Position numbers and translations under genes: made by a program. The notes below the pieces were generated by a model. It ran no database searches and was not told the origin of the DNA. It saw only the letters and a list, made by a program, of their open reading frames with translations. This document shows, piece by piece, positions 1-64,000 of a DNA stretch of 64,000 bases. Within the stretch, counting starts at the first letter, position 1. Each line of letters opens with the position of its first letter. The stretch comes from Victivallis lenta (GTDB lineage: Bacteria; Verrucomicrobiota; Lentisphaeria; Victivallales; Victivallaceae). The stretch lies in the NCBI RefSeq assembly GCF_009695545.1, contig NZ_VUNS01000015.1:62001-126000 (forward strand), given 5' to 3'.

Positions 1-1014
1 CATGCCGATCCCGCCTCGGTGTTCACCGGAGCGGCGGTAACGAGAAGCGGCATCTACTACGGCACCAGCGACGGGCGCTTCGTCGCACTCACGCCGGAAG
101 GGGAAACGGCGTGGGAGCGGAACTTCAAACGCCCCTTCTACTCGACCCCGGCCGCGTTCGAGGGCGTCATCGCCGTCGGCCTGACCGGTATGCCCGGCGG
201 CCTGGCTCCCGGCGGCATCGCGCTTCTTCCGGAGCCGAAGAGCGGCGACAAGCGCGGCGGACTCTTCCTCCCCGCGCCGGCACCGGTCATCGGCAGCGGA
301 ACCGCCTCGGACGGACGGCTCTACATGGGCGCCGGAGCCGGAGAGTTCCGGCGCATCGATTCCGCCGGCAGATACGAAAAAAACGACACCGTCCGTTTCG
401 GCACCATGCAGGGGGCTCCGGCCGTGAAAGACGGCGTCGCAGTCTTCGGCGCCTGGGATACGAATCTCTACGCGCTCGATGCGGAGACGCTCGAACTGCG
501 CTGGAAGTGGAACAACGGCAAGTCGCAGGTGCTCTTCTCCCCCGGCAACGTCCGGCCGGTCATCGGCAACGGCCAGGTCGTCATCGTCGCGCCGGACCGG
601 TACATGACCGCGCTCGACCTCAAAACCGGCAGGCAGCTCTGGCGCGCCAACGCGCACAAGTTCCGCGAAGCGCTCGGCGGCAGCGAAGACGGCGGCACCG
701 CCTACGCCAAAACCATGGACGGGGAGCTCGTCGCAGTCGAAACCGGCAAACCGGAATATACGGAGAAATGGCTCTGCGATCTCGGCTTCGGCTACGATCA
801 CGCCCCCTGCCCCGTGCTGGAAGCGGACGGCGTCGTCTATGCCGGCAGCCGCAACGGCGTCATCGCGGCGGTCGATGCCGCCACCGGCAAACTGCTCTGG
901 CGCTACCGGGGCGGCGACTCGGCCGTGAACGATTTCACGAAAGGGCCGGACGGCAGCGTCTACGCAACCCTGATCGAAGGCAGGATCTACCGGATCAGCG
1001 GAAAAATGCCCTGA
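1..1014 (+). CDS. PQQ-like beta-propeller repeat protein (5' partial)
   Basis: The reading frame is open to the left edge, so the N-terminus lies outside the window; a GTG at 19 is only an internal codon. The protein is built of repeated blades with the PQQ/BamB-type pattern, for example YALDAETLELRWKW, ALDLKTGRQLWRA and AVDAATGKLLWRY. Such propellers usually sit in the periplasm or on the cell surface and bind partner proteins. Nothing visible indicates enzymatic quinone binding, so a BamB-like scaffold is as likely as a dehydrogenase. The 3' end overlaps the convergent wecE gene by 20 bases. Confidence 0.8.
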   Translation, partial: HADPASVFTGAAVTRSGIYYGTSDGRFVALTPEGETAWERNFKRPFYSTPAAFEGVIAVGLTGMPGGLAPGGIALLPEPKSGDKRGGLFLPAPAPVIGSGTASDGRLYMGAGAGEFRRIDSAGRYEKNDTVRFGTMQGAPAVKDGVAVFGAWDTNLYALDAETLELRWKWNNGKSQVLFSPGNVRPVIGNGQVVIVAPDRYMTALDLKTGRQLWRANAHKFREALGGSEDGGTAYAKTMDGELVAVETGKPEYTEKWLCDLGFGYDHAPCPVLEADGVVYAGSRNGVIAAVDAATGKLLWRYRGGDSAVNDFTKGPDGSVYATLIEGRIYRISGKMP

Positions 1015-2125
1015 TCAGCTCACAAATCGAATCGACCTCCTCCGGCTGCAGTTCGTAATAGCACGGCAGCCGGAGGAGCCGGCCGGCACAGTCGTCCGTC
1101 ACCGGCAGCCGGAACCTGCCTCCGCCGAGCTCCATCCCTTTCGGCGCCGAATGGAGCGGAACGTAGTGGAAAACCGGGTGGATATCCCTTTTTTTCAGAA
1201 ATTCGATCAATGCCGACCGGGTCGCCAGGTCCTTCAGGAGAATATGGAACATATGCGCGTTGTGCCTGCATTCCGGCAGCTCGACCGGCAGCCGGATCAC
1301 TCCCGCCTGCTGCAGCGGGAGCAGCTCCTTATAATATCGATTCCATATGGCAAGCCGCTTCCCGGTGATCCGGTCGGCCTGCTCGAGCTGGGCGTAAAGA
1401 AAAGCGGCAATCAATTCGCTCGGAATGTAACTGGATCCGATATCCACCCAGGTGTATTTGTCGACCATTCCGCGGAAGAACCGGGAACGGTTTGTACCTT
1501 TTTCCCGGATGACCTCCGCCCGTTCGAGAAACCGTTCGTCATTGATGACCAGCGCGCCGCCTTCGCCTGAAATAAGGTTCTTGGTCTCGTGGAAGCTGTA
1601 ACAGCCGAGGTGGCCGATCGTCCCGAGATAACGTTCTTTGTAGGTCGCGCAGACTCCCTGGGCGGCATCTTCGACGACCAGCAGCCGATGCCGCCGCGCG
1701 ATATCCATGATCACGTCCATATCGCAGCCGACGCCGGCGTAATGAACCGGAACGATCACCCGGGTCCGGGGAGTGACCGCCTGCTCGATCAAACTCTCGT
1801 CGATATTCATGGTATCCGGCCTGATATCGACGAAAACAGGCACGCCGCCCCGCAGGACGAAGGCATTCGCCGTGGAGACAAATGTGTAGGAAGGAACGAT
1901 GAACTCATCCCCGGGCTGAATATCGCACAGAATGGCCGCCATCTCCAGAGCCGCCGTGCAGGAGTGCGTCAGCAGAACTTTCTTCGCGTTGAAATGCTCT
2001 TCCAGCCAGCGGCTGCAGCGTCCGGTGAACGGTCCGTCTCCGGACAAATGCCCGTTCTGCACCGCCTGAGCCATGTAATACAGCTCCTTGCCGGCAACGA
2101 ACGGCTTGTTAAACGGAATTTTCAC
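995..2125 (-). CDS. wecE: dTDP-4-amino-4,6-dideoxygalactose transaminase
   Basis: PLP-dependent sugar aminotransferase of the DegT/DnrJ/EryC1 family. WecE converts dTDP-4-keto-6-deoxyglucose to dTDP-4-amino-4,6-dideoxygalactose. The sequence follows E. coli WecE closely: SCTAALEMA, VPSYTFVSTANAFVLRGG, RPDTMNIDE, VPVHYAGVGCDMD, and FHETKN carrying the PLP lysine. I place the start at the GTG at 2125, not at upstream codons. The GTG overlaps the wecD stop (TAGTG), has GGAGGAG just before it, and gives 376 residues starting at the same point as E. coli WecE (M-x-IPFN). It is the last gene of a tightly packed leftward operon. Confidence 0.92.
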   Translation of the reverse strand: MKIPFNKPFVAGKELYYMAQAVQNGHLSGDGPFTGRCSRWLEEHFNAKKVLLTHSCTAALEMAAILCDIQPGDEFIVPSYTFVSTANAFVLRGGVPVFVDIRPDTMNIDESLIEQAVTPRTRVIVPVHYAGVGCDMDVIMDIARRHRLLVVEDAAQGVCATYKERYLGTIGHLGCYSFHETKNLISGEGGALVINDERFLERAEVIREKGTNRSRFFRGMVDKYTWVDIGSSYIPSELIAAFLYAQLEQADRITGKRLAIWNRYYKELLPLQQAGVIRLPVELPECRHNAHMFHILLKDLATRSALIEFLKKRDIHPVFHYVPLHSAPKGMELGGGRFRLPVTDDCAGRLLRLPCYYELQPEEVDSICELIRAFFR

Positions 2126-2826
2126 TAACTCCTCCATAAATGCCAAACCTCCGTGATGTTACTGATCTCATACCCGCAAGAGCAATACAATCGGCAGGCC
2201 CTTTCATTGTCCAACTGGGTAACGACTTGAGCAGATGCAGCTCCCGATATTCTGAAATATTCCTCAGCCCTGCTCATCAAAGCTTTTCCATATCCCCGGC
2301 CGCGGCATTTCTCATCGACCGCCACCAGTTCGATCTTTCCCTGATTGTCCTTTACCGAAGCGCAAAGTACTGCGTCCCCTCCTTCTTCTCCGGGGACGAT
2401 CCAAACTCTGCCGGCGGGGGAGTCAAAGCAGTTTTGCAGCCAGCGTTCATACAATGCGGCCTGAAATGGCCGAAAATGCTCATCCCGCTGAAATCGGGAA
2501 TGCCAGCCACTGTCAACAGCCAGCTTCACACTCCTGAAATCTTTGGAAAAAACTTCCACGACTTCCACCGGGCGGCAGACCGAAACAGTTCCCGTCAGCA
2601 GCTTTGAGAAAACAGTTTTGCAATCATAGCATTTTGCCCCCATGGCTTTCAAACATTCGGAAAAGACGGCCCCGGAGCGGTACGGCATAAATATGTAACA
2701 GACCTCCGGAGTCCATTTTGACAATGCCGATACGAGATCATCTTCCGTATCGCCAGCTTCAACAGTCAACGCCCCCACAGAAACCCGGAAAAAATCAGAA
2801 TCCCAGGGCAGATCCCTGTAAATCAT
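2125..2826 (-). CDS. wecD: dTDP-fucosamine-type N-acetyltransferase (GNAT)
   Basis: A 233-residue GNAT acetyltransferase. The C-terminal half carries the acetyl-CoA motif (CRGRGYGKALM) and a VTQLDNERACRLY segment that matches the WecD/RffC pattern. The N-terminal half is less conserved, as is usual in this family. WecD acetylates the 4-amino sugar made by WecE to give dTDP-Fuc4NAc. Adjacency to wecE makes this much more likely than a ribosomal-protein or drug acetyltransferase. Its start codon overlaps the stop of the upstream glycosyltransferase by four bases (ATGA). Base composition is lower in GC than the genes beyond 7.4 kb. Confidence 0.82.
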   Translation of the reverse strand: MIYRDLPWDSDFFRVSVGALTVEAGDTEDDLVSALSKWTPEVCYIFMPYRSGAVFSECLKAMGAKCYDCKTVFSKLLTGTVSVCRPVEVVEVFSKDFRSVKLAVDSGWHSRFQRDEHFRPFQAALYERWLQNCFDSPAGRVWIVPGEEGGDAVLCASVKDNQGKIELVAVDEKCRGRGYGKALMSRAEEYFRISGAASAQVVTQLDNERACRLYCSCGYEISNITEVWHLWRS

Positions 2827-3758
2827 TTTCGATTCTCCGGCAGATTCAAGCTGTCGGCAATAATGAATACCGGCCTCCGCTTGGTCTGGGAAAAAGTTTT
2901 ACCGACATAAATACCGACCATTCCGATTGTCATGAGCATGATTCCCGTATTGAACCAAATTGAAAGGATAAGGCTCGCATACCCCATTACCTTGATCAAT
3001 CCACTCAATGCCAGACACAGATAGAACAAAGTAACGAGAACGGCCAAAACCGAAATGCAAAGTCCGGTCAACGCAGTTATGCGAAGCGGTTTATCCGAAA
3101 ATGCAATCATATTGTCCAAAGCCAGACGGAAGAGCTTTTTCCAGGAATAAGAAGACTCCCCTTCCGAACGCGCCGCATGACGGACCGGACAGACTGCCTG
3201 CCGGAATCCCACCCATTGTGCCATTGCGGGAAAGTAACGGATGGAATCTCCGAGACTCAGAATCGCGCCGATCACCTTTCGATGATAAATTCCAAAATTG
3301 GCAATCGAAGCATCCATTCTCGTCCCGGTCAGGAAACTGAATACCCGGTAAAACAGTTTGGAACACTCCTTTTTAATCCAGGCATCCTGCCGCTCCACCC
3401 GTTGCGCGAATACGGAATCGAATCCCTCCTGCGCCTTGGCATAAAGAACGGGAATTTCTTCCGGCATATCCTGCAGATCGCAATCCATCACGACCACCCA
3501 GTCTCCTGATGCGGCCGACAAACCGGCTGTAATCGCATAATGCTGCCCGAAATTCCGGGACAAATTCAAGCCTATGACCCTGGCATCACGTCCGGCCAAC
3601 TCTGCAATCCCCCGCCAACTGCCATCCGGGCTTGAATCATTCACCAGGATCAGTTCCCATTCGCCGGTCAGACTCTCCGCCACCTGCCGGATCCGGGTAT
3701 AAAGTTCTTCGAGAAAACGCTCTCCCATATATACAGGAACCACCACCGATAATTTCAT
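2823..3758 (-). CDS. Polyprenyl-phosphate glycosyltransferase, GT2 (ArnC/CsbB type)
   Basis: A GT2 enzyme with the DPM1/ArnC layout. An N-terminal GT-A domain contains VVVPVYMGE, ILVNDSSPDGS, NLSRNFGQHYA and DCDLQDMPEE (the DxD-type region). It is followed by a DKPLRI amphipathic segment and two hydrophobic helices at about residues 228-255 and 265-290. Family members move a sugar from a nucleotide donor to undecaprenyl phosphate on the cytoplasmic face. With wecE and wecD downstream, the likely donor here is dTDP-Fuc4NAc, which is an inference from context. It overlaps both neighbours by four bases, so translational coupling is likely. Confidence 0.87.
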   Translation of the reverse strand: MKLSVVVPVYMGERFLEELYTRIRQVAESLTGEWELILVNDSSPDGSWRGIAELAGRDARVIGLNLSRNFGQHYAITAGLSAASGDWVVVMDCDLQDMPEEIPVLYAKAQEGFDSVFAQRVERQDAWIKKECSKLFYRVFSFLTGTRMDASIANFGIYHRKVIGAILSLGDSIRYFPAMAQWVGFRQAVCPVRHAARSEGESSYSWKKLFRLALDNMIAFSDKPLRITALTGLCISVLAVLVTLFYLCLALSGLIKVMGYASLILSIWFNTGIMLMTIGMVGIYVGKTFSQTKRRPVFIIADSLNLPENRK

Positions 3759-6700
3759 AATACCGTTCCTTCATCAATCCGCTTCCGCGAACTCTTCCGA
3801 TAAATAAAGAAATACAGCAGCAATGTCAATGCTCCCCCGGAAACCGAAAGAACAACGCCAAGGCCATAATATGGAGGACTCCAATTCACAGTAACCTCAT
3901 GAACTCCAGCCGGGACCGGGACGCCCAGGAGGCCGTTGTTGATCCCATAAACCTTTTCCGCCCTGCCGGAAACGGTTGCCCGCCATCCTTCCTGCCAGGT
4001 GATCGGAATGCAGAGCATCCCGATCTTCCCCGAACGATTGTCCACCCTCCCCCGCCAGGTGGAATGCGCGTAGCTGATATCCGTCACAGGGGAGCTTTTC
4101 AATTCCGCGGCGGCTGCATCGATTTCCTCATCTACCCCCTGCCTGCGAAGCAGGGACAGCGAAATCAACTTCACCACTGCCGGATTCACCCGGAATGAAA
4201 TCTCAGAAACCTTTTCCTGCGGCAATGGGACCCGATATGTCCGGTGCCCCGGCAAAGCCTGCAACATCCTCATATGTCCGTCGCAATTCAACATGATTTT
4301 CTGTTTCCGGCTGAATTTCCCTTCAATCTCCAATATATGAAATCCGGACCGGGGATCCGCGCTTGAGATGGATACGCTATGGCTGGCAGAGAGTTTTCGG
4401 GAAACCAGCCGGAACATCTTCTCCCCGCCCTTTGCCGACACCGCTTTGCCGTCTCTCATCAACGGAACCGCCTCCTGTACCGCTTTCGCCCGTTTCGGAA
4501 GGGATCCCGGAAACCAGCTCTCCGCCATTGACTCATCCGCCTTATCCATAAAATGGAAATGGGAGAGACGCAAACGGGAAAGCTCATCTTTCGGATAATG
4601 CTTGAGTTCACCGGCTGTAATCCGCTGTGTATACAGATAACCGAACGGCAGAGTTGATCGGCGGAAGAATTTCCATACCCCGTTCCGCTCCTCCGGCTTT
4701 TGATAGCCGAATAACCGGGCCCCGGAATCGATGGAGATCTGCGTAGTGACTCCCAGCAAGAGCTCCGTTGCAGGTTCAGGATAAAAGGAGTACCGATTCG
4801 AATTCTGGATATCGACCGTTTCCGGGGAATACTTTTCAATCGTCGCCGGCAAGAGTGAGTTATAGGCGCTGACTCCCGGATAATTGTAAATCAGCGGCAA
4901 AGTGTAATGCTGAGTGGGATCAGCCGAAGGAAAAAACAGAGTCCGGCCATCGGTAATCGATTTCCCCGCCAGCGGCTTGACTTTACGGTAAATATCCCCC
5001 TCGAAAACTTGAAAAAGGAAATCCTGCTCCCGCAAAGGTATCCGTTGATTAATCGTCGAATTGTGCATCAGAAAAAGCTCAACAGCGACTGTCGCCATCA
5101 GCAGAAGCGGAAGAAAGCGGCGAATTCGGCTCCCGGAAGGCCGGGAAAAAAACAGCAGATAAACTCCAGATAAAACAGCGACAGAGAACAAAACAGAAGA
5201 CAATACCGAAAAATATGCATATAAAACCACCGGAATAAATATCAGAAACATCACGGCAAAAACATTCATCTGCCGGTCGGCGACAGGCTCCTTCAAATAG
5301 CGCTCCAGAAAACTCACAATAACGACAACGGCAGAAAAAACCAGAACAAAAGTCCATCTGTAGGAAAAAATCTGACAAAAAAGAGGTATTGCCAACGGCA
5401 GTGCCATCATCCCGGCAATCAGCCAATACTGCCACTTCGTCCTGCAGAAAAGATAATAAGAGACCGCCCAGAAAATCAGAAGGCTGCTTGCCAAAACGGT
5501 TGTTTCATAATAATTATGTCGCACAAAATGAGATAAAACGCCAAAGTAATTATTCGAAACAATCCGTCCCAGAAAAATCAGAATGTCCTCAAAAGAACTG
5601 ATGGAGAACAAATTTGCAAGGGTCCTGGAACCGGCATCGCTGCGCCCGGACCCCCAAAAAAGGAACAGCCACGGCAAACTGATCCATGCGCTGAGCATAA
5701 ATCCAAGAAGTCCGTTCAAAAGCAGCTGCAGTTCATCCATCAAGCATTTTTTCCACCGGAAGCCGCTGATGATCGAGCGCCCCAACAGATAAACAGCAGA
5801 GAAAATTCCGATCATGCTGAAAAAATAGACTGAGAACATACTCAGCAATGCGTAATTGAGCACACAGAAGATAAAGCTGCCCCGCCTGCCTGCAAGCAGA
5901 AGCTCCAGCAAATACATGTTTATTGTAAAGAAAACCATTGCAGACAGAAATTGATAATGCTGCCCCCATAAAACATTATAGCTGGAGAATGTCCACAAAA
6001 GCACTCCGATCCAGATCAACCAGGAACGATGGGTAAAGCGCTTGAAATAAAGCCAGGAAAAAAATGCGATTACCAGATATTTTGCAAAGGCAACCCAGAT
6101 CATCGCCCCCATAAAGCTGGAAAGCGGAACAAAAAGCAAAAGCAGGAAAAACGGATCCAGCATCTGCATGCTCAATGTATAGCTGGAGACTCCCAGTCCC
6201 AGCTGGAGGAGCATCATCTGCAGGGATCCGGCCCTGATATTTTCACACAGAAAACGGTAAGACGGCAAGTAGCTCCGGATGGTATCCGATCCTACATCCC
6301 GATAACAATAATACGCAGACCCGAAAATAAATTCCCGATAAAGAAAAGCAAAAGCCACGACAACCGAAACAATAATCCACAACAAAGTGTGCTTCTCAAA
6401 ATGTTCCGTAACTTTCTCCGCACTCTGCCGCACCCTTCCCCGGCATCTGATACAGACGGAAAGCAGAAACACGACCAAGGCATCGACCAGCAATACGATT
6501 GCCAGCCGTCCCCACAAAACACGGGGCGGAGCCAATTCCGCGAAAGCACCCGGGTCAGAAACGAAATAGCAGTCGGTTCCGCCGGAAGTAAATTCCGCCG
6601 CATTCTCAGCACAGCTCTGACTGGTCATCTCTTTCTGCTGAGTGAAAATCTGAAAAATCCTCTCCGCCGGGATGCGATACTCCAGAAAAAAATAACGTCT

Positions 6701-7057
6701 GATACGAATTTCCCGAATTGCGAACGCGACCCCGCCCCTGTTACCGAAATCGAATCGGAGCCGGCGGTATTTGGCATCCCCGGGCAACAGATAATGGAGT
6801 TCTGCGAATTTGCCCGGAGAATGACAGACCTCTGCAATCCAATTTTTCAATGAATAGTTATCTGCAGAAATGTGCGTATCGAGATAAAAAATCTCAACTG
6901 ATGTCTTCCGGGACGAAGATATTTCAACCGACACTTCCGTTAAGGAGGCCGCTCTGAAAATCATGATGCTCAGAAAAACGACACACGCGAGGCCGATACA
7001 CTCCCACTTCAAGGAGAAGAGCTTTTGAAAAAAATGCCGGGCAGACAGGTTATTCAT
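3755..7057 (-). CDS. YfhO-family multi-spanning membrane protein, putative GT-C glycosyltransferase
   Basis: A 1100-residue protein. One N-terminal helix (about 17-37) is followed by a soluble region to about 180, then at least a dozen hydrophobic segments, then a large C-terminal extracytoplasmic domain and a last helix near 1070-1090. The first loop has YRDVGSDTIRSYLP, and the end has GWRATVSGRAEKVYGINN and VPAGVHEVTVNW, both characteristic of YfhO. YfhO partners with the GT2 enzyme CsbB in Gram-positives to transfer a lipid-linked sugar to a surface polymer. It is the first gene of the operon, with a promoter about 200 bases upstream. The N-terminal soluble domain appears to be an extra module. 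Confidence 0.83.
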   Translation of the reverse strand: MNNLSARHFFQKLFSLKWECIGLACVVFLSIMIFRAASLTEVSVEISSSRKTSVEIFYLDTHISADNYSLKNWIAEVCHSPGKFAELHYLLPGDAKYRRLRFDFGNRGGVAFAIREIRIRRYFFLEYRIPAERIFQIFTQQKEMTSQSCAENAAEFTSGGTDCYFVSDPGAFAELAPPRVLWGRLAIVLLVDALVVFLLSVCIRCRGRVRQSAEKVTEHFEKHTLLWIIVSVVVAFAFLYREFIFGSAYYCYRDVGSDTIRSYLPSYRFLCENIRAGSLQMMLLQLGLGVSSYTLSMQMLDPFFLLLLFVPLSSFMGAMIWVAFAKYLVIAFFSWLYFKRFTHRSWLIWIGVLLWTFSSYNVLWGQHYQFLSAMVFFTINMYLLELLLAGRRGSFIFCVLNYALLSMFSVYFFSMIGIFSAVYLLGRSIISGFRWKKCLMDELQLLLNGLLGFMLSAWISLPWLFLFWGSGRSDAGSRTLANLFSISSFEDILIFLGRIVSNNYFGVLSHFVRHNYYETTVLASSLLIFWAVSYYLFCRTKWQYWLIAGMMALPLAIPLFCQIFSYRWTFVLVFSAVVVIVSFLERYLKEPVADRQMNVFAVMFLIFIPVVLYAYFSVLSSVLFSVAVLSGVYLLFFSRPSGSRIRRFLPLLLMATVAVELFLMHNSTINQRIPLREQDFLFQVFEGDIYRKVKPLAGKSITDGRTLFFPSADPTQHYTLPLIYNYPGVSAYNSLLPATIEKYSPETVDIQNSNRYSFYPEPATELLLGVTTQISIDSGARLFGYQKPEERNGVWKFFRRSTLPFGYLYTQRITAGELKHYPKDELSRLRLSHFHFMDKADESMAESWFPGSLPKRAKAVQEAVPLMRDGKAVSAKGGEKMFRLVSRKLSASHSVSISSADPRSGFHILEIEGKFSRKQKIMLNCDGHMRMLQALPGHRTYRVPLPQEKVSEISFRVNPAVVKLISLSLLRRQGVDEEIDAAAAELKSSPVTDISYAHSTWRGRVDNRSGKIGMLCIPITWQEGWRATVSGRAEKVYGINNGLLGVPVPAGVHEVTVNWSPPYYGLGVVLSVSGGALTLLLYFFIYRKSSRKRIDEGTVL

Positions 7058-7261
7058 GCCATAATCTTTCGCCAGATATTCACCAGTCGCTCAGATTTCA
7101 GCAGACTTGGGAATAAAGTTTTGCAGCCGGTCAGGCTGTCCCCGAAGCAAGTCCCGGGGGGGTTAACGCCCGGCCTCACACGCCCCTCCGGGCGGCCGCA
7201 ATAAAATTATCGAAAAAACTTCCTGCTCCTGCATTTTTATGTGGAGAACTCAAACCTTATT

Positions 7262-7289
7262 ATTATACTACATAAAATGTTTTTTGCAA
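7262..7289 (-). promoter_or_regulatory. Promoter of the YfhO/GT2/wecD/wecE operon
   Basis: On the minus strand TTGCAA (7284-7289) and TATAAT (7262-7267) are separated by 16 bases. The transcript would have a leader of about 200 bases before the YfhO start. I saw no convincing terminator or riboswitch in that leader, although a GC-rich patch lies at 7155-7200. The rest of the 374-base gap 7058-7431 holds only this promoter and the one facing the other way. Confidence 0.6.
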
Positions 7290-7374
7290 CCGTGCTTCTC
7301 CGCTTTGTTCCCAAAATCTCCCCCCGCCCCGAAAAAAGCATTGCGGAATTTTATCGCAACCGCTTATGCCGGAA

Positions 7375-7402
7375 TTGAATTCCAGTAAAAAAAGTGTATA
7401 TT
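7375..7402 (+). promoter_or_regulatory. Promoter of the BtuF-like gene
   Basis: TTGAAT (7375-7380), a 16-base spacer and TATATT (7397-7402). The distance to the ATG at 7432 leaves a leader of about 23 bases. This fits 7432, not the ATG at 7366, as the start codon, because 7366 lies upstream of the promoter. Confidence 0.6.
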
Positions 7403-7431
7403 CCCATACACTCAACAGGATCCCATTCACT

Positions 7432-8286
7432 ATGAAACCATTATTCTGGATTGTCCTGACAATCTGCGTTTCCGCGACAGCCGCGGAACGGGTCGCTTCG
7501 CTGAGCCCGAACCTGACCGAGACGGTCGTGCGGCTGGGGGCGGAGGATCAGCTGGTCGGGCGTTCGAGCGCCTGCGACTACCCCGAATCGGTCCGGAAAC
7601 TGCCGGTGGTCGGCCGGTTCGGCGTCCCGGCGCTCGAACCGCTGCTCGCGACGCGCCCGACGCTCGTGATCGCCGAAACGCTGCGGAACGATGCGGATGC
7701 GGAGCGCCTCCGTGAACTCGGCGTCCGCCTGGAGGCGTTTCCGGCCGTCACTGTCGACGACTATTTCCGCAATCTGGCCCGGCTCGGCGCGCTCCTCGGC
7801 AAAGAGAAGGAGGCACGGGAGGAAGCCGGGCGCGCAAAGCAGCTCATCGCGGCATGGAAAGCCGACGATGCGGCGCTGACGGAGAAGGAGCGCCCGAAGG
7901 TACTCGTCATCATCGGCGTCTCCCCGGTGGTCACCGCCGGAAAAAACAGCTTTCTGACCCCGCTGATCAAGCTTGCCGGCGGCCGCAACGTCGCGGGCAA
8001 GGTGGATAAAAACTATTTCAGCTGCTCGTTCGAGCAGATCGTGCTCTGGCAGCCGGAGGTTATCCTCGCGCCGGGGCTCTCGCCCGAACTGCTCCGGGAA
8101 CTCAAAAAATCTCCCGGCTGGGATCTGCTGCCGGCGGTGAAGAACGGACGCGTCGTCACCGGTTTCGATGCGGACCTCGCCTACCGGCTCGGCCCGCGCA
8201 CCTTCGACGGAATCGCGCAGCTGCGCGAAATCCTCAGACCTCCAGCGTCAGTCCGTCATACGCAACCGCAATCCCGTGCGGAGTGA
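7432..8286 (+). CDS. Periplasmic binding protein of the BtuF/iron-complex type
   Basis: A 284-residue secreted protein. It has a signal peptide (MKPLFWIVLTICVSATAA) followed by the PF01497 pattern: RVASLSPNLTETVVRLG, DQLVGRSSACDYP, VVGRFGVPALEPLLATRPTLVI, and a late KNSFLTPLIKLAGGRNVAG. These proteins capture cobalamin, haem or ferric siderophores for an ABC importer. No permease or ATPase gene is next to it, so the ligand cannot be inferred from context. An upstream ATG at 7366 is rejected because it precedes the promoter and would bury the signal peptide. The 3' end overlaps the convergent MBL gene by 53 bases. Confidence 0.85.
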   Translation: MKPLFWIVLTICVSATAAERVASLSPNLTETVVRLGAEDQLVGRSSACDYPESVRKLPVVGRFGVPALEPLLATRPTLVIAETLRNDADAERLRELGVRLEAFPAVTVDDYFRNLARLGALLGKEKEAREEAGRAKQLIAAWKADDAALTEKERPKVLVIIGVSPVVTAGKNSFLTPLIKLAGGRNVAGKVDKNYFSCSFEQIVLWQPEVILAPGLSPELLRELKKSPGWDLLPAVKNGRVVTGFDADLAYRLGPRTFDGIAQLREILRPPASVRHTQPQSRAE

Positions 8287-9070
8287 AATAGTCGACCAGG
8301 TCGCCGTGGAGCGCGCCGCAGTTGTGCGAAAAGTGGTTCACGACCGCCGGGGCCTCCGGCGCCAGGCAGCCCATGTCGACGAGACGCCGCCGGAACGCAA
8401 TGCTCGTGTCGGCCCCCATGTGACCCTCGCGCCAGTCGGCGAATCTGGTGCCGCCGGTCGATTCGATCACGGCGGCGTCGAGTTTCATCCCTTCGAGCAG
8501 CTTCCATGACTCGTCGCAGAGCCAGCCGGTGTCGTTGGCGATGAGGATGCTCTTCCCGCCGCGGCGGAACACGTAGATCAGCGCATCGAGTCCCGGCGCA
8601 TGATTCGCGCGCAGCGGCAGCAGCTCAAGCGTACCGTCGGTCATCTTCTCCCCCGGCCGCGCTTCAACCGGACGGATGTTCAGCTCCTCGAGCCGGGTCA
8701 CAGCCTCGACCCGCGCCGTATGCTCGATGATCGTGCCGAAAATCCAGCGGCTGCCGATCACGGTCAACTGCTTCTTCAACTGCGAATACCCCGGGGAGCG
8801 CCGCCAGTGCAGGTCCGCCGGAGTCAGGTGGTCGCTGTGCGCGTGCGTGAAAACGATCCGGTCGATCGCGGTGAGGTCGATATTGAATTCGATGCTCTGC
8901 CAGAAGGCGTCCGGGCCGAAATCGATGAGCGTATCGCCGTCGAGCAGGTAACTGCACCGGCGGCGAATCTCTTTCCCCCCGAGTTTTTTCGCTTCCGCAC
9001 AGGTCGGACACTCACACCACAGCGCCGGCATGCCCTCCGCCGCCGCTGTCCCCAGAAAAGTCAGTTTCAT
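8234..9070 (-). CDS. PhnP-like metallo-beta-lactamase-fold hydrolase
   Basis: A 278-residue MBL-fold protein. It has the metal-binding THAHSDHL motif, an early FLGTAAAEGMPALWCECPTC segment with clustered cysteines as in PhnP-type phosphodiesterases, and later NHAPG and NDTGW motifs and a C-terminal HFSHNCG. PhnP members hydrolyse cyclic phosphodiesters; no phosphonate genes are nearby, so the substrate is open. The start at 9070 is set by AGGAG eight bases upstream. An in-frame extension to 9106 would translate the leader and is rejected. Upstream on the same strand lies a structured leader (see 9125-9159). Confidence 0.82.
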   Translation of the reverse strand: MKLTFLGTAAAEGMPALWCECPTCAEAKKLGGKEIRRRCSYLLDGDTLIDFGPDAFWQSIEFNIDLTAIDRIVFTHAHSDHLTPADLHWRRSPGYSQLKKQLTVIGSRWIFGTIIEHTARVEAVTRLEELNIRPVEARPGEKMTDGTLELLPLRANHAPGLDALIYVFRRGGKSILIANDTGWLCDESWKLLEGMKLDAAVIESTGGTRFADWREGHMGADTSIAFRRRLVDMGCLAPEAPAVVNHFSHNCGALHGDLVDYFTPHGIAVAYDGLTLEV

Positions 9071-9124
9071 CGGACCGTAGCTCCTATGTTCCCCGAAAAG
9101 CTGCACCCTTCCTCCTTCGCCGAG

Positions 9125-9159
9125 GCTGCGGTAGACAAGTCTGGCCTGTCATCCACAGC
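9125..9159 (-). other. Stem-loop in the leader of the MBL-fold gene
   Basis: On the minus strand GCTGTGG (9153-9159) pairs with CCGCAGC (9125-9131), allowing one G-T pair. Inside it GACA (9147-9150) pairs with TGTC (9134-9137), giving a two-step stem about 55 bases before the start codon. A small GCGC-AA-GCGC hairpin lies just upstream. The rest of the 385-base gap 9071-9455 shows only the promoter of the pyrophosphatase gene. Function unknown; it could be a leader structure or part of a dispersed repeat. Confidence 0.4.
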
Positions 9160-9402
9160 GCTTGCGCGACGGATGATACTTTTCGGGGGCCTCGCTCTCT
9201 GAGAAAGGCATTGTTAATGTTTCGGTGGTATTGATATACCATCTTCTTTCTTAATGGACCGTTCCTGAAACATAATTTGGGTTTCATCAAATGTCAAGCG
9301 GTGAATCCGAAGCTTATCGACAAATCGGCAAAAACATTCCAACCCGCGGCGCGGCGCCGCGGAATTTCCCCGTCCGCCGGAAAACTCTCACCATTTTCTC
9401 AT

Positions 9403-9431
9403 TTGCATTCCGCCCGGCCCGACCGTATATT
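9403..9431 (+). promoter_or_regulatory. Promoter of the pyrophosphatase gene
   Basis: TTGCAT (9403-9408), a 17-base spacer and TATATT (9426-9431). Transcription would start near 9438, giving a leader of under 20 bases before the ATG at 9456. This rules out the in-frame ATG at 9291. Confidence 0.65.
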
Positions 9432-9455
9432 AGGAGAACAGGAGAAAAGGAAGGA

Positions 9456-11138
9456 ATGAAACCAGATACCGACGAACCGAAACACATTTTCGTCTCCGGC
9501 CACCGCAACCCCGATATCGACAGCATCGCCGGAGCCTACGCCCTCGCCGAGCTGCGCCGCCGCCAGAGCGGCACGCCGATCACACCGCTCTGCCCGGGCA
9601 TCCTGCCGGACCGCGCCGCCTATCTGTTCCGCCGTTTCCGGCTCAAGCCGCCGGCGAGCAGGAACGACATCTATCTGCGCATCCGCGATATTCTCGAGCC
9701 CTGCACGGTCATCGAAGCCGGAACCACGCTCTTCGAAGCCGTAAACCTGCTGCGCGAAACCGGCATGCTGCGGCTGCCGGTAATCGGGCGCGACGGCAGA
9801 TTCCTTGGAATGCTGAGTTCGCTCGCGCTGCTTTCGCAGCTGTTGAATATCGGCAGCTCGGACGGCAGCGACCTGGCCGGACGGCGCATCCACAGCTCGA
9901 TCGACCTGATCCGCGGCGTACTCGAAGCCGAAGTTCTGACCGGCGGCGACACCGCCGAAGAACAGGAATTCGACGTCTACGTCGCCGCCATGGGGCTCGA
10001 CAGCTTCGAGGAGCATATCCCGGCAGACAACCGGAACCTGGCGCTCATCGTCGGCGACCGGCCCGAAATCCACCTGCGCGCGCTGCACCGCGAACTGAGA
10101 CTGCTGATCGTGACCGGCAACCGCCCGGTCGATCCGCTGATCCTGAAGGAAGCGGCCTCGCACCGGGTTTCGATCCTGAAAACCGGGCTCGATTCGGCGA
10201 CCGTGATCCGCCGGCTCAAATTCAGCACCCCGGTCGAATTCATCCATTTTCCGCAGGATGAACTGACTCTCTCACCGGACGAGCGGCTGCGCGACCAGCG
10301 AAGCCGGATTCTCGCCTCCCCCGCCGATATCGTGCCGGTGCTCGATTCCGGGCGGCATCTGGCCGGAGTGGTCCTCAAGAAACAGCTTTCGGCTCCGCCG
10401 CCGTACCGCATGATCCTCGTCGACCATAACGAGCCGGACCAGAGCATTCCGGGCGTCGAAGAGCTGCCGGTCGTCGAAGTCGTCGACCATCACCGCATCG
10501 GCATGCTGCCGACCGCCACGCCGATCCGCTTCACGGGCGACGTGGTCGGCAGCAGCTGCACGCTGATCGCCATGATGTACCGCAGCTGCGGGGAGAGCCT
10601 CACGCCGGAGCTGGCCGGCCTGCTGCTCGGCGGAATCGTCTCGGATACGCTGCTGCTGAAGTCGCCGACCACCGCGCCGCTCGACCGCCGCATGTGCGAG
10701 TGGCTCGAAAAGCTCTCCGGAACGACCGGCGAGGAGCTCATGAACGAGCTGATGCAGATCGACTCCCCGCTCGCGGTCAAACCGGCGGAAGAGGTGATCG
10801 GCGGCGACTGCAAAACCTACACCGACGGGAAATTCAAATTCGCGCTTTCGCAGGTGGAGGAGACGAATCTCGAACTTCTGCACCAGCGGCGCGACGAGCT
10901 CGCCGCCGAAATCCGCCGCCGCATCGAGGCCGAAGCGCTCGACTTCTTCGGACTGCTTGTCACCGACGCGGTGCGCGAGAACTCCGAACTGCTCGCCGTC
11001 GGCAGTGACGACATCATGCGGAATCTGCCGTACGAACCGGCCGGACCGGAGCTCTTCGCGCTGCCGGGCGTCCTCTCCCGCAAGAAACAGCTTCTGCCGC
11101 AGATTCTCGCGGTCACCGCGGCGCTGCAGCAGGATTGA
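9456..11138 (+). CDS. CBS-domain manganese-dependent inorganic pyrophosphatase (family II)
   Basis: A 560-residue protein with the split DHH layout of CBS-PPases. GHRNPDIDSI (about residues 14-23) starts the DHH domain. A regulatory insert follows, with one CBS repeat near 70-130, a DRTGG-like domain near 145-255 and a second CBS repeat near 255-320. The catalytic domain then resumes with LVDHNEPDQS and VVDHHRIG, and a DHHA2 domain ends with the substrate-binding SRKKQ. It hydrolyses pyrophosphate in the cytoplasm; adenine nucleotides regulate the CBS type. It is probably cotranscribed with trmO six bases downstream. Confidence 0.9.
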   Translation: MKPDTDEPKHIFVSGHRNPDIDSIAGAYALAELRRRQSGTPITPLCPGILPDRAAYLFRRFRLKPPASRNDIYLRIRDILEPCTVIEAGTTLFEAVNLLRETGMLRLPVIGRDGRFLGMLSSLALLSQLLNIGSSDGSDLAGRRIHSSIDLIRGVLEAEVLTGGDTAEEQEFDVYVAAMGLDSFEEHIPADNRNLALIVGDRPEIHLRALHRELRLLIVTGNRPVDPLILKEAASHRVSILKTGLDSATVIRRLKFSTPVEFIHFPQDELTLSPDERLRDQRSRILASPADIVPVLDSGRHLAGVVLKKQLSAPPPYRMILVDHNEPDQSIPGVEELPVVEVVDHHRIGMLPTATPIRFTGDVVGSSCTLIAMMYRSCGESLTPELAGLLLGGIVSDTLLLKSPTTAPLDRRMCEWLEKLSGTTGEELMNELMQIDSPLAVKPAEEVIGGDCKTYTDGKFKFALSQVEETNLELLHQRRDELAAEIRRRIEAEALDFFGLLVTDAVRENSELLAVGSDDIMRNLPYEPAGPELFALPGVLSRKKQLLPQILAVTAALQQD

Positions 11139-11144
11139 ACGGCG

Positions 11145-11930
11145 ATGGAATTCCGTTTCGAACCGATCGGTTTCGTAAAGTCGGGGGGCGGGACCTACCC
11201 GCAGGAGGCTCCCCGGCAGGCCGCCTTCGCATCGAATGAAGGCATCATCGAACTCCTGCCCGGCCGCAACTTCGAACAGGCGCTCGAGGATCTCGCCGGC
11301 TTCGAACGCATCTGGCTCGTCTTCGTCTTCGACCGCAACCGGAACTGGAAACCGAAGGTTCTGCCGCCGGACGGGAGCAGCCGCAAGCGGGGAGTGTTCG
11401 CAACGCGTTCTCCGCACCGGCCGAACCCGGTCGGGCTTTCCGCCGTGGAACTGCTCCGGATCGAAGGGCGCAGCGTGCATATCCGCAACTTCGACCTGCT
11501 GGACGGAACCCCGATTCTCGACATCAAGCCGTATATCCCGGAAGCGGACGCCTTTCCGGCCTCCCGCTCCGGCTGGCGCGGAGAGGCCGCCCAGACGCTC
11601 CGCGAGGTGCAGTTCACCCCCGAAGCGGCCGGAGCCGCCGAATGGATTCTCGCTCACGGCGGCCCCGACCTGGCCAATGCGGCCCGCGTACAGCTCGGCA
11701 CGCGCATGCCCGATCCGGAACGGCAGCGGCTGGTCCGGGTCGACGAACGGCGCGCCATGCTCGCCTTCCGCACCTGGCGGTTCCTCTTCGAAACGGCGGA
11801 GACGCCCCGCGTCCTCGCGATCGCGTCCGGCTACACGGCCGCGGAGCTGCGGCCGGAAGCGCCGGACCCGTACGGTGACAAAGCACTCCACCGCCTTTAT
11901 CAGAAGAGCGGCTTTCCCAAACCGTCTTGA
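11145..11930 (+). CDS. trmO: tRNA (N6-threonylcarbamoyladenosine37-N6)-methyltransferase
   Basis: A 261-residue member of the TsaA/TrmO (formerly YaeB/VirR) family. TrmO uses S-adenosylmethionine to methylate t6A37 in certain tRNAs. Diagnostic segments are FEPIGFVKS at the start, GFERIWLVFVFD, and RGVFATRSPHRPNPVGLS, followed by LDGTPILDIKPYIPEAD. The C-terminal 100 residues form the extra domain seen in longer bacterial TrmO proteins. It starts six bases after the pyrophosphatase stop, so the two genes form a short operon. Confidence 0.9.
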   Translation: MEFRFEPIGFVKSGGGTYPQEAPRQAAFASNEGIIELLPGRNFEQALEDLAGFERIWLVFVFDRNRNWKPKVLPPDGSSRKRGVFATRSPHRPNPVGLSAVELLRIEGRSVHIRNFDLLDGTPILDIKPYIPEADAFPASRSGWRGEAAQTLREVQFTPEAAGAAEWILAHGGPDLANAARVQLGTRMPDPERQRLVRVDERRAMLAFRTWRFLFETAETPRVLAIASGYTAAELRPEAPDPYGDKALHRLYQKSGFPKPS

Positions 11931-11955
11931 AACCGGCCCGGAAGCAATATCGAGC

Positions 11956-12720
11956 TTAAAAGAGCAGATACTCGAGCATGCCGAGATATTCGTAGACGGC
12001 GCGTTCCCCTTCCATAAAACGTTCGGCGGAGGGGATGACGAACAGCGCCCCGCCGCCGCGCCCGCCCCCCTGCGAGGCCGGCGCCGGAAGCGCATCGAGC
12101 CCGTAACGCCGCGAAAGCATCATAAGCCGGGGAATGTGAAACGCCTCCGAAACCAGGATCTTCCTGCCCGGCAGCTTCGAAAAAGCGATGACCTCCTGCC
12201 GGGAATTCAGCGCATCCTCGATCAGGCCAATCCGTTCCGGCGACACGCCGTAAGCACCCAGAAACGCCTCGAGCGCCCGGCGTTTCGGCTCCGTGCCGTC
12301 CTCGCCGACCATCGACACGGCGACGGCGCAGTCGATGCCGCGGCGGGCGAGCGCCCGGGCGATCCGGCCGGCTTCGTGCAGCCGCAGCAGCATTCCGTCA
12401 TTGAACCAGAGCTCGGGCGGCACCGACTCCGCCATGCCGAAACCGCTGCCGGCCACCACCACGGTGCAGGCTTCGGCAGGCACTGTTTCGGGGTCGAGCG
12501 GAACATATTGCGAAGTCAGCGTCTTCAGCAGCCCCCCGCCGAAGACCGACAGCAGCAGGAAGAGGGCGGTCCCCGCGCAAAGCAGGATTTTCCCGGCCAG
12601 GCGGCAGCGGCGGCCGAGCCTCGGCCAGAGCAGCAGCGCCAGCCCCGCCGCCAGCAGCAGGAAAATGAACGGAACCGGGAAAAACAGCCTGGCAATGAGT
12701 TTTTTCAGGGTCAGCAGCAT
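11956..12720 (-). CDS. DUF218 (ElyC/SanA/YdcF-like) membrane protein
   Basis: A 254-residue protein. Two N-terminal helices at about 10-32 and 40-62 (FFPVPFIFLLLAAGLALLLW, then KILLCAGTALFLLLSVFGGG) precede a DUF218 domain with TVVVAGSGFGM, ARALARRGID, IEDALNSRQEV and KILVSEAFHIPRLMMLSRR. Family members such as ElyC and SanA affect envelope integrity and peptidoglycan or polymer carrier lipid metabolism; the exact reaction is unsettled. The ATG at 12720 is four bases after the stop of the PHP phosphatase gene, so it is cotranscribed and probably coupled to it. Confidence 0.82.
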   Translation of the reverse strand: MLLTLKKLIARLFFPVPFIFLLLAAGLALLLWPRLGRRCRLAGKILLCAGTALFLLLSVFGGGLLKTLTSQYVPLDPETVPAEACTVVVAGSGFGMAESVPPELWFNDGMLLRLHEAGRIARALARRGIDCAVAVSMVGEDGTEPKRRALEAFLGAYGVSPERIGLIEDALNSRQEVIAFSKLPGRKILVSEAFHIPRLMMLSRRYGLDALPAPASQGGGRGGGALFVIPSAERFMEGERAVYEYLGMLEYLLF

Positions 12721-12724
12721 CGTT

Positions 12725-13531
12725 TCACCGGCCCGTGCGTTTGCGGATGGCGGCAGCGACGGCGGCATTCTCTGGAACAAGGCCGAGTTCCGCCCCGAAG
12801 GCGACGGCATCGTCCGCATTGCCCCAGACATCCTGCGGACGGTGCGCGTCGGCTCCGACCACGACCCGGACGCCGTGTTCGGCCATGACCTCCCAGAACG
12901 GGCGCCACGGATACTGCGGGCGCCTCCCCTCCGGCGTATCGACCCACGGTTTGCGCAGTCCGTATGCGTTGATTTCGAACGGAATGTCGAGCGCCTTCGA
13001 AGCCGCGGCCATTTCGGCGGCAAGCGCCCGCAGCTCCGGCGTCCAGCGCGGACAGCCGCTCATGAACATATCGGGATGCGCGACATAATCGAACAACCCG
13101 GTCTCCATCGCCCGGATCGTCGCATCGGCGTACGCCCGGAGCCGTTCATGCGGAAAGAGCGCCGCATCCAGCTGCGGCTCGATGAAGTGCGGCCCCAGAA
13201 TCCGGTAATCGAAGCCTTTCGCGGCGGAATAGGTCTCTTCATAGAACGCCCGGCCGACCGATTGCAGATAATCGACTTCCGCCCCGGCCAGCAGTACGAG
13301 CTCCGGAAACCGGGAACGCATCCGTTCAATATCGTCCAGATAGGCAGGGAGCTCCGAATAGTCCATGCGGGACTCCGGGTAGCGCCCGTCCGGAAACGGC
13401 GCATGGTCCGAAAACCCGAGGACGGCGACGCCCTGATTCACCGCCTCGCGGCAGTACTCCTCCACGGCTCCCGATGCGTGTCCGCACCGCGCGGTATGGG
13501 TGTGCAGATTCACCCGTTCTGCGAAGTTCAT
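12725..13531 (-). CDS. PHP-domain histidinol-phosphatase-like protein
   Basis: A 268-residue PHP phosphoesterase. Metal-binding motifs are NLHTHTARCGHA at the start, GFSDHAPFPD, LLAGAEVDY, ILGPHFIE, DYVAHPDMF and VVGADAHRPQDV near the end. The pattern fits the HisK/HisJ histidinol-phosphatase family. No other histidine genes are nearby, so a role in histidine synthesis rests on family membership alone. AAGGA lies eight bases before the ATG. It is the first gene of a two-gene operon with the DUF218 gene. Confidence 0.82.
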   Translation of the reverse strand: MNFAERVNLHTHTARCGHASGAVEEYCREAVNQGVAVLGFSDHAPFPDGRYPESRMDYSELPAYLDDIERMRSRFPELVLLAGAEVDYLQSVGRAFYEETYSAAKGFDYRILGPHFIEPQLDAALFPHERLRAYADATIRAMETGLFDYVAHPDMFMSGCPRWTPELRALAAEMAAASKALDIPFEINAYGLRKPWVDTPEGRRPQYPWRPFWEVMAEHGVRVVVGADAHRPQDVWGNADDAVAFGAELGLVPENAAVAAAIRKRTGR

Positions 13532-13648
13532 GATCGATCCTTCATTTCTGTATCAACACGGCGGCCGGCCGCCCGCGCTCCACAATGACGAAATCGCGCA
13601 CACGCGCGAAAGATGCGGATGCGGAACGGCTCCGCGGAATATCCGGAT

Positions 13649-13677
13649 AAAATAGCACGTTTTCCGTTTTTTGTAAA
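13649..13677 (-). promoter_or_regulatory. Promoter of the PHP/DUF218 operon
   Basis: On the minus strand TTTACA (13672-13677), 17 bases, TATTTT (13649-13654). The leader would be about 110 bases. It is back to back with the EF-G-like gene promoter in the 312-base gap 13532-13843. Confidence 0.55.
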
Positions 13678-13725
13678 GCGCTCCGGGAAAATATGAATTT
13701 TTTTCATTTTCACCTGAAATCCGGG

Positions 13726-13754
13726 TTGTATTTTCAAAACGGATATGCTAGTAT
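13726..13754 (+). promoter_or_regulatory. Promoter of the EF-G-like gene
   Basis: TTGTAT (13726-13731), 17 bases, TAGTAT (13749-13754). The leader of about 80 bases contains a short GC hairpin (GCCCGG / CCGGGC at about 13762-13779), and a strong ribosome site AAGGAGGG precedes the ATG at 13844. Confidence 0.6.
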
Positions 13755-13843
13755 TAAAGCAGCCCGGGGAGCTCCGGGCGGAAGCCGCAGGCATTTTGTT
13801 TTTATGGATTCATGAACCGAACTTTCAATAAGGAGGGGGATCT

Positions 13844-15859
13844 ATGACCAAAGCAACCGAGTGCAGAAACTTCGTCGTCGCCGGACACTCCGGCAGCGGA
13901 AAAACCACGCTCTGCGAGCTCATGCTCTTCAAGGGCGGAGCCATTCCGCGGCCGGGCAGCGTCGACGCAAAAAATACGGTTTCCGACTTCATGGCCGATG
14001 AACAGGAAAAAGGCTCGAGCATCTATTCCACGGTCATGAACTGCAAATGGAAGGGCGACGAATATTTCTTCATCGACACGCCGGGCTACGGGGAGTTCGT
14101 CGGCGAATATGTCGCGGCGGTCCGCGAAGCCGACGCCGCGCTGGTCGTGGTCGACGCGGTCGACGGCCCCCAGATCGGCACGGCGCGCGCGTGGAAGCTC
14201 TCGAAGCAGCGCGGCATTCCCCGGTTCGGCATCGTGAACCGGCTCGACCGCGAACGCGCCGATTTCAAGGCGACGCTCGAGCAGATGCGCCGCAACCACG
14301 GCAAAAACGTCATCATCCCGCTTTACTGGCCGGTCGGGCAGGAGGCGAATTTCAGCCGGGTCGTGAACGTCCTCTTCGACAAGGACATCCCGTCCGAAAT
14401 CGCCGAAGACGTGGCCGAGTGCCGCGCCCTCTGGCTCGACGCCGTCGCCGAAACCGACGACGAGCTCATGATGCGCTATCTCGACGGCGAGGAGCTGACC
14501 GATGAAGAGATCCACACCGGGCTGCTGAAAACGATCAAGACCGGGCGCACGATTCCGGTGTTCGCCGGCAGCTCCGTCAAGGATATCGGCATCACGGAGC
14601 TCATGGATGCGATCGTCGAGCTTTTCCCCTCCCCCCTCAACTATGTCACCGTCGACGGGGCCAAACGCAAGATCGGCGAAGAGTGCCCGCCGATCGGCAT
14701 CGTCTTCAAGAGCCTCAACGACCCGTTCAGCGGGCAGCTGACCTTCATCCGCACGGTCTCCGGCGTCTTCAAATCCGACACCGACGTCTTCAACCTGTCG
14801 CGTTCGGGGGCGAAGGAGCGCTTCGGGACGCTGCTCTTCATGAACGGCAAGAGCCAGACGCCGGTCAAGGAGGCCGGTCCCGGCGCGATCTTCGCCGTCG
14901 CCAAGCTGAAGGACACCCATATCGGCGACACGATTTCGGCGGTTCAGACCGAAACCCCGCTGCCGGGCATCGTCTTCCCCGACGCGGTCATGTCGTATGC
15001 GGTGACCGCCGCGAAGTCCGGTGACGACGAAAAAATCTCGGCCGGCCTTGCGAAAATCCGCGAATGCGACCCGACCGTCCGGCTCCGCCGCGACGAGGTC
15101 ACCCACGAATTCCTGCTCTCCGGCATGGGCGACCAGCACCTGGCGATCGTCGCCAAGCGGCTGAAGGACCAGTTCAAGGTCGAGGCCGTCCTCGACACGC
15201 CGCGCGTGCCGTACCGCGAAACGATCACCGCGCCGGGCGAAGGACACTACCGCCACAAGAAGCAGACCGGCGGCGCCGGGCAGTTTGCGGAGGTCTTTCT
15301 CCGCATCGCGCCGAACGAAGCCGGTTATGAATTCTCCAACGACGTAGTCGGCGGAACGATTCCGAAGAACTTCATCCCCGCGGTGGAAAAAGGCGTGGCG
15401 GAGATGCTCGAGAGCGGTCCGCTGGTCGGCTGCACGGTCGAACGGGTCAGGGTATCGGTCTACGACGGCAAATACCACCCGGTGGATTCGAACGAAATGG
15501 CCTTCAAGATCGCCGGGCGCATGGCGTTCAAGGAGGCGATGACGCAGGCGAATCCGGTTCTGCTCGAGCCGGTCATGCATGTCGAAGTCCACATTCCCGA
15601 TGCGTACATGGGCGACATCACGGGGGATCTGAACCACAAGCGCGGCCGCATTCTCGGCATGAACGTCGAGGAAGGCATGGAGGTCGTCGTCGCGGAAGTT
15701 CCGTACGCCGAAATGCGCAAATACGCGACCGAACTGCGCAGCATGACGCAGGGGCGCGGCTCGTTCGAGATGAGCTTCGTCCGTTACGAGCAGGTCCCGC
15801 CGAATGTGGCGGCCGAGATCATCGCCAGACATCAGGCGGAGCTCGAAGCCGAACAGTAA
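13844..15859 (+). CDS. Elongation factor G-like translational GTPase (EF-G2 type)
   Basis: A 671-residue protein with all EF-G domains. G1 is GHSGSGKT. G3 is DTPGYG, where canonical EF-G has DTPGH. G4 is NRLDRERAD instead of the usual NKMD. Domains II-V follow, including YRETITAPGEGHYRHKKQTGG and GDITGDLNHKRGRILGM. These departures, plus a missing canonical switch I motif (EKGSSI instead of RGITI), place it with the paralogous EF-G-like group, not the main fusA. The groups differ in GTPase and recycling roles, so its job is uncertain. It has its own promoter, an AAGGAGGG ribosome site and a strong terminator. Confidence 0.88.
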   Translation: MTKATECRNFVVAGHSGSGKTTLCELMLFKGGAIPRPGSVDAKNTVSDFMADEQEKGSSIYSTVMNCKWKGDEYFFIDTPGYGEFVGEYVAAVREADAALVVVDAVDGPQIGTARAWKLSKQRGIPRFGIVNRLDRERADFKATLEQMRRNHGKNVIIPLYWPVGQEANFSRVVNVLFDKDIPSEIAEDVAECRALWLDAVAETDDELMMRYLDGEELTDEEIHTGLLKTIKTGRTIPVFAGSSVKDIGITELMDAIVELFPSPLNYVTVDGAKRKIGEECPPIGIVFKSLNDPFSGQLTFIRTVSGVFKSDTDVFNLSRSGAKERFGTLLFMNGKSQTPVKEAGPGAIFAVAKLKDTHIGDTISAVQTETPLPGIVFPDAVMSYAVTAAKSGDDEKISAGLAKIRECDPTVRLRRDEVTHEFLLSGMGDQHLAIVAKRLKDQFKVEAVLDTPRVPYRETITAPGEGHYRHKKQTGGAGQFAEVFLRIAPNEAGYEFSNDVVGGTIPKNFIPAVEKGVAEMLESGPLVGCTVERVRVSVYDGKYHPVDSNEMAFKIAGRMAFKEAMTQANPVLLEPVMHVEVHIPDAYMGDITGDLNHKRGRILGMNVEEGMEVVVAEVPYAEMRKYATELRSMTQGRGSFEMSFVRYEQVPPNVAAEIIARHQAELEAEQ

Positions 15860-15875
15860 CCGGTTGTTTTCTTTC

Positions 15876-15926
15876 GAAAAATACACCGCGGAAGTGGCAA
15901 TTGCCGCCTTCGCGGTGTATTTTTTC
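15876..15926. terminator. Strong intrinsic terminator after the EF-G-like gene
   Basis: An inverted repeat (AAAAATACACCGCG ... CGCGGTGTATTTTT) with one bulged base near the apex and T-rich flanks on both strands. It lies between the EF-G-like stop and the next gene on the same strand. Confidence 0.8.
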
Positions 15927-15953
15927 CATCGGCTTACGAAAGGACGGACGGAT

Positions 15954-17804
15954 ATGCGAATCATTCTCTGGCTCACGCTGTTTCTGGCAGCCTTCTGCGC
16001 GGGGGGCGCCGTTTCCGGGGAACGCCTCCCCGTTTTTGAGAAGCCGGACCGGAGCTCGGACATCATCGGCAGCATCGAAGCTGCCCGGATTCCGGCTTCG
16101 GTTCAACCGGTCACCGGCTACACGGTCCGGCATCCGCTCGCAGCTTATCACGCCTATTATCCGCTGCCGGGCGGAGGATACGCCTCCCCCGAACTCGTCT
16201 ACCGCACGGATGAGGAAGGCGTCCGCAGCATCGTCCGGAAAGCGCATCCGCCGTATATCCGCATCGCCCTCGTCGCGGTCACCGGAATCGCGCTGGCGCT
16301 CGTGCTGCTCGGCTATGTCAAGCGCCAAAGCTCCAAGGCGCCGCCGCTCGATTCAAAGACGGAAGCTTGCTTTTTCATCGCCGCAATCGTGCTCATCCGG
16401 CTGCTGTTCCTGCTGAATCTGCTGACAGAATGGAACAATGTCGTTGCGGCCGCGGCCGATGAGACCGGATACTTCGAAACCGCATTCGACATGCTTCACG
16501 GGCGTTTCGCCGGTCCGTGGAGATTCACGGTCGGAACCGGGCTGCTCTACCTGCCGTTCCTGCTGACGACCGGTGCGGAAAGCTTCTACGACATTGCGAT
16601 TCCGTTCTCGTACTTCTCGGCCTTCGTCCTCGCGCCGGGAGCGCTGGTGCTTGGTTTTGCGATCCTGCGCCGTCTCGGCCTTTCGAATCTGCGCGCCGCG
16701 CTCCCGATCGCCTGCTGGGCGGTCTGGCCGTTCGTCCATTTCCATATCGAGAACTGGGATGCGAACTTTTTCCAGTCCTATTTCATGATCCGCGCGATCT
16801 CCGGCCAGTGGTGGAACTTCTACAGCGCGCTCATCAACTCCGGCTTCAACGCCATGAGCGACACGCCGGGAGTCTGCGCGATCCTCGGCTGCATCGCGTT
16901 CGCGCTGTACATGCCGGCCCGGAAGCGGTCCGTCCTCCTGCTGGGGCTGCTGTACGGTTTCGCCTGTCTGCTCCGGATCAACTATATCCTGCTTGCCCCG
17001 GCGCTCGCCTACATCGCATTTCACCGCTTCGAGCCGGAGCTGAAGCGGTGGAAAACGCTCCTGGCGCTGACTGCGCTCGCGGCCGCGGGATTCCTCGCCG
17101 TCTTCGGCTTTCAGCTCTGGATCAACTTCCATCAGTTCGGCAGCCCGCTGACCTTCGGCTACATTCTGCATTATCCCGAGGTCGCCGACGGGCTCCGTCC
17201 CGCCAACGGCTTCACGCTGCGCACGTTCCTGGCCGGAACGCACACGCGCTTCCTCGCCGGGGCCAACCATGCGCTCTGGGCGCTCGGCATCACCGGGCTC
17301 GTGCTGCTCCGGAATGCGAAGCTGCGCACCCTGTTCGCGCTCTGGGCGATTCCGCTGATCTGGTTCTTCTTCGGATACAGTCACACGTTCTGCGACGCGC
17401 GCCGCTTTCTCTTTGCCTCGCTTCCGGCCCTGCTCGGCGCATTCGCCGCCATCGAATGCTGGAGCACCTTCTCCCGCCGCGAAGCCGCCGCAGTATGCGT
17501 ACTCATCCTCCTGACGCTGTTCCTCGTGCCGCCCTTCGGCGTGAAGCTGCCGATGCTGCCGCTGCAGGAGCTCGGCGCGTTCCTCTGCCTGTTCCCGGCA
17601 GGCCTGCTGCCGCTCGGGTTCCATTTCCTGCGGACCGGCCGGAAGCAGGGAGCGCTGCTCTGCATCCTTTTCCCGCTCCTTTACCTCGCGGGACACGCCT
17701 ATCTGCTGGCGGGACTTCTGGCGCTGCTCCTGCTGCGGGCGCTCTGCGACTGGGGGCGTGAAGCATACCGCATTTATGCCTCTCCCGAAGTTTCTTCCGA
17801 ATAA
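15954..17804 (+). CDS. Polytopic membrane protein, putative GT-C glycosyltransferase with SH3-like N-terminal domain
   Basis: A 616-residue protein starting at the ATG at 15954, after the terminator. A signal-like first helix leads to a short extracytoplasmic region (about 25-95) with an SH3b-like look (LPVFEKPDRSSDIIGSI). A second helix near 105-122 is followed by some ten hydrophobic segments. The first large loop has ADETGYFETAFDML, resembling the acidic motif of GT39/ArnT-type enzymes that use lipid-linked sugars. I infer a GT-C transferase of unknown donor and acceptor. Family identity is tentative, and no pathway genes flank it. Confidence 0.55.
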   Translation: MRIILWLTLFLAAFCAGGAVSGERLPVFEKPDRSSDIIGSIEAARIPASVQPVTGYTVRHPLAAYHAYYPLPGGGYASPELVYRTDEEGVRSIVRKAHPPYIRIALVAVTGIALALVLLGYVKRQSSKAPPLDSKTEACFFIAAIVLIRLLFLLNLLTEWNNVVAAAADETGYFETAFDMLHGRFAGPWRFTVGTGLLYLPFLLTTGAESFYDIAIPFSYFSAFVLAPGALVLGFAILRRLGLSNLRAALPIACWAVWPFVHFHIENWDANFFQSYFMIRAISGQWWNFYSALINSGFNAMSDTPGVCAILGCIAFALYMPARKRSVLLLGLLYGFACLLRINYILLAPALAYIAFHRFEPELKRWKTLLALTALAAAGFLAVFGFQLWINFHQFGSPLTFGYILHYPEVADGLRPANGFTLRTFLAGTHTRFLAGANHALWALGITGLVLLRNAKLRTLFALWAIPLIWFFFGYSHTFCDARRFLFASLPALLGAFAAIECWSTFSRREAAAVCVLILLTLFLVPPFGVKLPMLPLQELGAFLCLFPAGLLPLGFHFLRTGRKQGALLCILFPLLYLAGHAYLLAGLLALLLLRALCDWGREAYRIYASPEVSSE

Positions 17805-17807
17805 CGC

Positions 17808-17835
17808 TTGACTTCTCCGCGACAGCGTCTACATT
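17808..17835 (+). promoter_or_regulatory. Promoter of the ferritin-like gene
   Basis: TTGACT (17808-17813), 16 bases, TACATT (17830-17835), starting three bases after the previous stop codon. An AAGGAGAAG ribosome site follows before the ATG at 17893. Confidence 0.6.
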
Positions 17836-17892
17836 AAGGTGTGCGGCCGGGAGACCGCAGAAGAGTAATATTCAAAAGAAGGAGAAGAGATC

Positions 17893-18204
17893 ATGCCTGA
17901 ATTCAGCAATCCGTTCCAGGGCAACCGCTGCGACCGGAAACTCAGCCCGTCCGAGGTCGTCCGCGCCGTCCGCTTCAACATCGCGGCCGAATACGAGGCC
18001 AACCAGATGTACATGCAGCTCGCCGAATCCACCGACAACGAACTCGTCCAGATGGTCCTCAAGGACATCGCCGACGAAGAGCTCGAGCATGTCGGCGAAC
18101 TGCTCCGCGTGCTCAAGGAGATCAGCCCGACCGATTTCGACTTCTACAAGGAAGGCGGCGAAGAGGTCGAGGCGATGATGAAGAAGCTCGCCGCGAAAAA
18201 GTAG
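17893..18204 (+). CDS. Small ferritin-like (rubrerythrin-related) diiron protein
   Basis: A 103-residue single-domain protein. Helix one has RFNIAAEYEANQMYMQLAE and helix two has DIADEELEHVGELLRVL, which supply the E and ExxH iron ligands of the ferritin-like fold. At this length two subunits must pair to complete a four-helix bundle, as in encapsulated ferritins and related demethoxyubiquinone-hydroxylase-family proteins. It probably handles iron or peroxide in the cytoplasm. No encapsulin gene is in the window, and no clear cargo-loading tail is visible. It has its own promoter and terminator, so it is a single-gene unit. Confidence 0.78.
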   Translation: MPEFSNPFQGNRCDRKLSPSEVVRAVRFNIAAEYEANQMYMQLAESTDNELVQMVLKDIADEELEHVGELLRVLKEISPTDFDFYKEGGEEVEAMMKKLAAKK

Positions 18205-18227
18205 CGTTCCCCACCGGAACGAAGACG

Positions 18228-18264
18228 AAACGGCCGGAGCGGCGACGCCTCCGGCCGTTTTTTC
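18228..18264 (+). terminator. Terminator after the ferritin-like gene
   Basis: AACGGCCGGAG pairs with CTCCGGCCGTT around a short loop and is followed by TTTTTT. Confidence 0.8.
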
Positions 18265-18336
18265 ATCTCAGCGCAAGATCGGCGGCCGGAATGCCGGAAA
18301 ATTTGCCGGATTGTCCTGAAATCGGAAACACAGCGG

Positions 18337-18365
18337 TTGCCATATCTGTGTCCGGGAGATATAAT
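18337..18365 (+). promoter_or_regulatory. Promoter of the metallophosphoesterase gene
   Basis: TTGCCA (18337-18342), 17 bases, TATAAT (18360-18365). Transcription would begin near 18372, about 80 bases before the chosen TTG start. Confidence 0.6.
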
Positions 18366-18453
18366 ATTCCTGTCTGCCGGATATTTTTGACAGATCCGGT
18401 TGAAAGAAAGCCCGGTATCCCTGAAGATGCCGGAAGAAGAAAGGAGCGGAGAA

Positions 18454-19794
18454 TTGAGAAAAGCGGGTCACGAATGGAAAAACATGCTGCTGGGCGCGGC
18501 ATTGGCGCTGGTCGCAGGCTGCTGCGGAGTCGGAACAACTGAAACAGATTGTCAGCCATTGATCCGCATCGGGGTCCTGAGCGATACCCAAAGCTATCCG
18601 GATGAAAACAATCACGGGCAACTTTTTTTAAAGGAAGCGCTCGCCAACCTGCATAAGGCGCAGATCGACGTCCTGATTTACGGCGGCGACATCTCCGACA
18701 ACGGCAATCCCCATGTTTACGCGGATTATCGGGAAATCATGCGCCACGAGTTCGGCAGCACTCCGCCGGAGCAGATTCTGATCATGGGCAACCACGATTA
18801 CTGGAACGGTCTCCCCGCCGGGGAAGCCCGGAAGAATTTCGCCAGGAACATCGGCCAGGAATCCCCGGATGTGCATAAGGAGATCAAAGGCTTCACCTTT
18901 ATCGGCCTGAGCCCCGAAGACGGCTCGCTTCACGGCACCTACACGGCCGGGAAATCCGGAAAATTCCTTGCCCCGATTCTGGAGAAGGCGCATCGCGAAC
19001 AGCCGGGGAAACCGGTTTTCATCGTGACCCATCATCCCCCCAGGAATACGGTTTACGGTGCGGATGACTGGGGCAATTCCGATCTGGTCGAACTCTTCAG
19101 GAACTATCCCGAGATTGTAAATTTTTCCGGCCATACCCACTATTCCATCGAAGATGAACGTGCGATCTTTCAGCAGGATTTCACCGCAGTCGCCTCACAG
19201 AGCCTCTCTTATGCCGAACTCGAAAGCGGGAAAACGCCCGGTACGGTTCCGGCTTACGGCGGAGACGAAGGGCGGTACCTGATCGTCGACGTGTATCCGG
19301 AGCGCATGGAAATCCGCCGCTTCGACAAGAACGGCGAAGAAGTCAAGCCGGAAGCGCGCTGGGTATTGCCGCTCCCGCTTGCCAGAAAAAGCTTCCGGTA
19401 TACGGCGGAGCGCGCCGCCCGGCGCGGCGCGCCTGAATTTCCGGGCGGCTCCGAGTGCGGAATCTATTTCCCGTCGGTGCCCTTTGACAAGGCGCTGCTG
19501 ACCTTCGACGCGGCGAAGCACGAGGATTTCGTACACTCCTACGCGCTTGTTCTGGAAAAGCGGAATCCTTCCGGGAACTTTGAACCTGCCGGGGAAATCC
19601 TTTTCTTCTCCGACTTCCCCCAGGGGGTCAACCGGATGCTGGCGCGGCCGCTTTTTGAAATTCCCGGGGAGAAACTGGAAGCGAACACCGAATACCGCGC
19701 GAAGCTTTACGCGATCGAATCCTTCGGGAAGCGCAGCAGCGTCCCCCTGGAGTGCGGCTTTACCACCCCGGAGAAAAAATCCGGCCGGAACTGA
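18454..19794 (+). CDS. Lipoprotein metallophosphoesterase
   Basis: Calcineurin-like phosphoesterase with the full metal set: VLSDTQSYPDEN, YGGDISDNG, MGNHDYW, VTHHPP and FSGHTHYS. I choose the TTG at 18454. It has AGGAG eight bases upstream and gives a basic n-region, a hydrophobic stretch and the lipobox LVAGC. Upstream ATGs give the same frame without a ribosome site. A C-terminal fibronectin-like or wrapper region (about 310-440) follows the catalytic domain. The protein should be anchored to a membrane and act outside the cytoplasm; the substrate is unknown. It stands alone with its own promoter. Confidence 0.83.
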   Translation: MRKAGHEWKNMLLGAALALVAGCCGVGTTETDCQPLIRIGVLSDTQSYPDENNHGQLFLKEALANLHKAQIDVLIYGGDISDNGNPHVYADYREIMRHEFGSTPPEQILIMGNHDYWNGLPAGEARKNFARNIGQESPDVHKEIKGFTFIGLSPEDGSLHGTYTAGKSGKFLAPILEKAHREQPGKPVFIVTHHPPRNTVYGADDWGNSDLVELFRNYPEIVNFSGHTHYSIEDERAIFQQDFTAVASQSLSYAELESGKTPGTVPAYGGDEGRYLIVDVYPERMEIRRFDKNGEEVKPEARWVLPLPLARKSFRYTAERAARRGAPEFPGGSECGIYFPSVPFDKALLTFDAAKHEDFVHSYALVLEKRNPSGNFEPAGEILFFSDFPQGVNRMLARPLFEIPGEKLEANTEYRAKLYAIESFGKRSSVPLECGFTTPEKKSGRN

Positions 19795-20009
19795 CCGCCG
19801 AGTAAAACGCGACAGGATGGCGGCCCGCCGCCGGCAAAGAAAACGGCGGGCAAAGTCCATCCGGCACGCCATTGCCGTCATACTCCCCCCGCAATCGCAG
19901 AATCAAGCAATTCCGCGTTTTTCCCTCATCGGACCTCGAAGCCGTAGAAACCGGCACCGGCAGGCCCTGCGACGATCAAACAACTTCATGCGCGATTGCC
20001 GTTTCCGGT

Positions 20010-20038
20010 TTGACTTTTCGGTTTCGAGGAACTATGTT
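20010..20038 (+). promoter_or_regulatory. Promoter of the repeat-protein gene
   Basis: TTGACT (20010-20015), 17 bases, TATGTT (20033-20038). Transcription near 20045 would give a leader of about 260 bases containing the structured region 20124-20236. The earlier part of the 509-base gap 19795-20303 shows nothing I can name. Confidence 0.6.
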
Positions 20039-20123
20039 AAAATGAAAGTTTACCAGCCGGAAAGGATGTGAAACCGTAGAAACAAACTGAATCTGAACTG
20101 AAAAATTAAAATCGTAGAACGGC

Positions 20124-20236
20124 CCCGCAAGGAAACTAGCAATTTCAATCACGACGGCCGACTGCATGAAGTGTGTCTTCCTTTTAGGCACATTCCGTGT
20201 TTGTCGTCGTGTGGGCTTGCTAGTGCCTCTTGCGGG
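20124..20236 (+). ncRNA. Long structured leader RNA (multi-stem hairpin)
   Basis: Three nested stems are exact. CCCGCAAG (20124-20131) pairs with CTTGCGGG (20229-20236), CTAGCAA (20136-20142) with TTGCTAG (20217-20223), and CACGACG (20150-20156) with CGTCGTG (20205-20211). The stems are separated by asymmetric internal loops. Inside, GAA-g-TGTGTC can pair with GGCACATTC around a T-rich loop. The element ends 67 bases before the start codon of the repeat protein and lies in its predicted leader. I do not recognise it as a known riboswitch. It could be a cis-regulatory RNA, a small RNA or a mobile hairpin element. Confidence 0.6.
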
Positions 20237-20303
20237 ATAATCATTCGGGATGTGCCTTTTCATGTCCCGGAACCGAACGACAAAAAACAAACTGAGGAGA
20301 CAC

Positions 20304-23237
20304 ATGCACATGCAACTGGGATCACTGATTTTCAACTCAAAAGACAAATTCACGTTCCAATGGACCGCCGCTGCCGGCGCGGCCTCTTACCGTTTCAGCC
20401 TGATCGATGAACGCGGCAGTGTTGTCAAATCCGGAGTCGTCACGGGGGAAACTCATACGGAAACGATTCATAACCAAGATTTCTGCACATGGCAGGTGGA
20501 AGCGCTGGATGCGGCCGGAAACGTCATTGCCTCGGAGCGGAGTCCGGAAATCTGGTTCGGCGGCGAAGGAAAGGAGTGGTACGAAATTTCCGCCCTCTCC
20601 CCGAATCTGATCTGCATGGTTATGACTCAGGATTTCCACAATGACTCCGCGCCGTTGAACTACTACCTGGCGCATCCCGACAAGTACACCAGACCCATCG
20701 TATCGTTTCGCTGCAGCGATCCGTGGCCGAACCTCGCCCTTGATGACACCCTGCTGCTGATGGACGGAGAACTTTATGTGAAAAACGGCAGCCGGTATGA
20801 TTTTTACGGCACCCTAATGCAGAGCGAAAACATCTCCCCCCGGATGTCGGCCGATTCTTCCGGATTATTCAGCCTCAACACCACGGTTTACCGCTACTCC
20901 GGCGGCAGGGCGGTCAGACTGTTCACATTGCCCAGCTCCGGCGGCTGGCCCGAAATCTATTTCCTGAATTCGCAAATTGCCGTCACCGATTCCGGCGTCT
21001 GGCGGATTGCGGGGACCGAACCGGAACTGGCCGGAACATTCGATTTCCCCCTCCCCGATGCAGGCGAGCTGACGATTTCGGGGAAATATGCCGTTTCCTA
21101 CGGGTATGAAGGAGACAGCATGATCTCTTACCGGATCGACTCCCGGGGGAATGTCAGCCGCCTGCCGGATGTTCCCCTTTCGCTTCCGTCCGGTTACCAG
21201 GCGTCCGAAATCGACCTGCAGGGGAACCGGGTTGCGCTGCTGGCTTCGGATCAGGAAGGCGGCAACCGCCTTTCCGTCTACGAAATCTCCGGCGACATGT
21301 GGAAGCTGATCCACGAGCAGGCGATCAGCGGTTTCGACCTGACATTGTTCTGGAAGGACAACTCCACGGTCATGCTACGCGACCAGGCCGAAGACCGCCT
21401 GAGCTCCATCAGGCTGCCGGCGGATTCCGGGGCGGCTCCGATGGAGCCGGACAACATCGACGGACTCGCTGCGCAGGTCAAACAGTATTCCGTCACCGTG
21501 AAATGGAACAAATCGTCCATCCGGAATTGTACATACGAGCTTCTGGTCGACGGCCTGGGAAGCGTGGTGACGAAGTCGAACAAGTTCACCTTCAAGAACG
21601 TTCCGGTCGGCAGGTACTCCGGCAGCGTCCGCGTGATCGCTCCGGACGGAAACGCCGGCGAATGGAGCGAATCGTACACGGTCTCCGTGGCCGACGTGAC
21701 AGCTCCGAAGCTGGGGAAAGTGACGGCGGCAGTCAACGGCTACACCGGCGTAATCTCGTGGAACGGCTCCGACAATGTCGGCGTCGAATACTATGAAGTG
21801 CGCTGCGCCGGTCAGGTCAAAACCGCAACCGGAACCTCCGTGGAGTTCGACCATCTCGCTGTCGGCAAATATCATGCGGAAGTAACCGCCTTCGATGCGG
21901 CCGGCAATGCAAGTAAGACCGGCAAGGTGAAAATCACGGTCAGGGATGCCACTCCGCCGGAACGGGTGACCGGCCTTGCCGTTCCGGTCGTGGACGGCAA
22001 ATACAAGGCGACGCTCTTCTGGGACACCGGCGTGGACAACTCCGGCAAAGTGGCGAACTACGAAATCCTGCTCGACAACGGAAAAATCCTGAAATCGGGC
22101 AAGACCACATTGAACGTCAGCAACCTTTCGGTCGGTGAACACACCTATAAAGTCCGCGCCGTCGACAAGGACAAGAATGTCGGCGAGTGGAGCGAAGTTC
22201 AGACCTTCACCGTCAGGGACATGACCGCACCGACCTCGGTGAAGGCCAGAGCGACGGTCAACGGTTACACCGTGAGCTTCGCGCTCTCCGGCAAGGACAA
22301 CTCCGGCAGTATCGCCGGATACGTGGTTACCTGCGGCGACAAAAAGACTCAAACCACGACCTCCACCGCCGTTCTGAGCGATTTCGGAGTCGGCAAGCAG
22401 ACCGCCTATGTCGTTGCCTACGATGCGGAAGGAAACGCAAGCAGGGAAACCAAGGTCAGCTTCACGGTCAGGGATGCCACTCCGCCGGAACGGGTGACCG
22501 GCCTTGCCGTTCCGGTCGTGGACGGCAAATACAAGGCGACGCTCTCCTGGGACACCGGCGTGGACAACTCCGGCAAAGTGGCGAACTACGAAATCCTGCT
22601 CGACAACGGAAAAATCCTGAAATCGGGCAAGACCACATTGAACGTCAGCAACCTTTCGGTCGGTGAACACACCTATAAAGTCCGCGCCGTCGACAAGGAC
22701 AAGAATGTCGGCGAGTGGAGCGAAGTTCAGACCTTCACCGTCAGGGACATGACCGCACCGGGAAATGTCTCCGTCAAGGCGAAGGTCGAAGAAAACAGCC
22801 TGCTCCTGAGCTGGAAGACGCCGAAAGACAACGTCGGCGTGACCGGTTATATTCTGAAACACGGCGCCAATCTCGAACACTCCGAGTTCCTGGCGGCAGA
22901 TAAACTGGCCTTCCGGATTGACGGAATCGCCAAAGGGTCTTACCAGTATCAACTCATTGCCGTGGATGCGGAAGGCAACGAAAGCAAGCCCAAAAACGGA
23001 AAGGCAACGATCAAAACGGACCTTCCGACGGCGGAACTCAATCAGGAGCTCCCGGATGTGGCACAGCTTGCCGGGTTCGATTCCGGCGTACAGGCGATAG
23101 CGGGACTCGTGGATGATCCGCTGGCGTTCTGCCGCGCGCTCAGGCTTGACGCGGAACTGAAGCTCTCCGCTGCCGAACTGCTCGACCGTGCAGAGACCGG
23201 CAGACGGCCGGCGCCGCTATTCACCGCAGCCTCCTGA
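20304..23237 (+). CDS. Large fibronectin-type-III-like repeat protein
   Basis: A 977-residue protein. A region of about 370 residues that may form a propeller-like fold is followed by at least six FN3-like domains, with recurring DATPPERVTGLAVPV, YEILLDNGKILKSGKT and VRAVDKDKNVGEWSE, then a short unique tail. Two of the domains are copies of a 299-base duplication (see repeats). AGGAG precedes the ATG at 20304; the ATG at 20310 is also possible. No signal peptide is visible, although the domain content suggests an extracellular or surface role. Related hydrolases are absent from the immediate flanks, so function is unknown. Confidence 0.7.
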   Translation: MHMQLGSLIFNSKDKFTFQWTAAAGAASYRFSLIDERGSVVKSGVVTGETHTETIHNQDFCTWQVEALDAAGNVIASERSPEIWFGGEGKEWYEISALSPNLICMVMTQDFHNDSAPLNYYLAHPDKYTRPIVSFRCSDPWPNLALDDTLLLMDGELYVKNGSRYDFYGTLMQSENISPRMSADSSGLFSLNTTVYRYSGGRAVRLFTLPSSGGWPEIYFLNSQIAVTDSGVWRIAGTEPELAGTFDFPLPDAGELTISGKYAVSYGYEGDSMISYRIDSRGNVSRLPDVPLSLPSGYQASEIDLQGNRVALLASDQEGGNRLSVYEISGDMWKLIHEQAISGFDLTLFWKDNSTVMLRDQAEDRLSSIRLPADSGAAPMEPDNIDGLAAQVKQYSVTVKWNKSSIRNCTYELLVDGLGSVVTKSNKFTFKNVPVGRYSGSVRVIAPDGNAGEWSESYTVSVADVTAPKLGKVTAAVNGYTGVISWNGSDNVGVEYYEVRCAGQVKTATGTSVEFDHLAVGKYHAEVTAFDAAGNASKTGKVKITVRDATPPERVTGLAVPVVDGKYKATLFWDTGVDNSGKVANYEILLDNGKILKSGKTTLNVSNLSVGEHTYKVRAVDKDKNVGEWSEVQTFTVRDMTAPTSVKARATVNGYTVSFALSGKDNSGSIAGYVVTCGDKKTQTTTSTAVLSDFGVGKQTAYVVAYDAEGNASRETKVSFTVRDATPPERVTGLAVPVVDGKYKATLSWDTGVDNSGKVANYEILLDNGKILKSGKTTLNVSNLSVGEHTYKVRAVDKDKNVGEWSEVQTFTVRDMTAPGNVSVKAKVEENSLLLSWKTPKDNVGVTGYILKHGANLEHSEFLAADKLAFRIDGIAKGSYQYQLIAVDAEGNESKPKNGKATIKTDLPTAELNQELPDVAQLAGFDSGVQAIAGLVDDPLAFCRALRLDAELKLSAAELLDRAETGRRPAPLFTAAS
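21934..22232 (+). repeat. Direct repeat, copy 1, inside the FN3-like gene
   Basis: A 299-base unit identical to 22462-22760 except for one base, which changes ATLFWD to ATLSWD. The copies are 528 bases (176 codons) apart and in frame. Confidence 0.95.
22462..22760 (+). repeat. Direct repeat, copy 2, inside the FN3-like gene
   Basis: Second copy of the 299-base unit at 21934-22232, with one mismatch. The near identity at silent positions points to recent duplication or gene conversion, not protein-level selection alone. Confidence 0.95.
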
Positions 23238-23243
23238 TCGTAA

Positions 23244-23292
23244 CCGCTCCGGCCCGGCGGCCCCGTCAATGCAGCCGGTCCGGGCAGAGCGG
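23244..23292. terminator. GC-rich hairpin between convergent genes
   Basis: CCGCTC pairs with GAGCGG, and inside it GCCCGG pairs with CCGGGC. It sits between two convergent stops. There is no T-run on either side, so termination is only possible, not clear. Confidence 0.35.
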
Positions 23293-23309
23293 AACAGGCG
23301 GCAGGCGCC

Positions 23310-25157
23310 TCAATAACCGACCCTGCTGCCGATGCCGGATTCAAGCCCTGCGGGCGATACGCGGTAACTGAGTTTAAAGTCATCGCCGTCTTTCCGGTAT
23401 TCATACGGCCTGCCGGTCACGGGATCGGCCGGAAGAACCGGCAATATTCCGGGAACAAGCGCGTCGAGATGCTCCGGATACGCCCCGTGCAAAGAACGGT
23501 AAAGCTTCAGGGCGACCGCCGTCCGGAACAAGCCGTTGCGGTGTTTCTCCTTCCGGAGCGCACGCACGAACTCCCCGACATACCCGCCGCCGTCATATTC
23601 GAGCTTCGCCGAATTCCGGAGAAGCCCGATCTGCGGCTGGGCCTCCGCCCGCTCCCGCACCATTCCGGAAAGATCCGAAATATAGAAGATGCGCAGGAGG
23701 CGGGGGACTTTCTGGTCCGAAAACATATATTTCATCTCTTCCGGCCGTTCCAACGCCCTCTTCAGATAATCGGCCGTGAGTTCCAAATCATCCGGCACGG
23801 AATAATCCGTATTGAAGTAATCAAGAAACTCACGGTAATCATCGGCATGCTCCGGCCCGTCCGGCCCGAGGGAGACGATGGAATCCGCCAGTATGGAATC
23901 GACGGCAATGCAGACCAGCCCGTTGATCGTGGTGGGGGGGCCGGCCGCCGCCGCCTTCGATATGTTCAACCCCAGCTTCAGAACCGGCAGTATTTGTTCG
24001 TGTTCCCCATAATAGTGGTGAATGGCGGCAATGCCGCATAGCTTGCGCATGAGACTGCGGACCCGGTTCAATTCAGACAGATGCGCAATGTTGTCGAACT
24101 CCCCGCTGTAAAACGCCGGGTATTTTCCGAGCTCCGCAACGGCGGCGAGGAATTCCGCCGCTTCCGGGGTGCGGATTGCGGCCAGGGCGAACGCCTTGTC
24201 CTCTTCCGAAATACCGTTTTTGTCCGGGTTCGTCCAGGAATAAACCGACTCCAGCGGAATTTCAGGACGGGGCCGCTCCGGATCGTCGTACCTGATCCAA
24301 TCGGCAGAGGCCCGGCCGAGCTTCCTCCAGGCCGCGGCGCCCTCTTCATCCTGCGGCGGAGCGAATGAAAGTTTTCGGCCGGACTTCTCCGCCAGAGCAA
24401 GGGCGTTCCAGGCCCGGACCACGGTCATACCGTATGCAGCGCCGAAGACCAGCAGAGAAACCGCAATCATGACACCGTAATCGGTCAACGCGCGCCGTAT
24501 GGAGTTTTTCGCACCGCGTCCGGAGAGCAGGACACACCAGAGCGCAAGTGCCGGAATCGCCGGAATGAATCCGCTCCAATAAGGAATGTACATGTAATCC
24601 AGCCGGGAAGACGGCAGCATCAGAAACAGGGCCGCGGAAATACCGGCCATCAGGGGCCCGGTGAACAAGAACAGGATCACCCCGGCCGGAATGGAGACGG
24701 CAGTCGTTTTACCGATTCTCCGGCCGGCGACTCCGGCCAGACAACCGTAAAGCCCGGCCACAAAAAACACACTCAGGGTGACCGCCCGGATGACGATCCG
24801 CGCCTTATCCGAATAAACCCTGCCGGAAGTTCCGAACTGGAGTATCCGGCCTTCCACGTTCACCGTAAAGGGCATCTCCGAATAATCGACACAGAAACCT
24901 CCGATCAGGCAGGAGAAAACAAGCAGCGGCAGAAACAGCGCAAGAAACCTGCCGGTTTTTCCGTACCTTTCCCCGCGAGAGAAAAACAAGCCGCAGACAA
25001 GCATGGCAACCGCCAGCGCCGGCAGCAGCAGATTCACCTGGCGGCCCCGCTCGCAGTTCCAGGCGACTCCGACTGCGGTAAGGAGGACGGTCAGCCCGGC
25101 CGCCGCCGGGTAACAGTTGCACTTCCAGATGTCGAGCATGTCCCTGAAACTTTTCAT
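23310..25157 (-). CDS. Unknown membrane protein with GspG-like C-terminal segment
   Basis: A 615-residue protein of no family I can name. About seven hydrophobic helices fill the first 270 residues. A soluble region follows, with WRKLGRASADWIRYDDPERP and a long helical stretch. The last 90 residues (TAVALKLYRSLHGAYPEHLD, then LPADPVTGRPYEYRKDGDDF) resemble the region after the helix in GspG-type pseudopilins and related proteins of planctomycetes and lentisphaerae. The resemblance may reflect a shared small beta-fold. It is a single gene with its own promoter, convergent with the FN3-like gene. No function is assigned. Confidence 0.7.
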   Translation of the reverse strand: MKSFRDMLDIWKCNCYPAAAGLTVLLTAVGVAWNCERGRQVNLLLPALAVAMLVCGLFFSRGERYGKTGRFLALFLPLLVFSCLIGGFCVDYSEMPFTVNVEGRILQFGTSGRVYSDKARIVIRAVTLSVFFVAGLYGCLAGVAGRRIGKTTAVSIPAGVILFLFTGPLMAGISAALFLMLPSSRLDYMYIPYWSGFIPAIPALALWCVLLSGRGAKNSIRRALTDYGVMIAVSLLVFGAAYGMTVVRAWNALALAEKSGRKLSFAPPQDEEGAAAWRKLGRASADWIRYDDPERPRPEIPLESVYSWTNPDKNGISEEDKAFALAAIRTPEAAEFLAAVAELGKYPAFYSGEFDNIAHLSELNRVRSLMRKLCGIAAIHHYYGEHEQILPVLKLGLNISKAAAAGPPTTINGLVCIAVDSILADSIVSLGPDGPEHADDYREFLDYFNTDYSVPDDLELTADYLKRALERPEEMKYMFSDQKVPRLLRIFYISDLSGMVRERAEAQPQIGLLRNSAKLEYDGGGYVGEFVRALRKEKHRNGLFRTAVALKLYRSLHGAYPEHLDALVPGILPVLPADPVTGRPYEYRKDGDDFKLSYRVSPAGLESGIGSRVGY

Positions 25158-25201
25158 GACCTGGCTTTCTCCGTAATGTTTCCGAACTCCGTTCCCCGGT
25201 T

Positions 25202-25230
25202 AAAATATGTCGGCGGAATGAAAAAAACAA
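25202..25230 (-). promoter_or_regulatory. Promoter of the unknown membrane protein gene
   Basis: On the minus strand TTGTTT (25225-25230), 17 bases, TATTTT (25202-25207), about 45 bases before the start codon at 25157. Confidence 0.5.
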
Positions 25231-25307
25231 GCCGCAGAGGGAACGTGCGCCGCTTTTTTTGAAAAATACGCCGGAACCTGAAGGCAGCTTCCCGGATACC
25301 GTGCGTT

Positions 25308-25760
25308 TTACCGCTTCCGCATCCGGGTCAGCATCCGATTCAGCGCATTCGTGAACCGTTCGCGTTCCTTCGCTGAAAACGGCGGTGCGCCGCCGGTGAC
25401 CTCACCCGTGATCCGCAGCTCGGCCAGCAGTTCGCGCATGGCCAGCGCATTGCCGATTCCCGCCGCAGTATAAGGCTCTCCACGCGGATTCAGCGCCTCC
25501 GCCCCGCCTGCCAGCACGCGCGACGCCAGCGGAATGTCGGCCGTAATCACCAGGTCGCCGGGCTCCAGCTCCTCGACGATCCGGTCGTCTGCGCCGTCGA
25601 ACGCATCCCCCGCGCCGATGCCGCGGACACAGGCGGATTCCGGCAGGCGCGGCATGCGCGCGGCAACGAAAACACACGGCAGCTTCTCCCGCTCCGCGAC
25701 CCGAATCAGAATCTCCCGGATCGCGCGCGGGACCGCGTCCGCATCAACCAGTACCTTCAT
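25308..25760 (-). CDS. YaiI/YqxD family protein (UPF0178, DUF188)
   Basis: A 150-residue protein with the family signature MKVLVDADAVPRAIREILIR at the start, then DAFDGADDRIVEELEPGDLV, ITADIPLASRVL, LNPRGEPYTAAGIG, and a basic end. The fold is PIN-like with conserved aspartates; a nuclease role is suspected for the family but not established. GGAGGGG precedes the ATG at 25760, and longer in-frame versions would run through the upstream terminator. It lies downstream of the oxygen-defence operon, beyond that terminator, so it may depend on read-through. Confidence 0.85.
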   Translation of the reverse strand: MKVLVDADAVPRAIREILIRVAEREKLPCVFVAARMPRLPESACVRGIGAGDAFDGADDRIVEELEPGDLVITADIPLASRVLAGGAEALNPRGEPYTAAGIGNALAMRELLAELRITGEVTGGAPPFSAKERERFTNALNRMLTRMRKR

Positions 25761-25784
25761 GAACTCCCCTCCGGCTCCGGCGAT

Positions 25785-25816
25785 AAAAAAAGAGCGGCCG
25801 GACGGCCGCCCTTTTT
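25785..25816 (-). terminator. Terminator of the PerR/SOR operon
   Basis: On the minus strand GGGCGGCCG and CGGCCGCTC form a hairpin followed by TTTTTTT. It lies just after the small lipoprotein gene. Confidence 0.75.
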
Positions 25817-25831
25817 CGAAATACCGGAGTT

Positions 25832-26200
25832 TTACAGCTCCAGCTTTTTCCCGCCCTTCTTCTTTTCGATACGGTACTGCGTGTAGAACGGGTTGCCCCA
25901 CCCCACCAGCCTGCCGTCCTCGAAAACAAGCGGCATGCACTCATCCTCGGTTGTCAGGCCGTCCATCCAGACCGTCTGGATGAAATAGTACCAGACATCC
26001 GGCGTGGAAAACAGCTCGTCCGACACGGGGTCGCCCATCACGCCGAGCACTTCGCTCTTGGTCATGCCGACCCGGAGCCGCTTCGAGTTCTCGATGTTGC
26101 GCGCCGCCTCATTCCAAGGCATCGAAGAGCAGCCGGCAAACGCGCCGGACAGCAGAAGCGCCGCCGCGCACACCAGGACGGTTCTACGGAAAACAGCCAT
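25832..26200 (-). CDS. Small BamE/SmpA-like lipoprotein
   Basis: A 122-residue lipoprotein. A hydrophobic signal ends in the lipobox AFAGC (about residue 24). The rest has the SmpA/OmlA-like pattern: RLRVGMTKSEVLGVMGDPVS, then a tryptophan-rich strand (DVWYYFIQTVWMDG) and VFEDGRLVGWGNPFY. BamE-fold proteins act in or near the outer membrane. It begins 20 bases after the rubredoxin stop and precedes a terminator, so it is probably the last gene of the oxygen-defence operon. Why such a lipoprotein would be cotranscribed is unclear. Confidence 0.7.
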   Translation of the reverse strand: MAVFRRTVLVCAAALLLSGAFAGCSSMPWNEAARNIENSKRLRVGMTKSEVLGVMGDPVSDELFSTPDVWYYFIQTVWMDGLTTEDECMPLVFEDGRLVGWGNPFYTQYRIEKKKGGKKLEL

Positions 26201-26220
26201 GCGAAACTCCGTTTCTGCGG

Positions 26221-26382
26221 TCAGTCCATCGGGGAGAATTCACTCTTGCCCGCACCGCACTCCGGGCAGACCCATTCGTCCGGAAGTTTGTCGAACGGGG
26301 TGCCGGCCGGAACTCCGTTGTCCGGATCGCCGACCGCCGGGTCATAGACATAACCGCAAACATCGCACACATACTTTTTCAT
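26221..26382 (-). CDS. Rubredoxin
   Basis: A 53-residue rubredoxin. The two CxxCG knuckles are [12 protein letters not shown] near residue 6 and [11 protein letters not shown] near residue 39; each supplies two cysteines to the iron site. The start at 26382 has GGAGG seven bases upstream, while the ATG at 26388 abuts it and would add two residues. Rubredoxin passes electrons to the flavodiiron protein and to superoxide reductase. Both genes are just upstream on the same strand. Confidence 0.95.
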
Positions 26383-26417
26383 GTTCATACCTCCTCTTTT
26401 ACTCGGATTTCTTCTCT

Positions 26418-27629
26418 TTATTTCACCCGCTCCAACAGGAGCCGGCCCAATTTTTCACCGTTTTCGAACATCCGCTTCATATCCTCGGCAGTCGGCATGT
26501 ATTTGACCTGAAACAGCTCGCACGGCTGCTCGGCGCCCATCGCGGTCAGCTCGGCGGCGATCTGCTTGCCGCCCTCCCCGCTCCAGCCGTAAGAACCGAA
26601 GGCGAAGCCGATCTTGTTCTTCGGGCGCAGTCCCTTCACATAACAGAGGATGTCCGCCATGTCCGGGAACACCTGATTGTTCATGGTCGGCGCGCCGAAC
26701 GCCATGAGCCCGCAGTTCGCAACCTCGGTCATGACCGCGCTGCGGTCGTTCACATGCAGGTCCATAACCTTGACCTCGACGCCGGCGGAGCGGATGCCGT
26801 CGGCCAGCGCTTCGGCGAGCCGTTCGGTCGAATGCCACATCGTCGAAAAAGCGACCACCGCGCGCGGCTTCGGCAGCTGCATCGCACAATCGCGGTAGAG
26901 GTCGAGAATCCACCTGATATCCTCCGGACGGCGCCAGATCGGGCCGTGGTCCGGCGCGATCATCTGAATGTCGAGATTCAGCCCCGGCAGCGCGTCGAGC
27001 AGCTCGATCACTTTCGGAGCCAAATGGTTCAGAATGTTCGCAAAATATTTGCGTCCCTCGTATTCGAGGATGAACGGCGCGTATTCGTCCGCAAAACGCC
27101 GGCTGCCGGCCAGGTGCATCCCGAAAGCGTCCTGCGAGAACAGAATCTTCTCGGAGTCGAGATAGGTCACCATGCTGTCCGGCCAGTGCAGCATCTTCGT
27201 TTCGACGAACGCGATGTTTCCCTTGCCGATGCTGATCGCCTCACCGGTCTTGACCGGGGTAATGCCGAGATCGCCGTAGTAGGCGGTCAGCGTCTTCTGC
27301 CCGACGGGGGAAGCGAACACCTTCTCGGGTTTGATCGCCTCGATCGTCGCCGGCAGCCCGCCGGAGTGGTCCGGCTCGGCGTGGTTCGAAACGATATAGT
27401 CGATTTTCGTAACATCGCCGATCACGGAGCGAATCCGCGCCAGCAGCTCGCCGACGAACGGCCCCTTGACCGAGTCGATCAGCGTGATCTTCTCATCGAG
27501 CACGAGAAACGCGTTGTAGGTCGACCCGCGGCCCGTCTCATAGCCGTGAAAATTACGGATGCTCCAGTCGATCGCGCCGACCCAGTAGACGTTCTCGGTT
27601 ACTTTTACTGCTTTGAAATACTCTTCCAT
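26418..27629 (-). CDS. Flavodiiron protein (FprA, rubredoxin:oxygen oxidoreductase)
   Basis: A 403-residue A-type flavoprotein. The N-terminal MBL-type diiron domain has [10 protein letters not shown] (HxExDH) and further ligands near [15 protein letters not shown] and APDHGPIW. The C-terminal flavodoxin domain starts near residue 255 ([16 protein letters not shown]) and has AFGAPTMNN and [10 protein letters not shown]. The enzyme reduces oxygen to water, and in some members nitric oxide, with electrons from rubredoxin. It acts in the cytoplasm as oxygen defence in anaerobes. It sits between the superoxide reductase and rubredoxin genes. Confidence 0.95.
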
Positions 27630-27732
27630 GCTTCACAATCCCGCTATTGAACTGTTTTCTTCTGCATAAAATATAACGCCGGAAACAGCCGTGTCCAGCT
27701 CTTTCCGGCGCAATTTCCTGAAAAAAGCCCGA

Positions 27733-28116
27733 TTATTTCTTCCAGAGGCCGTGAATGTTGCAGTATTCGCGGGCGACAAGGCCCGGCTGGTTCGGCACGT
27801 AGAACGACGCCTGCGGCTTGTCGCCGGGCTTCAGGTAGTAACGGTTCAGGTAGTTGCCGTTTTCGACCTCGATCCACTCGATGTAGTGCTTTTCCTCCAT
27901 CGGGTGCGGAATTTCGCCGACTTTGACCAGAATGCCGTCATTCTGCTCTTCGATCACGGGAATGTGCTTCTCCTTCGAAGCGTCCACGGTACCGGCCTCG
28001 AGCACTTCCATCTCGGCGCCGCAATGGAGCGGCAGCGCGCCGTTGCCGGCGTCGAGCACCTGAATGACCATTCCGCAGAGCCTGCACTTCAGAAACTGTT
28101 TCTTTTCGAGCTGCAT
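27733..28116 (-). CDS. dfx: Desulfoferrodoxin-type superoxide reductase with altered centre I
   Basis: A 127-residue superoxide reductase. Centre II ligands are present: H51 in KHIPVIE, H71 and H77 in HPMEEKHYIEW, and C119 and H122 in EYCNIHG, with the catalytic lysine K50. The N-terminal desulforedoxin domain normally has two CxxC-CC cysteine pairs. Here C11 and C14 are present, but the second pair reads H31-C32, so one iron ligand is changed. The reaction, superoxide to hydrogen peroxide, needs only centre II. It lies 16 bases after the PerR stop in the oxygen-defence operon. Confidence 0.93.
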   Translation of the reverse strand: MQLEKKQFLKCRLCGMVIQVLDAGNGALPLHCGAEMEVLEAGTVDASKEKHIPVIEEQNDGILVKVGEIPHPMEEKHYIEWIEVENGNYLNRYYLKPGDKPQASFYVPNQPGLVAREYCNIHGLWKK

Positions 28117-28132
28117 TTTCTCTTCCTCCTCT

Positions 28133-28519
28133 TCAAGCCTTCTGTTTTCTGCATTTCTGGCATTTGCCGCTCAGTTCCAGATAGAACGAGTCGCAATCCA
28201 GCTCTTCCATAACGGACCGTATTTCACGGTTGATTCCCGAAAACACGGCGGGGGAGACGTCACTGACCGCGCCGCAGACCGTGCAGCGCATGTGATGATG
28301 CTCCGATATATCGCCGTCGAATCTCTTCTGCTTGCCGGCAGTCTCCAGCTTCCGCACGATCCCGGCCTGAGACATCTGCTCCAGATTCCGGTAGACGGTC
28401 CCGAGGCTGATGGTCGGAAGCTTGACGCGCAGCGCCGCATACAGTTCATCGGCGGTCGGATGGGTTTTGACGGAACGCAACTCCTTCAGGATCGCCTCCC
28501 GCTGGGCTGTTCGATTCAT
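28133..28519 (-). CDS. Fur-family peroxide-type regulator (PerR-like)
   Basis: A 128-residue Fur-family repressor. A winged helix is followed by a SEHHHMRCTVCG segment (metal and zinc ligands) and the second zinc pair CQKC near the end. The GTVYRNLEQM recognition helix is typical. PerR-like members derepress oxidative-stress genes when metal-bound histidines are oxidised. Being first in the operon with superoxide reductase, flavodiiron protein and rubredoxin points to PerR rather than Fur. A Fur-like half-box lies just after the promoter, which suggests autoregulation. GGAGGAG precedes the ATG. Confidence 0.88.
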   Translation of the reverse strand: MNRTAQREAILKELRSVKTHPTADELYAALRVKLPTISLGTVYRNLEQMSQAGIVRKLETAGKQKRFDGDISEHHHMRCTVCGAVSDVSPAVFSGINREIRSVMEELDCDSFYLELSGKCQKCRKQKA

Positions 28520-28543
28520 GGCCGCTCTCCTCCTGCCAATATT

Positions 28544-28554
28544 TGATAATCATT
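28544..28554. promoter_or_regulatory. Fur/PerR-type operator core
   Basis: TGATAATCATT matches eleven consecutive bases of the classic Fur box core. It lies just downstream of the -10 element of the operon promoter, where a bound repressor would block transcription. The flanks do not extend the match. Confidence 0.5.
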
Positions 28555-28566
28555 CCTTCTTTTCAT

Positions 28567-28595
28567 ACTATACACGGGCTCCCGTCCCGATGCAA
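28567..28595 (-). promoter_or_regulatory. Promoter of the PerR/SOR/flavodiiron/rubredoxin operon
   Basis: On the minus strand TTGCAT (28590-28595), 17 bases, TATAGT (28567-28572). It faces away from the promoter of the PHP gene 34 bases further on. Confidence 0.65.
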
Positions 28596-28628
28596 GCATT
28601 TTTTTGGAAAAATACCCGATTTTTCGAG

Positions 28629-28656
28629 TTGAAACCCGCCGCCCCGCCGCTATATT
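28629..28656 (+). promoter_or_regulatory. Promoter of the PHP-domain gene
   Basis: TTGAAA (28629-28634), 16 bases of GC-rich spacer, TATATT (28651-28656). It is divergent from the PerR operon promoter, so the Fur-like site could influence only the other direction. Confidence 0.6.
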
Positions 28657-28708
28657 AGCTTCATCATGCGATTGTACAACACAGCGAATATGGAAAAGGA
28701 GGATGCCG

Positions 28709-30070
28709 ATGATCAGCAAAGAGGAGCTCAGGCCGCTTGAACTGGAACTCAATTCGCCCGACCGCGCGATCCGGAAAAACGCACTTGCCGAAATCGCCGA
28801 ACTGTGCCGCAACCGCCAGCTGCCGTCCGAACCGGCCGGCACGCTGCACAACATGCACTGTCACACCTGTTACAGCTACAACGGCTACAACTATACGCCG
28901 GCGTATATCGCCTACCTCGCGAAGAAGTCCGGCTGGCTGGCGGCCGGGATCATCGACTTCGACGTGCTCGACGCCGTCGAGGAGTTCCGCGAAAGCGCCG
29001 AGGAACTCGACATCAACTACTCCTGCGGAATCGAAACGCGCGTGTTTTTCAAGGAGCTGGCCGACGTATCGATCAACTCTCCCGGAGAACCCGGCATCGC
29101 CTACCATCTCGGGCTCGGCTTCGACACCGGAGAAATTCCGCCCTGCGCCCGCGAGTTCGCGCACACGATGCGCGCGCAGGCGGCCGCGCGCATCAAAAAA
29201 ATCATCGGCCTTGTGAACGATAAACTCGACCCGGTCCGGCTCGACTTCGAAAAGGACGTCACCGCACTGACCCCGGCCGGAAATGCGACCGAACGCCATC
29301 TCTGTCAGGCCTACCGCGAAAAAGCCGAAGCGCTTTTCACCCGTCGGGAGACGCTGGCCGAATTCTGGAGCGCCAAGCTCGGCATTCCGGCCGCCGAGGC
29401 CGTCAAGCTCATCGACAACCCGGTCAAGCTCGAAGCGAAGATCCGTTCCGCGACCATGAAAAAGGGCGGAGTCGGCTACATCGCGCCGACGCCGCAATCC
29501 TTCCCGCCGCTCGAAGCCTTCAACAGCTTCATTCTCGAATGCGGCGCGATCCCGACCATCGCGTGGCTCAACGGGCTCTCCGGCGGAGAGGCCGACGTCG
29601 ACCGGTTGCTCGACCTGCATATCGGCAAGGGCGCGGCGATGCTGAACATCATCCCCGACCGCAACTGCTATCCGGACAACCCGGCCCGTACCGCCCGCCA
29701 CCTCGCCGAGCTCGACCGCGTGGTGGCTGCCTGCGTCGAACGCGACCTGCCGGTCGTCATCGGCACGGAAATGAATGCGCCGGGCCTCAAGCTCGTCGAC
29801 GACATCAACTGCGAAGGGCTGCGCAAGCACGCCGAAACCTTCATCGCCGGCGCGCGGATTCTCGCCGGTCATACGCTGTTTTCGAAGCTCAGCCGCGGCT
29901 ACCTGAGCGACTGGGCCAAACGCGAGCTGCCCGGCCGCAGGGAGCGGAACGCCTTTTATGCGCGCCTCGGCGAATGCCTGACGCCGTCCCGCTTCGAGAC
30001 GGTGCGGGAGTGGCCCGAAAGCGCCGAAAAGGTGAAATCCATGATCGATTCCATCGAACCGACCGCCTGA
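28709..30070 (+). CDS. PHP-domain metal-dependent hydrolase, unknown substrate
   Basis: A 453-residue protein. After a helical N-terminus the PHP motif NMHCHTCYSYNGYNYTP appears at about residue 50, followed by IIDFDVLDAVEEF, a GIETRVFF segment, and late motifs IGTEMNAPG and ILAGHTLFSK that supply further metal ligands. The layout is that of a PHP hydrolase enlarged by a helical insert at about 165-260. AAGGAGG is placed best for the ATG at 28709, not the ATG it touches at 28703. Promoter and terminator show a single-gene unit. The substrate is not deducible. Confidence 0.78.
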   Translation: MISKEELRPLELELNSPDRAIRKNALAEIAELCRNRQLPSEPAGTLHNMHCHTCYSYNGYNYTPAYIAYLAKKSGWLAAGIIDFDVLDAVEEFRESAEELDINYSCGIETRVFFKELADVSINSPGEPGIAYHLGLGFDTGEIPPCAREFAHTMRAQAAARIKKIIGLVNDKLDPVRLDFEKDVTALTPAGNATERHLCQAYREKAEALFTRRETLAEFWSAKLGIPAAEAVKLIDNPVKLEAKIRSATMKKGGVGYIAPTPQSFPPLEAFNSFILECGAIPTIAWLNGLSGGEADVDRLLDLHIGKGAAMLNIIPDRNCYPDNPARTARHLAELDRVVAACVERDLPVVIGTEMNAPGLKLVDDINCEGLRKHAETFIAGARILAGHTLFSKLSRGYLSDWAKRELPGRRERNAFYARLGECLTPSRFETVREWPESAEKVKSMIDSIEPTA

Positions 30071-30089
30071 TTCCCGTAACTCGTTCATT

Positions 30090-30113
30090 GGCCGGAAGCT
30101 GTCGGCTTCCGGC
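30090..30113 (+). terminator. Hairpin terminator after the PHP gene
   Basis: GGCCGGAAGC pairs with GCTTCCGGCC around a four-base loop. The following T-run is short (GTTTCC), so strength is uncertain. Confidence 0.6.
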
Positions 30114-30202
30114 CGTTTCCCGCGCCTTTTCTGAGGCGCATTGTCCCGATTTTGTCAAGTCTTTTTTCGAACTTTTTTTCATGAAAAGATCGCGATTCCG
30201 AT

Positions 30203-30231
30203 TTGAATTATTGACGTACCGCGGCTAAATT
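30203..30231 (+). promoter_or_regulatory. Likely dnaA promoter
   Basis: TTGAAT (30203-30208), 17 bases, TAAATT (30226-30231). Transcription would start near 30238 and give a leader of about 285 bases. A CGCCTC/GAGGCG hairpin (30243-30262) lies at the very start of that leader. Confidence 0.5.
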
Positions 30232-30263
30232 GATCAGTGTTGCGCCTCAAGCGAAAGAGGCGG

Positions 30264-30296
30264 GTTGTTAATAAGTTGTTGATGAGTTGTCAATGG
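30264..30296 (+). repeat. Three tandem 11-base repeats upstream of dnaA
   Basis: GTTGTTAATAA, GTTGTTGATGA and GTTGTCAATGG follow one another without gaps, and a degenerate fourth unit follows to about 30306. The 11-base spacing is close to one helical turn, so a protein could bind repeatedly on one DNA face. No perfect DnaA box is near; the closest is TTTTCCACC at about 30331. The rest of the 453-base gap 30071-30523 holds only the terminator, promoter and hairpin noted here. Confidence 0.55.
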
Positions 30297-30523
30297 TGTT
30301 GAATCGTGGAATTTCCGCTCAAAAACGGCGGATTTTCCACCCGGCGCAGAGGGAGGCGCGGATTCGGTTCGCAACTGCCTTGCAATGAATCGGCATGGTA
30401 CGGGAAAGAGGTCAATCGGCCGCAGGGCAGTTTGAGTCCATTTTAAAAGCAGTCGCGCATGCATCCCTGAAAGCGGATGTTTTTGAAATGGGCTTAAAGC
30501 AAAAAAACAGGTATATTGGAGTT

Positions 30524-31921
30524 ATGGATTCGCAAGAGAGCCGCGTGGCGAAAATCTGGTCTGTCGCCGCGGATCGTCTGATGGAGCAGAACAAGCATCT
30601 GTACCGTCAGTGGTTCCGGAAGATCACCCCCCTCGCCGTAGAGGGAGCGACACTGAAACTCGGTGTTTCGGACGATTTTTTCGCGAGCATCATCGAAGAT
30701 CAGTACGACGACCTGATTCTTGAGGCGCTCGCCGGAATCGGGGGAGTCAGCTACAGCTATGAACTCGAACCCGGCCATGAACCCGTTCTCGAAGAAAACA
30801 TCCGCCCGGCCGCAGAAAACGAAAAGGCGCAGGCCGCGGCCGAACCGGTCCGGCCGCGGAGTGCGGAACATAAAAACACATCCGCCCCGATCAGCCTCGA
30901 GGAACACACCTTCGAGAATTTCGTGGTCGGCGCCGAAAACCGTTTCGGCTATGCGGCGGCGCGCGCCGTTGCCGAAGCGCCGGGCAAGGTCTACAACCCG
31001 CTGTTCCTCTACGGTGTCAGCGGAGTCGGCAAGACCCATCTGCTGCACGCGATCGCCTCGACGGTGCGCCGGAACTCCGACAGGATGGTCGTGCGTTCGA
31101 CCACCTGCGACGAACTGCTGAACGATTTCTACTACAATCTGCTCGACAAGAAGAATCTGAACACCTTCCGCTCGAATCTGCGCAATGTCGACGTGCTGCT
31201 GATCGACGACGTCCAGATGCTCTCCGGAAAGACGCAGATGCAGGTCGAATTCTTCAACGTCTTCAACATGCTCTACAACCAGCACAAGCAGATCGTGCTG
31301 ACTTCTGACCGGCAGCCGTGCGAGATCGCCGATCTCGACAAGCGGCTCGAAACCCGCTTTGAGCAGGGCATGACCGCCGAGGTCTGTCCGCCCGAATACG
31401 AAGCGCGGCTGTCGATCCTGCGCATGATGCGCAGCGAGACGCTCGTACAGAGCATCCTCGACGATTCGCTGCTGGAGTTTCTCGCGGCCAACATCGCCTC
31501 GAATGTGCGGCGGCTGCGCGGCGCGTTCATCCGCCTCGCCTCCTACGCATCGTTCAGCGGCAAAGGCAAGCTTGAGATCAGCCAGGCCGAAGAGCTGCTG
31601 CAGAGCCAGCTCGCCCAGGAGAGCTCGGCCCGCGATATTTCGATCGAGTCGATCCAGCGTACGGTCGCTTCCCATTTCGGCGTCACGATGACCGACATCC
31701 TGAGCGAGAAGCGCAATCGCGGCATTGCCGAACCGCGCATGATCGCCATGTTTCTATGCCGCGAGCTGACCAAAAGCTCGTCGAACGAAGTAGGCTCCGC
31801 CTTCGGCCGGAACCACGCGACGGTGCTCCATGCGGAGAAGAAGGTGCCGCAGCTCTGCGAAGCCAATGAAGGCGTGCGCCGGGCGATCTCCCAGATCAAG
31901 CGCCAGCTGCAGCGCGGCTGA
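30524..31921 (+). CDS. dnaA: Chromosomal replication initiator protein DnaA
   Basis: A 465-residue DnaA. Domain I starts with KIWSVAADRLMEQNK, and a variable linker runs to about residue 125. The AAA+ domain has TFENFVVGAENRFGYAAA, Walker A GVSGVGKT near 163, Walker B LLIDDVQML and sensor LTSDRQP. The C-terminal DNA-binding domain has AMFLCRELT and GRNHATVLHA. It binds DnaA boxes and opens the origin. The start at 30524 (GGAG two bases before ATG) matches the usual domain I start; longer in-frame versions are less likely. No dnaN, recF or gyrB follows, so the gene order is not the classic origin cluster. Confidence 0.95.
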   Translation: MDSQESRVAKIWSVAADRLMEQNKHLYRQWFRKITPLAVEGATLKLGVSDDFFASIIEDQYDDLILEALAGIGGVSYSYELEPGHEPVLEENIRPAAENEKAQAAAEPVRPRSAEHKNTSAPISLEEHTFENFVVGAENRFGYAAARAVAEAPGKVYNPLFLYGVSGVGKTHLLHAIASTVRRNSDRMVVRSTTCDELLNDFYYNLLDKKNLNTFRSNLRNVDVLLIDDVQMLSGKTQMQVEFFNVFNMLYNQHKQIVLTSDRQPCEIADLDKRLETRFEQGMTAEVCPPEYEARLSILRMMRSETLVQSILDDSLLEFLAANIASNVRRLRGAFIRLASYASFSGKGKLEISQAEELLQSQLAQESSARDISIESIQRTVASHFGVTMTDILSEKRNRGIAEPRMIAMFLCRELTKSSSNEVGSAFGRNHATVLHAEKKVPQLCEANEGVRRAISQIKRQLQRG

Positions 31922-31961
31922 GCGGCATCCCCCCTCCCGGCGGCAGAATTGCCCGTCGATG

Positions 31962-31997
31962 CAAAAACCGGCCGTTCCCCTCCCGGAGAACGGCCGG
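31962..31997 (-). terminator. Terminator for the tandem-repeat secreted protein gene
   Basis: CCGGCCGTTC pairs with GAACGGCCGG. Read on the minus strand it is followed by TTTTT. It lies between the convergent stops of dnaA and the secreted protein gene. Confidence 0.7.
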
Positions 31998-32015
31998 CTG
32001 TCGTATCAATCCGGC

Positions 32016-32891
32016 TTACTGATAACGGATCACCACCGCATTGGGCACGCCGAAGGAATTTCCCTGCTTTCCGTCATGGGCGGGAATCTCAACGGTTCCC
32101 GCCGGAAACTGCTTCGAATAAATCGAATCCGTAAATCTGGCGGAACCGGCGCTCCACACGGTCTTTCCCTCCTCTTTTCTCCACCCCTCCGGAATGGCGG
32201 GAGTGCCGCGGTCCTGAACCAGAAGATAAAGCTTCGCCGGCTTCTTCAATACGAAGGAGTAGCCCGCGCCGGGCCGGTTCGAGGCGCCGCGCGGAACGGA
32301 GATCAGCGGCAGATCCTTCAGAAAAGCCGGAAATTCGCCGAAAACGAAATTTCCTCCGACGACCCGCATCCGGTTTTTGGGCAGCATCCGGCTTTCCGTC
32401 GCCGGGGAAGCGAGCGCGTCCCTGTCCGAATCGGTGATCACCAGCGCGTTGGGAATGCCGAAGTTGCCGCCCTGCCTGCCGTCATGGGCCGGCACCTCCA
32501 CCTTCCCCGGCGCATCAAGCTGCTTCAGGTAGACGGAATCCGTAAAATTGTCTCCCCAGCAAACGGTGGCGGGAAGCCTGGTCCACCCCTCCGGAACGGC
32601 GGGGGTGCCGCGATTCTGGACCAGCAGATAAATCCTGGCCGGGCGGTCGACCGAAACCGAATAAGCGGCTCCCGGCTGGCCGGCCGCACCGCGGGGAACG
32701 GAGACAAACGTCTCCCCCGCCAGATCCGCCGGCAGAGCGGTAATCGGGAATCCGGCGTTGACGACCCGGTTTTTCCCGTAGATTTTGAATTTGCTCACCT
32801 TCGCGTTGCCGGTCAGGTCCGAAACCTGAACCTCAGCAGCGCCCGCAGCCAGGATTGCCGCGGCAATTCCGAGAATTCCGATCACTTTCAT
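32016..32891 (-). CDS. Secreted protein made of two copies of an unknown domain
   Basis: A 291-residue protein. A signal peptide (IGILGIAAAILAAGAAE) is followed by two homologous blocks of about 125 residues. Shared motifs are SVPRGA, YLLVQNRGTPAVPEGW / YLLVQDRGTPAIPEGW, FTDSVYLKQ / FTDSIYSKQ, VPAHDGRQGGNFGIPNALVI and IPAHDGKQGNSFGVPNAVVI. Each block looks like a beta-sandwich module, possibly carbohydrate binding, but I know no family for it. The ATG at 32891 is followed by the signal peptide directly. It is probably transcribed separately from a promoter inside the end of the upstream gene. Confidence 0.75.
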   Translation of the reverse strand: MKVIGILGIAAAILAAGAAEVQVSDLTGNAKVSKFKIYGKNRVVNAGFPITALPADLAGETFVSVPRGAAGQPGAAYSVSVDRPARIYLLVQNRGTPAVPEGWTRLPATVCWGDNFTDSVYLKQLDAPGKVEVPAHDGRQGGNFGIPNALVITDSDRDALASPATESRMLPKNRMRVVGGNFVFGEFPAFLKDLPLISVPRGASNRPGAGYSFVLKKPAKLYLLVQDRGTPAIPEGWRKEEGKTVWSAGSARFTDSIYSKQFPAGTVEIPAHDGKQGNSFGVPNAVVIRYQ

Positions 32892-32948
32892 ATCGATGTC
32901 TCCATGGGGTTGTTGACAGGAGTGGATTCCCTGCATCCACGCTCCTTC

Positions 32949-32977
32949 AATATACGTGATCATGGAGAAAAAATCAA
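32949..32977 (-). promoter_or_regulatory. Promoter of the tandem-domain secreted protein gene
   Basis: On the minus strand TTGATT (32972-32977), 17 bases, TATATT (32949-32954). It overlaps the 3' end of the DUF4380-like gene. Confidence 0.55.
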
Positions 32978-33817
32978 ATCCTGTCTTTCGAGGCGCCGGC
33001 GATGCACGAGCGTTTTCGACTCTCCCCGCGACAGGGTCCACTCCGGGCCGACCATCTCCACTTCAAAGTACTTCCGGCAGTAATAGATGCTGAACGGCGC
33101 CTCCCCCGCCGGCCGCGGCAGCACCGGCTGCTCCGGAGAAAGCGTGTGCCATGCGGTGACACCGCCCAGCCGGCAGCCGATCCCCCCGGCCGGGGACGAA
33201 ATGAACGCTTTGGCCCTCTCCCGCCGGGCGGCAAGCTTTATCCGCCCCGTCTCCCGGCCGGGCCTGAAGGATTCACCGCCCCGGATCTCCGGCACGGCTC
33301 CGTCGCGTCCGTCGGGAATCATCACCTCTCCGCCGTTCCGGAACTGGATGATCTCCCTGATCGCCCAGCGCTGCGGCCGGTCGGAAACATTGATCATGGT
33401 ATCCTGAAAAATAATCTCCGGCTCGCTTTCCGCCAGCATGACGAGCCGCTCGAAGCGTATGCCGTAGTGAGGAGAGTCCGGCATGCGCAGCAGCAGTCCC
33501 TTTCCTCGAAATTCATGGGTGCCGGGAAGCTGGTCCGGTTCCGGATGCGGCGGCCACAAGCCTTTCGGCCATGCGCTCTGCGGCGCCGGAAGAAGCTTGG
33601 AGCCGCCGTAGTTGCGCCAGCCGGCGAAGACCTCTTCCATGCTGTTCCAGAGCAGATTCTCACCGTCCGGCTTCAGCCGCAACGAGAGAATCCGATTGAA
33701 ACGCGGCACGGCGATCAGCTCCACCAGGCCGTTGTCCATCACAAACGCGGGGTGGCCGGCGTAATCCGACAGCGTGATCTCGGTCCCGGAACCCGGGACT
33801 CCCGCCGCAGGCAGCAA
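32960..33817 (-). CDS. DUF4380-like (aldose-epimerase-fold) secreted protein, start disrupted
   Basis: The body has the DUF4380 pattern: VMDNGLVELIAVPRFNRILS, NLLWNSMEEVFAGW, NYGGSKLLPAPQSAWP and WPPHPEPDQLPGTHEF, with a late beta-strand-rich part. The fold resembles galactose mutarotase, and a carbohydrate role is likely. The only near start codon, TTG at 33817, falls inside what reads as a signal peptide. Codons from about 33850 encode FKAVILAICGLTLLPAAG directly after an in-frame TGA, with no ATG. A lost start codon, or a sequencing error shared with the broken gene upstream, is likely. Confidence 0.65.
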   Translation of the reverse strand: MLPAAGVPGSGTEITLSDYAGHPAFVMDNGLVELIAVPRFNRILSLRLKPDGENLLWNSMEEVFAGWRNYGGSKLLPAPQSAWPKGLWPPHPEPDQLPGTHEFRGKGLLLRMPDSPHYGIRFERLVMLAESEPEIIFQDTMINVSDRPQRWAIREIIQFRNGGEVMIPDGRDGAVPEIRGGESFRPGRETGRIKLAARRERAKAFISSPAGGIGCRLGGVTAWHTLSPEQPVLPRPAGEAPFSIYYCRKYFEVEMVGPEWTLSRGESKTLVHRRRLERQDLIFSP

Positions 33818-33855
33818 GGTCAGCCCGCATATCGCAAGGATTACCGCTTTGAACG

Positions 33856-34503
33856 GTCAGGCACTCATCCTTCCATTCACTCCGGTTCGCGCCGGGGAGA
33901 GTGCAGCGCAGGAAGAGACGCCACTCATCCGCCAGCGGAGCCCCGTCGGCAAGCAGCTCCGCACGCTGGCGGACCGAACCGTCCGGACGGAACTCGTAGT
34001 CCCGGACGAACCAGATCGGCGCCGCATTGGCCCGCCACAACGAGTATGAGCGCAACCTGCCGGCGAATCGCAGCGGCAGCGAACCGTCGCGGCTGCGGAC
34101 AAGGCACTCCGTCTCCGTGTCCAGCTCGGCGAAGTCCGGCCGGCAGGCCGGCCGCGACTGCCGGCCGAAACCACGGTCGGTCCCCCAGCGGCAATCCCGG
34201 ATCAGCGGCGAACCGCCCGGAGAACGCCACTCGCGGATGCCGCCGCCCGCACGGCGGTTCAAACAGAACGACCGCGCAGGCCCAGTCGTCCCGGCCGCCG
34301 AAATGGTCCAGCCTCCGCAGATCGGCCGCGCCGTACCGCACAGGGTCCGGAAAGTTCAACTCCAGCGTCCCGGCCCCGTTCCAGGCGGCGATCCGCGCAT
34401 CGCGCAACGCGGGCGGAACCAGAGCCCCCCGCCAGACCGTGTTCGTGCCCGGGTGCCGGTAGCCCGGCTGGATGTTTCAGCGTGAAACGGATTCTCTCAT
34501 TCA
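33856..34503 (-). pseudogene. Frame-disrupted gene of the carbohydrate locus
   Basis: A coding stretch spread over three frames. It opens at the ATG at 34503 (MNERIRFTLKHPAG), shifts to the frame reading GYRHPGTNTVWRGALVPPAL and ELNFPDPVRYGAADLRRLDH as far as VVLFEPP, and shifts again near 34250 to the frame reading GGGIREWRSPGGSPLIRDC and LADEWRLFLRCTLPGANRS. Each section reads as plausible protein. There are therefore two frameshifts: true decay or base-calling errors. The family is not recognised. It sits between the DUF4838 and DUF4380-like genes and would be in their operon. Confidence 0.55.
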
Positions 34504-34528
34504 TGATCAGTCACTCCTTTCCGGATTT

Positions 34529-35548
34529 TCAATAGCACGGAACCTGATTTTCCGAGTCCGGCCTGACGGCTCCGGCCCCGGGGACACTGCCGTCGTCCGG
34601 CAGGAATTCCCGCAGCGCCGCCGCATAATCCTCGAGGGCGGCCGTACCGTGGGCGGAGAAGTATTCGCCGTCCATGTAGACGGCAAACGAGGTGATGTTC
34701 CGGATTCCGGCGCCCGCGTACGCATCCAGATCGCGCCGCAGCAGCTCCGGGCGGACGAACGGCCGCCGCGCCGGTTTCCGGTAGCCGCTGAACAGCGACG
34801 AATCCAGCCAGTATTCGAGGATGTGGGTATTCCGCATCCCGAAGAAAGCGCCCAGCTCCCGGAAAGCATTGAAAAACCTCCGGTTCACCGCGCACGCCGG
34901 ATCGTTCAGCGCGTGATGATAGCAGCGGACGTACGGGGCGAATTCGAGAAACACATTTTCGCGCGGCTCGACCCGTTCCGGCACCTCATAGCACCCGAGG
35001 TACGCCAGGCAGGCGACCTCGGCCAGCGGGTCGACGCGCCGGATTCCGTCGGCAATCGCGTTGACGCCCAGCAGATTCAGTTCCGACGCAGTGTACTTCG
35101 AGCACTCCCGGCAGTGGCAGTATGCGTCCTCCCGGTCGGCGCCCCAGAAGTAATAGCGGTGCGTCGTCGAACGCAGCTTTTCCGCCAGGCGGCCGGCGTT
35201 GGCGGCCAGAATCGCGGGAACGTCCGGATTCGTGACGCACCAGTTCGCCGTCGCGCTCCGGCTCTCCTCCCTGAAACTGAGCGCAAAATATTCCGGGCGG
35301 CTTTCAAACAGGGAGACAGGCAGCAGCGACGCCGCAGCGTGAACTTCGTATTCACACTCGATTCCGGCAGAACGGAAATCGCGGCGGAACTCCTCCGACG
35401 CCGTCGCGCCGAGCTGCCGGAGCACATCATGGTTCGCGCCGCCGCCGGAATGAACCCCCAGCGTATTCAACCGCAGCTCCGCCAGCCCGGATTTCCAGTC
35501 CACGCCGGAAAAATCCGGCGGGGTCAGCACGATGCCTCTTTTATTCAT
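34529..35548 (-). CDS. DUF4838-type carbohydrate-active protein
   Basis: A 339-residue protein with the DUF4838 pattern seen beside glycosidases: YYFWGADREDAYCHCRECSK, LNLLGVNAIADGIRRVDPLA, VACLAYLGCYEVPERVEP and VFLEFAPYVRCYHHALND. The CxCxxC cluster (residues near 190) could bind metal. The fold is a TIM-barrel-like domain related to alpha-glucuronidases, and a glycoside hydrolase role is inferred. No signal peptide is visible, so it may act in the cytoplasm. AAAGGA precedes the ATG at 35548. It is divergent from an AraC regulator, which probably controls it. Confidence 0.72.
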   Translation of the reverse strand: MNKRGIVLTPPDFSGVDWKSGLAELRLNTLGVHSGGGANHDVLRQLGATASEEFRRDFRSAGIECEYEVHAAASLLPVSLFESRPEYFALSFREESRSATANWCVTNPDVPAILAANAGRLAEKLRSTTHRYYFWGADREDAYCHCRECSKYTASELNLLGVNAIADGIRRVDPLAEVACLAYLGCYEVPERVEPRENVFLEFAPYVRCYHHALNDPACAVNRRFFNAFRELGAFFGMRNTHILEYWLDSSLFSGYRKPARRPFVRPELLRRDLDAYAGAGIRNITSFAVYMDGEYFSAHGTAALEDYAAALREFLPDDGSVPGAGAVRPDSENQVPCY

Positions 35549-35563
35549 GATAATCCTTTCCCG

Positions 35564-35606
35564 GTTGTTGACGTTTGTTCTCTATCGGTATATTATATAC
35601 AACAAC
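35564..35606. promoter_or_regulatory. Palindromic divergent control region
   Basis: A perfect 13-base palindrome GTATATTATATAC (35588-35600) supplies a TATTAT -10 on the plus strand and a TATAAT -10 on the minus strand. It is flanked by a seven-base inverted repeat, GTTGTTG (35564-35570) and CAACAAC (35600-35606). The minus-strand -35 is poor (TTCCCG), which suits activator-dependent expression of the DUF4838 operon. Confidence 0.55.
35568..35596 (+). promoter_or_regulatory. Promoter of the AraC regulator gene
   Basis: TTGACG (35568-35573), 17 bases, TATTAT (35591-35596), embedded in the palindromic region. The ATG at 35640 follows about 40 bases later. Confidence 0.6.
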
Positions 35607-35639
35607 ACGCTCCGCGGGAATGGAATATTTGGAAAAAAG

Positions 35640-36467
35640 ATGAGCATTTTGCGCAAAATCGAACAATTCAACGAACTCTGCGTGGTCTGTTTTCCATTCG
35701 AAGGAGATGAACGGCTCTATATGCCGCTTTGCGGCATGACCTACTGCCGGCCGAATTACGCCTTGGGGCGGCGCGCTTCGCGCGAATGCGTGCTGGAATA
35801 TATCGTGAGCGGGCGCGGCGAATTCACCACCGAGCGCTGCCGCTGCTTCCCGGCACAGGGAGACATCTACATCGCGCACCGCGGATCGACCTACAGCTAC
35901 CGGACCGATCCCGATGACTGCTGGGTGAAAATCTGGTTCAATATCCAGGGAACGCTGATCGACGACCTGCTCCGCCTTTACCGCCTCGAGCATGTCGAAT
36001 ACATCCCCAACTCCGGGCAGGAGGAGCTTTTCCGCGGCTGTCTCGAACAGATGCAGGGCAATACCGGCAGCGCCCACGAAACGGCGACGCTGGTCGCCCA
36101 CAAGCTCGTTTACGGAATCGCCCGGCAGCTTTATTCGGATGCCCCGGCCTGCCGGAATCCGATCGCCGCCGAGCTGAAGAGCTGGATCGAGCGAAACGCC
36201 GTCCGTACGCTCTCGCTGCCCGAACTCTCCCGGAAATTCGGCTATTCCCCTTCCCAGCTGATCCGCATCTTCCAGCGGGAGTACGGGGAGACGCCCTATC
36301 AGTATTTCCTGAAAAAGAAGCTCGAACTGGCGGCGGTCATGCTCCGAAATACCGGGAAATCCGTCAAGGAGATCGCCTTCACCCTCGAATTCTCAGACGC
36401 CTATTATTTTTCGAACATCTTCAAACGCCATTACGGAATTTCGCCCCGCGATTTCCGGCAGCTGTAG
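35640..36467 (+). CDS. AraC-family transcriptional regulator
   Basis: A 275-residue regulator. A cupin-like sensor domain (about 1-165, with CVLEYIVSGRGEFTTERC and DIYIAHRGSTYSYRTD) precedes a double helix-turn-helix domain: SLPELSRKFGYSPSQLIRIF, then YQYFLKKKLELAAVML, and VKEIAFTLEFSDAYYFSNIF with FKRHYGISPRDFR. It probably senses a sugar and activates the divergent DUF4838 operon. The start at 35640 follows the promoter; an in-frame ATG at 35532 lies upstream of it and is rejected. Confidence 0.9.
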   Translation: MSILRKIEQFNELCVVCFPFEGDERLYMPLCGMTYCRPNYALGRRASRECVLEYIVSGRGEFTTERCRCFPAQGDIYIAHRGSTYSYRTDPDDCWVKIWFNIQGTLIDDLLRLYRLEHVEYIPNSGQEELFRGCLEQMQGNTGSAHETATLVAHKLVYGIARQLYSDAPACRNPIAAELKSWIERNAVRTLSLPELSRKFGYSPSQLIRIFQREYGETPYQYFLKKKLELAAVMLRNTGKSVKEIAFTLEFSDAYYFSNIFKRHYGISPRDFRQL

Positions 36468-36540
36468 CATTCCCTTCCGCATTCCGGCATCCCGAACGGA
36501 ATTCCGGTTATGCCCCGGCAGACGGCGGCCCGGTAAACAG

Positions 36541-36566
36541 AAAAACCCCGGCCATCGGGGCCGGGG
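36541..36566 (-). terminator. Terminator after the PA14-like gene
   Basis: CCCCGGCC pairs with GGCCGGGG around a short loop. On the minus strand it is followed by TTTTT, 50 bases beyond the PA14-like stop. Confidence 0.75.
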
Positions 36567-36615
36567 CGGATACAACATCGCTGAGAGCAGGATATCTGCC
36601 CACACTTGAATCAAA

Positions 36616-37185
36616 CTACCGATGAAACAACTCTCCGGGAGTCAGAGGACGGCTTTGGGATTCCCCGGGTTCGAAAACAAGAATCGACGGGGCAATCAAA
36701 CGCCCGATTTTCCCTGCCGCGTAAACTGAAATCGGATGATACCCCGGTTTCAGCTGAATTTTTCCAATCGCCGTGAATTCCTGTCCCCGCTTTTCGAACA
36801 CGATTTTAGCCAGCTCCTTACCGTCAACCAGAAGAAGAATCGAATAATCTCCCCTGGTCGGTCCGACGATCGAAAACTTCCACTCTCCGGACTTCTTGAC
36901 GGCAAGGAGTCCGGACCACTTCAGCATGAGATTGCGGGCAGACTGCATTGGCGCCAATTCTTCAGAATCGGCCAGTGCTTTCACGGACCAGCCATTGCCG
37001 TTATCCACAATGCTTCCGACTGCGGGAGTCTGGGGCCGGGTTCCCCACCGGTAGTTTTTAGGGAGCTGCCATACCTCAAGCAAAGCTCCGCTTTTGACCT
37101 TGACGGTCTCCTTCTCTTCGCCCGCGGCCCCGAAAGCGACAAACAAAACGGCAAGCATGACAAAAATCGGATTTCGTTTCATCAT
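36616..37185 (-). CDS. Secreted PA14-like domain protein
   Basis: A 189-residue exported protein. The signal peptide (IFVMLAVLFVAFGAAG) is followed by one beta-rich domain with the PA14 pattern: LLEVWQLPKNYRWG, LLAVKKSGEWKFSIVG, DYSILLLVDGKELAK, and LKPGYHPISVYAAGK. PA14 domains bind carbohydrate or polymers. AAGGAAAG lies before the ATG pair at 37185 and 37182; either could serve. It follows a small lipoprotein gene on the same strand and ends in a good terminator, so the two may be cotranscribed. Role otherwise unknown. Confidence 0.75.
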   Translation of the reverse strand: MMKRNPIFVMLAVLFVAFGAAGEEKETVKVKSGALLEVWQLPKNYRWGTRPQTPAVGSIVDNGNGWSVKALADSEELAPMQSARNLMLKWSGLLAVKKSGEWKFSIVGPTRGDYSILLLVDGKELAKIVFEKRGQEFTAIGKIQLKPGYHPISVYAAGKIGRLIAPSILVFEPGESQSRPLTPGELFHR

Positions 37186-37313
37186 TCGGACTTTCCTTTC
37201 ACTTTTCGAATCTTTCGCAACCGGCGGACAACTGACCCGGACCTTGCATCACTCAGGGAATCTGCATTTGCAGCCCGTCAGCAACTCCTGCCGCATATTC
37301 GAGTTACAACATG

Positions 37314-37709
37314 CTAGAACGTCTCAGGTTCTTCGATTTCATCCAGCTCATAATAAGCTTTCGGCTCATTCGCGGCCGGCGACGCAGAAACAGCTTTCGG
37401 AGCGGATGCCGCAGAACTTCTCACCGGTTCACGACCGGCGCTTTTTCGGGACACCGTCTTCTCCGATTTATCCACAGCCATATTTTCAAGCGCGACATCC
37501 GGCACGGAGATTGAATTCTCCTGACCGGCGGTCTGGATTGACGGCTGGTCCGCATCCGGCACTCGGGGCTCATTCTCCAGAATAACGACAGCTTCCCAAG
37601 TCTCCGTTCTGACCTGGGATTTAAAACCCACCGTGGAATCACAGCCGGTTAAGACCGACAGTATGCCGTATGCGGCACATATCAAGCCGAAGGTTTTCAG
37701 CAGAAACAT
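37314..37709 (-). CDS. Small lipoprotein with low-complexity tail
   Basis: A 131-residue protein. The signal MFLLKTFGLICAAYGILS ends in the lipobox VLTGC at about residue 23. The mature part is rich in E, S, A and P, with no recognisable domain, and is probably disordered. GAGGG lies seven bases before the ATG. It has its own AT-rich promoter upstream and may be cotranscribed with the PA14-like gene 128 bases downstream. No function is assigned. Confidence 0.6.
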   Translation of the reverse strand: MFLLKTFGLICAAYGILSVLTGCDSTVGFKSQVRTETWEAVVILENEPRVPDADQPSIQTAGQENSISVPDVALENMAVDKSEKTVSRKSAGREPVRSSAASAPKAVSASPAANEPKAYYELDEIEEPETF

Positions 37710-37746
37710 ACATTTCCCTCATTAGATGAAGTGTTCCATGTCATAT

Positions 37747-37775
37747 AATATATCTCAATCATAATAATATTTCAA
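37747..37775 (-). promoter_or_regulatory. Promoter of the small lipoprotein gene
   Basis: On the minus strand TTGAAA (37770-37775), 17 bases, TATATT (37747-37752), in an AT-rich stretch (37735-37830). The remaining gap to 37978 shows nothing further. Confidence 0.6.
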
Positions 37776-37978
37776 CAAGTAAAATTATTTTATTAAAACA
37801 ATCAATGACTTAACAAAGAACAACAAAAAAAGACGAAGGGAAAGATATGCCGCGCAGAAAATCAGATCCTGCAAATATCTTGCCGCCGGAAAGCCGGACC
37901 GGTTGAATCCGGCGGCAGGGATAACGGCAGAAGCCGGAGCAGAAGCCGCCTCCCGCCGGTCCGCTCCGATGCGCCACG

Positions 37979-38725
37979 TCAGCGCATCATCAGCGCAAAC
38001 ACTCCCCAGCCGAGATATTCGCGCGTATAGGTGACGTAGCGTCCGGGTTCCGAAGTCAGCAGCTCCCTGACTTCGGCCGCCAGGTCGTCGCCGGGATTCG
38101 CGGCGAGCCACCGGCGCATGGTGAGCCACTTGGCCGCCTCGTACCGGTCCCACCCCTCCTGATCCGCCAGCACCATCTCCACGACGTCGCAGCCGAGGCC
38201 GCCGAAGGACGCGACAAGGTCCGGAAGAGTCAGAAAATCGGATATCGAATTTGCAAAGCACGACCGGGCAATCTCTTCCGTCGGCGGAACCTGCCGCCAG
38301 AAAGGCTCGCCGATAAGGATGATTCCGCCGGGCAGAAGGCTCTTCGCCAGCAATTCGACGGAACCGGCGACTCCCCCGCCGATCCATGTGGCGCCGAGAC
38401 AGGCCGCGACCCCGGCTTTTTCGGAAGCGACGTAACCGGCGGCGTCTTCGTGGATGAATTCAACCCGGCCGGCGACTCCGAGCTCTTCCGCGCGGAGCTT
38501 CGCCTGTTCGGTGAACAACCGGCACAGGTCGACGCCGAGGCCGCGGATTCCGTAATCGCGCGCCCAGGTGCACAGCATTTCGCCGGAACCGCTGCCGAGG
38601 TCGAGCACGCGGGTTCCCGGCGCCAGGCGCAGCACAGCGCCGAGCGTGGCCAGTTTCTCCTCCGTAAACGGGTTATGGATGCGATGAGCGCTTTCGGTAA
38701 TCGTGAAAATACGAGGGATGTCCAA
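37979..38725 (-). CDS. Class I SAM-dependent methyltransferase
   Basis: A 248-residue methyltransferase. Motif I is RVLDLGSGSGEML, followed by GLGVDLCRLF (acidic residue for the ribose), EFIHEDAAGY and LLPGGIILIGEPFW. The N-terminal FTITESAHRIHNPFTEEKL is typical of a family of small-molecule methyltransferases of unknown substrate. It lies 46 bases after the acetyltransferase gene on the same strand and may share its transcript. Confidence 0.8.
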   Translation of the reverse strand: MDIPRIFTITESAHRIHNPFTEEKLATLGAVLRLAPGTRVLDLGSGSGEMLCTWARDYGIRGLGVDLCRLFTEQAKLRAEELGVAGRVEFIHEDAAGYVASEKAGVAACLGATWIGGGVAGSVELLAKSLLPGGIILIGEPFWRQVPPTEEIARSCFANSISDFLTLPDLVASFGGLGCDVVEMVLADQEGWDRYEAAKWLTMRRWLAANPGDDLAAEVRELLTSEPGRYVTYTREYLGWGVFALMMR

Positions 38726-38771
38726 AGCGGAAACTCCTGTTTAGCGCCGCCTCTCTCCAGCGGCAGTTGAA

Positions 38772-39329
38772 TTACGGCAGGGAACGGATCACGCGGCAGG
38801 GATTGCCGACAGCCAGGCTGTCCGGCGGAATATCCCTGGTGACGACGCTGCCGGCGCCGATCACGCTGTTCGCCCCGATCGTCACGCCCGGCAGGACGAT
38901 GACGCCGGCGCAGATCCAGACATTGTCGCCGATATTCACCGGGTGCGTGTACTCCAGCCCGGCCAGGCGCTGCTCCACGTCCATGGCGTGTTCCTCGGTG
39001 ATGATGCAGACATTCGGAGCGATGAATACATGGCTGCCGATGGTGATCTTCCCGCTGTCCATAAGCTTGCAGTTGACATTCAGGAAAAAATGATCGCCGA
39101 CCGTGGTGTTGTAGCCGTAGGTGCAGAACAGCGGCTGCTCCACCGTGCAGTTCTCGCCGACCTTTCCGAATATATTGCGGATCGCCGCCTGACGCGCCTC
39201 GCGGTCGAGCGGATGAATATGATTGTACTCGTACAGTTTCTTCACGGTGAGATCGCGGTCCGCGCTCAACTCCGGATCATTGGGCTGGTACAGCAGGCCG
39301 GCATGCGATTTTTCTTTCTCCGTCATCAT
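38772..39329 (-). CDS. Maltose/galactoside O-acetyltransferase-like hexapeptide protein
   Basis: A 185-residue left-handed beta-helix acetyltransferase of the Maa/LacA group. It has the N-terminal MTEKEKSHAGLLYQPNDPEL (Mac domain), then hexapeptide repeats with FCTYGYNTTVGDHFFLNVNC, the catalytic region TEEHAMDVEQR, NIGDNVWICAGVIVLPGVT and SVVTRDIPPDSLAVGNPCR. These enzymes acetylate sugars in the cytoplasm using acetyl-CoA. It has its own promoter and is followed by the methyltransferase gene. Confidence 0.9.
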   Translation of the reverse strand: MMTEKEKSHAGLLYQPNDPELSADRDLTVKKLYEYNHIHPLDREARQAAIRNIFGKVGENCTVEQPLFCTYGYNTTVGDHFFLNVNCKLMDSGKITIGSHVFIAPNVCIITEEHAMDVEQRLAGLEYTHPVNIGDNVWICAGVIVLPGVTIGANSVIGAGSVVTRDIPPDSLAVGNPCRVIRSLP

Positions 39330-39368
39330 CTTCTCCCTTTCCTGATATCTTTCAACTGCATGGTAACG

Positions 39369-39397
39369 AATATAGCATTCGCATGAAACCGATGCAA
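39369..39397 (-). promoter_or_regulatory. Promoter of the sugar acetyltransferase gene
   Basis: On the minus strand TTGCAT (39392-39397), 17 bases, TATATT (39369-39374). It shares the 319-base gap 39330-39648 with the SulP promoter; about 160 bases between them show nothing. Confidence 0.65.
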
Positions 39398-39557
39398 ACG
39401 GAAATGCCGTGCAAATTTGATTTCAGGGGAACAATGTCCGAATTCCGGTCCCTTCTCCCCGCCGCCCCTCCCCCGGCGCCGTTAAAGCGGAAACCGGGCC
39501 GAAGCGCCGCCTGAAGCCATGCGGCAGCCGTTCAGGGACGAAACTGCAGAAAACGCC

Positions 39558-39586
39558 TTGAAAATGATGCGGCCGGAGGTTATATT
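39558..39586 (+). promoter_or_regulatory. Promoter of the SulP transporter gene
   Basis: TTGAAA (39558-39563), 17 bases, TATATT (39581-39586), with the start codon about 60 bases on. Confidence 0.65.
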
Positions 39587-39648
39587 ATATACCTTATTTT
39601 TTATTAATTTCCGGGACTGGTTCCCGGCCAGGTGTCAAGGTGCAGCAA

Positions 39649-41319
39649 ATGTTCAGGCCCGTTCTCTTCTCCGATCTCAAGCATTACAATTTCCAGACGT
39701 TCCGCGCGGACCTTTTCGCGGGGCTGACCGTCGGTGTGGTGGCGCTGCCGCTGGCCATGGCGTTCGCCATCGCATGCGGACTGCCGCCGGAACGCGGGCT
39801 CTATACCGCCATCGCGGCGGGATTCCTGATCTCGCTCTTCGGCGGCTGCCGGGTTCAGATCGGCGGGCCGACGGGGGCATTCATCATCATCATCGCGTCG
39901 ATCGTCGCGCAGCACGGGCTCGGGGGACTGGCGGTCAGCACGCTGCTGGCGGGAGTATTCCTGATCCTGCTCGGGTTATTCCGCATGGGCGGACTCATCA
40001 AATTCGTGCCGTTCCCGGTCGTGACCGGCTTCACCTCCGGCATCGCGGTCGTGATCTTCTCGACCCAGCTCAAGGAGATCCTCGGGCTCAAGGCCGATCT
40101 GCCGGCGGAATTCCTGGAAAAGCTCAAATTCTGCGCCGGACACCTGTCGGAAACCAACCTTCACGCGCTCCTGCTCTGTCTCGGTACGACGGCGGTCATC
40201 CTCGGCTGCCGCAAACTGTTCCCGCGCCTTCCCGCCATGCTGATCGGAATGCTCGCGGCAACCGTCGCCGCCGTCATTTTCCACCTCGACGTCGAAACGA
40301 TCGGCATGAGGTTCGGAGAACTGCCGCAGGCGCTCCCTTCCCCTTCCCTGCCGGATTTCCGCTGGAATGAACTGCCGCAGCTCTTCGTCCCGGCGATGAC
40401 CATCGCGCTCCTGGCTGCAATCGAATCGCTGCTGAGCGCCACCGTCGCCGACGGCATGACCGGCGACCGCCACCGTCCCGACACGGAACTGATCGGGCAG
40501 GGAATCGGCAACATCGGCTCGGTGCTCTTCGGCGGAATCCCGGCCACCGGAGCGATTGCCCGCACCGCGACGAACATCCGCAGCGGCGCGCGGACTCCCG
40601 TGGCCGGCATCATCCACGCCGTCACGCTGACCGTGATTTTGCTGCTGTTCGGCTCCCAGGCGAAGCTGATCCCGCTGGCGGCGCTGGCCGGAATCATGAT
40701 CGTGGTCTGCATGAACATGAGCGAATGCCACGTCTTCGTGCGGATGTTCAAAGGGCCGAAAAGCGACTGGATCGTCATGGTCATCACCTTTCTCGTGACC
40801 GTGCTGGTCGATCTCGTGGCGGCAGTCGAAGTCGGCGTGCTGCTTTCGGCGCTGCTTTTCATCCGCCGCATGGCGCTGGCCGCGGACATCAAGCTCATCA
40901 CCGGCGAACTCGGCTACGACGGATGCAGCGAGCAGCCGGACCCCGACGCGACCCGCGAGAAGCACATTCCGGCCGGAGTCGCCGTTTTCGAAGTGCAGGG
41001 ACCGTTCTTTTTCGGCGCGGTGAACCGCTTTCAGGAGATGGCGCTCGGCATGCTCCGCAGCGGGCGCCCGAAGCTGATCGTGCTGCGGCTGCGCCATGTG
41101 CCGACGATCGACGCGACCGGGCTGCACGTGATTTCGGACTTCGCGGAGCGCTGCCGCCGGGAAAACATCCCGCTCGTGCTCTCCGGCGTCCGCCCGCAGC
41201 CGTTCCGGCAGTTCCACAAGTACGGCGTGAGCAATGAGGTCGGCCCCGAGAATGTCTGCGAAAACATCGACAAAGCGCTGGTCCGCGTCAACGCGATCCT
41301 GGCGGAAAAAAACGATTGA
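39649..41319 (+). CDS. SulP-family anion transporter with STAS domain
   Basis: A 556-residue inner-membrane transporter. About 12 hydrophobic segments carry SulP motifs: FAGLTVGVVALPLAMAFAIA, GGPTGAFIIIIASIV and FFGGIPATGAIART-like LFGGIPATGAIARTATN. A C-terminal STAS domain (about 430-550) has FEVQGPFFFGAV and RHVPTIDATGLHVI. SulP proteins move sulfate, bicarbonate or dicarboxylates; no partner gene indicates which. AAGG eight bases upstream favours the ATG at 39649, though a GTG at 39640 is possible. Confidence 0.88.
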   Translation: MFRPVLFSDLKHYNFQTFRADLFAGLTVGVVALPLAMAFAIACGLPPERGLYTAIAAGFLISLFGGCRVQIGGPTGAFIIIIASIVAQHGLGGLAVSTLLAGVFLILLGLFRMGGLIKFVPFPVVTGFTSGIAVVIFSTQLKEILGLKADLPAEFLEKLKFCAGHLSETNLHALLLCLGTTAVILGCRKLFPRLPAMLIGMLAATVAAVIFHLDVETIGMRFGELPQALPSPSLPDFRWNELPQLFVPAMTIALLAAIESLLSATVADGMTGDRHRPDTELIGQGIGNIGSVLFGGIPATGAIARTATNIRSGARTPVAGIIHAVTLTVILLLFGSQAKLIPLAALAGIMIVVCMNMSECHVFVRMFKGPKSDWIVMVITFLVTVLVDLVAAVEVGVLLSALLFIRRMALAADIKLITGELGYDGCSEQPDPDATREKHIPAGVAVFEVQGPFFFGAVNRFQEMALGMLRSGRPKLIVLRLRHVPTIDATGLHVISDFAERCRRENIPLVLSGVRPQPFRQFHKYGVSNEVGPENVCENIDKALVRVNAILAEKND

Positions 41320-41447
41320 TCCGGACCAAATTCCGAATATTATGAAAGCGGTCCGCTGTACCTCCACCCGAATGTGGTGAGATCAGGGGCAAATCCGATG
41401 GAGCAGATACCGAGCCGCAGGTATTTGCTCCCGGACATCATCAGGAA

Positions 41448-41702
41448 TCAGGATAATCGCACTCCAGCAATCCGACAAGCCGTCGAGTCCGGCCTTTCGG
41501 CTGATTTCCAGGCAAATCCAACTGGAATAGCTGAATGCAAGAACAAACAGAAAAAAACGGCCCCGAGAGTAATATCGATCGGCCTCCAACTTTCCGCATC
41601 GCAGATTGAAACAGTCTCCACTGCAAAAATGAATGCCAGCCAGAAGAGGAACACTCCGGCCCAAGCGATCCCCCATCGTTTACATGCGACAACAATATCC
41701 AT
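41448..41702 (-). CDS. Possible small membrane protein
   Basis: An 84-residue frame with GGGAGG about eight bases before the ATG at 41702. Two hydrophobic stretches, WAGVFLFWLAFIFAVETVSI and ITLGAVFFCLFLHSAIPVGF, are separated by a short polar link. The region is AT-richer than its neighbours, and I see no homologue. It could be a real small gene or the remnant of a longer one. The 128 bases between it and the SulP stop hold nothing recognisable. Confidence 0.35.
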   Translation of the reverse strand: MDIVVACKRWGIAWAGVFLFWLAFIFAVETVSICDAESWRPIDITLGAVFFCLFLHSAIPVGFAWKSAERPDSTACRIAGVRLS

Positions 41703-41752
41703 GCCCCCCGACCTCCCGTTTCAAAGATAAGATGGTTTGCCGCCCCCGATTC

Positions 41753-42802
41753 TTATCGCCCGCGCCACAGAAAATCGAGAAATCCCCGGAAGGCCGACGG
41801 GAGGGCGAGGGCCGCCTCGAATTCGCTTCTGGTCATCCAGGCGAACGCTTCCGCCTCACGGCCGCATTCGATGCGGAAGCCCTGCATATGCCACTCCTTA
41901 TGGGTAAAGACGTGGACGGCCTTTCCGGCCGGAACGGCACAGAGGGGTTCGGCGCCCCACTGCGCGGCCTGCGCCGACGCCTGTGCAGCCGGCAGCACGC
42001 CTTCCACGTTCGGCAGCTCCCACATTCCGGCCAGCAGCCCGGCCCGCGGACGGCGGCGGAATGCGGCTTTTTCCCCGCAGCGCAGCAGGAAAACCGTTTT
42101 CTCTTCAATGCTCCGCGCTTTTTTCGCGGCCTTCACCGGAATTTCGTCCGTGCTCCCCTCGCGGCAGGCGACGCAAAGCCCCCGCCACGGGCAGACGAGG
42201 CACATCGGTTCGCCGTTCGGCAGACAGACCGTCGCGCCGAGCTCCATCAGCGCCTGCGTGAAGTCGCCGCAGCGTCCGGGCGGATAAATCTTCCGCAGCG
42301 CATCCGAAAACGCCTGTTTCGTCTGCGGCTTCGCGATATCCTCCCGGCTCCCGGTCAGGCGCGAAACGACGCGCAGCACATTCCCGTCCACGGCGGGTTC
42401 GGGAAGGTTCATCGCGATCGAAGCGACCGCCCCGGCCGTGTAATCGCCGACTCCGGGCAGTTTCAGCAATTCCCCGCGCGAATGCGGAAACACTCCGCCG
42501 TACTCATCGACCACCAGCCGCGCGGCTTTCTTCAGATTCCGGGCGCGGCTGTAATAGCCGAGCCCCTCCCACAGCTTCATCAGCCGGTCATCATCGACCG
42601 CCGCAAGCGACTCCACGTCAGGCAGCTCGGCCATAAACCGCCGGTAGTACGGCTTGACCGCCTCGACACGGGTCTGCTGGAGCATGATCTCCGAAATCCA
42701 GACCCGGTACGGCGTCGGATTATCGCGCCACGGCAGGGACCGCTTGTTCGCACCGTACCAGCCGAGGAGCGGCGCGACCGCCTCTTCCGGCACCGTCAGC
42801 AT
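41753..42802 (-). CDS. mutY: A/G-specific adenine DNA glycosylase
   Basis: A 349-residue MutY. It has WRDNPTPYRVWISEIMLQQT with the catalytic glutamate, LWEGLGYYSRARNL, and the helix-hairpin-helix LPGVGDYTAGAVASIA followed by VDGNVLRV. An iron-sulfur cluster loop and a C-terminal NUDIX-like domain for 8-oxoG recognition (about 225-349) follow. It removes adenine opposite 8-oxoguanine. The cluster loop reads C-x7-C-x2-C-x5-C, with one residue more than the usual C-x6-C first gap. Its start overlaps the thiE stop by seven bases, so it is the last gene of a coupled three-gene operon. Confidence 0.93.
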   Translation of the reverse strand: MLTVPEEAVAPLLGWYGANKRSLPWRDNPTPYRVWISEIMLQQTRVEAVKPYYRRFMAELPDVESLAAVDDDRLMKLWEGLGYYSRARNLKKAARLVVDEYGGVFPHSRGELLKLPGVGDYTAGAVASIAMNLPEPAVDGNVLRVVSRLTGSREDIAKPQTKQAFSDALRKIYPPGRCGDFTQALMELGATVCLPNGEPMCLVCPWRGLCVACREGSTDEIPVKAAKKARSIEEKTVFLLRCGEKAAFRRRPRAGLLAGMWELPNVEGVLPAAQASAQAAQWGAEPLCAVPAGKAVHVFTHKEWHMQGFRIECGREAEAFAWMTRSEFEAALALPSAFRGFLDFLWRGR

Positions 42803-43458
42803 CGAAACAGCGCGCGAAGCTCGCGGACCTTCGCCGCGACGTCCGGAGCCTGCGTGATTTCGGTCACCATCGCGATGTGCTTCGCACCGGAGCGCACGAG
42901 CTCCGGAATGTGCCGCGCCTTGATGCCGCCCATGACCGAGAACGGCAGTTCAATCTGCGCGGCAACCTGCTTCATCGTCTCCAGCCCGAGCGGAGAACAG
43001 CCGACTTCCTTGGTCTGCGTCGGGAACAGCGGCCCGATGTTGATGCAGTCGGCCCCCTCCTTCTGCGCCCGCAGCGCCTCTTCGAGGTTGTGAGTCGAAT
43101 TGCCGAGCCAGAGCGTATCCGAAAGGCTCCGGGCAGCCGCGAGCGGCAGATCCTCCTGCCCGAGATGGACGCCGTCCGCATTCGCCGCGAGCGCCACATC
43201 GACATGGTCGTTGATGATCAGCAGGATGCCGTACTCGTTCGCAATCGGGCGGCAGGCGACGGCGAGGTCGAAAAGCACCCGTTTGCCCTGGTGCTTTTCA
43301 CGCAGCTGCACGAGTTTCGCCCCCCCCTCCGCCACCGCGCGGAAAATGTCGAGCACGGGGCGGCCGAGGCAGAACTCGGACGAAATCACCGGATAAATGT
43401 CGGCGGAGTCGAACGCGATCGCCTTTTCTGCGCGCGTCCGGAAACAGGATTTCAGCAT
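42796..43458 (-). CDS. thiE: Thiamine-phosphate synthase
   Basis: A 220-residue ThiE. It joins the thiazole and pyrimidine moieties to make thiamine phosphate. Motifs are KLVQLREKHQGKR, INDHVDVALAANADGVHLGQ, NSTHNLEEALRAQ, INIGPLFPTQTKE and FSVMGGIKARHIPEL. The ATG at 43458 has AGGAAAG eight bases upstream; longer in-frame versions run through the preceding gene. No TPP riboswitch or other thi gene is near, so the pathway is completed elsewhere. It overlaps both neighbours by seven bases. Confidence 0.92.
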   Translation of the reverse strand: MLKSCFRTRAEKAIAFDSADIYPVISSEFCLGRPVLDIFRAVAEGGAKLVQLREKHQGKRVLFDLAVACRPIANEYGILLIINDHVDVALAANADGVHLGQEDLPLAAARSLSDTLWLGNSTHNLEEALRAQKEGADCINIGPLFPTQTKEVGCSPLGLETMKQVAAQIELPFSVMGGIKARHIPELVRSGAKHIAMVTEITQAPDVAAKVRELRALFRC

Positions 43459-43832
43459 AAGTACTCTTTCCTTTTGAAATGGCCGCATTCCCCCATCGGG
43501 TCGGCAGTTCTGCCGTCGCGTCCGCAAAGTGTTCTGAACGGGTGTTCGATAAAATGAATGCAGTTCCGGCAGAAGCGGCCGTAATCCGCGTCCGGAGTCA
43601 GGTCCGCCCCGGCCTCCGGCGCGGCTCCCTCCCCCAGCAGCGCGGCCAACCGTTCGGCCGCCTTCTGTCCGGCGGCGTCGCCGGAGGCCGGTTCCGCCCC
43701 GCCGAGTTCCGCGCCGCAGAGCGCGCAGACCAGACAGCTCCCGACGATGGCAAAACCGTCCCTCCTGTTCTTCGTTTTCACAATCGTTTTTTCCCCGCAA
43801 TGCGGGCAATCAACCGAATCTCCGGATTGCAT
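43452..43832 (-). CDS. Zinc-ribbon protein of unknown function
   Basis: A 126-residue protein with four cysteine pairs or groups. CPHCGEK (near residue 9) and CLVCALCGAEL (near 33) form an N-terminal zinc ribbon. An acidic, alanine-rich linker follows. A C-terminal part has FCRNCIHFIEHPFRTLC and MGECGHFKRKEYLC. It is presumably a metal-binding cytoplasmic protein; a partner or target is not evident. It is the first gene of the operon with thiE and mutY, and its stop overlaps the thiE start. Confidence 0.7.
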   Translation of the reverse strand: MQSGDSVDCPHCGEKTIVKTKNRRDGFAIVGSCLVCALCGAELGGAEPASGDAAGQKAAERLAALLGEGAAPEAGADLTPDADYGRFCRNCIHFIEHPFRTLCGRDGRTADPMGECGHFKRKEYLC

Positions 43833-43853
43833 GGCGTTGCTCCTGTGTCACTT

Positions 43854-43883
43854 TGTCCCGGCGACCGGGACATTCTGTCCCGG
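43854..43883. repeat. Three alternating complementary 8-base arms
   Basis: TGTCCCGG (43854-43861), CCGGGACA (43865-43872) and TGTCCCGG (43876-43883), separated by three bases each. The middle arm can pair with either neighbour, giving two mutually exclusive hairpins. It lies 21 bases upstream of the zinc-ribbon start on the minus strand, in its likely leader. It could also be a protein-binding array. Confidence 0.6.
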
Positions 43884-44005
43884 CGGCGCCTGCCTTTTTC
43901 ATCCGGATAACGTACACCCGAATCCGTATTTTGCAAGGCCGGCTGTTGGCATGTTTCGTGCTATATTCCCGTTATTGCTTTCATGCATGAAAAGGAGAAT
44001 TGATT

Positions 44006-46585
<2,580 letters not shown>

Positions 46586-46640
46586 TCTTCCGGGCGCCGG
46601 CAGGCCGGAATGCCTGACCGGACCTGCCGGCGGCGGAACG

Positions 46641-46668
46641 AAGCGCGGTGAATGCCGCGCTTTTTTTT
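46641..46668 (+). terminator. Terminator of clpB
   Basis: AGCGCGG pairs with CCGCGCT and is followed by eight T. A second hairpin (CGCCGGCAGG / CCTGCCGGCG, 46595-46632) lies just upstream of it. Confidence 0.85.
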
Positions 46669-46744
46669 ATCGCCGCAGCCTTATCCGGCATCGCATCCCG
46701 GCCCGGAAGAGCGGAAACGGCCTTGTCCTGAAAGCGGTATCGCC

Positions 46745-47815
46745 CTACCTCCGGGGAGCAAACGCTCTCTCGGAAACGCCGAAACGCCCCGGCAGCAGCC
46801 GCGGCCGGACCGGGACCGGAGGTGCGAGCTGCTCCCCGCGCAGACGCGCGGTCACTCGTTCGACCGCGCGGCGGCCGAGTTCCGCCGTATCGGGGTCCAC
46901 GGTCGCCGGGACGGGATCGAGCAGCGAAAGAACCCACTCGTCCGCGCCGCAGCCGACCAGATGGCGCGGGTCGAGGCTTTTCATGCGCCCTCCCATCGCC
47001 AGCCAGACGCCGGCGAGCGAGTCGTCGGTACAGAAAAATGCGCCGGACGGCACAGCGGGACTGCGCAGAAACTGTTCCGCCAGCAGCCGGCCGCGCACGC
47101 CGCGCAGCCGCGGCGGTATGATCCGGAAGGGGGGGACGGTGAATTCGACGACCTCCATCCGGAACGCCTCCGCAGCGCGGCGGAAGCAGTCGGCGCGTTC
47201 GACCAGCTCCGGTGCACCGCCGTCCGGATTGAACACGGCGACGAGGCGATGCCCCTGCCGGTGCAGGAATCCGGCTGCGACGCCGCCGGCCGCCCCGTTG
47301 TCGCAGATGACCTGTTCAATTTCCTCCGGGAAAGCGCCGCCGTACGGAAAACAGCGCACGGCCGGAAACGCGCCGATCCGGCCGGCCAGCAGCCGGTCAT
47401 CGGCGGGATCGGCGAAACCGCCGAACAGAATCAGGCCGTCATACTTCCGGGAATCGAAACCGGCGGGCAATCCGTTCGCGGAGGAAGCAAAATCGATCAG
47501 GAGCGAAAGCCCCCGGGCGCGAAGCCCCTCCCGGACACCGTCCAGAAACGGCACGGCGCCGGACTGCGCCAGAAACTCCCGCAGGGAGCCGCAGCCGACG
47601 GCCAGCAGCAGCACGCAGCCGGCCCGGACACCGATCCGGTCGCCGGTCTTGGGGCCGGGCCGCCGTTCATCCGGCACGTAGCCGGTCCGGCCGACGACGG
47701 CACGGATGCGCGCGGCGGTCACCGCCCCGACCCGCTCCGGCCGGTTGAAATAGTTCGACACCGAACTCGTGCTGACGCCCGCCAGCCGGGCGATCTCCGT
47801 AATCGACACTGCCAT
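46745..47815 (-). CDS. LacI-family transcriptional regulator
   Basis: A LacI-type regulator of about 356 residues. The helix-turn-helix is ITEIARLAGVSTSSVSNYFN, followed by a periplasmic-binding-protein-like sensor with DGLILFGGFAD and GAFFCTDDSLAGVWLAMG. The GGAAGGAG ribosome site touches the ATG at 47815, so the GTG at 47809 (six bases spacing) may be the true start. The protein probably controls the divergent pseudopilin and glycosidase genes on the plus strand. The ligand is presumably a sugar. Confidence 0.87.
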   Translation of the reverse strand: MAVSITEIARLAGVSTSSVSNYFNRPERVGAVTAARIRAVVGRTGYVPDERRPGPKTGDRIGVRAGCVLLLAVGCGSLREFLAQSGAVPFLDGVREGLRARGLSLLIDFASSANGLPAGFDSRKYDGLILFGGFADPADDRLLAGRIGAFPAVRCFPYGGAFPEEIEQVICDNGAAGGVAAGFLHRQGHRLVAVFNPDGGAPELVERADCFRRAAEAFRMEVVEFTVPPFRIIPPRLRGVRGRLLAEQFLRSPAVPSGAFFCTDDSLAGVWLAMGGRMKSLDPRHLVGCGADEWVLSLLDPVPATVDPDTAELGRRAVERVTARLRGEQLAPPVPVRPRLLPGRFGVSERAFAPRR

Positions 47816-47834
47816 CTCCTTCCGTTTGACAGCG

Positions 47835-47863
47835 AGTATACATGCACCAGCCCCGCTTTGCAA
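47835..47863 (-). promoter_or_regulatory. Promoter of the LacI-type regulator gene
   Basis: On the minus strand TTGCAA (47858-47863), 17 bases, TATACT (47835-47840). Confidence 0.65.
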
Positions 47864-47970
47864 GGAGGAATGCGTAAAAATCCGCCCGGATTTTTACAGT
47901 AAAAGGCGGGAAGCATACCGGAAGAGGCAGAAACATTGCCTGATTGTAATGAAGTTTTCCCGGATGAATC

Positions 47971-47999
47971 TTGCATTTCCGGCAAAAAAATGGTAAAAT
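47971..47999 (+). promoter_or_regulatory. Promoter of the pseudopilin/glycosidase pair
   Basis: TTGCAT (47971-47976), 17 bases, TAAAAT (47994-47999), about 50 bases before the pseudopilin start. I saw no clear LacI operator palindrome around it. Confidence 0.65.
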
Positions 48000-48048
48000 A
48001 GTTTTCTGTACGGTTATCAAGAAAATTCAGGAGTCCTTACAGAAAGCG

Positions 48049-48780
48049 ATGAAGAAACAAGCCGGCATCCCCCTACCCCGAACATGCCATCCGTGGAGTC
48101 ATCAACCCTTTACGCTCATCGAGCTGCTGGTGGTCGTTGCGATCATCGCAATCCTGGCCGCCATGCTCCTGCCCGCACTGACCCTGGCCCGGGAAAAAGC
48201 CAGAGGCAGCAACTGCCGCAGCAACCTCAAACAACTCGGAGTCGGTTTGTCCTTCTACGCTTCGAACAACAGCGACCACATCACCTATTCCGGGCGTTCC
48301 GCCTCTTACTGGCCCTGGACCGTGCAGCTTGCCCCCTATGTCGGCTACGGGACAAACGAAAGCGGGCTCATCGACGATGCCAACTCGAAGAAAAAGGTGT
48401 TCCACTGTCCGTCGAGCACGCAGGAAGCCTATGTCGCCGGCGACGATCTCCAGCGCTACGGCCAGTCGAACAGCTATGCGCAGAACAGCAGCCTCGACAT
48501 CGCCTATTTCACGGGGAATGCCGGGCAGGAAGGCAGCGGCCGCAAACTGACGGCGGTCAAATCGCCCTCCCAGGCAGGTTATCTGCTTGAATCGGAAGGA
48601 GCACCGACGCCGTGGATTTGTTTCGAATTTCCGGCATGGGCCAAGTTTTCCCACACCGGCAGCATGAATATTCTGTATCTGGACGGCCATGCGAAGTCCG
48701 TGCTCCAGAGCCGGTGGGCGGAGCTGTCGTACATCGATGTCTGGGCAAAAGCGCAATATCCGTTCTGGTCCCATTACTGA
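48049..48780 (+). CDS. Type II secretion-like pseudopilin (prepilin N-terminal and H-x9-DG domains)
   Basis: A 243-residue protein. After a basic leader comes the prepilin signal [16 protein letters not shown] with cleavage expected before F, then [20 protein letters not shown]. The end carries the H-x9-DG signature ([17 protein letters not shown]). Such proteins are cleaved by a prepilin peptidase and assemble in the envelope, or are exported through a type II-like system. They occur in large families in Lentisphaerota and Planctomycetota, where their role is unsettled. Its TGA overlaps the glycosidase ATG by one base, so the two proteins are coupled. Confidence 0.88.
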
Positions 48781-51700
48781 TGAGGTTTTCCGTGAAGCGC
48801 ATCTCTCTGATTGCCGCCGCCCTGTTCGGCGGCAGCATGATTCTGGCCGCCGCCGAGTATGCGGGCAAAGCGAATCTGGATAAATGGAGTTTCCTGATTG
48901 AAAAATACGGAAGCAGACAGAACGGAGTCCTCTCCCTCGATTCGCCGGAAGCCGGACAGACGCCGTATGCGAGCATCGGCGGAATCAGGCTCAGAAACGG
49001 CTGCACCTACATTCTGACGGCCCGGGTCAAGGCCGCTCCCGGCACGCAATTCCGGATTTATATCGAAAATCCGAAGAAATGGGAAAACAAACTGCTCGGT
49101 CCCGCGACAGGAGACGGCGAGTGGAGCGAAATCCGCGGCTCGTTCACATTCCACGACGTGGAAACAGCTCCGTCGCACGCAGTCTTTCAACTGCTCGGGG
49201 CTGGCCATGCCGAACTGCGTTCACTGACGATCGAGCCGGCCCCGCCGGAAAAGCCGGGCGAACCGCGGGAATTTCTCGGCGGAACAACGGCTCCCGACTG
49301 GGGAATTCAGCCGGCCGGCAGCGGCAGAATCCGTGACGGAAAACTGACGATGAACGCGCCGGGAACGGCGGTGCTCGGCAACCTCGCCGTAAAAGATATG
49401 CAGCCGTACGAATGCGTGGTCCGGGTCAGAAGCACCCCCGGCACCCATTACCGGATGTACATTGAAAATGCGTCGAACGGCGTCTGGCAGAATGTCATGA
49501 TCGCAGAAGCGGACGGAGACGGCTCCAGCCGGGTCTTCCGCGGATATTTCACCTTCAGAAAACCGGACGCGCCTTCCTATTTCGTCTGCCAGTTCACCGG
49601 CCGGGGAGAACTGGAACTTGAAAGCGTCCGGCTGACCGGGCTGGAGCCGGTTCCCCCCGGCAAACTGCGGAACGGCGATTTTTCGCGCGGCGCGGCTTCG
49701 TGGGAGCTCGGCGAAGCCGGAGCAATCGAAGCAGGAGAACTGCATGTCGCGGTCCGGGAGAATGGGGTCGTCCGCCGGGTACGCCAGTATGCGATTCCGG
49801 TCGAATCCTCCCGGCGTTACCGCATCTCCTACGATGTGCGCGGCACGGGCGCGGGGGACGCGAACGCCTTCCACTGGTTCCGCGTCTATCCGGAGGAAAT
49901 CCCCTCCGGCGAAGCGGAAAAACAGTTCCAGAGTTGTATGAACTACCCGCAGCGCAAAAGCATCGAATTCGTCGTGCCGCCGCGCCGGGAGACCATCACG
50001 CTTGCGGTGGAAGTGCGCGGGCCGGCCGCCGTTGCCTTCGATCATTTCAGACTGGAAGAGGTCGTCGAACGGAAAGCGCCGGGAGAAATCAAACTGGATC
50101 TGCCGTTTGCATTTCGTGACGGAATCTTTTCGACCACACCGGACCGGAAGATTTCCGGCACAATCGAAATCAATACCCCGAAAGCGGCAAAGTGGACCCT
50201 CCTTGCCGCCGGAAAAAGTATTCAGCCGGAGGGAAAACGATTCGAGTTCACGCCCCCTGCCGGGAAAACGCAGTTCCCGCTGGAACTTATCCTGTTCGAT
50301 GAGAAAGGCGGTGAAATCGCCCGCAGTTCCAAAACGCTGCACATCTATCCGCACCGCCCGAACGAAGTGGCCTTCACCCGGGACGGATATCTCGTCGTCG
50401 GAGGGAAACGGTTCTTCCCGATCGGCCATACGGAAACAACCGGGCGCGGCGGCTTCGACTTTGAGTTCCGGGAATTCGCGGCGGCGGGATTCAACACCGT
50501 TTCCCTTCAGGCAACTCCGGCGATACTCGATGCCGCGCAGAAACACGGAATCAAGATCCTGCGTTCGCTCCCTCTCGCCATCGCCGGAAAAACCCCGGAA
50601 CAGCGCGCCGCCATGCGCGAGCTGCTGAAGCGTGATATCGAACTGCAGAGCTCGCACCCGGCGCTGCTCGGCTATTTCGGCGCGGACGAACCGGCCTGGA
50701 TCGGGGTTCCATTCGACGGACTGAAAGAGGTTTACGAGCTGACGCGCAGTGTCGACCCGTGGCATCCGTCCTGGATCAACGAAGCTCCGATCGTGACCAA
50801 CCTGCGGGATCTCAGGCGCTACTCGCAGGCGGCGGACATCGGCGGCATCGACATCTATCCGGTCCCGGAGGGCGGAGCGCACGGTTCGCTCGAAGAGGAC
50901 CGGGGCCTTACAGCGGTAGGCAAGTTCACCGACATCTGCCGCAGGGTCGTCGATCACCGCAAACCGGTATGGATGGTGCTGCAGGCATTCGCATGGGGAC
51001 AATGCCACAATCCGGAGCTGCCGCCCGAACAGGCGGTCTATCCGACCTGGGAACAAAGCCGCTTCATGGCCTACAATGCAATCACGCACGGCGCGACGGG
51101 AATCATTTACCACTACCTGCCGTATGCGAAAGTGCTGGGAGAAGAATTCTGGCGGGATTTGCGCCGGGTTACGCGCGAACTGAATTACGCCTCGGACATC
51201 ATTACGGCGGATACCTGTTTCGATTCTCCGCTGAAAACCGATTGCGCGAACATCCGTTTCCTGCATAAGAAGCTGAATGGAAACGATTATCTCATCATAA
51301 CCAACGAGGGACGCCTTCCGGTTTCGGCGAACTTCGCCGGTTTTCCGGCGAAAGCGGCCGAACTGCATGTGCTTCTGGAAGACGAAAGAAAGATTCCGGT
51401 GAAAGGCGGAGCCTTCCGGCTCGATCTTCCGGCCCGCGGAGTCGCCGTGCTTTCGCCGCAGCCGTTCGCTCCGCGCGAAAAAATCTACCGGGAAGAGGGC
51501 ATGCGTCCCTACAACGCCCCGGCGGAGGAGGATGCCGAAAGCGCGCTCCTGAAACACGGCAGCTGGATCTGGCGGAAATGTGAAACTCCGGCCGGTTCCC
51601 GGAGCTTCTTCCGCCGCAGTTTCGACGGAGAAAAGGTGCGGAAAGCGGAACTCTACGTCACAGCCGACGATTTCTACCGCTTCCGCCTGAACGGCCGGCC

Positions 51701-52028
51701 GGCCGGCAGTGACGAGCCCGGCCGATACCTCCGCGGCGGCTGGAACTCAATCGAGCATTACGATCTGACTCCGCTGATGCATGCCGGAAAAAACCTGCTG
51801 GAGTTTGAAGCCTGGGACGGGGGCGCCGTGCCGTGCGGCTTTCATGCGGTTCTGAAACTCACCATGCATGACGGCAGCGAACATACGGACGGCAGTTCCG
51901 CCGCATGGGAATCGGCGGCGGACGCCGGCGGCCCGTATGCCCCCTCCGTTGAAATTGCGCCGTTCGGAGGAGCCCCGTGGGGACGCCGCATCATCGTGCA
52001 GGAAGGAAACAGCGCGCATCGGGAATAA
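48780..52028 (+). CDS. Large secreted glycoside hydrolase (TIM-barrel type) with carbohydrate-binding modules
   Basis: A 1082-residue exported protein. The signal peptide (RISLIAAALFGGSMILAAA) is followed by about three CBM-like beta-sandwich modules to residue 450. A clan A-like TIM barrel starts near 535 (GYLVVGGKRFFPIGHTE) with LLGYFGADEPAW near 635 as the likely acid/base site. The C-terminal domain (about 905-1065, SRSFFRRSFDGEKV, FYRFRLNGRPAG) resembles the N-terminal beta-domain of GH78 rhamnosidases. Exact family and substrate are not determined. The ATG at 48780 overlaps the pseudopilin stop (TGATG). Confidence 0.75.
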   Translation: MRFSVKRISLIAAALFGGSMILAAAEYAGKANLDKWSFLIEKYGSRQNGVLSLDSPEAGQTPYASIGGIRLRNGCTYILTARVKAAPGTQFRIYIENPKKWENKLLGPATGDGEWSEIRGSFTFHDVETAPSHAVFQLLGAGHAELRSLTIEPAPPEKPGEPREFLGGTTAPDWGIQPAGSGRIRDGKLTMNAPGTAVLGNLAVKDMQPYECVVRVRSTPGTHYRMYIENASNGVWQNVMIAEADGDGSSRVFRGYFTFRKPDAPSYFVCQFTGRGELELESVRLTGLEPVPPGKLRNGDFSRGAASWELGEAGAIEAGELHVAVRENGVVRRVRQYAIPVESSRRYRISYDVRGTGAGDANAFHWFRVYPEEIPSGEAEKQFQSCMNYPQRKSIEFVVPPRRETITLAVEVRGPAAVAFDHFRLEEVVERKAPGEIKLDLPFAFRDGIFSTTPDRKISGTIEINTPKAAKWTLLAAGKSIQPEGKRFEFTPPAGKTQFPLELILFDEKGGEIARSSKTLHIYPHRPNEVAFTRDGYLVVGGKRFFPIGHTETTGRGGFDFEFREFAAAGFNTVSLQATPAILDAAQKHGIKILRSLPLAIAGKTPEQRAAMRELLKRDIELQSSHPALLGYFGADEPAWIGVPFDGLKEVYELTRSVDPWHPSWINEAPIVTNLRDLRRYSQAADIGGIDIYPVPEGGAHGSLEEDRGLTAVGKFTDICRRVVDHRKPVWMVLQAFAWGQCHNPELPPEQAVYPTWEQSRFMAYNAITHGATGIIYHYLPYAKVLGEEFWRDLRRVTRELNYASDIITADTCFDSPLKTDCANIRFLHKKLNGNDYLIITNEGRLPVSANFAGFPAKAAELHVLLEDERKIPVKGGAFRLDLPARGVAVLSPQPFAPREKIYREEGMRPYNAPAEEDAESALLKHGSWIWRKCETPAGSRSFFRRSFDGEKVRKAELYVTADDFYRFRLNGRPAGSDEPGRYLRGGWNSIEHYDLTPLMHAGKNLLEFEAWDGGAVPCGFHAVLKLTMHDGSEHTDGSSAAWESAADAGGPYAPSVEIAPFGGAPWGRRIIVQEGNSAHRE

Positions 52029-52066
52029 ACGCTCTCTCGAAGCGTTTTCCGAAGAGGCGTGTGAGG

Positions 52067-52085
52067 CCGGGGGTGCCTCCCCCGG
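52067..52085. terminator. Hairpin between convergent glycosidase genes
   Basis: CCGGGGG pairs with CCCCCGG around five bases, between two convergent stops. No T-run follows, so termination is uncertain. Confidence 0.35.
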
Positions 52086-52123
52086 AACCTGCTCGAAGAC
52101 AGCCCGGCCGGCAGCAAAAAACT

Positions 52124-54205
52124 TTATTTTCTCCGCAGTTTCAAAACGACCGGGTAATCGCGAATGATGAAATCGCCGATCTTCGCTCCCGCACTGCCGT
52201 TGCTGAAGTTCAGCCGCTGTTTCGTACCGGAAAGCAGATCGTAAGCCTCCGCCTCCTTCAGCGCGATTCCGTCAAACGTCAAATGGATAACCTCGCCCCT
52301 GTTCTCATCGCACATCGGTACGGCGCACCACAGCGGGACAAGCCATTCGCCAGTACTCTTCTCGAAAACGGCACAGAAAAGATCAGGAGCATTCCCTTCG
52401 ACGGAAACGATTCTTTCGGGATTTTTCAATTGTCTGAGCGAAGTATCGAAAACACTTGAAAAATTTCGCAGCCCGTACCACGCAGGCCTCCTCCGGCCAA
52501 GCTCGTCGATCAATCCCCACGGAGTCTGGAGGATGAACGGCTCCAGCACCCACCAGAAGGTCGGCCCGAGATCGAGCATCTGGTTGTAGAGATACAGCCG
52601 AATCAGGAATTTCGCCTGAGCTTGCTCGGAAACCCCGTATGTGCCGGAGAACGGACCGCTTGCGCCCTTTTGAATTTCACAGGCGTTGACGCTCGCCTCC
52701 GTCACCTGAAAATTGATATCAGGATTGAATTTCTTCACCAGTTCACGAAATGCCGAAAACTCTTCGCCGAAGTCAGAATACGGCTGTTCGGAAGGCCAGT
52801 GGCGTTCCCCGTTCACCATGAATGTTCCTGCCATTTCCGGCATGATGATCCATCGCGGCTGTTCTTTGTAAATATGCAAATTGAACGTATCGATCACATT
52901 GCCGACACCGGCTCCGAGAATCTTTTCGGTCCATTCGAAATCAATCAATGCCGAATTGACGGCAACAGGTCCTCTGTAGCCGGCTTCCCGAATCGCGCGA
53001 ATCGTCTCACGAATCGTCCGCAGGATGATATCGGGCGTGAAGGCCGTATGGAAATTAAGCTCGTTGCCGATGACCCAACTGCTCGCATGGTCTTTTATCT
53101 GGGCAGCAAACCAGCCGTTGTAGCCGGCCCAGTCGGCGATGGCGCGATCGATATCGCCCTTCTTCACTCCGTTGTACAGCGGCGAAGGGTCAAGCCTGAT
53201 CTGGACCTTCACTCCGTTGTCGTTCAGATATTTCAGATTGGCAATCAGCTCTTCGGGAAGATGCCGGTTCCCTCCGGCAAGAAAGTTTCCATAATAAGGC
53301 CAGGCAGGCAGAGAGGTGAGAACGTGTTTGACGCCGGCCTCAAAAATGCTGTCGAAAAAATAGTCGTATTGAAAATAATCGTTGGCGGCCGAACCGCTTG
53401 AACTTGCTTTTCCCCCGTTGGCGGCCAGTGCCTGGTTGATCCCGTCCCGGTCGTAAACCTCAAGCTCCTGCAGCTGAAAATAGTGAACCTTGTCGCTCTC
53501 TTTGCGCAGTTTCGTCGCTACAACTCTGATATAACCGGCTTCGACGGGAGAAACCGTAAACTCATTCAACTTTTCCGGAACATATCCCTGTTTTTTCAGG
53601 ATGGTCTGCCAGTTCGTCCCATCCCGGCTGATCCGAATGGAAAAATCAAGAGGAAATCCGCCGCCGCCGTCGATTCGTCTCGCCATGACGATTCTGCTGA
53701 TCATGCACGGTTTTCGAAACCGGATCTGCACCCACGGCGGTTCCTCCGGAGTTTCATTCAGATAGAGTTTCGAAGAAAAACAGGTGTTGATCTTATCCTT
53801 CAGCCTGTCGCCGTCATTCAGGTAGGCGACACTCCAGCGATAGCCGGGAGTGTCGCGTGTGGAGGTGCACAGAATTTCCCCGGTGCCGACGGCAATACCG
53901 CTGAAAGAATCGCTGATTTCCGCGGAGCGCTTATACCGGAACGGCGTAATCGGATTGCGGTTTCCAAGCTGGGCCGTCTGCGGCGTCAGCGTCGTAACCG
54001 GCATTGCCCGTTTATCGGTTAACGTAAACGGCACAGGCTTGTTTTCATAGGACCAGCCCTGCACATTACCGGCAATCGAACCGCCGTCCCCTTCCACACT
54101 GCCGGAAAACGTTCGGGACAGGCGGTTGAACGGCCTCACCTCCGCCGCCGCACAGAATGTCATCGCGGTCAGAAGCGGCAGCAATATCGAAAATTGAAAT
54201 TTCAT
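52124..54205 (-). CDS. Secreted clan GH-A glycosidase with F5/8 type C domain
   Basis: A 693-residue exported protein. The signal peptide (FSILLPLLTAMTFCAAA) is followed by a discoidin-type (F5/8 C) module at about 100-260 (EEPPWVQIRFRKPCMISRIV, YIRVVATKLRK). A TIM barrel follows, with the acid/base motif SSWVIGNELNF near 375 and a probable nucleophile in NFQVTEASVNA near 500. A beta-domain ends the protein. The NE and late E pattern is that of clan A enzymes (GH39/GH5-like); the substrate is unknown. The start at 54205 follows a GAGAG site. It lies 95 bases downstream of a pseudopilin gene. Confidence 0.75.
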   Translation of the reverse strand: MKFQFSILLPLLTAMTFCAAAEVRPFNRLSRTFSGSVEGDGGSIAGNVQGWSYENKPVPFTLTDKRAMPVTTLTPQTAQLGNRNPITPFRYKRSAEISDSFSGIAVGTGEILCTSTRDTPGYRWSVAYLNDGDRLKDKINTCFSSKLYLNETPEEPPWVQIRFRKPCMISRIVMARRIDGGGGFPLDFSIRISRDGTNWQTILKKQGYVPEKLNEFTVSPVEAGYIRVVATKLRKESDKVHYFQLQELEVYDRDGINQALAANGGKASSSGSAANDYFQYDYFFDSIFEAGVKHVLTSLPAWPYYGNFLAGGNRHLPEELIANLKYLNDNGVKVQIRLDPSPLYNGVKKGDIDRAIADWAGYNGWFAAQIKDHASSWVIGNELNFHTAFTPDIILRTIRETIRAIREAGYRGPVAVNSALIDFEWTEKILGAGVGNVIDTFNLHIYKEQPRWIIMPEMAGTFMVNGERHWPSEQPYSDFGEEFSAFRELVKKFNPDINFQVTEASVNACEIQKGASGPFSGTYGVSEQAQAKFLIRLYLYNQMLDLGPTFWWVLEPFILQTPWGLIDELGRRRPAWYGLRNFSSVFDTSLRQLKNPERIVSVEGNAPDLFCAVFEKSTGEWLVPLWCAVPMCDENRGEVIHLTFDGIALKEAEAYDLLSGTKQRLNFSNGSAGAKIGDFIIRDYPVVLKLRRK

Positions 54206-54300
54206 GTCATACTCTCTTTCTGTTCTCTCTTCGCAATTCAATCCTGCCTCGCGGCCCGGAGGACGAACCGCAAGACCCGCAAACCCGGAATCGGCAGCGC

Positions 54301-55056
54301 TCAATCGCACCAGAAGGCAAAGCCGGTCAGCCTCGGATCATATTGGGATTCAGGAATCTCCTCATAGCGCATTCCCTGTACGTGCCCATCCACAAAAGTG
54401 ATATTCGCTCCGCGGCTGTTCATGTGCCGCATCCGAGCCTCCTCCCCCTGAAGAAGCCACCCGTAACTTTCATTGTAGGAGTGGCCGAAACCTTCCTGTC
54501 TGGCATGCGCCTTGCCGTCATATCCCGCACCGACCCGGTCGATGTCGAAGATCATCGCCCTCCCCGCCGGAGTCCTGATCTTCGCCAACGGTGTGGGAGA
54601 ACGTTCGGCGATATGGGCATTGATCCCGTAGGGACTGCTCCTTTTGCTCGCATCGTAAGAAGATTCTCCGGAGGGACAGGAAAAAATCCTGCGGGGAGTC
54701 CTCACATTGCCGTCGATTCTCTCGAAGCTGCATGAATCCGTCAATGCAACGCCCGGCATGTAGAACAGCATCATCATATCCTGCCATTTGCCGTGATAAC
54801 CGGCCGGACCGATATTTCCATCCGCTTTCGGCATGGAGCCTTTGTTGATTTCCGAATACATCAACATAAACACGCCAAGCTGTTTCAAATTGGAAATGCA
54901 TTGGGTATCCCGGGCCTTGCTCCTCGCCTGATTGAGCGCCGGAAGCAGCATGGAGGCCAGAATCGCGACAATCGCGATAACCACCAGCAGTTCGATCAGA
55001 GTGAACGGTTTGCGCATAATACCGGGTATGTGAAGTTTCCGTGTACGGTCTGTCAT
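54301..55056 (-). CDS. Pseudopilin whose N-terminal region is carried by an inserted element
   Basis: A 251-residue pseudopilin. A short leader ending [11 protein letters not shown] precedes the signal [19 protein letters not shown], then [20 protein letters not shown]. The C-terminal VDGHV follows a histidine 11 residues earlier, instead of the usual nine. AAGGAG lies seven bases before the ATG at 55056. The codons for HIPGIMRK are inside a 25-base terminal repeat of the element at 55010-55486. A second, older signal sequence lies on the other side of that element (55477-55584). The present start may therefore have been created by the insertion. Confidence 0.8.
55010..55034 (+). repeat. Terminal inverted repeat, left copy (25 bases)
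   Basis: Exact inverted copy of 55462-55486. The core reads GCGCATAATACCGGG on the plus strand. It also encodes HIPGIMRK of the pseudopilin on the minus strand. Confidence 0.9.
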
Positions 55057-55461
55057 GATATAACTCCTTTTTGTTGAATGAATTTATTCGGCCTCTGGCG
55101 GCAGAATTGTTCTGTTTGCTCTTCCTGGTTTCGTCCGTCTTCATTGCCGTGGGATTCGCGGGGGAAATACATTTCCCCCGCACCCCCATTTCTTACTCTG
55201 TGCCGGGCTTTCATTTCCCGCTGGTTGCGCCCTTTCCGCCCGCAGCGGAGGACTTTGTCCTCCTTACTTGTCCGCCTGCGGCGGCCAACTCTTCACCGCC
55301 CGCTTCGCGGGCTGCGGCAGAGGGCCTTCGCTCCGCTGCGTTCACCTTCGTCGCACTTGCTCCTCGCTGCCCGCTTCGGCTGCCGCCGAACCGTGCAGTC
55401 CGTTCACATCCGCTGCGCGGCGCATACCGCGCTTTTTCGCCGGGCGGCAATGCTGTTTCGT

Positions 55462-55486
55462 TTCACATACCCGGTATTATGCGCAA
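55462..55486 (-). repeat. Terminal inverted repeat, right copy (25 bases)
   Basis: Exact inverted copy of 55010-55034. The flanking base pairs outside the two copies differ, so the repeat boundary is sharp. Confidence 0.9.
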
Positions 55487-55584
55487 TTACAGTTATACTG
55501 TGACATATTCACTAAAAGTTCAATCAATGTAAAATAGCGATACTTCTGAAGATATTCTGCTGACGGATGCATTTTTGTTTTCAT
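55477..55584 (-). pseudogene. Truncated pseudopilin N-terminus
   Basis: A 35-codon frame starting at the ATG at 55584 with GAGGA just upstream. It reads a leader ending QKYRY, then FTLIELLV, then loses similarity and reaches a TAA inside the terminal repeat. This is the complete N-terminal signal of a prepilin cut off by the element at 55010-55486. Its codons are AT-richer than those of the downstream pilin. The interrupted gene probably began here. It could still be translated as a short peptide. The AT-rich bases 55585-55665 upstream show no clear promoter. Confidence 0.65.
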
Positions 55585-55665
55585 AATAGATTCCTCGTCG
55601 TGATTAGGGGTTGATGATTATCTGCCTGATTTCGGCAAATCATTTATATGTGATATGCCAATCAA

Positions 55666-56754
55666 TTATTCGAGTGCCATTTCTCCTGTTGTCTGAAAGA
55701 TGTTGCCAACGATACGTTCAACATCATCCTTCCCACCTTCTTTCGTCAGATGGTTCTCTGTCATCGGGGAACGTTGTGTGCTGGTGCGGATAATCAACGG
55801 AGCTTCAAGTATTCTCTGGGAAATCGGCTCTCCACGGAGCCGGCTGAGCAACATTTCGCCCGCAATTTCGCCAATTTCCTCTTTCGGCTGAGCAAACGTG
55901 GTCAACGGATATAGAAGCTGGTGGGCAGCAATATCAAGATTGTCAAAACCGATGACGGCCAATTCATCGGGAATTCGGCGCCCCATTTCCAGTCCGGCCT
56001 GCAGAACGCCGAGTGCTGCAAAATCACTGGTCGCGAAAATTGCGGTTAACTCCGGATGAGCTGCCAACAGCCTCTGCGCAGCGATATAACTGTCTGCAAT
56101 ACTCAACAGGCACTCCTCTTCCGGAATCTCATAATTCAGTTCCTCTAAAAAACCTCTGCAACGAGAATCGAGCGCCCAAGTAGTTCGTTTGTGAGTGAGC
56201 AGACCAATTCGCGTATGTCCCAGTTCCCGCAGATATCGGGCAGCCTGGCGACCTGACTCTTCATTATTTATCATGACCACTGCAGTCCCCAGCTTCGCAT
56301 ATGGCTCCATAACCTGTACAATCGGCACATCCAATGCCAGCAGGTCATCCGCAACTTCCTTGACAGTCTGATTGGGATAAACAATAACTCCTTCAACATC
56401 ACGTTCTGCAAAACGGCGAATATGATCACGCAAAATATTGCTGCCGCCGCGGATGTTTCCCTGAAGCAGCATGAAATCACTATTGAGAACCCGACGTTCG
56501 ATACCGGCAACGATGCTGCCGAAGAAGCTGCTGTCAGCATATGGCATCAATACGCCGAGCAATTGACTGGAACGACTGGCGAGTGACCGGGCCGCAGAAT
56601 TGCGACGATAACCGGTTTCCCGCACTGCCGCAAGGATTCGTTCCCGGGTTGGTTGTGAAAGATGTCCGGTACCATTGATTCCATCTGAAACGGCTTTCAG
56701 TGACAAGCCGAGCTTATCGGCGATGTTCTGCATTGTAACTCGAGGTTTCGGCAT
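55666..56754 (-). CDS. LacI-family transcriptional regulator
   Basis: A 362-residue LacI-type regulator. Its N-terminus reads VTMQNIADKLGLSLKAVSDG (helix-turn-helix), then GHLSQPTRERILAAVRETGY (hinge). The sensor domain has LGVLMPYADSSFFGSIVAGI, NNEESGRQAARYLRELGH, FATSDFAALGVLQAG and LAVIGFDNLDIAAHQLLYP. The genes downstream on the same strand are a pseudopilin and a glycosidase, which it probably regulates. The coding sequence is AT-richer than most of the window. An own promoter is upstream. Confidence 0.9.
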   Translation of the reverse strand: MPKPRVTMQNIADKLGLSLKAVSDGINGTGHLSQPTRERILAAVRETGYRRNSAARSLASRSSQLLGVLMPYADSSFFGSIVAGIERRVLNSDFMLLQGNIRGGSNILRDHIRRFAERDVEGVIVYPNQTVKEVADDLLALDVPIVQVMEPYAKLGTAVVMINNEESGRQAARYLRELGHTRIGLLTHKRTTWALDSRCRGFLEELNYEIPEEECLLSIADSYIAAQRLLAAHPELTAIFATSDFAALGVLQAGLEMGRRIPDELAVIGFDNLDIAAHQLLYPLTTFAQPKEEIGEIAGEMLLSRLRGEPISQRILEAPLIIRTSTQRSPMTENHLTKEGGKDDVERIVGNIFQTTGEMALE

Positions 56755-56796
56755 AGCAAATCTCCAACTTAGTAAAGCGCTGTACTAGTTGCCTAT

Positions 56797-56825
56797 ATTA
56801 TACCTGAATTCTCTTAAAAAAGCAA
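56797..56825 (-). promoter_or_regulatory. Promoter of the LacI-type regulator gene
   Basis: On the minus strand TTGCTT (56820-56825), 17 bases, TATAAT (56797-56802), about 40 bases before the ATG. An ACTAGT palindrome at 56786-56791 may belong to an operator. Confidence 0.6.
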
Positions 56826-56857
56826 GAGAAAGAACCAGTTTTTTTGTTAATTTTTTG

Positions 56858-57400
56858 TTACTGTGCTGAATGAGCGCTTGCAGTAACCGTGGACTCGTTT
56901 TCGCCGGAGATGCAGCAGATGCCGGGCGATTCAATCCGGTTATCCACTACGGCGAACGGCAATCCGGCGCGCTTGAGTTCGGCGGTCAGCTCCTCCGGAA
57001 TCCGGTTGTTGAAAGCCCGAAGAACCGGAATGTTTCCCGGTAAAACGTATCCCGCTCGCAGGAACCGAAATCGGCCGGAATCCCGCACACGGCATTCGCA
57101 AGATCCTCCGGGGTGATTTCATCAATCGCGCGCGAGGAATTCTGCCAACGGAAACGCGGTATTCCCGGTAACTTTCCGTGGAGACTCCTGCCGGCCTGCA
57201 GACCGGGGTCTCTCCGGATTTCGAACTTTCAAGCTCCCGGCGCCCGGATTTTGCGGCGGAGAACCGGGTCGTGGAAGAACTCCTGCCGCAGCGGTTCGCT
57301 GTTCTCCCACGGTTGGTGCTCCTTCCGATGTTTCGGAATGGATGCGCAAGGGTGAAGGTGACGATACCGATGTTGCGCCACCGGGGCCGGGTCCGGTTGA
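56858..57400 (-). pseudogene. Decayed LacI-family regulator
   Basis: Fragments in different minus-strand frames read like a LacI sensor domain. NIGIVTFTLAHPFRN lies near 57330-57385. LRRKIRA and RELES follow, and then near 56870-57030 NIPVLRAFNNRIPEELTAEL and KRAGLPFAVVDNRIESPG. No single frame joins them; at least two frameshifts are needed, and no helix-turn-helix start is left. It fills most of the 727-base gap 56755-57481 between a LacI gene and an AraC gene. Family assignment rests on short motifs. Confidence 0.5.
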
Positions 57401-57481
57401 CTGATATCTGTTTCCGGACTCAGCAGCGGTGAATGAGAAATTTCATGATCTGTCAATTGGCTGAATTTGATAATCAAAATC

Positions 57482-58417
57482 TTATTTTGGTTTTATCGAA
57501 CGATTAATATTCCGGAAACTGCGTGGCGTCGTACCAAGCCGTTCCTGAAATAACCGGCAGATATAGTTTCCATCACAGAAACCGCTTTTGAGGGCAATTT
57601 CCATAATGGAAAGATCCGTGTTGCACAGCAACTTGATTGCGTGGGAAAATCGAAGCTCCTTGAGATATTCTCGAGGAGTACAGCCGGTTGCATTGCGGAA
57701 ACGGCGAAAAAAACTTCGTCTCGACATGTTGACGACTTTCAACAGATCCCTGATTTCAATCGGTTCTTCCAAATGGTCGTGCATGTAACGGATCGCATCT
57801 CCAATCAAAAATTCCGGAATAACCGATTCCTTCACAGCCACTGCCGAACGGCAAAGTGCCACAATAATCTCCATGAATATTGCCATACTGCAAAAGTTCC
57901 GGCCGGGACGATTCGAGTTCAGTTCTTCTGCCAATTGACTGATTTTGCCGGCCAACGCAGCACTCTCTGCCATGCTGAGGCGCAACAACGGCTGTGCCAC
58001 CAGCTCCGGTGCGATAGAATGTCGCGGTGTCAACAACCGGTCAAAGAGCGGCATCAGCTCTCCATCCAGATACGGTAACGCCAGCTTATGGGGATCGTAG
58101 ACAAGGTTGACTAAACCGAGAGTTTCTGTTTGGTCGTAACAGTGGGAAATTCCCGGATGAATCAGAAGTACATCCCCCGCATGAATTTCTGCCGTACATT
58201 CTCCGGCAGATACCTCATCCTCTCCCGATGGCTCACTCTTCCGATTCATACGAACCAGATGATTTCCACGGCCACTCAGGACTAAAACAAGCTCCATGAA
58301 GGTATGACCGTGAAACTTCAGTGCCGGATGAGCTCCACTGGCAACCTCCTCCACATAGAGCGGAATTGCATGACGCGGCAGGTACCGTGCCAGATCATTG
58401 GTCAGAAAGCTCGTCAT
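57482..58417 (-). CDS. AraC-family transcriptional regulator with cupin domain
   Basis: A 311-residue regulator. The cupin sensor (about 25-160) has HTFMELVLVLSGRGNHLVR and AGDVLLIHPGISHCYDQT. The C-terminal double helix-turn-helix has EIRDLLKVVNMSRRSFFRRF, GCTPREYLKELRFSHAIKLL and IMEIALKSGFCDGNYICRLF. It lies 21 bases after the GH78-like gene on the same strand, so the two are cotranscribed. It probably senses a product of that enzyme. Confidence 0.9.
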   Translation of the reverse strand: MTSFLTNDLARYLPRHAIPLYVEEVASGAHPALKFHGHTFMELVLVLSGRGNHLVRMNRKSEPSGEDEVSAGECTAEIHAGDVLLIHPGISHCYDQTETLGLVNLVYDPHKLALPYLDGELMPLFDRLLTPRHSIAPELVAQPLLRLSMAESAALAGKISQLAEELNSNRPGRNFCSMAIFMEIIVALCRSAVAVKESVIPEFLIGDAIRYMHDHLEEPIEIRDLLKVVNMSRRSFFRRFRNATGCTPREYLKELRFSHAIKLLCNTDLSIMEIALKSGFCDGNYICRLFQERLGTTPRSFRNINRSIKPK

Positions 58418-58438
58418 TCACCGGGTCGCTCCAAATTT

Positions 58439-60493
58439 TCAGTGTTTTTCGTGCGGAACATCCGAGAAGCTCAGAATATCACTGACATTCCAGTCGGTCA
58501 GAAATGCCGCCCCGAATGTCAGCGTAAGATGAAACAGCGATGTATTCCACTTCGTCTCCCGTCCCCATCCTTCGAAAGTGCGCGTACCGCCCTCCGCAAG
58601 AATATTGAGCCAGGCCTGATCATCTGTGAGCAGCTCCCGGAGAAGCTCATCCTCGTTCTCTTTCTTCAGGAACGCCAGAAGCGGAAAAGTAACAAACAGC
58701 AGGCTTTGCGATAACCGTTTTTCACGTATCATCGCGATTACGTTTTTGACTCCCGCACGATCCGGGAATAATTCATAAAACGCAGCATAAATGTTTCCCG
58801 GCATACTGATGTGCCCGGACTCCACACTGTCACGGAAAAGCTTTCGCTCCCGATCATAAAACGCTTCCACAAATGCTGCTTGCAATGCAGCAACATCGGC
58901 ATACGGCTCAAGTCCGAGCCACCGGGCGATCTTATTCAGGCATTTGACGGCGCCGATGTAATAGGCGTTGATCGCATTGTGTTTGGTGTCGCACACCTTG
59001 CCCTCGGTCAGGTCGACATCGTAATTGTCGCGCATATTATTCGGCCACTCGACGACGCACCATTTGTCGAGGCGATTCAATAAGCCGTCAGCCTCCGCGT
59101 AATTCTCACGGTAGAAATCAAGGATATCGGCAAACGCGGCGTAGCGTTCCCGCACGAAATCCCGATTCCCGGAGAGATGGCAGTACTCCAGCAGCAAGCC
59201 GAACATGATCAGCGGATATTCGGCGATCTCCTGCATGAAGGAACAGGCGGCGCAAGTCATCAGCCCGCGGTTCACGAAAGCGGTACGCAGAAAATCATCG
59301 AAAAACTTTTCCATCAGCGTGTAATCCCGGGTCAGAAGGCAGAATGTCAGCAGGCTGTAACAGCCGTCTCCCAGGTAGTAGCCTTTTTCACGCTCCATGC
59401 AGTCTTGAATGACCTCCTGCACCCCATAGCGGAGCGAATCGACGCAAAGCTTCCAGACCGCCAGCGATTTTTCATCATTGCGGTTGCAGGCTGCCCGCAG
59501 GACAAACGGATAGTGCCGCGCCTCCAGCACGATGGACTCCGGATCAATCCGGCAACCGGCAGGACATTGCAGCTCGGCATAACGAAATGATTTGTAGTCA
59601 AACTGGTTCAATACATCCCATTCCGCCCCCGAAAGCAGGAAGCTCTCCTTATAAGCGCAGTTGGCCCGCAACTTCCAGCGGAGCGAACCGTCCGGCTCCA
59701 GTTCCTGCGCAAAATACATGACGACCTCAAGACCGCGATCGCCGGAGGCCCGGAAGCGGAGAGAGCCGACGAAGATCCCCCCGAAGTCGATTCGCCAGGA
59801 CGCACCGCACTTTTCTATTTTTTCCGGACGGATTTCCTCAATTGTCAGTTGTTCCGAAGGCTGGCGGAAGAGGCGGTAATCCGCATGGCGATGGATGCAG
59901 GCGCATTCCCAGCCGGAATCATCGAATTCAGGCCGTTCGAATCCGACCTCCGGTGCCGCAGCATCGTAGCATTCCAGAAACTGGGTCTGGTATCCGGTAA
60001 TTCCGGCCGAGACAAAGCCGGAGTGTTCCCGGCAGCGGACGCTCTCATCCGAGCACGCAATCAGTTCTCCATCCGCCAGAAGATCGAAAATCACTCCGTG
60101 CCGGCGGTCGCCGCTGACCCATACGCGATTGATGAGTCCCTGATAATAGGAGTGTACCGCCAGTGTATTGACTCCGGCATGGACAAAGCGGGAGATGTCG
60201 ATTTCATTGTAAAAATAGTGAAAAGGGTATCCTGCCGCAGGCCCCTGCCCGACTCGGACACCGTTGATATAGAGCTTGTAATAATCGTCGCCTGAAATCC
60301 GGATAACTGTGGAAACGGCTCCTTTCATTGTGAATTTTTTTCGGAAAAGGATGTGCCTGTTTTGCCGTTCCGGTTCAGAAACGGGAAGGGAACCAGTGTC
60401 GAGCTGTCGATGAAACATGTTTTGCGGACGAAGGTTACAAAATTCGGCCGTGGTAATCCATTGTCCCTGGAAATGTTCTGGAATTTCTTTCAT
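58439..60493 (-). CDS. GH78-like alpha-L-rhamnosidase family protein
   Basis: A 684-residue protein with the GH78 domain order. An N-terminal beta-sandwich (FRKKFTMKG, ISGDDYYKLYINGVRVGQGP) is followed by a second beta-domain (about 225-340). The (alpha/alpha)6 barrel starts near 350 with QEVIQDCMEREKGYYLGDG, where the acidic catalytic residues are expected. The canonical DxxxRDER-type motif is altered, so specificity may differ from rhamnose. No signal peptide is visible, which suggests cytoplasmic or unconventional location. The end has EGGTRTFEGWGRETKWNTS. It precedes the AraC gene in one operon. Confidence 0.78.
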   Translation of the reverse strand: MKEIPEHFQGQWITTAEFCNLRPQNMFHRQLDTGSLPVSEPERQNRHILFRKKFTMKGAVSTVIRISGDDYYKLYINGVRVGQGPAAGYPFHYFYNEIDISRFVHAGVNTLAVHSYYQGLINRVWVSGDRRHGVIFDLLADGELIACSDESVRCREHSGFVSAGITGYQTQFLECYDAAAPEVGFERPEFDDSGWECACIHRHADYRLFRQPSEQLTIEEIRPEKIEKCGASWRIDFGGIFVGSLRFRASGDRGLEVVMYFAQELEPDGSLRWKLRANCAYKESFLLSGAEWDVLNQFDYKSFRYAELQCPAGCRIDPESIVLEARHYPFVLRAACNRNDEKSLAVWKLCVDSLRYGVQEVIQDCMEREKGYYLGDGCYSLLTFCLLTRDYTLMEKFFDDFLRTAFVNRGLMTCAACSFMQEIAEYPLIMFGLLLEYCHLSGNRDFVRERYAAFADILDFYRENYAEADGLLNRLDKWCVVEWPNNMRDNYDVDLTEGKVCDTKHNAINAYYIGAVKCLNKIARWLGLEPYADVAALQAAFVEAFYDRERKLFRDSVESGHISMPGNIYAAFYELFPDRAGVKNVIAMIREKRLSQSLLFVTFPLLAFLKKENEDELLRELLTDDQAWLNILAEGGTRTFEGWGRETKWNTSLFHLTLTFGAAFLTDWNVSDILSFSDVPHEKH

Positions 60494-60554
60494 GTGTTTC
60501 CGTTTCTGTGATGGCTTGATGGCAGATGCTTTCAGGAGTGGCTTTTTTTAGCGT

Positions 60555-60583
60555 AGCATATTCCTGCTGTTTTTCAATGGCAA
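60555..60583 (-). promoter_or_regulatory. Promoter of the GH78-like/AraC operon
   Basis: On the minus strand TTGCCA (60578-60583), 17 bases, TATGCT (60555-60560), about 60 bases before the ATG at 60493. Confidence 0.5.
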
Positions 60584-60726
60584 TTTTCCAAATTTCATTT
60601 AAAAATATTAAAATTTTTTCCCGGTTCTTCGACTTCCCGTTTGATGAAACGAAATAAGAAATAGGAATTGGCACTTCGTGAATAAAAAATGACATTTTCA
60701 GAAAGGTAATGATAAAGAGTTTGAAG

Positions 60727-60732
60727 TATAAT
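60727..60732 (+). promoter_or_regulatory. Probable -10 of the edge glycosidase gene
   Basis: A perfect TATAAT about 30 bases before the ATG at 60762. No good -35 is found at 16-18 bases, which would suit a promoter needing an activator. Confidence 0.4.
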
Positions 60733-60761
60733 ATTTGCAGATCAACAAAAGGAGTTCCTGA

Positions 60762-63700
60762 ATGAGATATAAGCAGTTCTTTTTTACTTTTCTGATTACT
60801 GCAATCAGTTGCGGTTTCGCCGGAGAGGTCGATTTCAGCCGTTATCCGAAGCGCAAATGCTGGGCGGCAGGCGGTGTGGTCACCATTACGCCCGCATTCG
60901 ACGCATTGAAACTGACCTGGAATCCGGCGGAACGAAAATTCATGGAATTCACTTTTCCGCAAGCCCCCCTCCTTGGAACCTTTGAAAAGCTGACCGTAAC
61001 GGTCAAACTCAAGCGCTCGGAAAAAAGCACGCTCAATGCGCTCGCTCTGCGGCTGATCGACAAGGACGGCGAAATTTTCCAGTTCAAAAAAAATGTCGGC
61101 CCGGAAACGACGCAGCTCATTTACAGGATAAACGGTCTTGACCCGAAACCCAACGGCTGCTGGAAAAGTTCAGCCAAGGCTGTCGCAAATAAAAAGATGG
61201 ACATGCCGGTCAGCCTCCTCGGCATGTCGGTCGATTATCCGGCAAACTCCGGCCCCGGTGAAGTGCTGGTCACATCAATCCGTTATGAGAAATTTCCCGA
61301 GGAATCTGAACCGGTCAATGCGCGTGAGGCCGTACCGGTTCCGGGGGAAAAATTCAGGACCGGGACGGAAAACGACCAGCGATTCTTCGAATACAGCGAG
61401 GGTATCTTTTTCCCGGTGCTCCGCGGCGGCCAGTTTCGTCTGCGTGTAAAGGCGGGCGCGGCTCCCCAGGCCCAGTTGCTTTTGCTGCACGGCAAGCAGG
61501 AAAAAGCGCAGAAACCGGCAACGGTGAAAGCCGGCGACGACAATGTTTATACGCTCATCTATCCAGTTCCCTACGAACTGGACGGCACGTCGGTTTCGCT
61601 GAAAAAAATCAGAATTGATTCGGCCGGGCCTGTGCAGATGATTGATCTGACTTACGAAATCCCGCATGTGGAACTGGCGTTCAACCTGGGTGAAGGTTCC
61701 GATTTCAACATCTGGCAGCAGGGCGTGCCGGGAAAAGTCCGTTTTTCCAACACCCGCACGGCAGCGCTTTCCGGCAAAGCCGAACTGATCTGGAGCGATA
61801 ACGCCGGGAAGGAACTTGAGCGTATCATCGAACACATTGAACTTGCTCCCGGCGAAAGCAAAGAGATTGCGCTGCCTGAACCGCAACTCTACGGCCTGTA
61901 TCATCTCAGCGGTACTCTGCCCGGCAAGGACGGCCGTCCGGTCGTCTTCCGCCGCCGCCTCGGGTTCATGCCGCCGAACAATGCCGAAGAGCACGACGGC
62001 ATGCAGTATGGCGTTGCGCTGCTGACCCCGGCATTGAAACGTCTGGAAATCACCGCGCGCGCCGCCCGTTACTGCGGCGCGGACTTCGACCGCTCCTCGA
62101 TCATCTGGGCGTATATCGAACGCCATCAGGGCAAATGGGACTGGAGTTATCCCGATGCGCATTACAGAATTTTAAAGGACGCCAAACTGCGCTGGGCGCC
62201 GATCCTCTGGTTCCCGCCGCGCTGGGCGACCTCGAAAACGTGGAAGCCCTCCTATGAACCGGTGATGCAGAGTTTCGGTTTTCCGCTTCCCGACTACGAT
62301 CTCTGGACAACCTATGTCCGCAACTGTGTGGAACGTTACGGCAAAGAGAACATCCGCGTCATGGAGATCTGGAACGAAGCGGAACTTCCCGGCTTCGCCA
62401 ACTTCACGCCCGAAGAGTATGCCGAACTGCTGAAACGTGCCTACGATGTCATCAAGTCGGTCAATCCGAAGATTCAGGTTTCCGCTTGCGGCTATACCTG
62501 CATGCCGGGGCAGCACCCGCGCATGACCTTTCCGGACTTCATGCCGCGCTCGCTGAAAGCGGCCAGGGGGAAATATGATCTTCATCCGATTCATTATCAC
62601 GGATTTTTTCATGAATACGTCGGCGGCATCGGCGCCTTCCTCGAAGCCCGCAAAGAGTGGGGCGTCACAGCGCCGTGGGCGGCAAATGAAACGGCGATGA
62701 CCTCGAGCTTCTGCACTCGTCTGGCGCAGGCGGAAATTCTCTTTGAAAAGATGGTCTACTCGCAGGTCAAGGGGGCCGTCGCCCACGTCTGGCACAATAT
62801 GTACGATCTTGGCCGCGACCACTTCAATAAGGAACACAATTTCGGGCTGCTCGACCATGCGCTGGAACCCAAGGAGGCTTATCTTGCCTACAACAACGTC
62901 ACGAGGCTTTTCCGCGGCGCCGGATTGGTGCGCGATCTCACCGTCGGCGACTGCTACATGTTTCTCTTCAAAAAAGGCGACACCCTTCTGATTCCCGGCT
63001 GGACACTTTATCCGCCTGCTTCCGAGCGGTTGTTCGAGCTCACAGGCGTCACCGGCAAAGCGGAATTCATAGATGTTTTCGGCAACCGCACACCGGTCAG
63101 GACGGAAAAGGGAAAACTCCTGCTGCACGTCTCTTCGGCACCGATGACGCTTGCGTTGGAACAGGACACATTGCCGGAAATCAAGGGAGAGGTTTTCACG
63201 GCAACCCGAGATTTCGGTGAATTCAAACTTGCCTCCGGAAGCGGCGTGAAGTCCGTTACCGGCGCATTTGCCGACGGCAGCGCCCGTGAACTCGCTGTCG
63301 GCGGCGACGGGACTTTCCGTTATCCGGTCAAACCGGAAAAGTTGCGGAAACCGCAGGCGCTCACCCTGACTTTCGATACGGAACTCGGTGAATTCGCCGT
63401 CCGCAAATTCCTGACTCCGCAATTCCGGTTGCCCGCGAATGCGAATTTCAACCGTCCGGCGGATTTCTCGCTGCAGGATGCGTCAAGCTACATGCAGACT
63501 TCGCCGAACGACCCGATGTATGCCGACTGCATTTACAAGGGCGCGGATGACTGCTCGGTCAGGCTCTGGCTGGGCTGGAAATCCCCCGATAAAATCGCAG
63601 CCAGGGTCGTGGTGCGCGACGACATCCATTTTCAGGATCAGAAAGGCGTGCAGATTTATCAGGGCGACGGCCTGCAAATCTTCTTTTCGCAGACCATTAC

Positions 63701-64000
63701 CGGCGGCATGTGGAAGGTCGGTATTGCCAAGGATAATGATGGTGAGATCCGCAAATTCTGCTGGATGAAGCCGGGCAAAGGCGATGGCGATGCACTGCTT
63801 GAGGAAATTCCGGTCAGCATCATCCGCAATGAAACAGCCAAAGATACGGTTTATGAGATGGAATTCCCGGCGAAACGGCTTGGAATCGTCCGCGGCAAAC
63901 CGTTCCGTTTTAACTTGCTGGTCAACGACAACGACGGGCGTTGCCGTGTAGGTTATCATTCACTCACGGAGATCCGTGGCGACGGCAGAAATGATATCGG
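60762..64000 (+). CDS. Large secreted clan GH-A glycosidase (3' partial)
   Basis: The frame is open from the ATG at 60762 to the window edge: 1079 residues seen, stop not reached. A signal peptide (FFFTFLITAISCGFAG) is followed by about 400 residues of beta-rich modules. The TIM barrel has the acid/base motif VMEIWNEAELPGF near 536 and a probable nucleophile in WAANETAMTSSF near 643. After a linking beta-domain, a CBM9-like module starts near 915 (DCSVRLWLGWKSPDKIAARV, YQGDGLQIFF). AAGGAG lies seven bases before the ATG. It is divergent from the GH78-like operon. The substrate is unknown. Confidence 0.78.
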   Translation, partial: MRYKQFFFTFLITAISCGFAGEVDFSRYPKRKCWAAGGVVTITPAFDALKLTWNPAERKFMEFTFPQAPLLGTFEKLTVTVKLKRSEKSTLNALALRLIDKDGEIFQFKKNVGPETTQLIYRINGLDPKPNGCWKSSAKAVANKKMDMPVSLLGMSVDYPANSGPGEVLVTSIRYEKFPEESEPVNAREAVPVPGEKFRTGTENDQRFFEYSEGIFFPVLRGGQFRLRVKAGAAPQAQLLLLHGKQEKAQKPATVKAGDDNVYTLIYPVPYELDGTSVSLKKIRIDSAGPVQMIDLTYEIPHVELAFNLGEGSDFNIWQQGVPGKVRFSNTRTAALSGKAELIWSDNAGKELERIIEHIELAPGESKEIALPEPQLYGLYHLSGTLPGKDGRPVVFRRRLGFMPPNNAEEHDGMQYGVALLTPALKRLEITARAARYCGADFDRSSIIWAYIERHQGKWDWSYPDAHYRILKDAKLRWAPILWFPPRWATSKTWKPSYEPVMQSFGFPLPDYDLWTTYVRNCVERYGKENIRVMEIWNEAELPGFANFTPEEYAELLKRAYDVIKSVNPKIQVSACGYTCMPGQHPRMTFPDFMPRSLKAARGKYDLHPIHYHGFFHEYVGGIGAFLEARKEWGVTAPWAANETAMTSSFCTRLAQAEILFEKMVYSQVKGAVAHVWHNMYDLGRDHFNKEHNFGLLDHALEPKEAYLAYNNVTRLFRGAGLVRDLTVGDCYMFLFKKGDTLLIPGWTLYPPASERLFELTGVTGKAEFIDVFGNRTPVRTEKGKLLLHVSSAPMTLALEQDTLPEIKGEVFTATRDFGEFKLASGSGVKSVTGAFADGSARELAVGGDGTFRYPVKPEKLRKPQALTLTFDTELGEFAVRKFLTPQFRLPANANFNRPADFSLQDASSYMQTSPNDPMYADCIYKGADDCSVRLWLGWKSPDKIAARVVVRDDIHFQDQKGVQIYQGDGLQIFFSQTITGGMWKVGIAKDNDGEIRKFCWMKPGKGDGDALLEEIPVSIIRNETAKDTVYEMEFPAKRLGIVRGKPFRFNLLVNDNDGRCRVGYHSLTEIRGDGRNDI

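Follow-up and report, generated by a model that had tools for sequence, protein, structure and literature searches.

The hairpin located upstream of a large repeat-protein gene of Victivallis lenta belongs to a large family of leader RNAs, absent from Rfam, which precedes surface, DNA-modification and defence genes in about a third of the genomes sampled in its phylum, and whose sequence can fold either into one long hairpin or into a terminator-like hairpin that would probably switch the gene off. The element was examined in a 64,000-nucleotide window (assembly GCF_009695545.1, contig NZ_VUNS01000015.1, positions 62,001 to 126,000 of the forward strand), and all positions given below are those of this window. 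We consider a four-region attenuator the best reading of these data and hold it with fairly good confidence.

Results

Structure of the leader in the window

A preliminary description made from the sequence alone had placed a 113-base RNA with three exact stems of 8, 7 and 7 pairs, asymmetric internal loops and an imperfect apical stem between a good promoter and the start codon, and our analysis confirmed that this structure is real and that the stems are where they had been placed (Table 1), although P2 has 8 pairs instead of 7. The predicted minimum free energy (MFE) of 20124-20236 is -58.5 kcal/mol against a shuffled mean of -31.4 (sd 3.9, z -6.99), with 0 of 200 shuffles as good, and the stems were also recovered among the inverted repeats of the sequence (I9 and I11). 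The statement that no T-run follows holds for the stretch directly after 20236, but a T-run follows the 3' strand of an alternative hairpin that the preliminary description had missed, and in relatives that run is mostly T5-T8. Moreover, the 113-base interval is only part of the RNA, which also uses an upstream segment (about 20114-20123) and a downstream one (20242-20260), its main feature being that it is bistable.

Table 1. Positions of the leader RNA, its alternative pairings and the neighbouring signals in the window.
Positions	Strand	Feature	Support
20010..20038	+	sigma-70-like promoter (TTGACT-17-TATGTT), presumed promoter of the leader; start site about 20045 (inferred)	both hexamers and the 17-bp spacing kept in the Victivallis relative (loci L012/L026) while the spacer diverged
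20114..20124	+	region 1: upstream segment U, which pairs with 20156-20165 to close hairpin H1 (weak in this copy)	fold of the window copy; own against swapped partners across 74 copies
20124..20131	+	P1 5' strand (CCCGCAAG), pairs with 20229-20236 (8 bp)	folding, inverted repeats, covariation
20132..20146	+	H1 apex GAAA-[CUAGCAA]-UUUC: the conserved 'internal loop' sequences flanking P2	fold of H1; conserved in alignments A4/A5 and in the extended set
20135..20142	+	P2 5' strand (ACUAGCAA), complementary to the H2 loop 20217-20224 (8 bp)	folding, inverted repeats, covariation
20150..20158	+	P3 5' strand, pairs with 20203-20211 (9 bp with one G-U)	folding, covariation
20164..20178	+	P4 5' strand, pairs with 20186-20200 (imperfect, apical)	folding, covariation
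20186..20199	+	region 3: P4' strand (AGGCACAUUCCGUG); pairs with P4 in the long hairpin or with D (20246-20257, plus 20242-20243) in H2	inverted repeats, own against swapped partners, fold of H2
20200..20211	+	P3' strand; pairs with P3 or, in H2, with the P1' region 20231-20240	own against swapped partners, fold of H2
20213..20228	+	H2 apex GGGC-[UUGCUAGU]-GCCU; the loop is the P2' strand	fold of H2, alignment
20229..20236	+	P1' strand (CUUGCGGG)	folding, inverted repeats, covariation
20246..20257	+	region 4: D (CGGGAUGUGCCU), 3' base of hairpin H2	inverted repeats, own against swapped partners, fold of H2
20257..20260	+	T-run directly after H2 (short here; T5-T8 in most relatives)	sequence of the window and of relatives
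20247..20274	+	local hairpin of D with CAUGUCCCG, predicted when the long hairpin is formed; possible third partner of D	folding; a comparable hairpin is visible by eye in many but not all relatives
20294..20299	+	Shine-Dalgarno-like GAGGAG	sequence
20304..23237	+	downstream gene: 977-aa fibronectin-III/Ig repeat protein	open reading frame and protein analysis

The protein encoded downstream contains two almost identical copies of a stretch of about 100 residues (DATPPERVTGLAVPVVDGKYKATL...TFTVRDMTAP), a recent internal duplication, and shows no obvious N-terminal signal peptide by eye.

Homologous leaders

A search of Rfam returned 0 matches in the window at the gathering cut-off and 0 at E values up to 10 in 20000-20320, which was one of the checks proposed in advance for the claim that the RNA is of no known class. 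A BLAST search with the leader found no second full copy in the genome itself, but two clear relatives in other genomes (81% and 75% identity), and these three sequences align with compensatory changes in P1, P2 and P3. A covariance model built from the three matched 21 of 137 genomes of the order. An improved model identified 8 copies in the window genome, seven of which were found only by the structure model, and matches in at least 123 of 388 genomes of the phylum, a lower bound since only 9 candidates were scored per genome. Full scoring revealed 13-23 copies in five genomes of one genus (here G189, G311, G147, G244 and G153), with up to 23 copies in a genome of 1.7 Mb. The named records comprise Victivallis, including the cultured Victivallis vadensis DSM 14823, other Lentisphaeria, Kiritimatiellae, and one contig each labelled Phocaeicola and Lachnoclostridium. 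The copies on the last two contigs (loci L116 and L115, respectively) are diverged and single in their genomes, and the L116 contig carries Bacteroides-like genes and an AAA ATPase/HNH pair by eye, suggesting possible transfer out of the phylum or mis-binning. In the closest Victivallis relative, a transposase-like gene (IS256-like by eye; L012 1841-2482) starts about 200 bases after the leader, apparently separating it from its former gene.

The long hairpin is an evolved RNA structure

The absence of compensatory change in homologous leaders had been named beforehand as an outcome that would overturn the preliminary description, and the opposite was observed. On 25 copies all 38 pairs of the long hairpin (state A, P1-P4) change on both sides, 95.5% of cells are paired and slid controls give 30-47%, while on 87 aligned copies all 38 pairs covary, 92.9% of cells are paired, with 1143 double changes (shuffled 343, sd 19), against 39-48% when the partner is slid. 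The alignment was fitted to the structure, which inflates such counts, but the gap to the slid controls is very large. G-U outnumbers A-C about six to one (337 against 55 cells in state A, and 116 against 20 in P4':D), so the RNA of the gene's sense strand is the selected molecule.

A second reservation raised in advance, that the sequence might be a copy of a dispersed hairpin repeat unrelated to the gene, was not borne out, since the 8 copies in this genome are highly diverged with pairing kept and precede different genes. A mobile repeat or recombination site (MITE, REP or attC-like) that merely looks like RNA could be considered because the element is multi-copy, some identical tandem pairs exist, and near-identical upstream segments plus leaders (91-98%) precede different genes in the locus pairs L045/L052, L028/L031 and L038/L048. 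In L038/L048 identity ends in the T-run. The three pairs suggest gene exchange just behind the leader, and a Ser/Thr-kinase-like gene (named by eye) lies next to the leader in L032, L038, L045, L046, L048 and L052. However, this reading is contradicted, and we regard it as very unlikely, given the divergence between copies of one genome and the strand asymmetry, which is against folding of the bottom DNA strand as in integron attC sites and mobile ssDNA hairpins. A linked integrase and conserved core sites were not searched for, although no integrase was evident by eye next to the element in the open reading frames read. In addition, the elements are followed by genes in the same orientation: a Shine-Dalgarno (SD) sequence plus an ORF of 80 aa or more within 250 nt is found downstream in 64% and in the divergent upstream direction in 19%. 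No hit was found in viral contigs (searched with an exact pattern) or in phage and plasmid collections (searched with the window copy only).

Altogether, the interpretation of a complex structured leader RNA that is not a simple terminator and is of no known class was supported, with the addition that the element is tied to leaders in general and not to repeat-protein genes.

A second hairpin in the 3' half

In the window, AGGCACATTCCG (20186-20197), the 3' strand of the apical stem, is also complementary to CGGGATGTGCCT at 20246-20257 (inverted repeat I4), outside the interval originally described. Across 86 non-redundant copies the apical 3' strand pairs with its own downstream segment D at -18.06 kcal/mol on average, against -12.67 for swapped partners (sd of permuted means 0.31, a difference of 17 SD, with 0 of 5000 permutations reaching it). 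In the 74 copies with strong pairing, P4':D has a median of 12 bp, D starts a median of 3 nt after the end of the model, and a T-run of four or more follows in 78%, against 4% at random places in the same loci. The 3' half folded alone is a single hairpin (H2) in 74 of 74 copies (mean z -4.9, 95% below -2). Twelve of the 86 copies did not show strong P4':D pairing with the automatic choice of P4' and were left out of the analyses of D and the T-run, of the folded halves, of P3':P1', of H1 and of the pseudoknot considered below, so these figures describe the better-behaved copies, and the single-hairpin result is not independent of that selection. The base of H2 is P4':D, its middle pairs the P3' and P1' regions (own -8.4, swapped -6.0, sd 0.27), although this inner complementarity could partly follow from H1 plus state A, since only U and D are independent of state A. 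In copies like the window its apex is the conserved GGGC-[UUGCNAGU]-GCCU. The H2 of the window is -34.8 kcal/mol (z -4.96).

An H-type pseudoknot keeping P1-P3 while P4' pairs with D was judged sterically unlikely, since D starts a few nt after P1' while P4' lies some 25 bp away, and folding of the 3' half then gave the H2 explanation.

A matching hairpin in the 5' half

The 5' half has the matching design, with GAAAA-[CUNGCAA]-UUUUC at its apex and an upstream segment that pairs with the P4 side to form H1 (own -17.98, swapped -11.48, sd 0.38; strictly outside the element -14.28 against -9.73, sd 0.31; a control segment further upstream -9.0 against -8.1). H1 alone is only mildly more stable than chance (mean z -1.6, window z -1.1, and mean z -0.4 with a different cut of the 5' half), although its pairing covaries. 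The H1 and H2 loops are complementary to each other, and that complementarity is P2. The conserved 'internal loops' of the long hairpin are therefore explained as the apices of H1 and H2.

Discussion

The comparison across copies demonstrates that the 5' and 3' halves pair into one long nested hairpin, that the 3' half can instead pair with itself and with D to form a single hairpin followed by a U-run, and that an upstream segment pairs with the P4 5' side to close H1. H1 and H2 together (state B) exclude state A, and state A and H2 cannot coexist. What each state does is inferred from these pairings. State B would be the OFF form, because H2 plus the U-run is an intrinsic terminator in sequence and, in the clade where D carries the SD directly before the AUG, it would also block ribosome binding, whereas state A would be the ON form, letting RNA polymerase or ribosomes through, because it uses the H2 5' arm and leaves D and the U-run single-stranded. 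Transcripts, termination, expression and any signal-dependent change of readthrough were not measured, the U-run of the window is only four bases, so that termination here may be weak, and H2 has a much longer stem than typical intrinsic terminators. The complementary loops (CUNGCAA against UUGCNAGU) would let newly made H2 invade H1 and zip into state A. The mean predicted energy of state A is -66.3 kcal/mol against -52.7 for the two halves folded apart (5' half -15.5, 3' half -37.3), suggesting that free RNA should end in state A and that the default would be ON unless something holds the 5' half or speeds H2 formation. Whether this is a protein, a metabolite, a trans RNA, transcription speed or temperature was not identified.

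In 14 loci the start codon lies 3-7 nt after D, mostly with an SD-like GGGAG/GGAGG inside D, which could indicate a purely translational switch without transcription termination. We consider this possible but unlikely, because in the window and most Victivallis-type copies D lies well upstream of a separate SD, yet the U-run is kept, which points to transcription termination as the common theme.

The organization of this leader resembles four-region attenuators such as the E. coli trp leader (1:2, 2:3, 3:4), with an upstream hairpin (H1, 1:2), a long-range antiterminator (state A, 1+2 with 3+4) and a 3' terminator hairpin followed by a U-run (H2, 3:4), P4' covarying with both P4 and D. However, there is no sign of a leader peptide (uORF with SD in 13% of loci against 18% in shuffles), the antiterminator is the whole 5' half against the whole 3' half, and the elements are dispersed before unrelated genes. 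Plasmid antisense-driven attenuators (pT181, pIP501 class) also have two hairpins with complementary loops and arms and a conditional terminator before the gene, but here the 'antisense' hairpin is in cis on the same transcript and each copy carries its own private complementarity.

Riboswitch expression platforms share a terminator or SD-sequestering hairpin competing with an alternative fold, and a ligand-binding riboswitch, with P1-P3 and the conserved GAAAAC and GGGC/GUGCC segments as aptamer and P4/P4'/D as expression platform, would fit the conserved loops and the single-RNA architecture. This reading remains possible but seems unlikely, since there is no separable conserved aptamer beyond the hairpin apices, which account for the conserved loops, P2 itself varies freely, and the downstream genes share no pathway, which is unusual for one metabolite; binding of small molecules was not assayed.

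LoaP-controlled leaders carry an RNA hairpin plus an intrinsic terminator before long accessory operons (PMC12691694), and a processive antitermination element (RfaH/ops, LoaP or EAR), in which the long hairpin modifies RNA polymerase so that it reads through later terminators, was also considered. RfaH and EAR targets share the theme of the surface-glycan, PEP-CTERM, restriction-modification or defence genes found here. LoaP needs a small UNCG hairpin and a NusG paralogue, whereas here there is a bistable RNA of about 150 nt. We regard this alternative as possible but improbable, because the five copy-rich genomes have one NusG-domain (PF02357) hit each, so no specialised NusG is needed, although the window genome itself has two hits. 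Moreover, many targets are single short genes and the covarying terminator right at the element argues for local control.

The element works like an attenuator, which is a known kind of control, but is set apart by the self-complementary double-hairpin plan, the number of copies and the heterogeneous targets, and no description of such an RNA in Lentisphaeria, Kiritimatiellae or Verrucomicrobia was found in the partial literature searched. A more far-reaching possibility, which we put forward only tentatively, is that this leader is its own antisense RNA and represents a new class of regulatory RNA, in which two successive hairpins with complementary loops and arms recognise each other by loop-loop pairing and refold into a long antiterminator with a private sequence code in each copy, acting as a phylum-wide control of accessory surface, DNA-modification and defence genes in response to one as yet unidentified global signal.

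It appears to be an undescribed and very common regulatory RNA family in a group of gut and environmental bacteria where little is known about gene regulation, and since each RNA carries covarying evidence for two exclusive folds, switching can be tested directly. Among 74 first downstream proteins, 10 match PEP-CTERM, 3 are GtrA-like, 2 match acyltransferase 3, 1 MBOAT, several are glycosyltransferase-related, 2 are restriction-modification methylases (EcoRI and Eco57I type), 1 is a QatA/KAP ATPase, and several are zinc-ribbon proteins. These genes were picked by a simple start, SD and codon-bias score, so individual assignments can be wrong, but the targets point to common control of the accessory genome. 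A group of leaders in G189, a Kiritimatiellae-type genome (L124, L125, L129, L132 and L134-L136), share a further conserved GC-rich stretch (GGGCGCGUGUCUGUGGCGC-like) about 30-60 bases after D, before PEP-CTERM genes that start about 155 bases downstream, and in L134-L136, L124 and L139 D itself contains a small hairpin, AAAGGCG-GUG-CGCCUUU, a second possible terminator.
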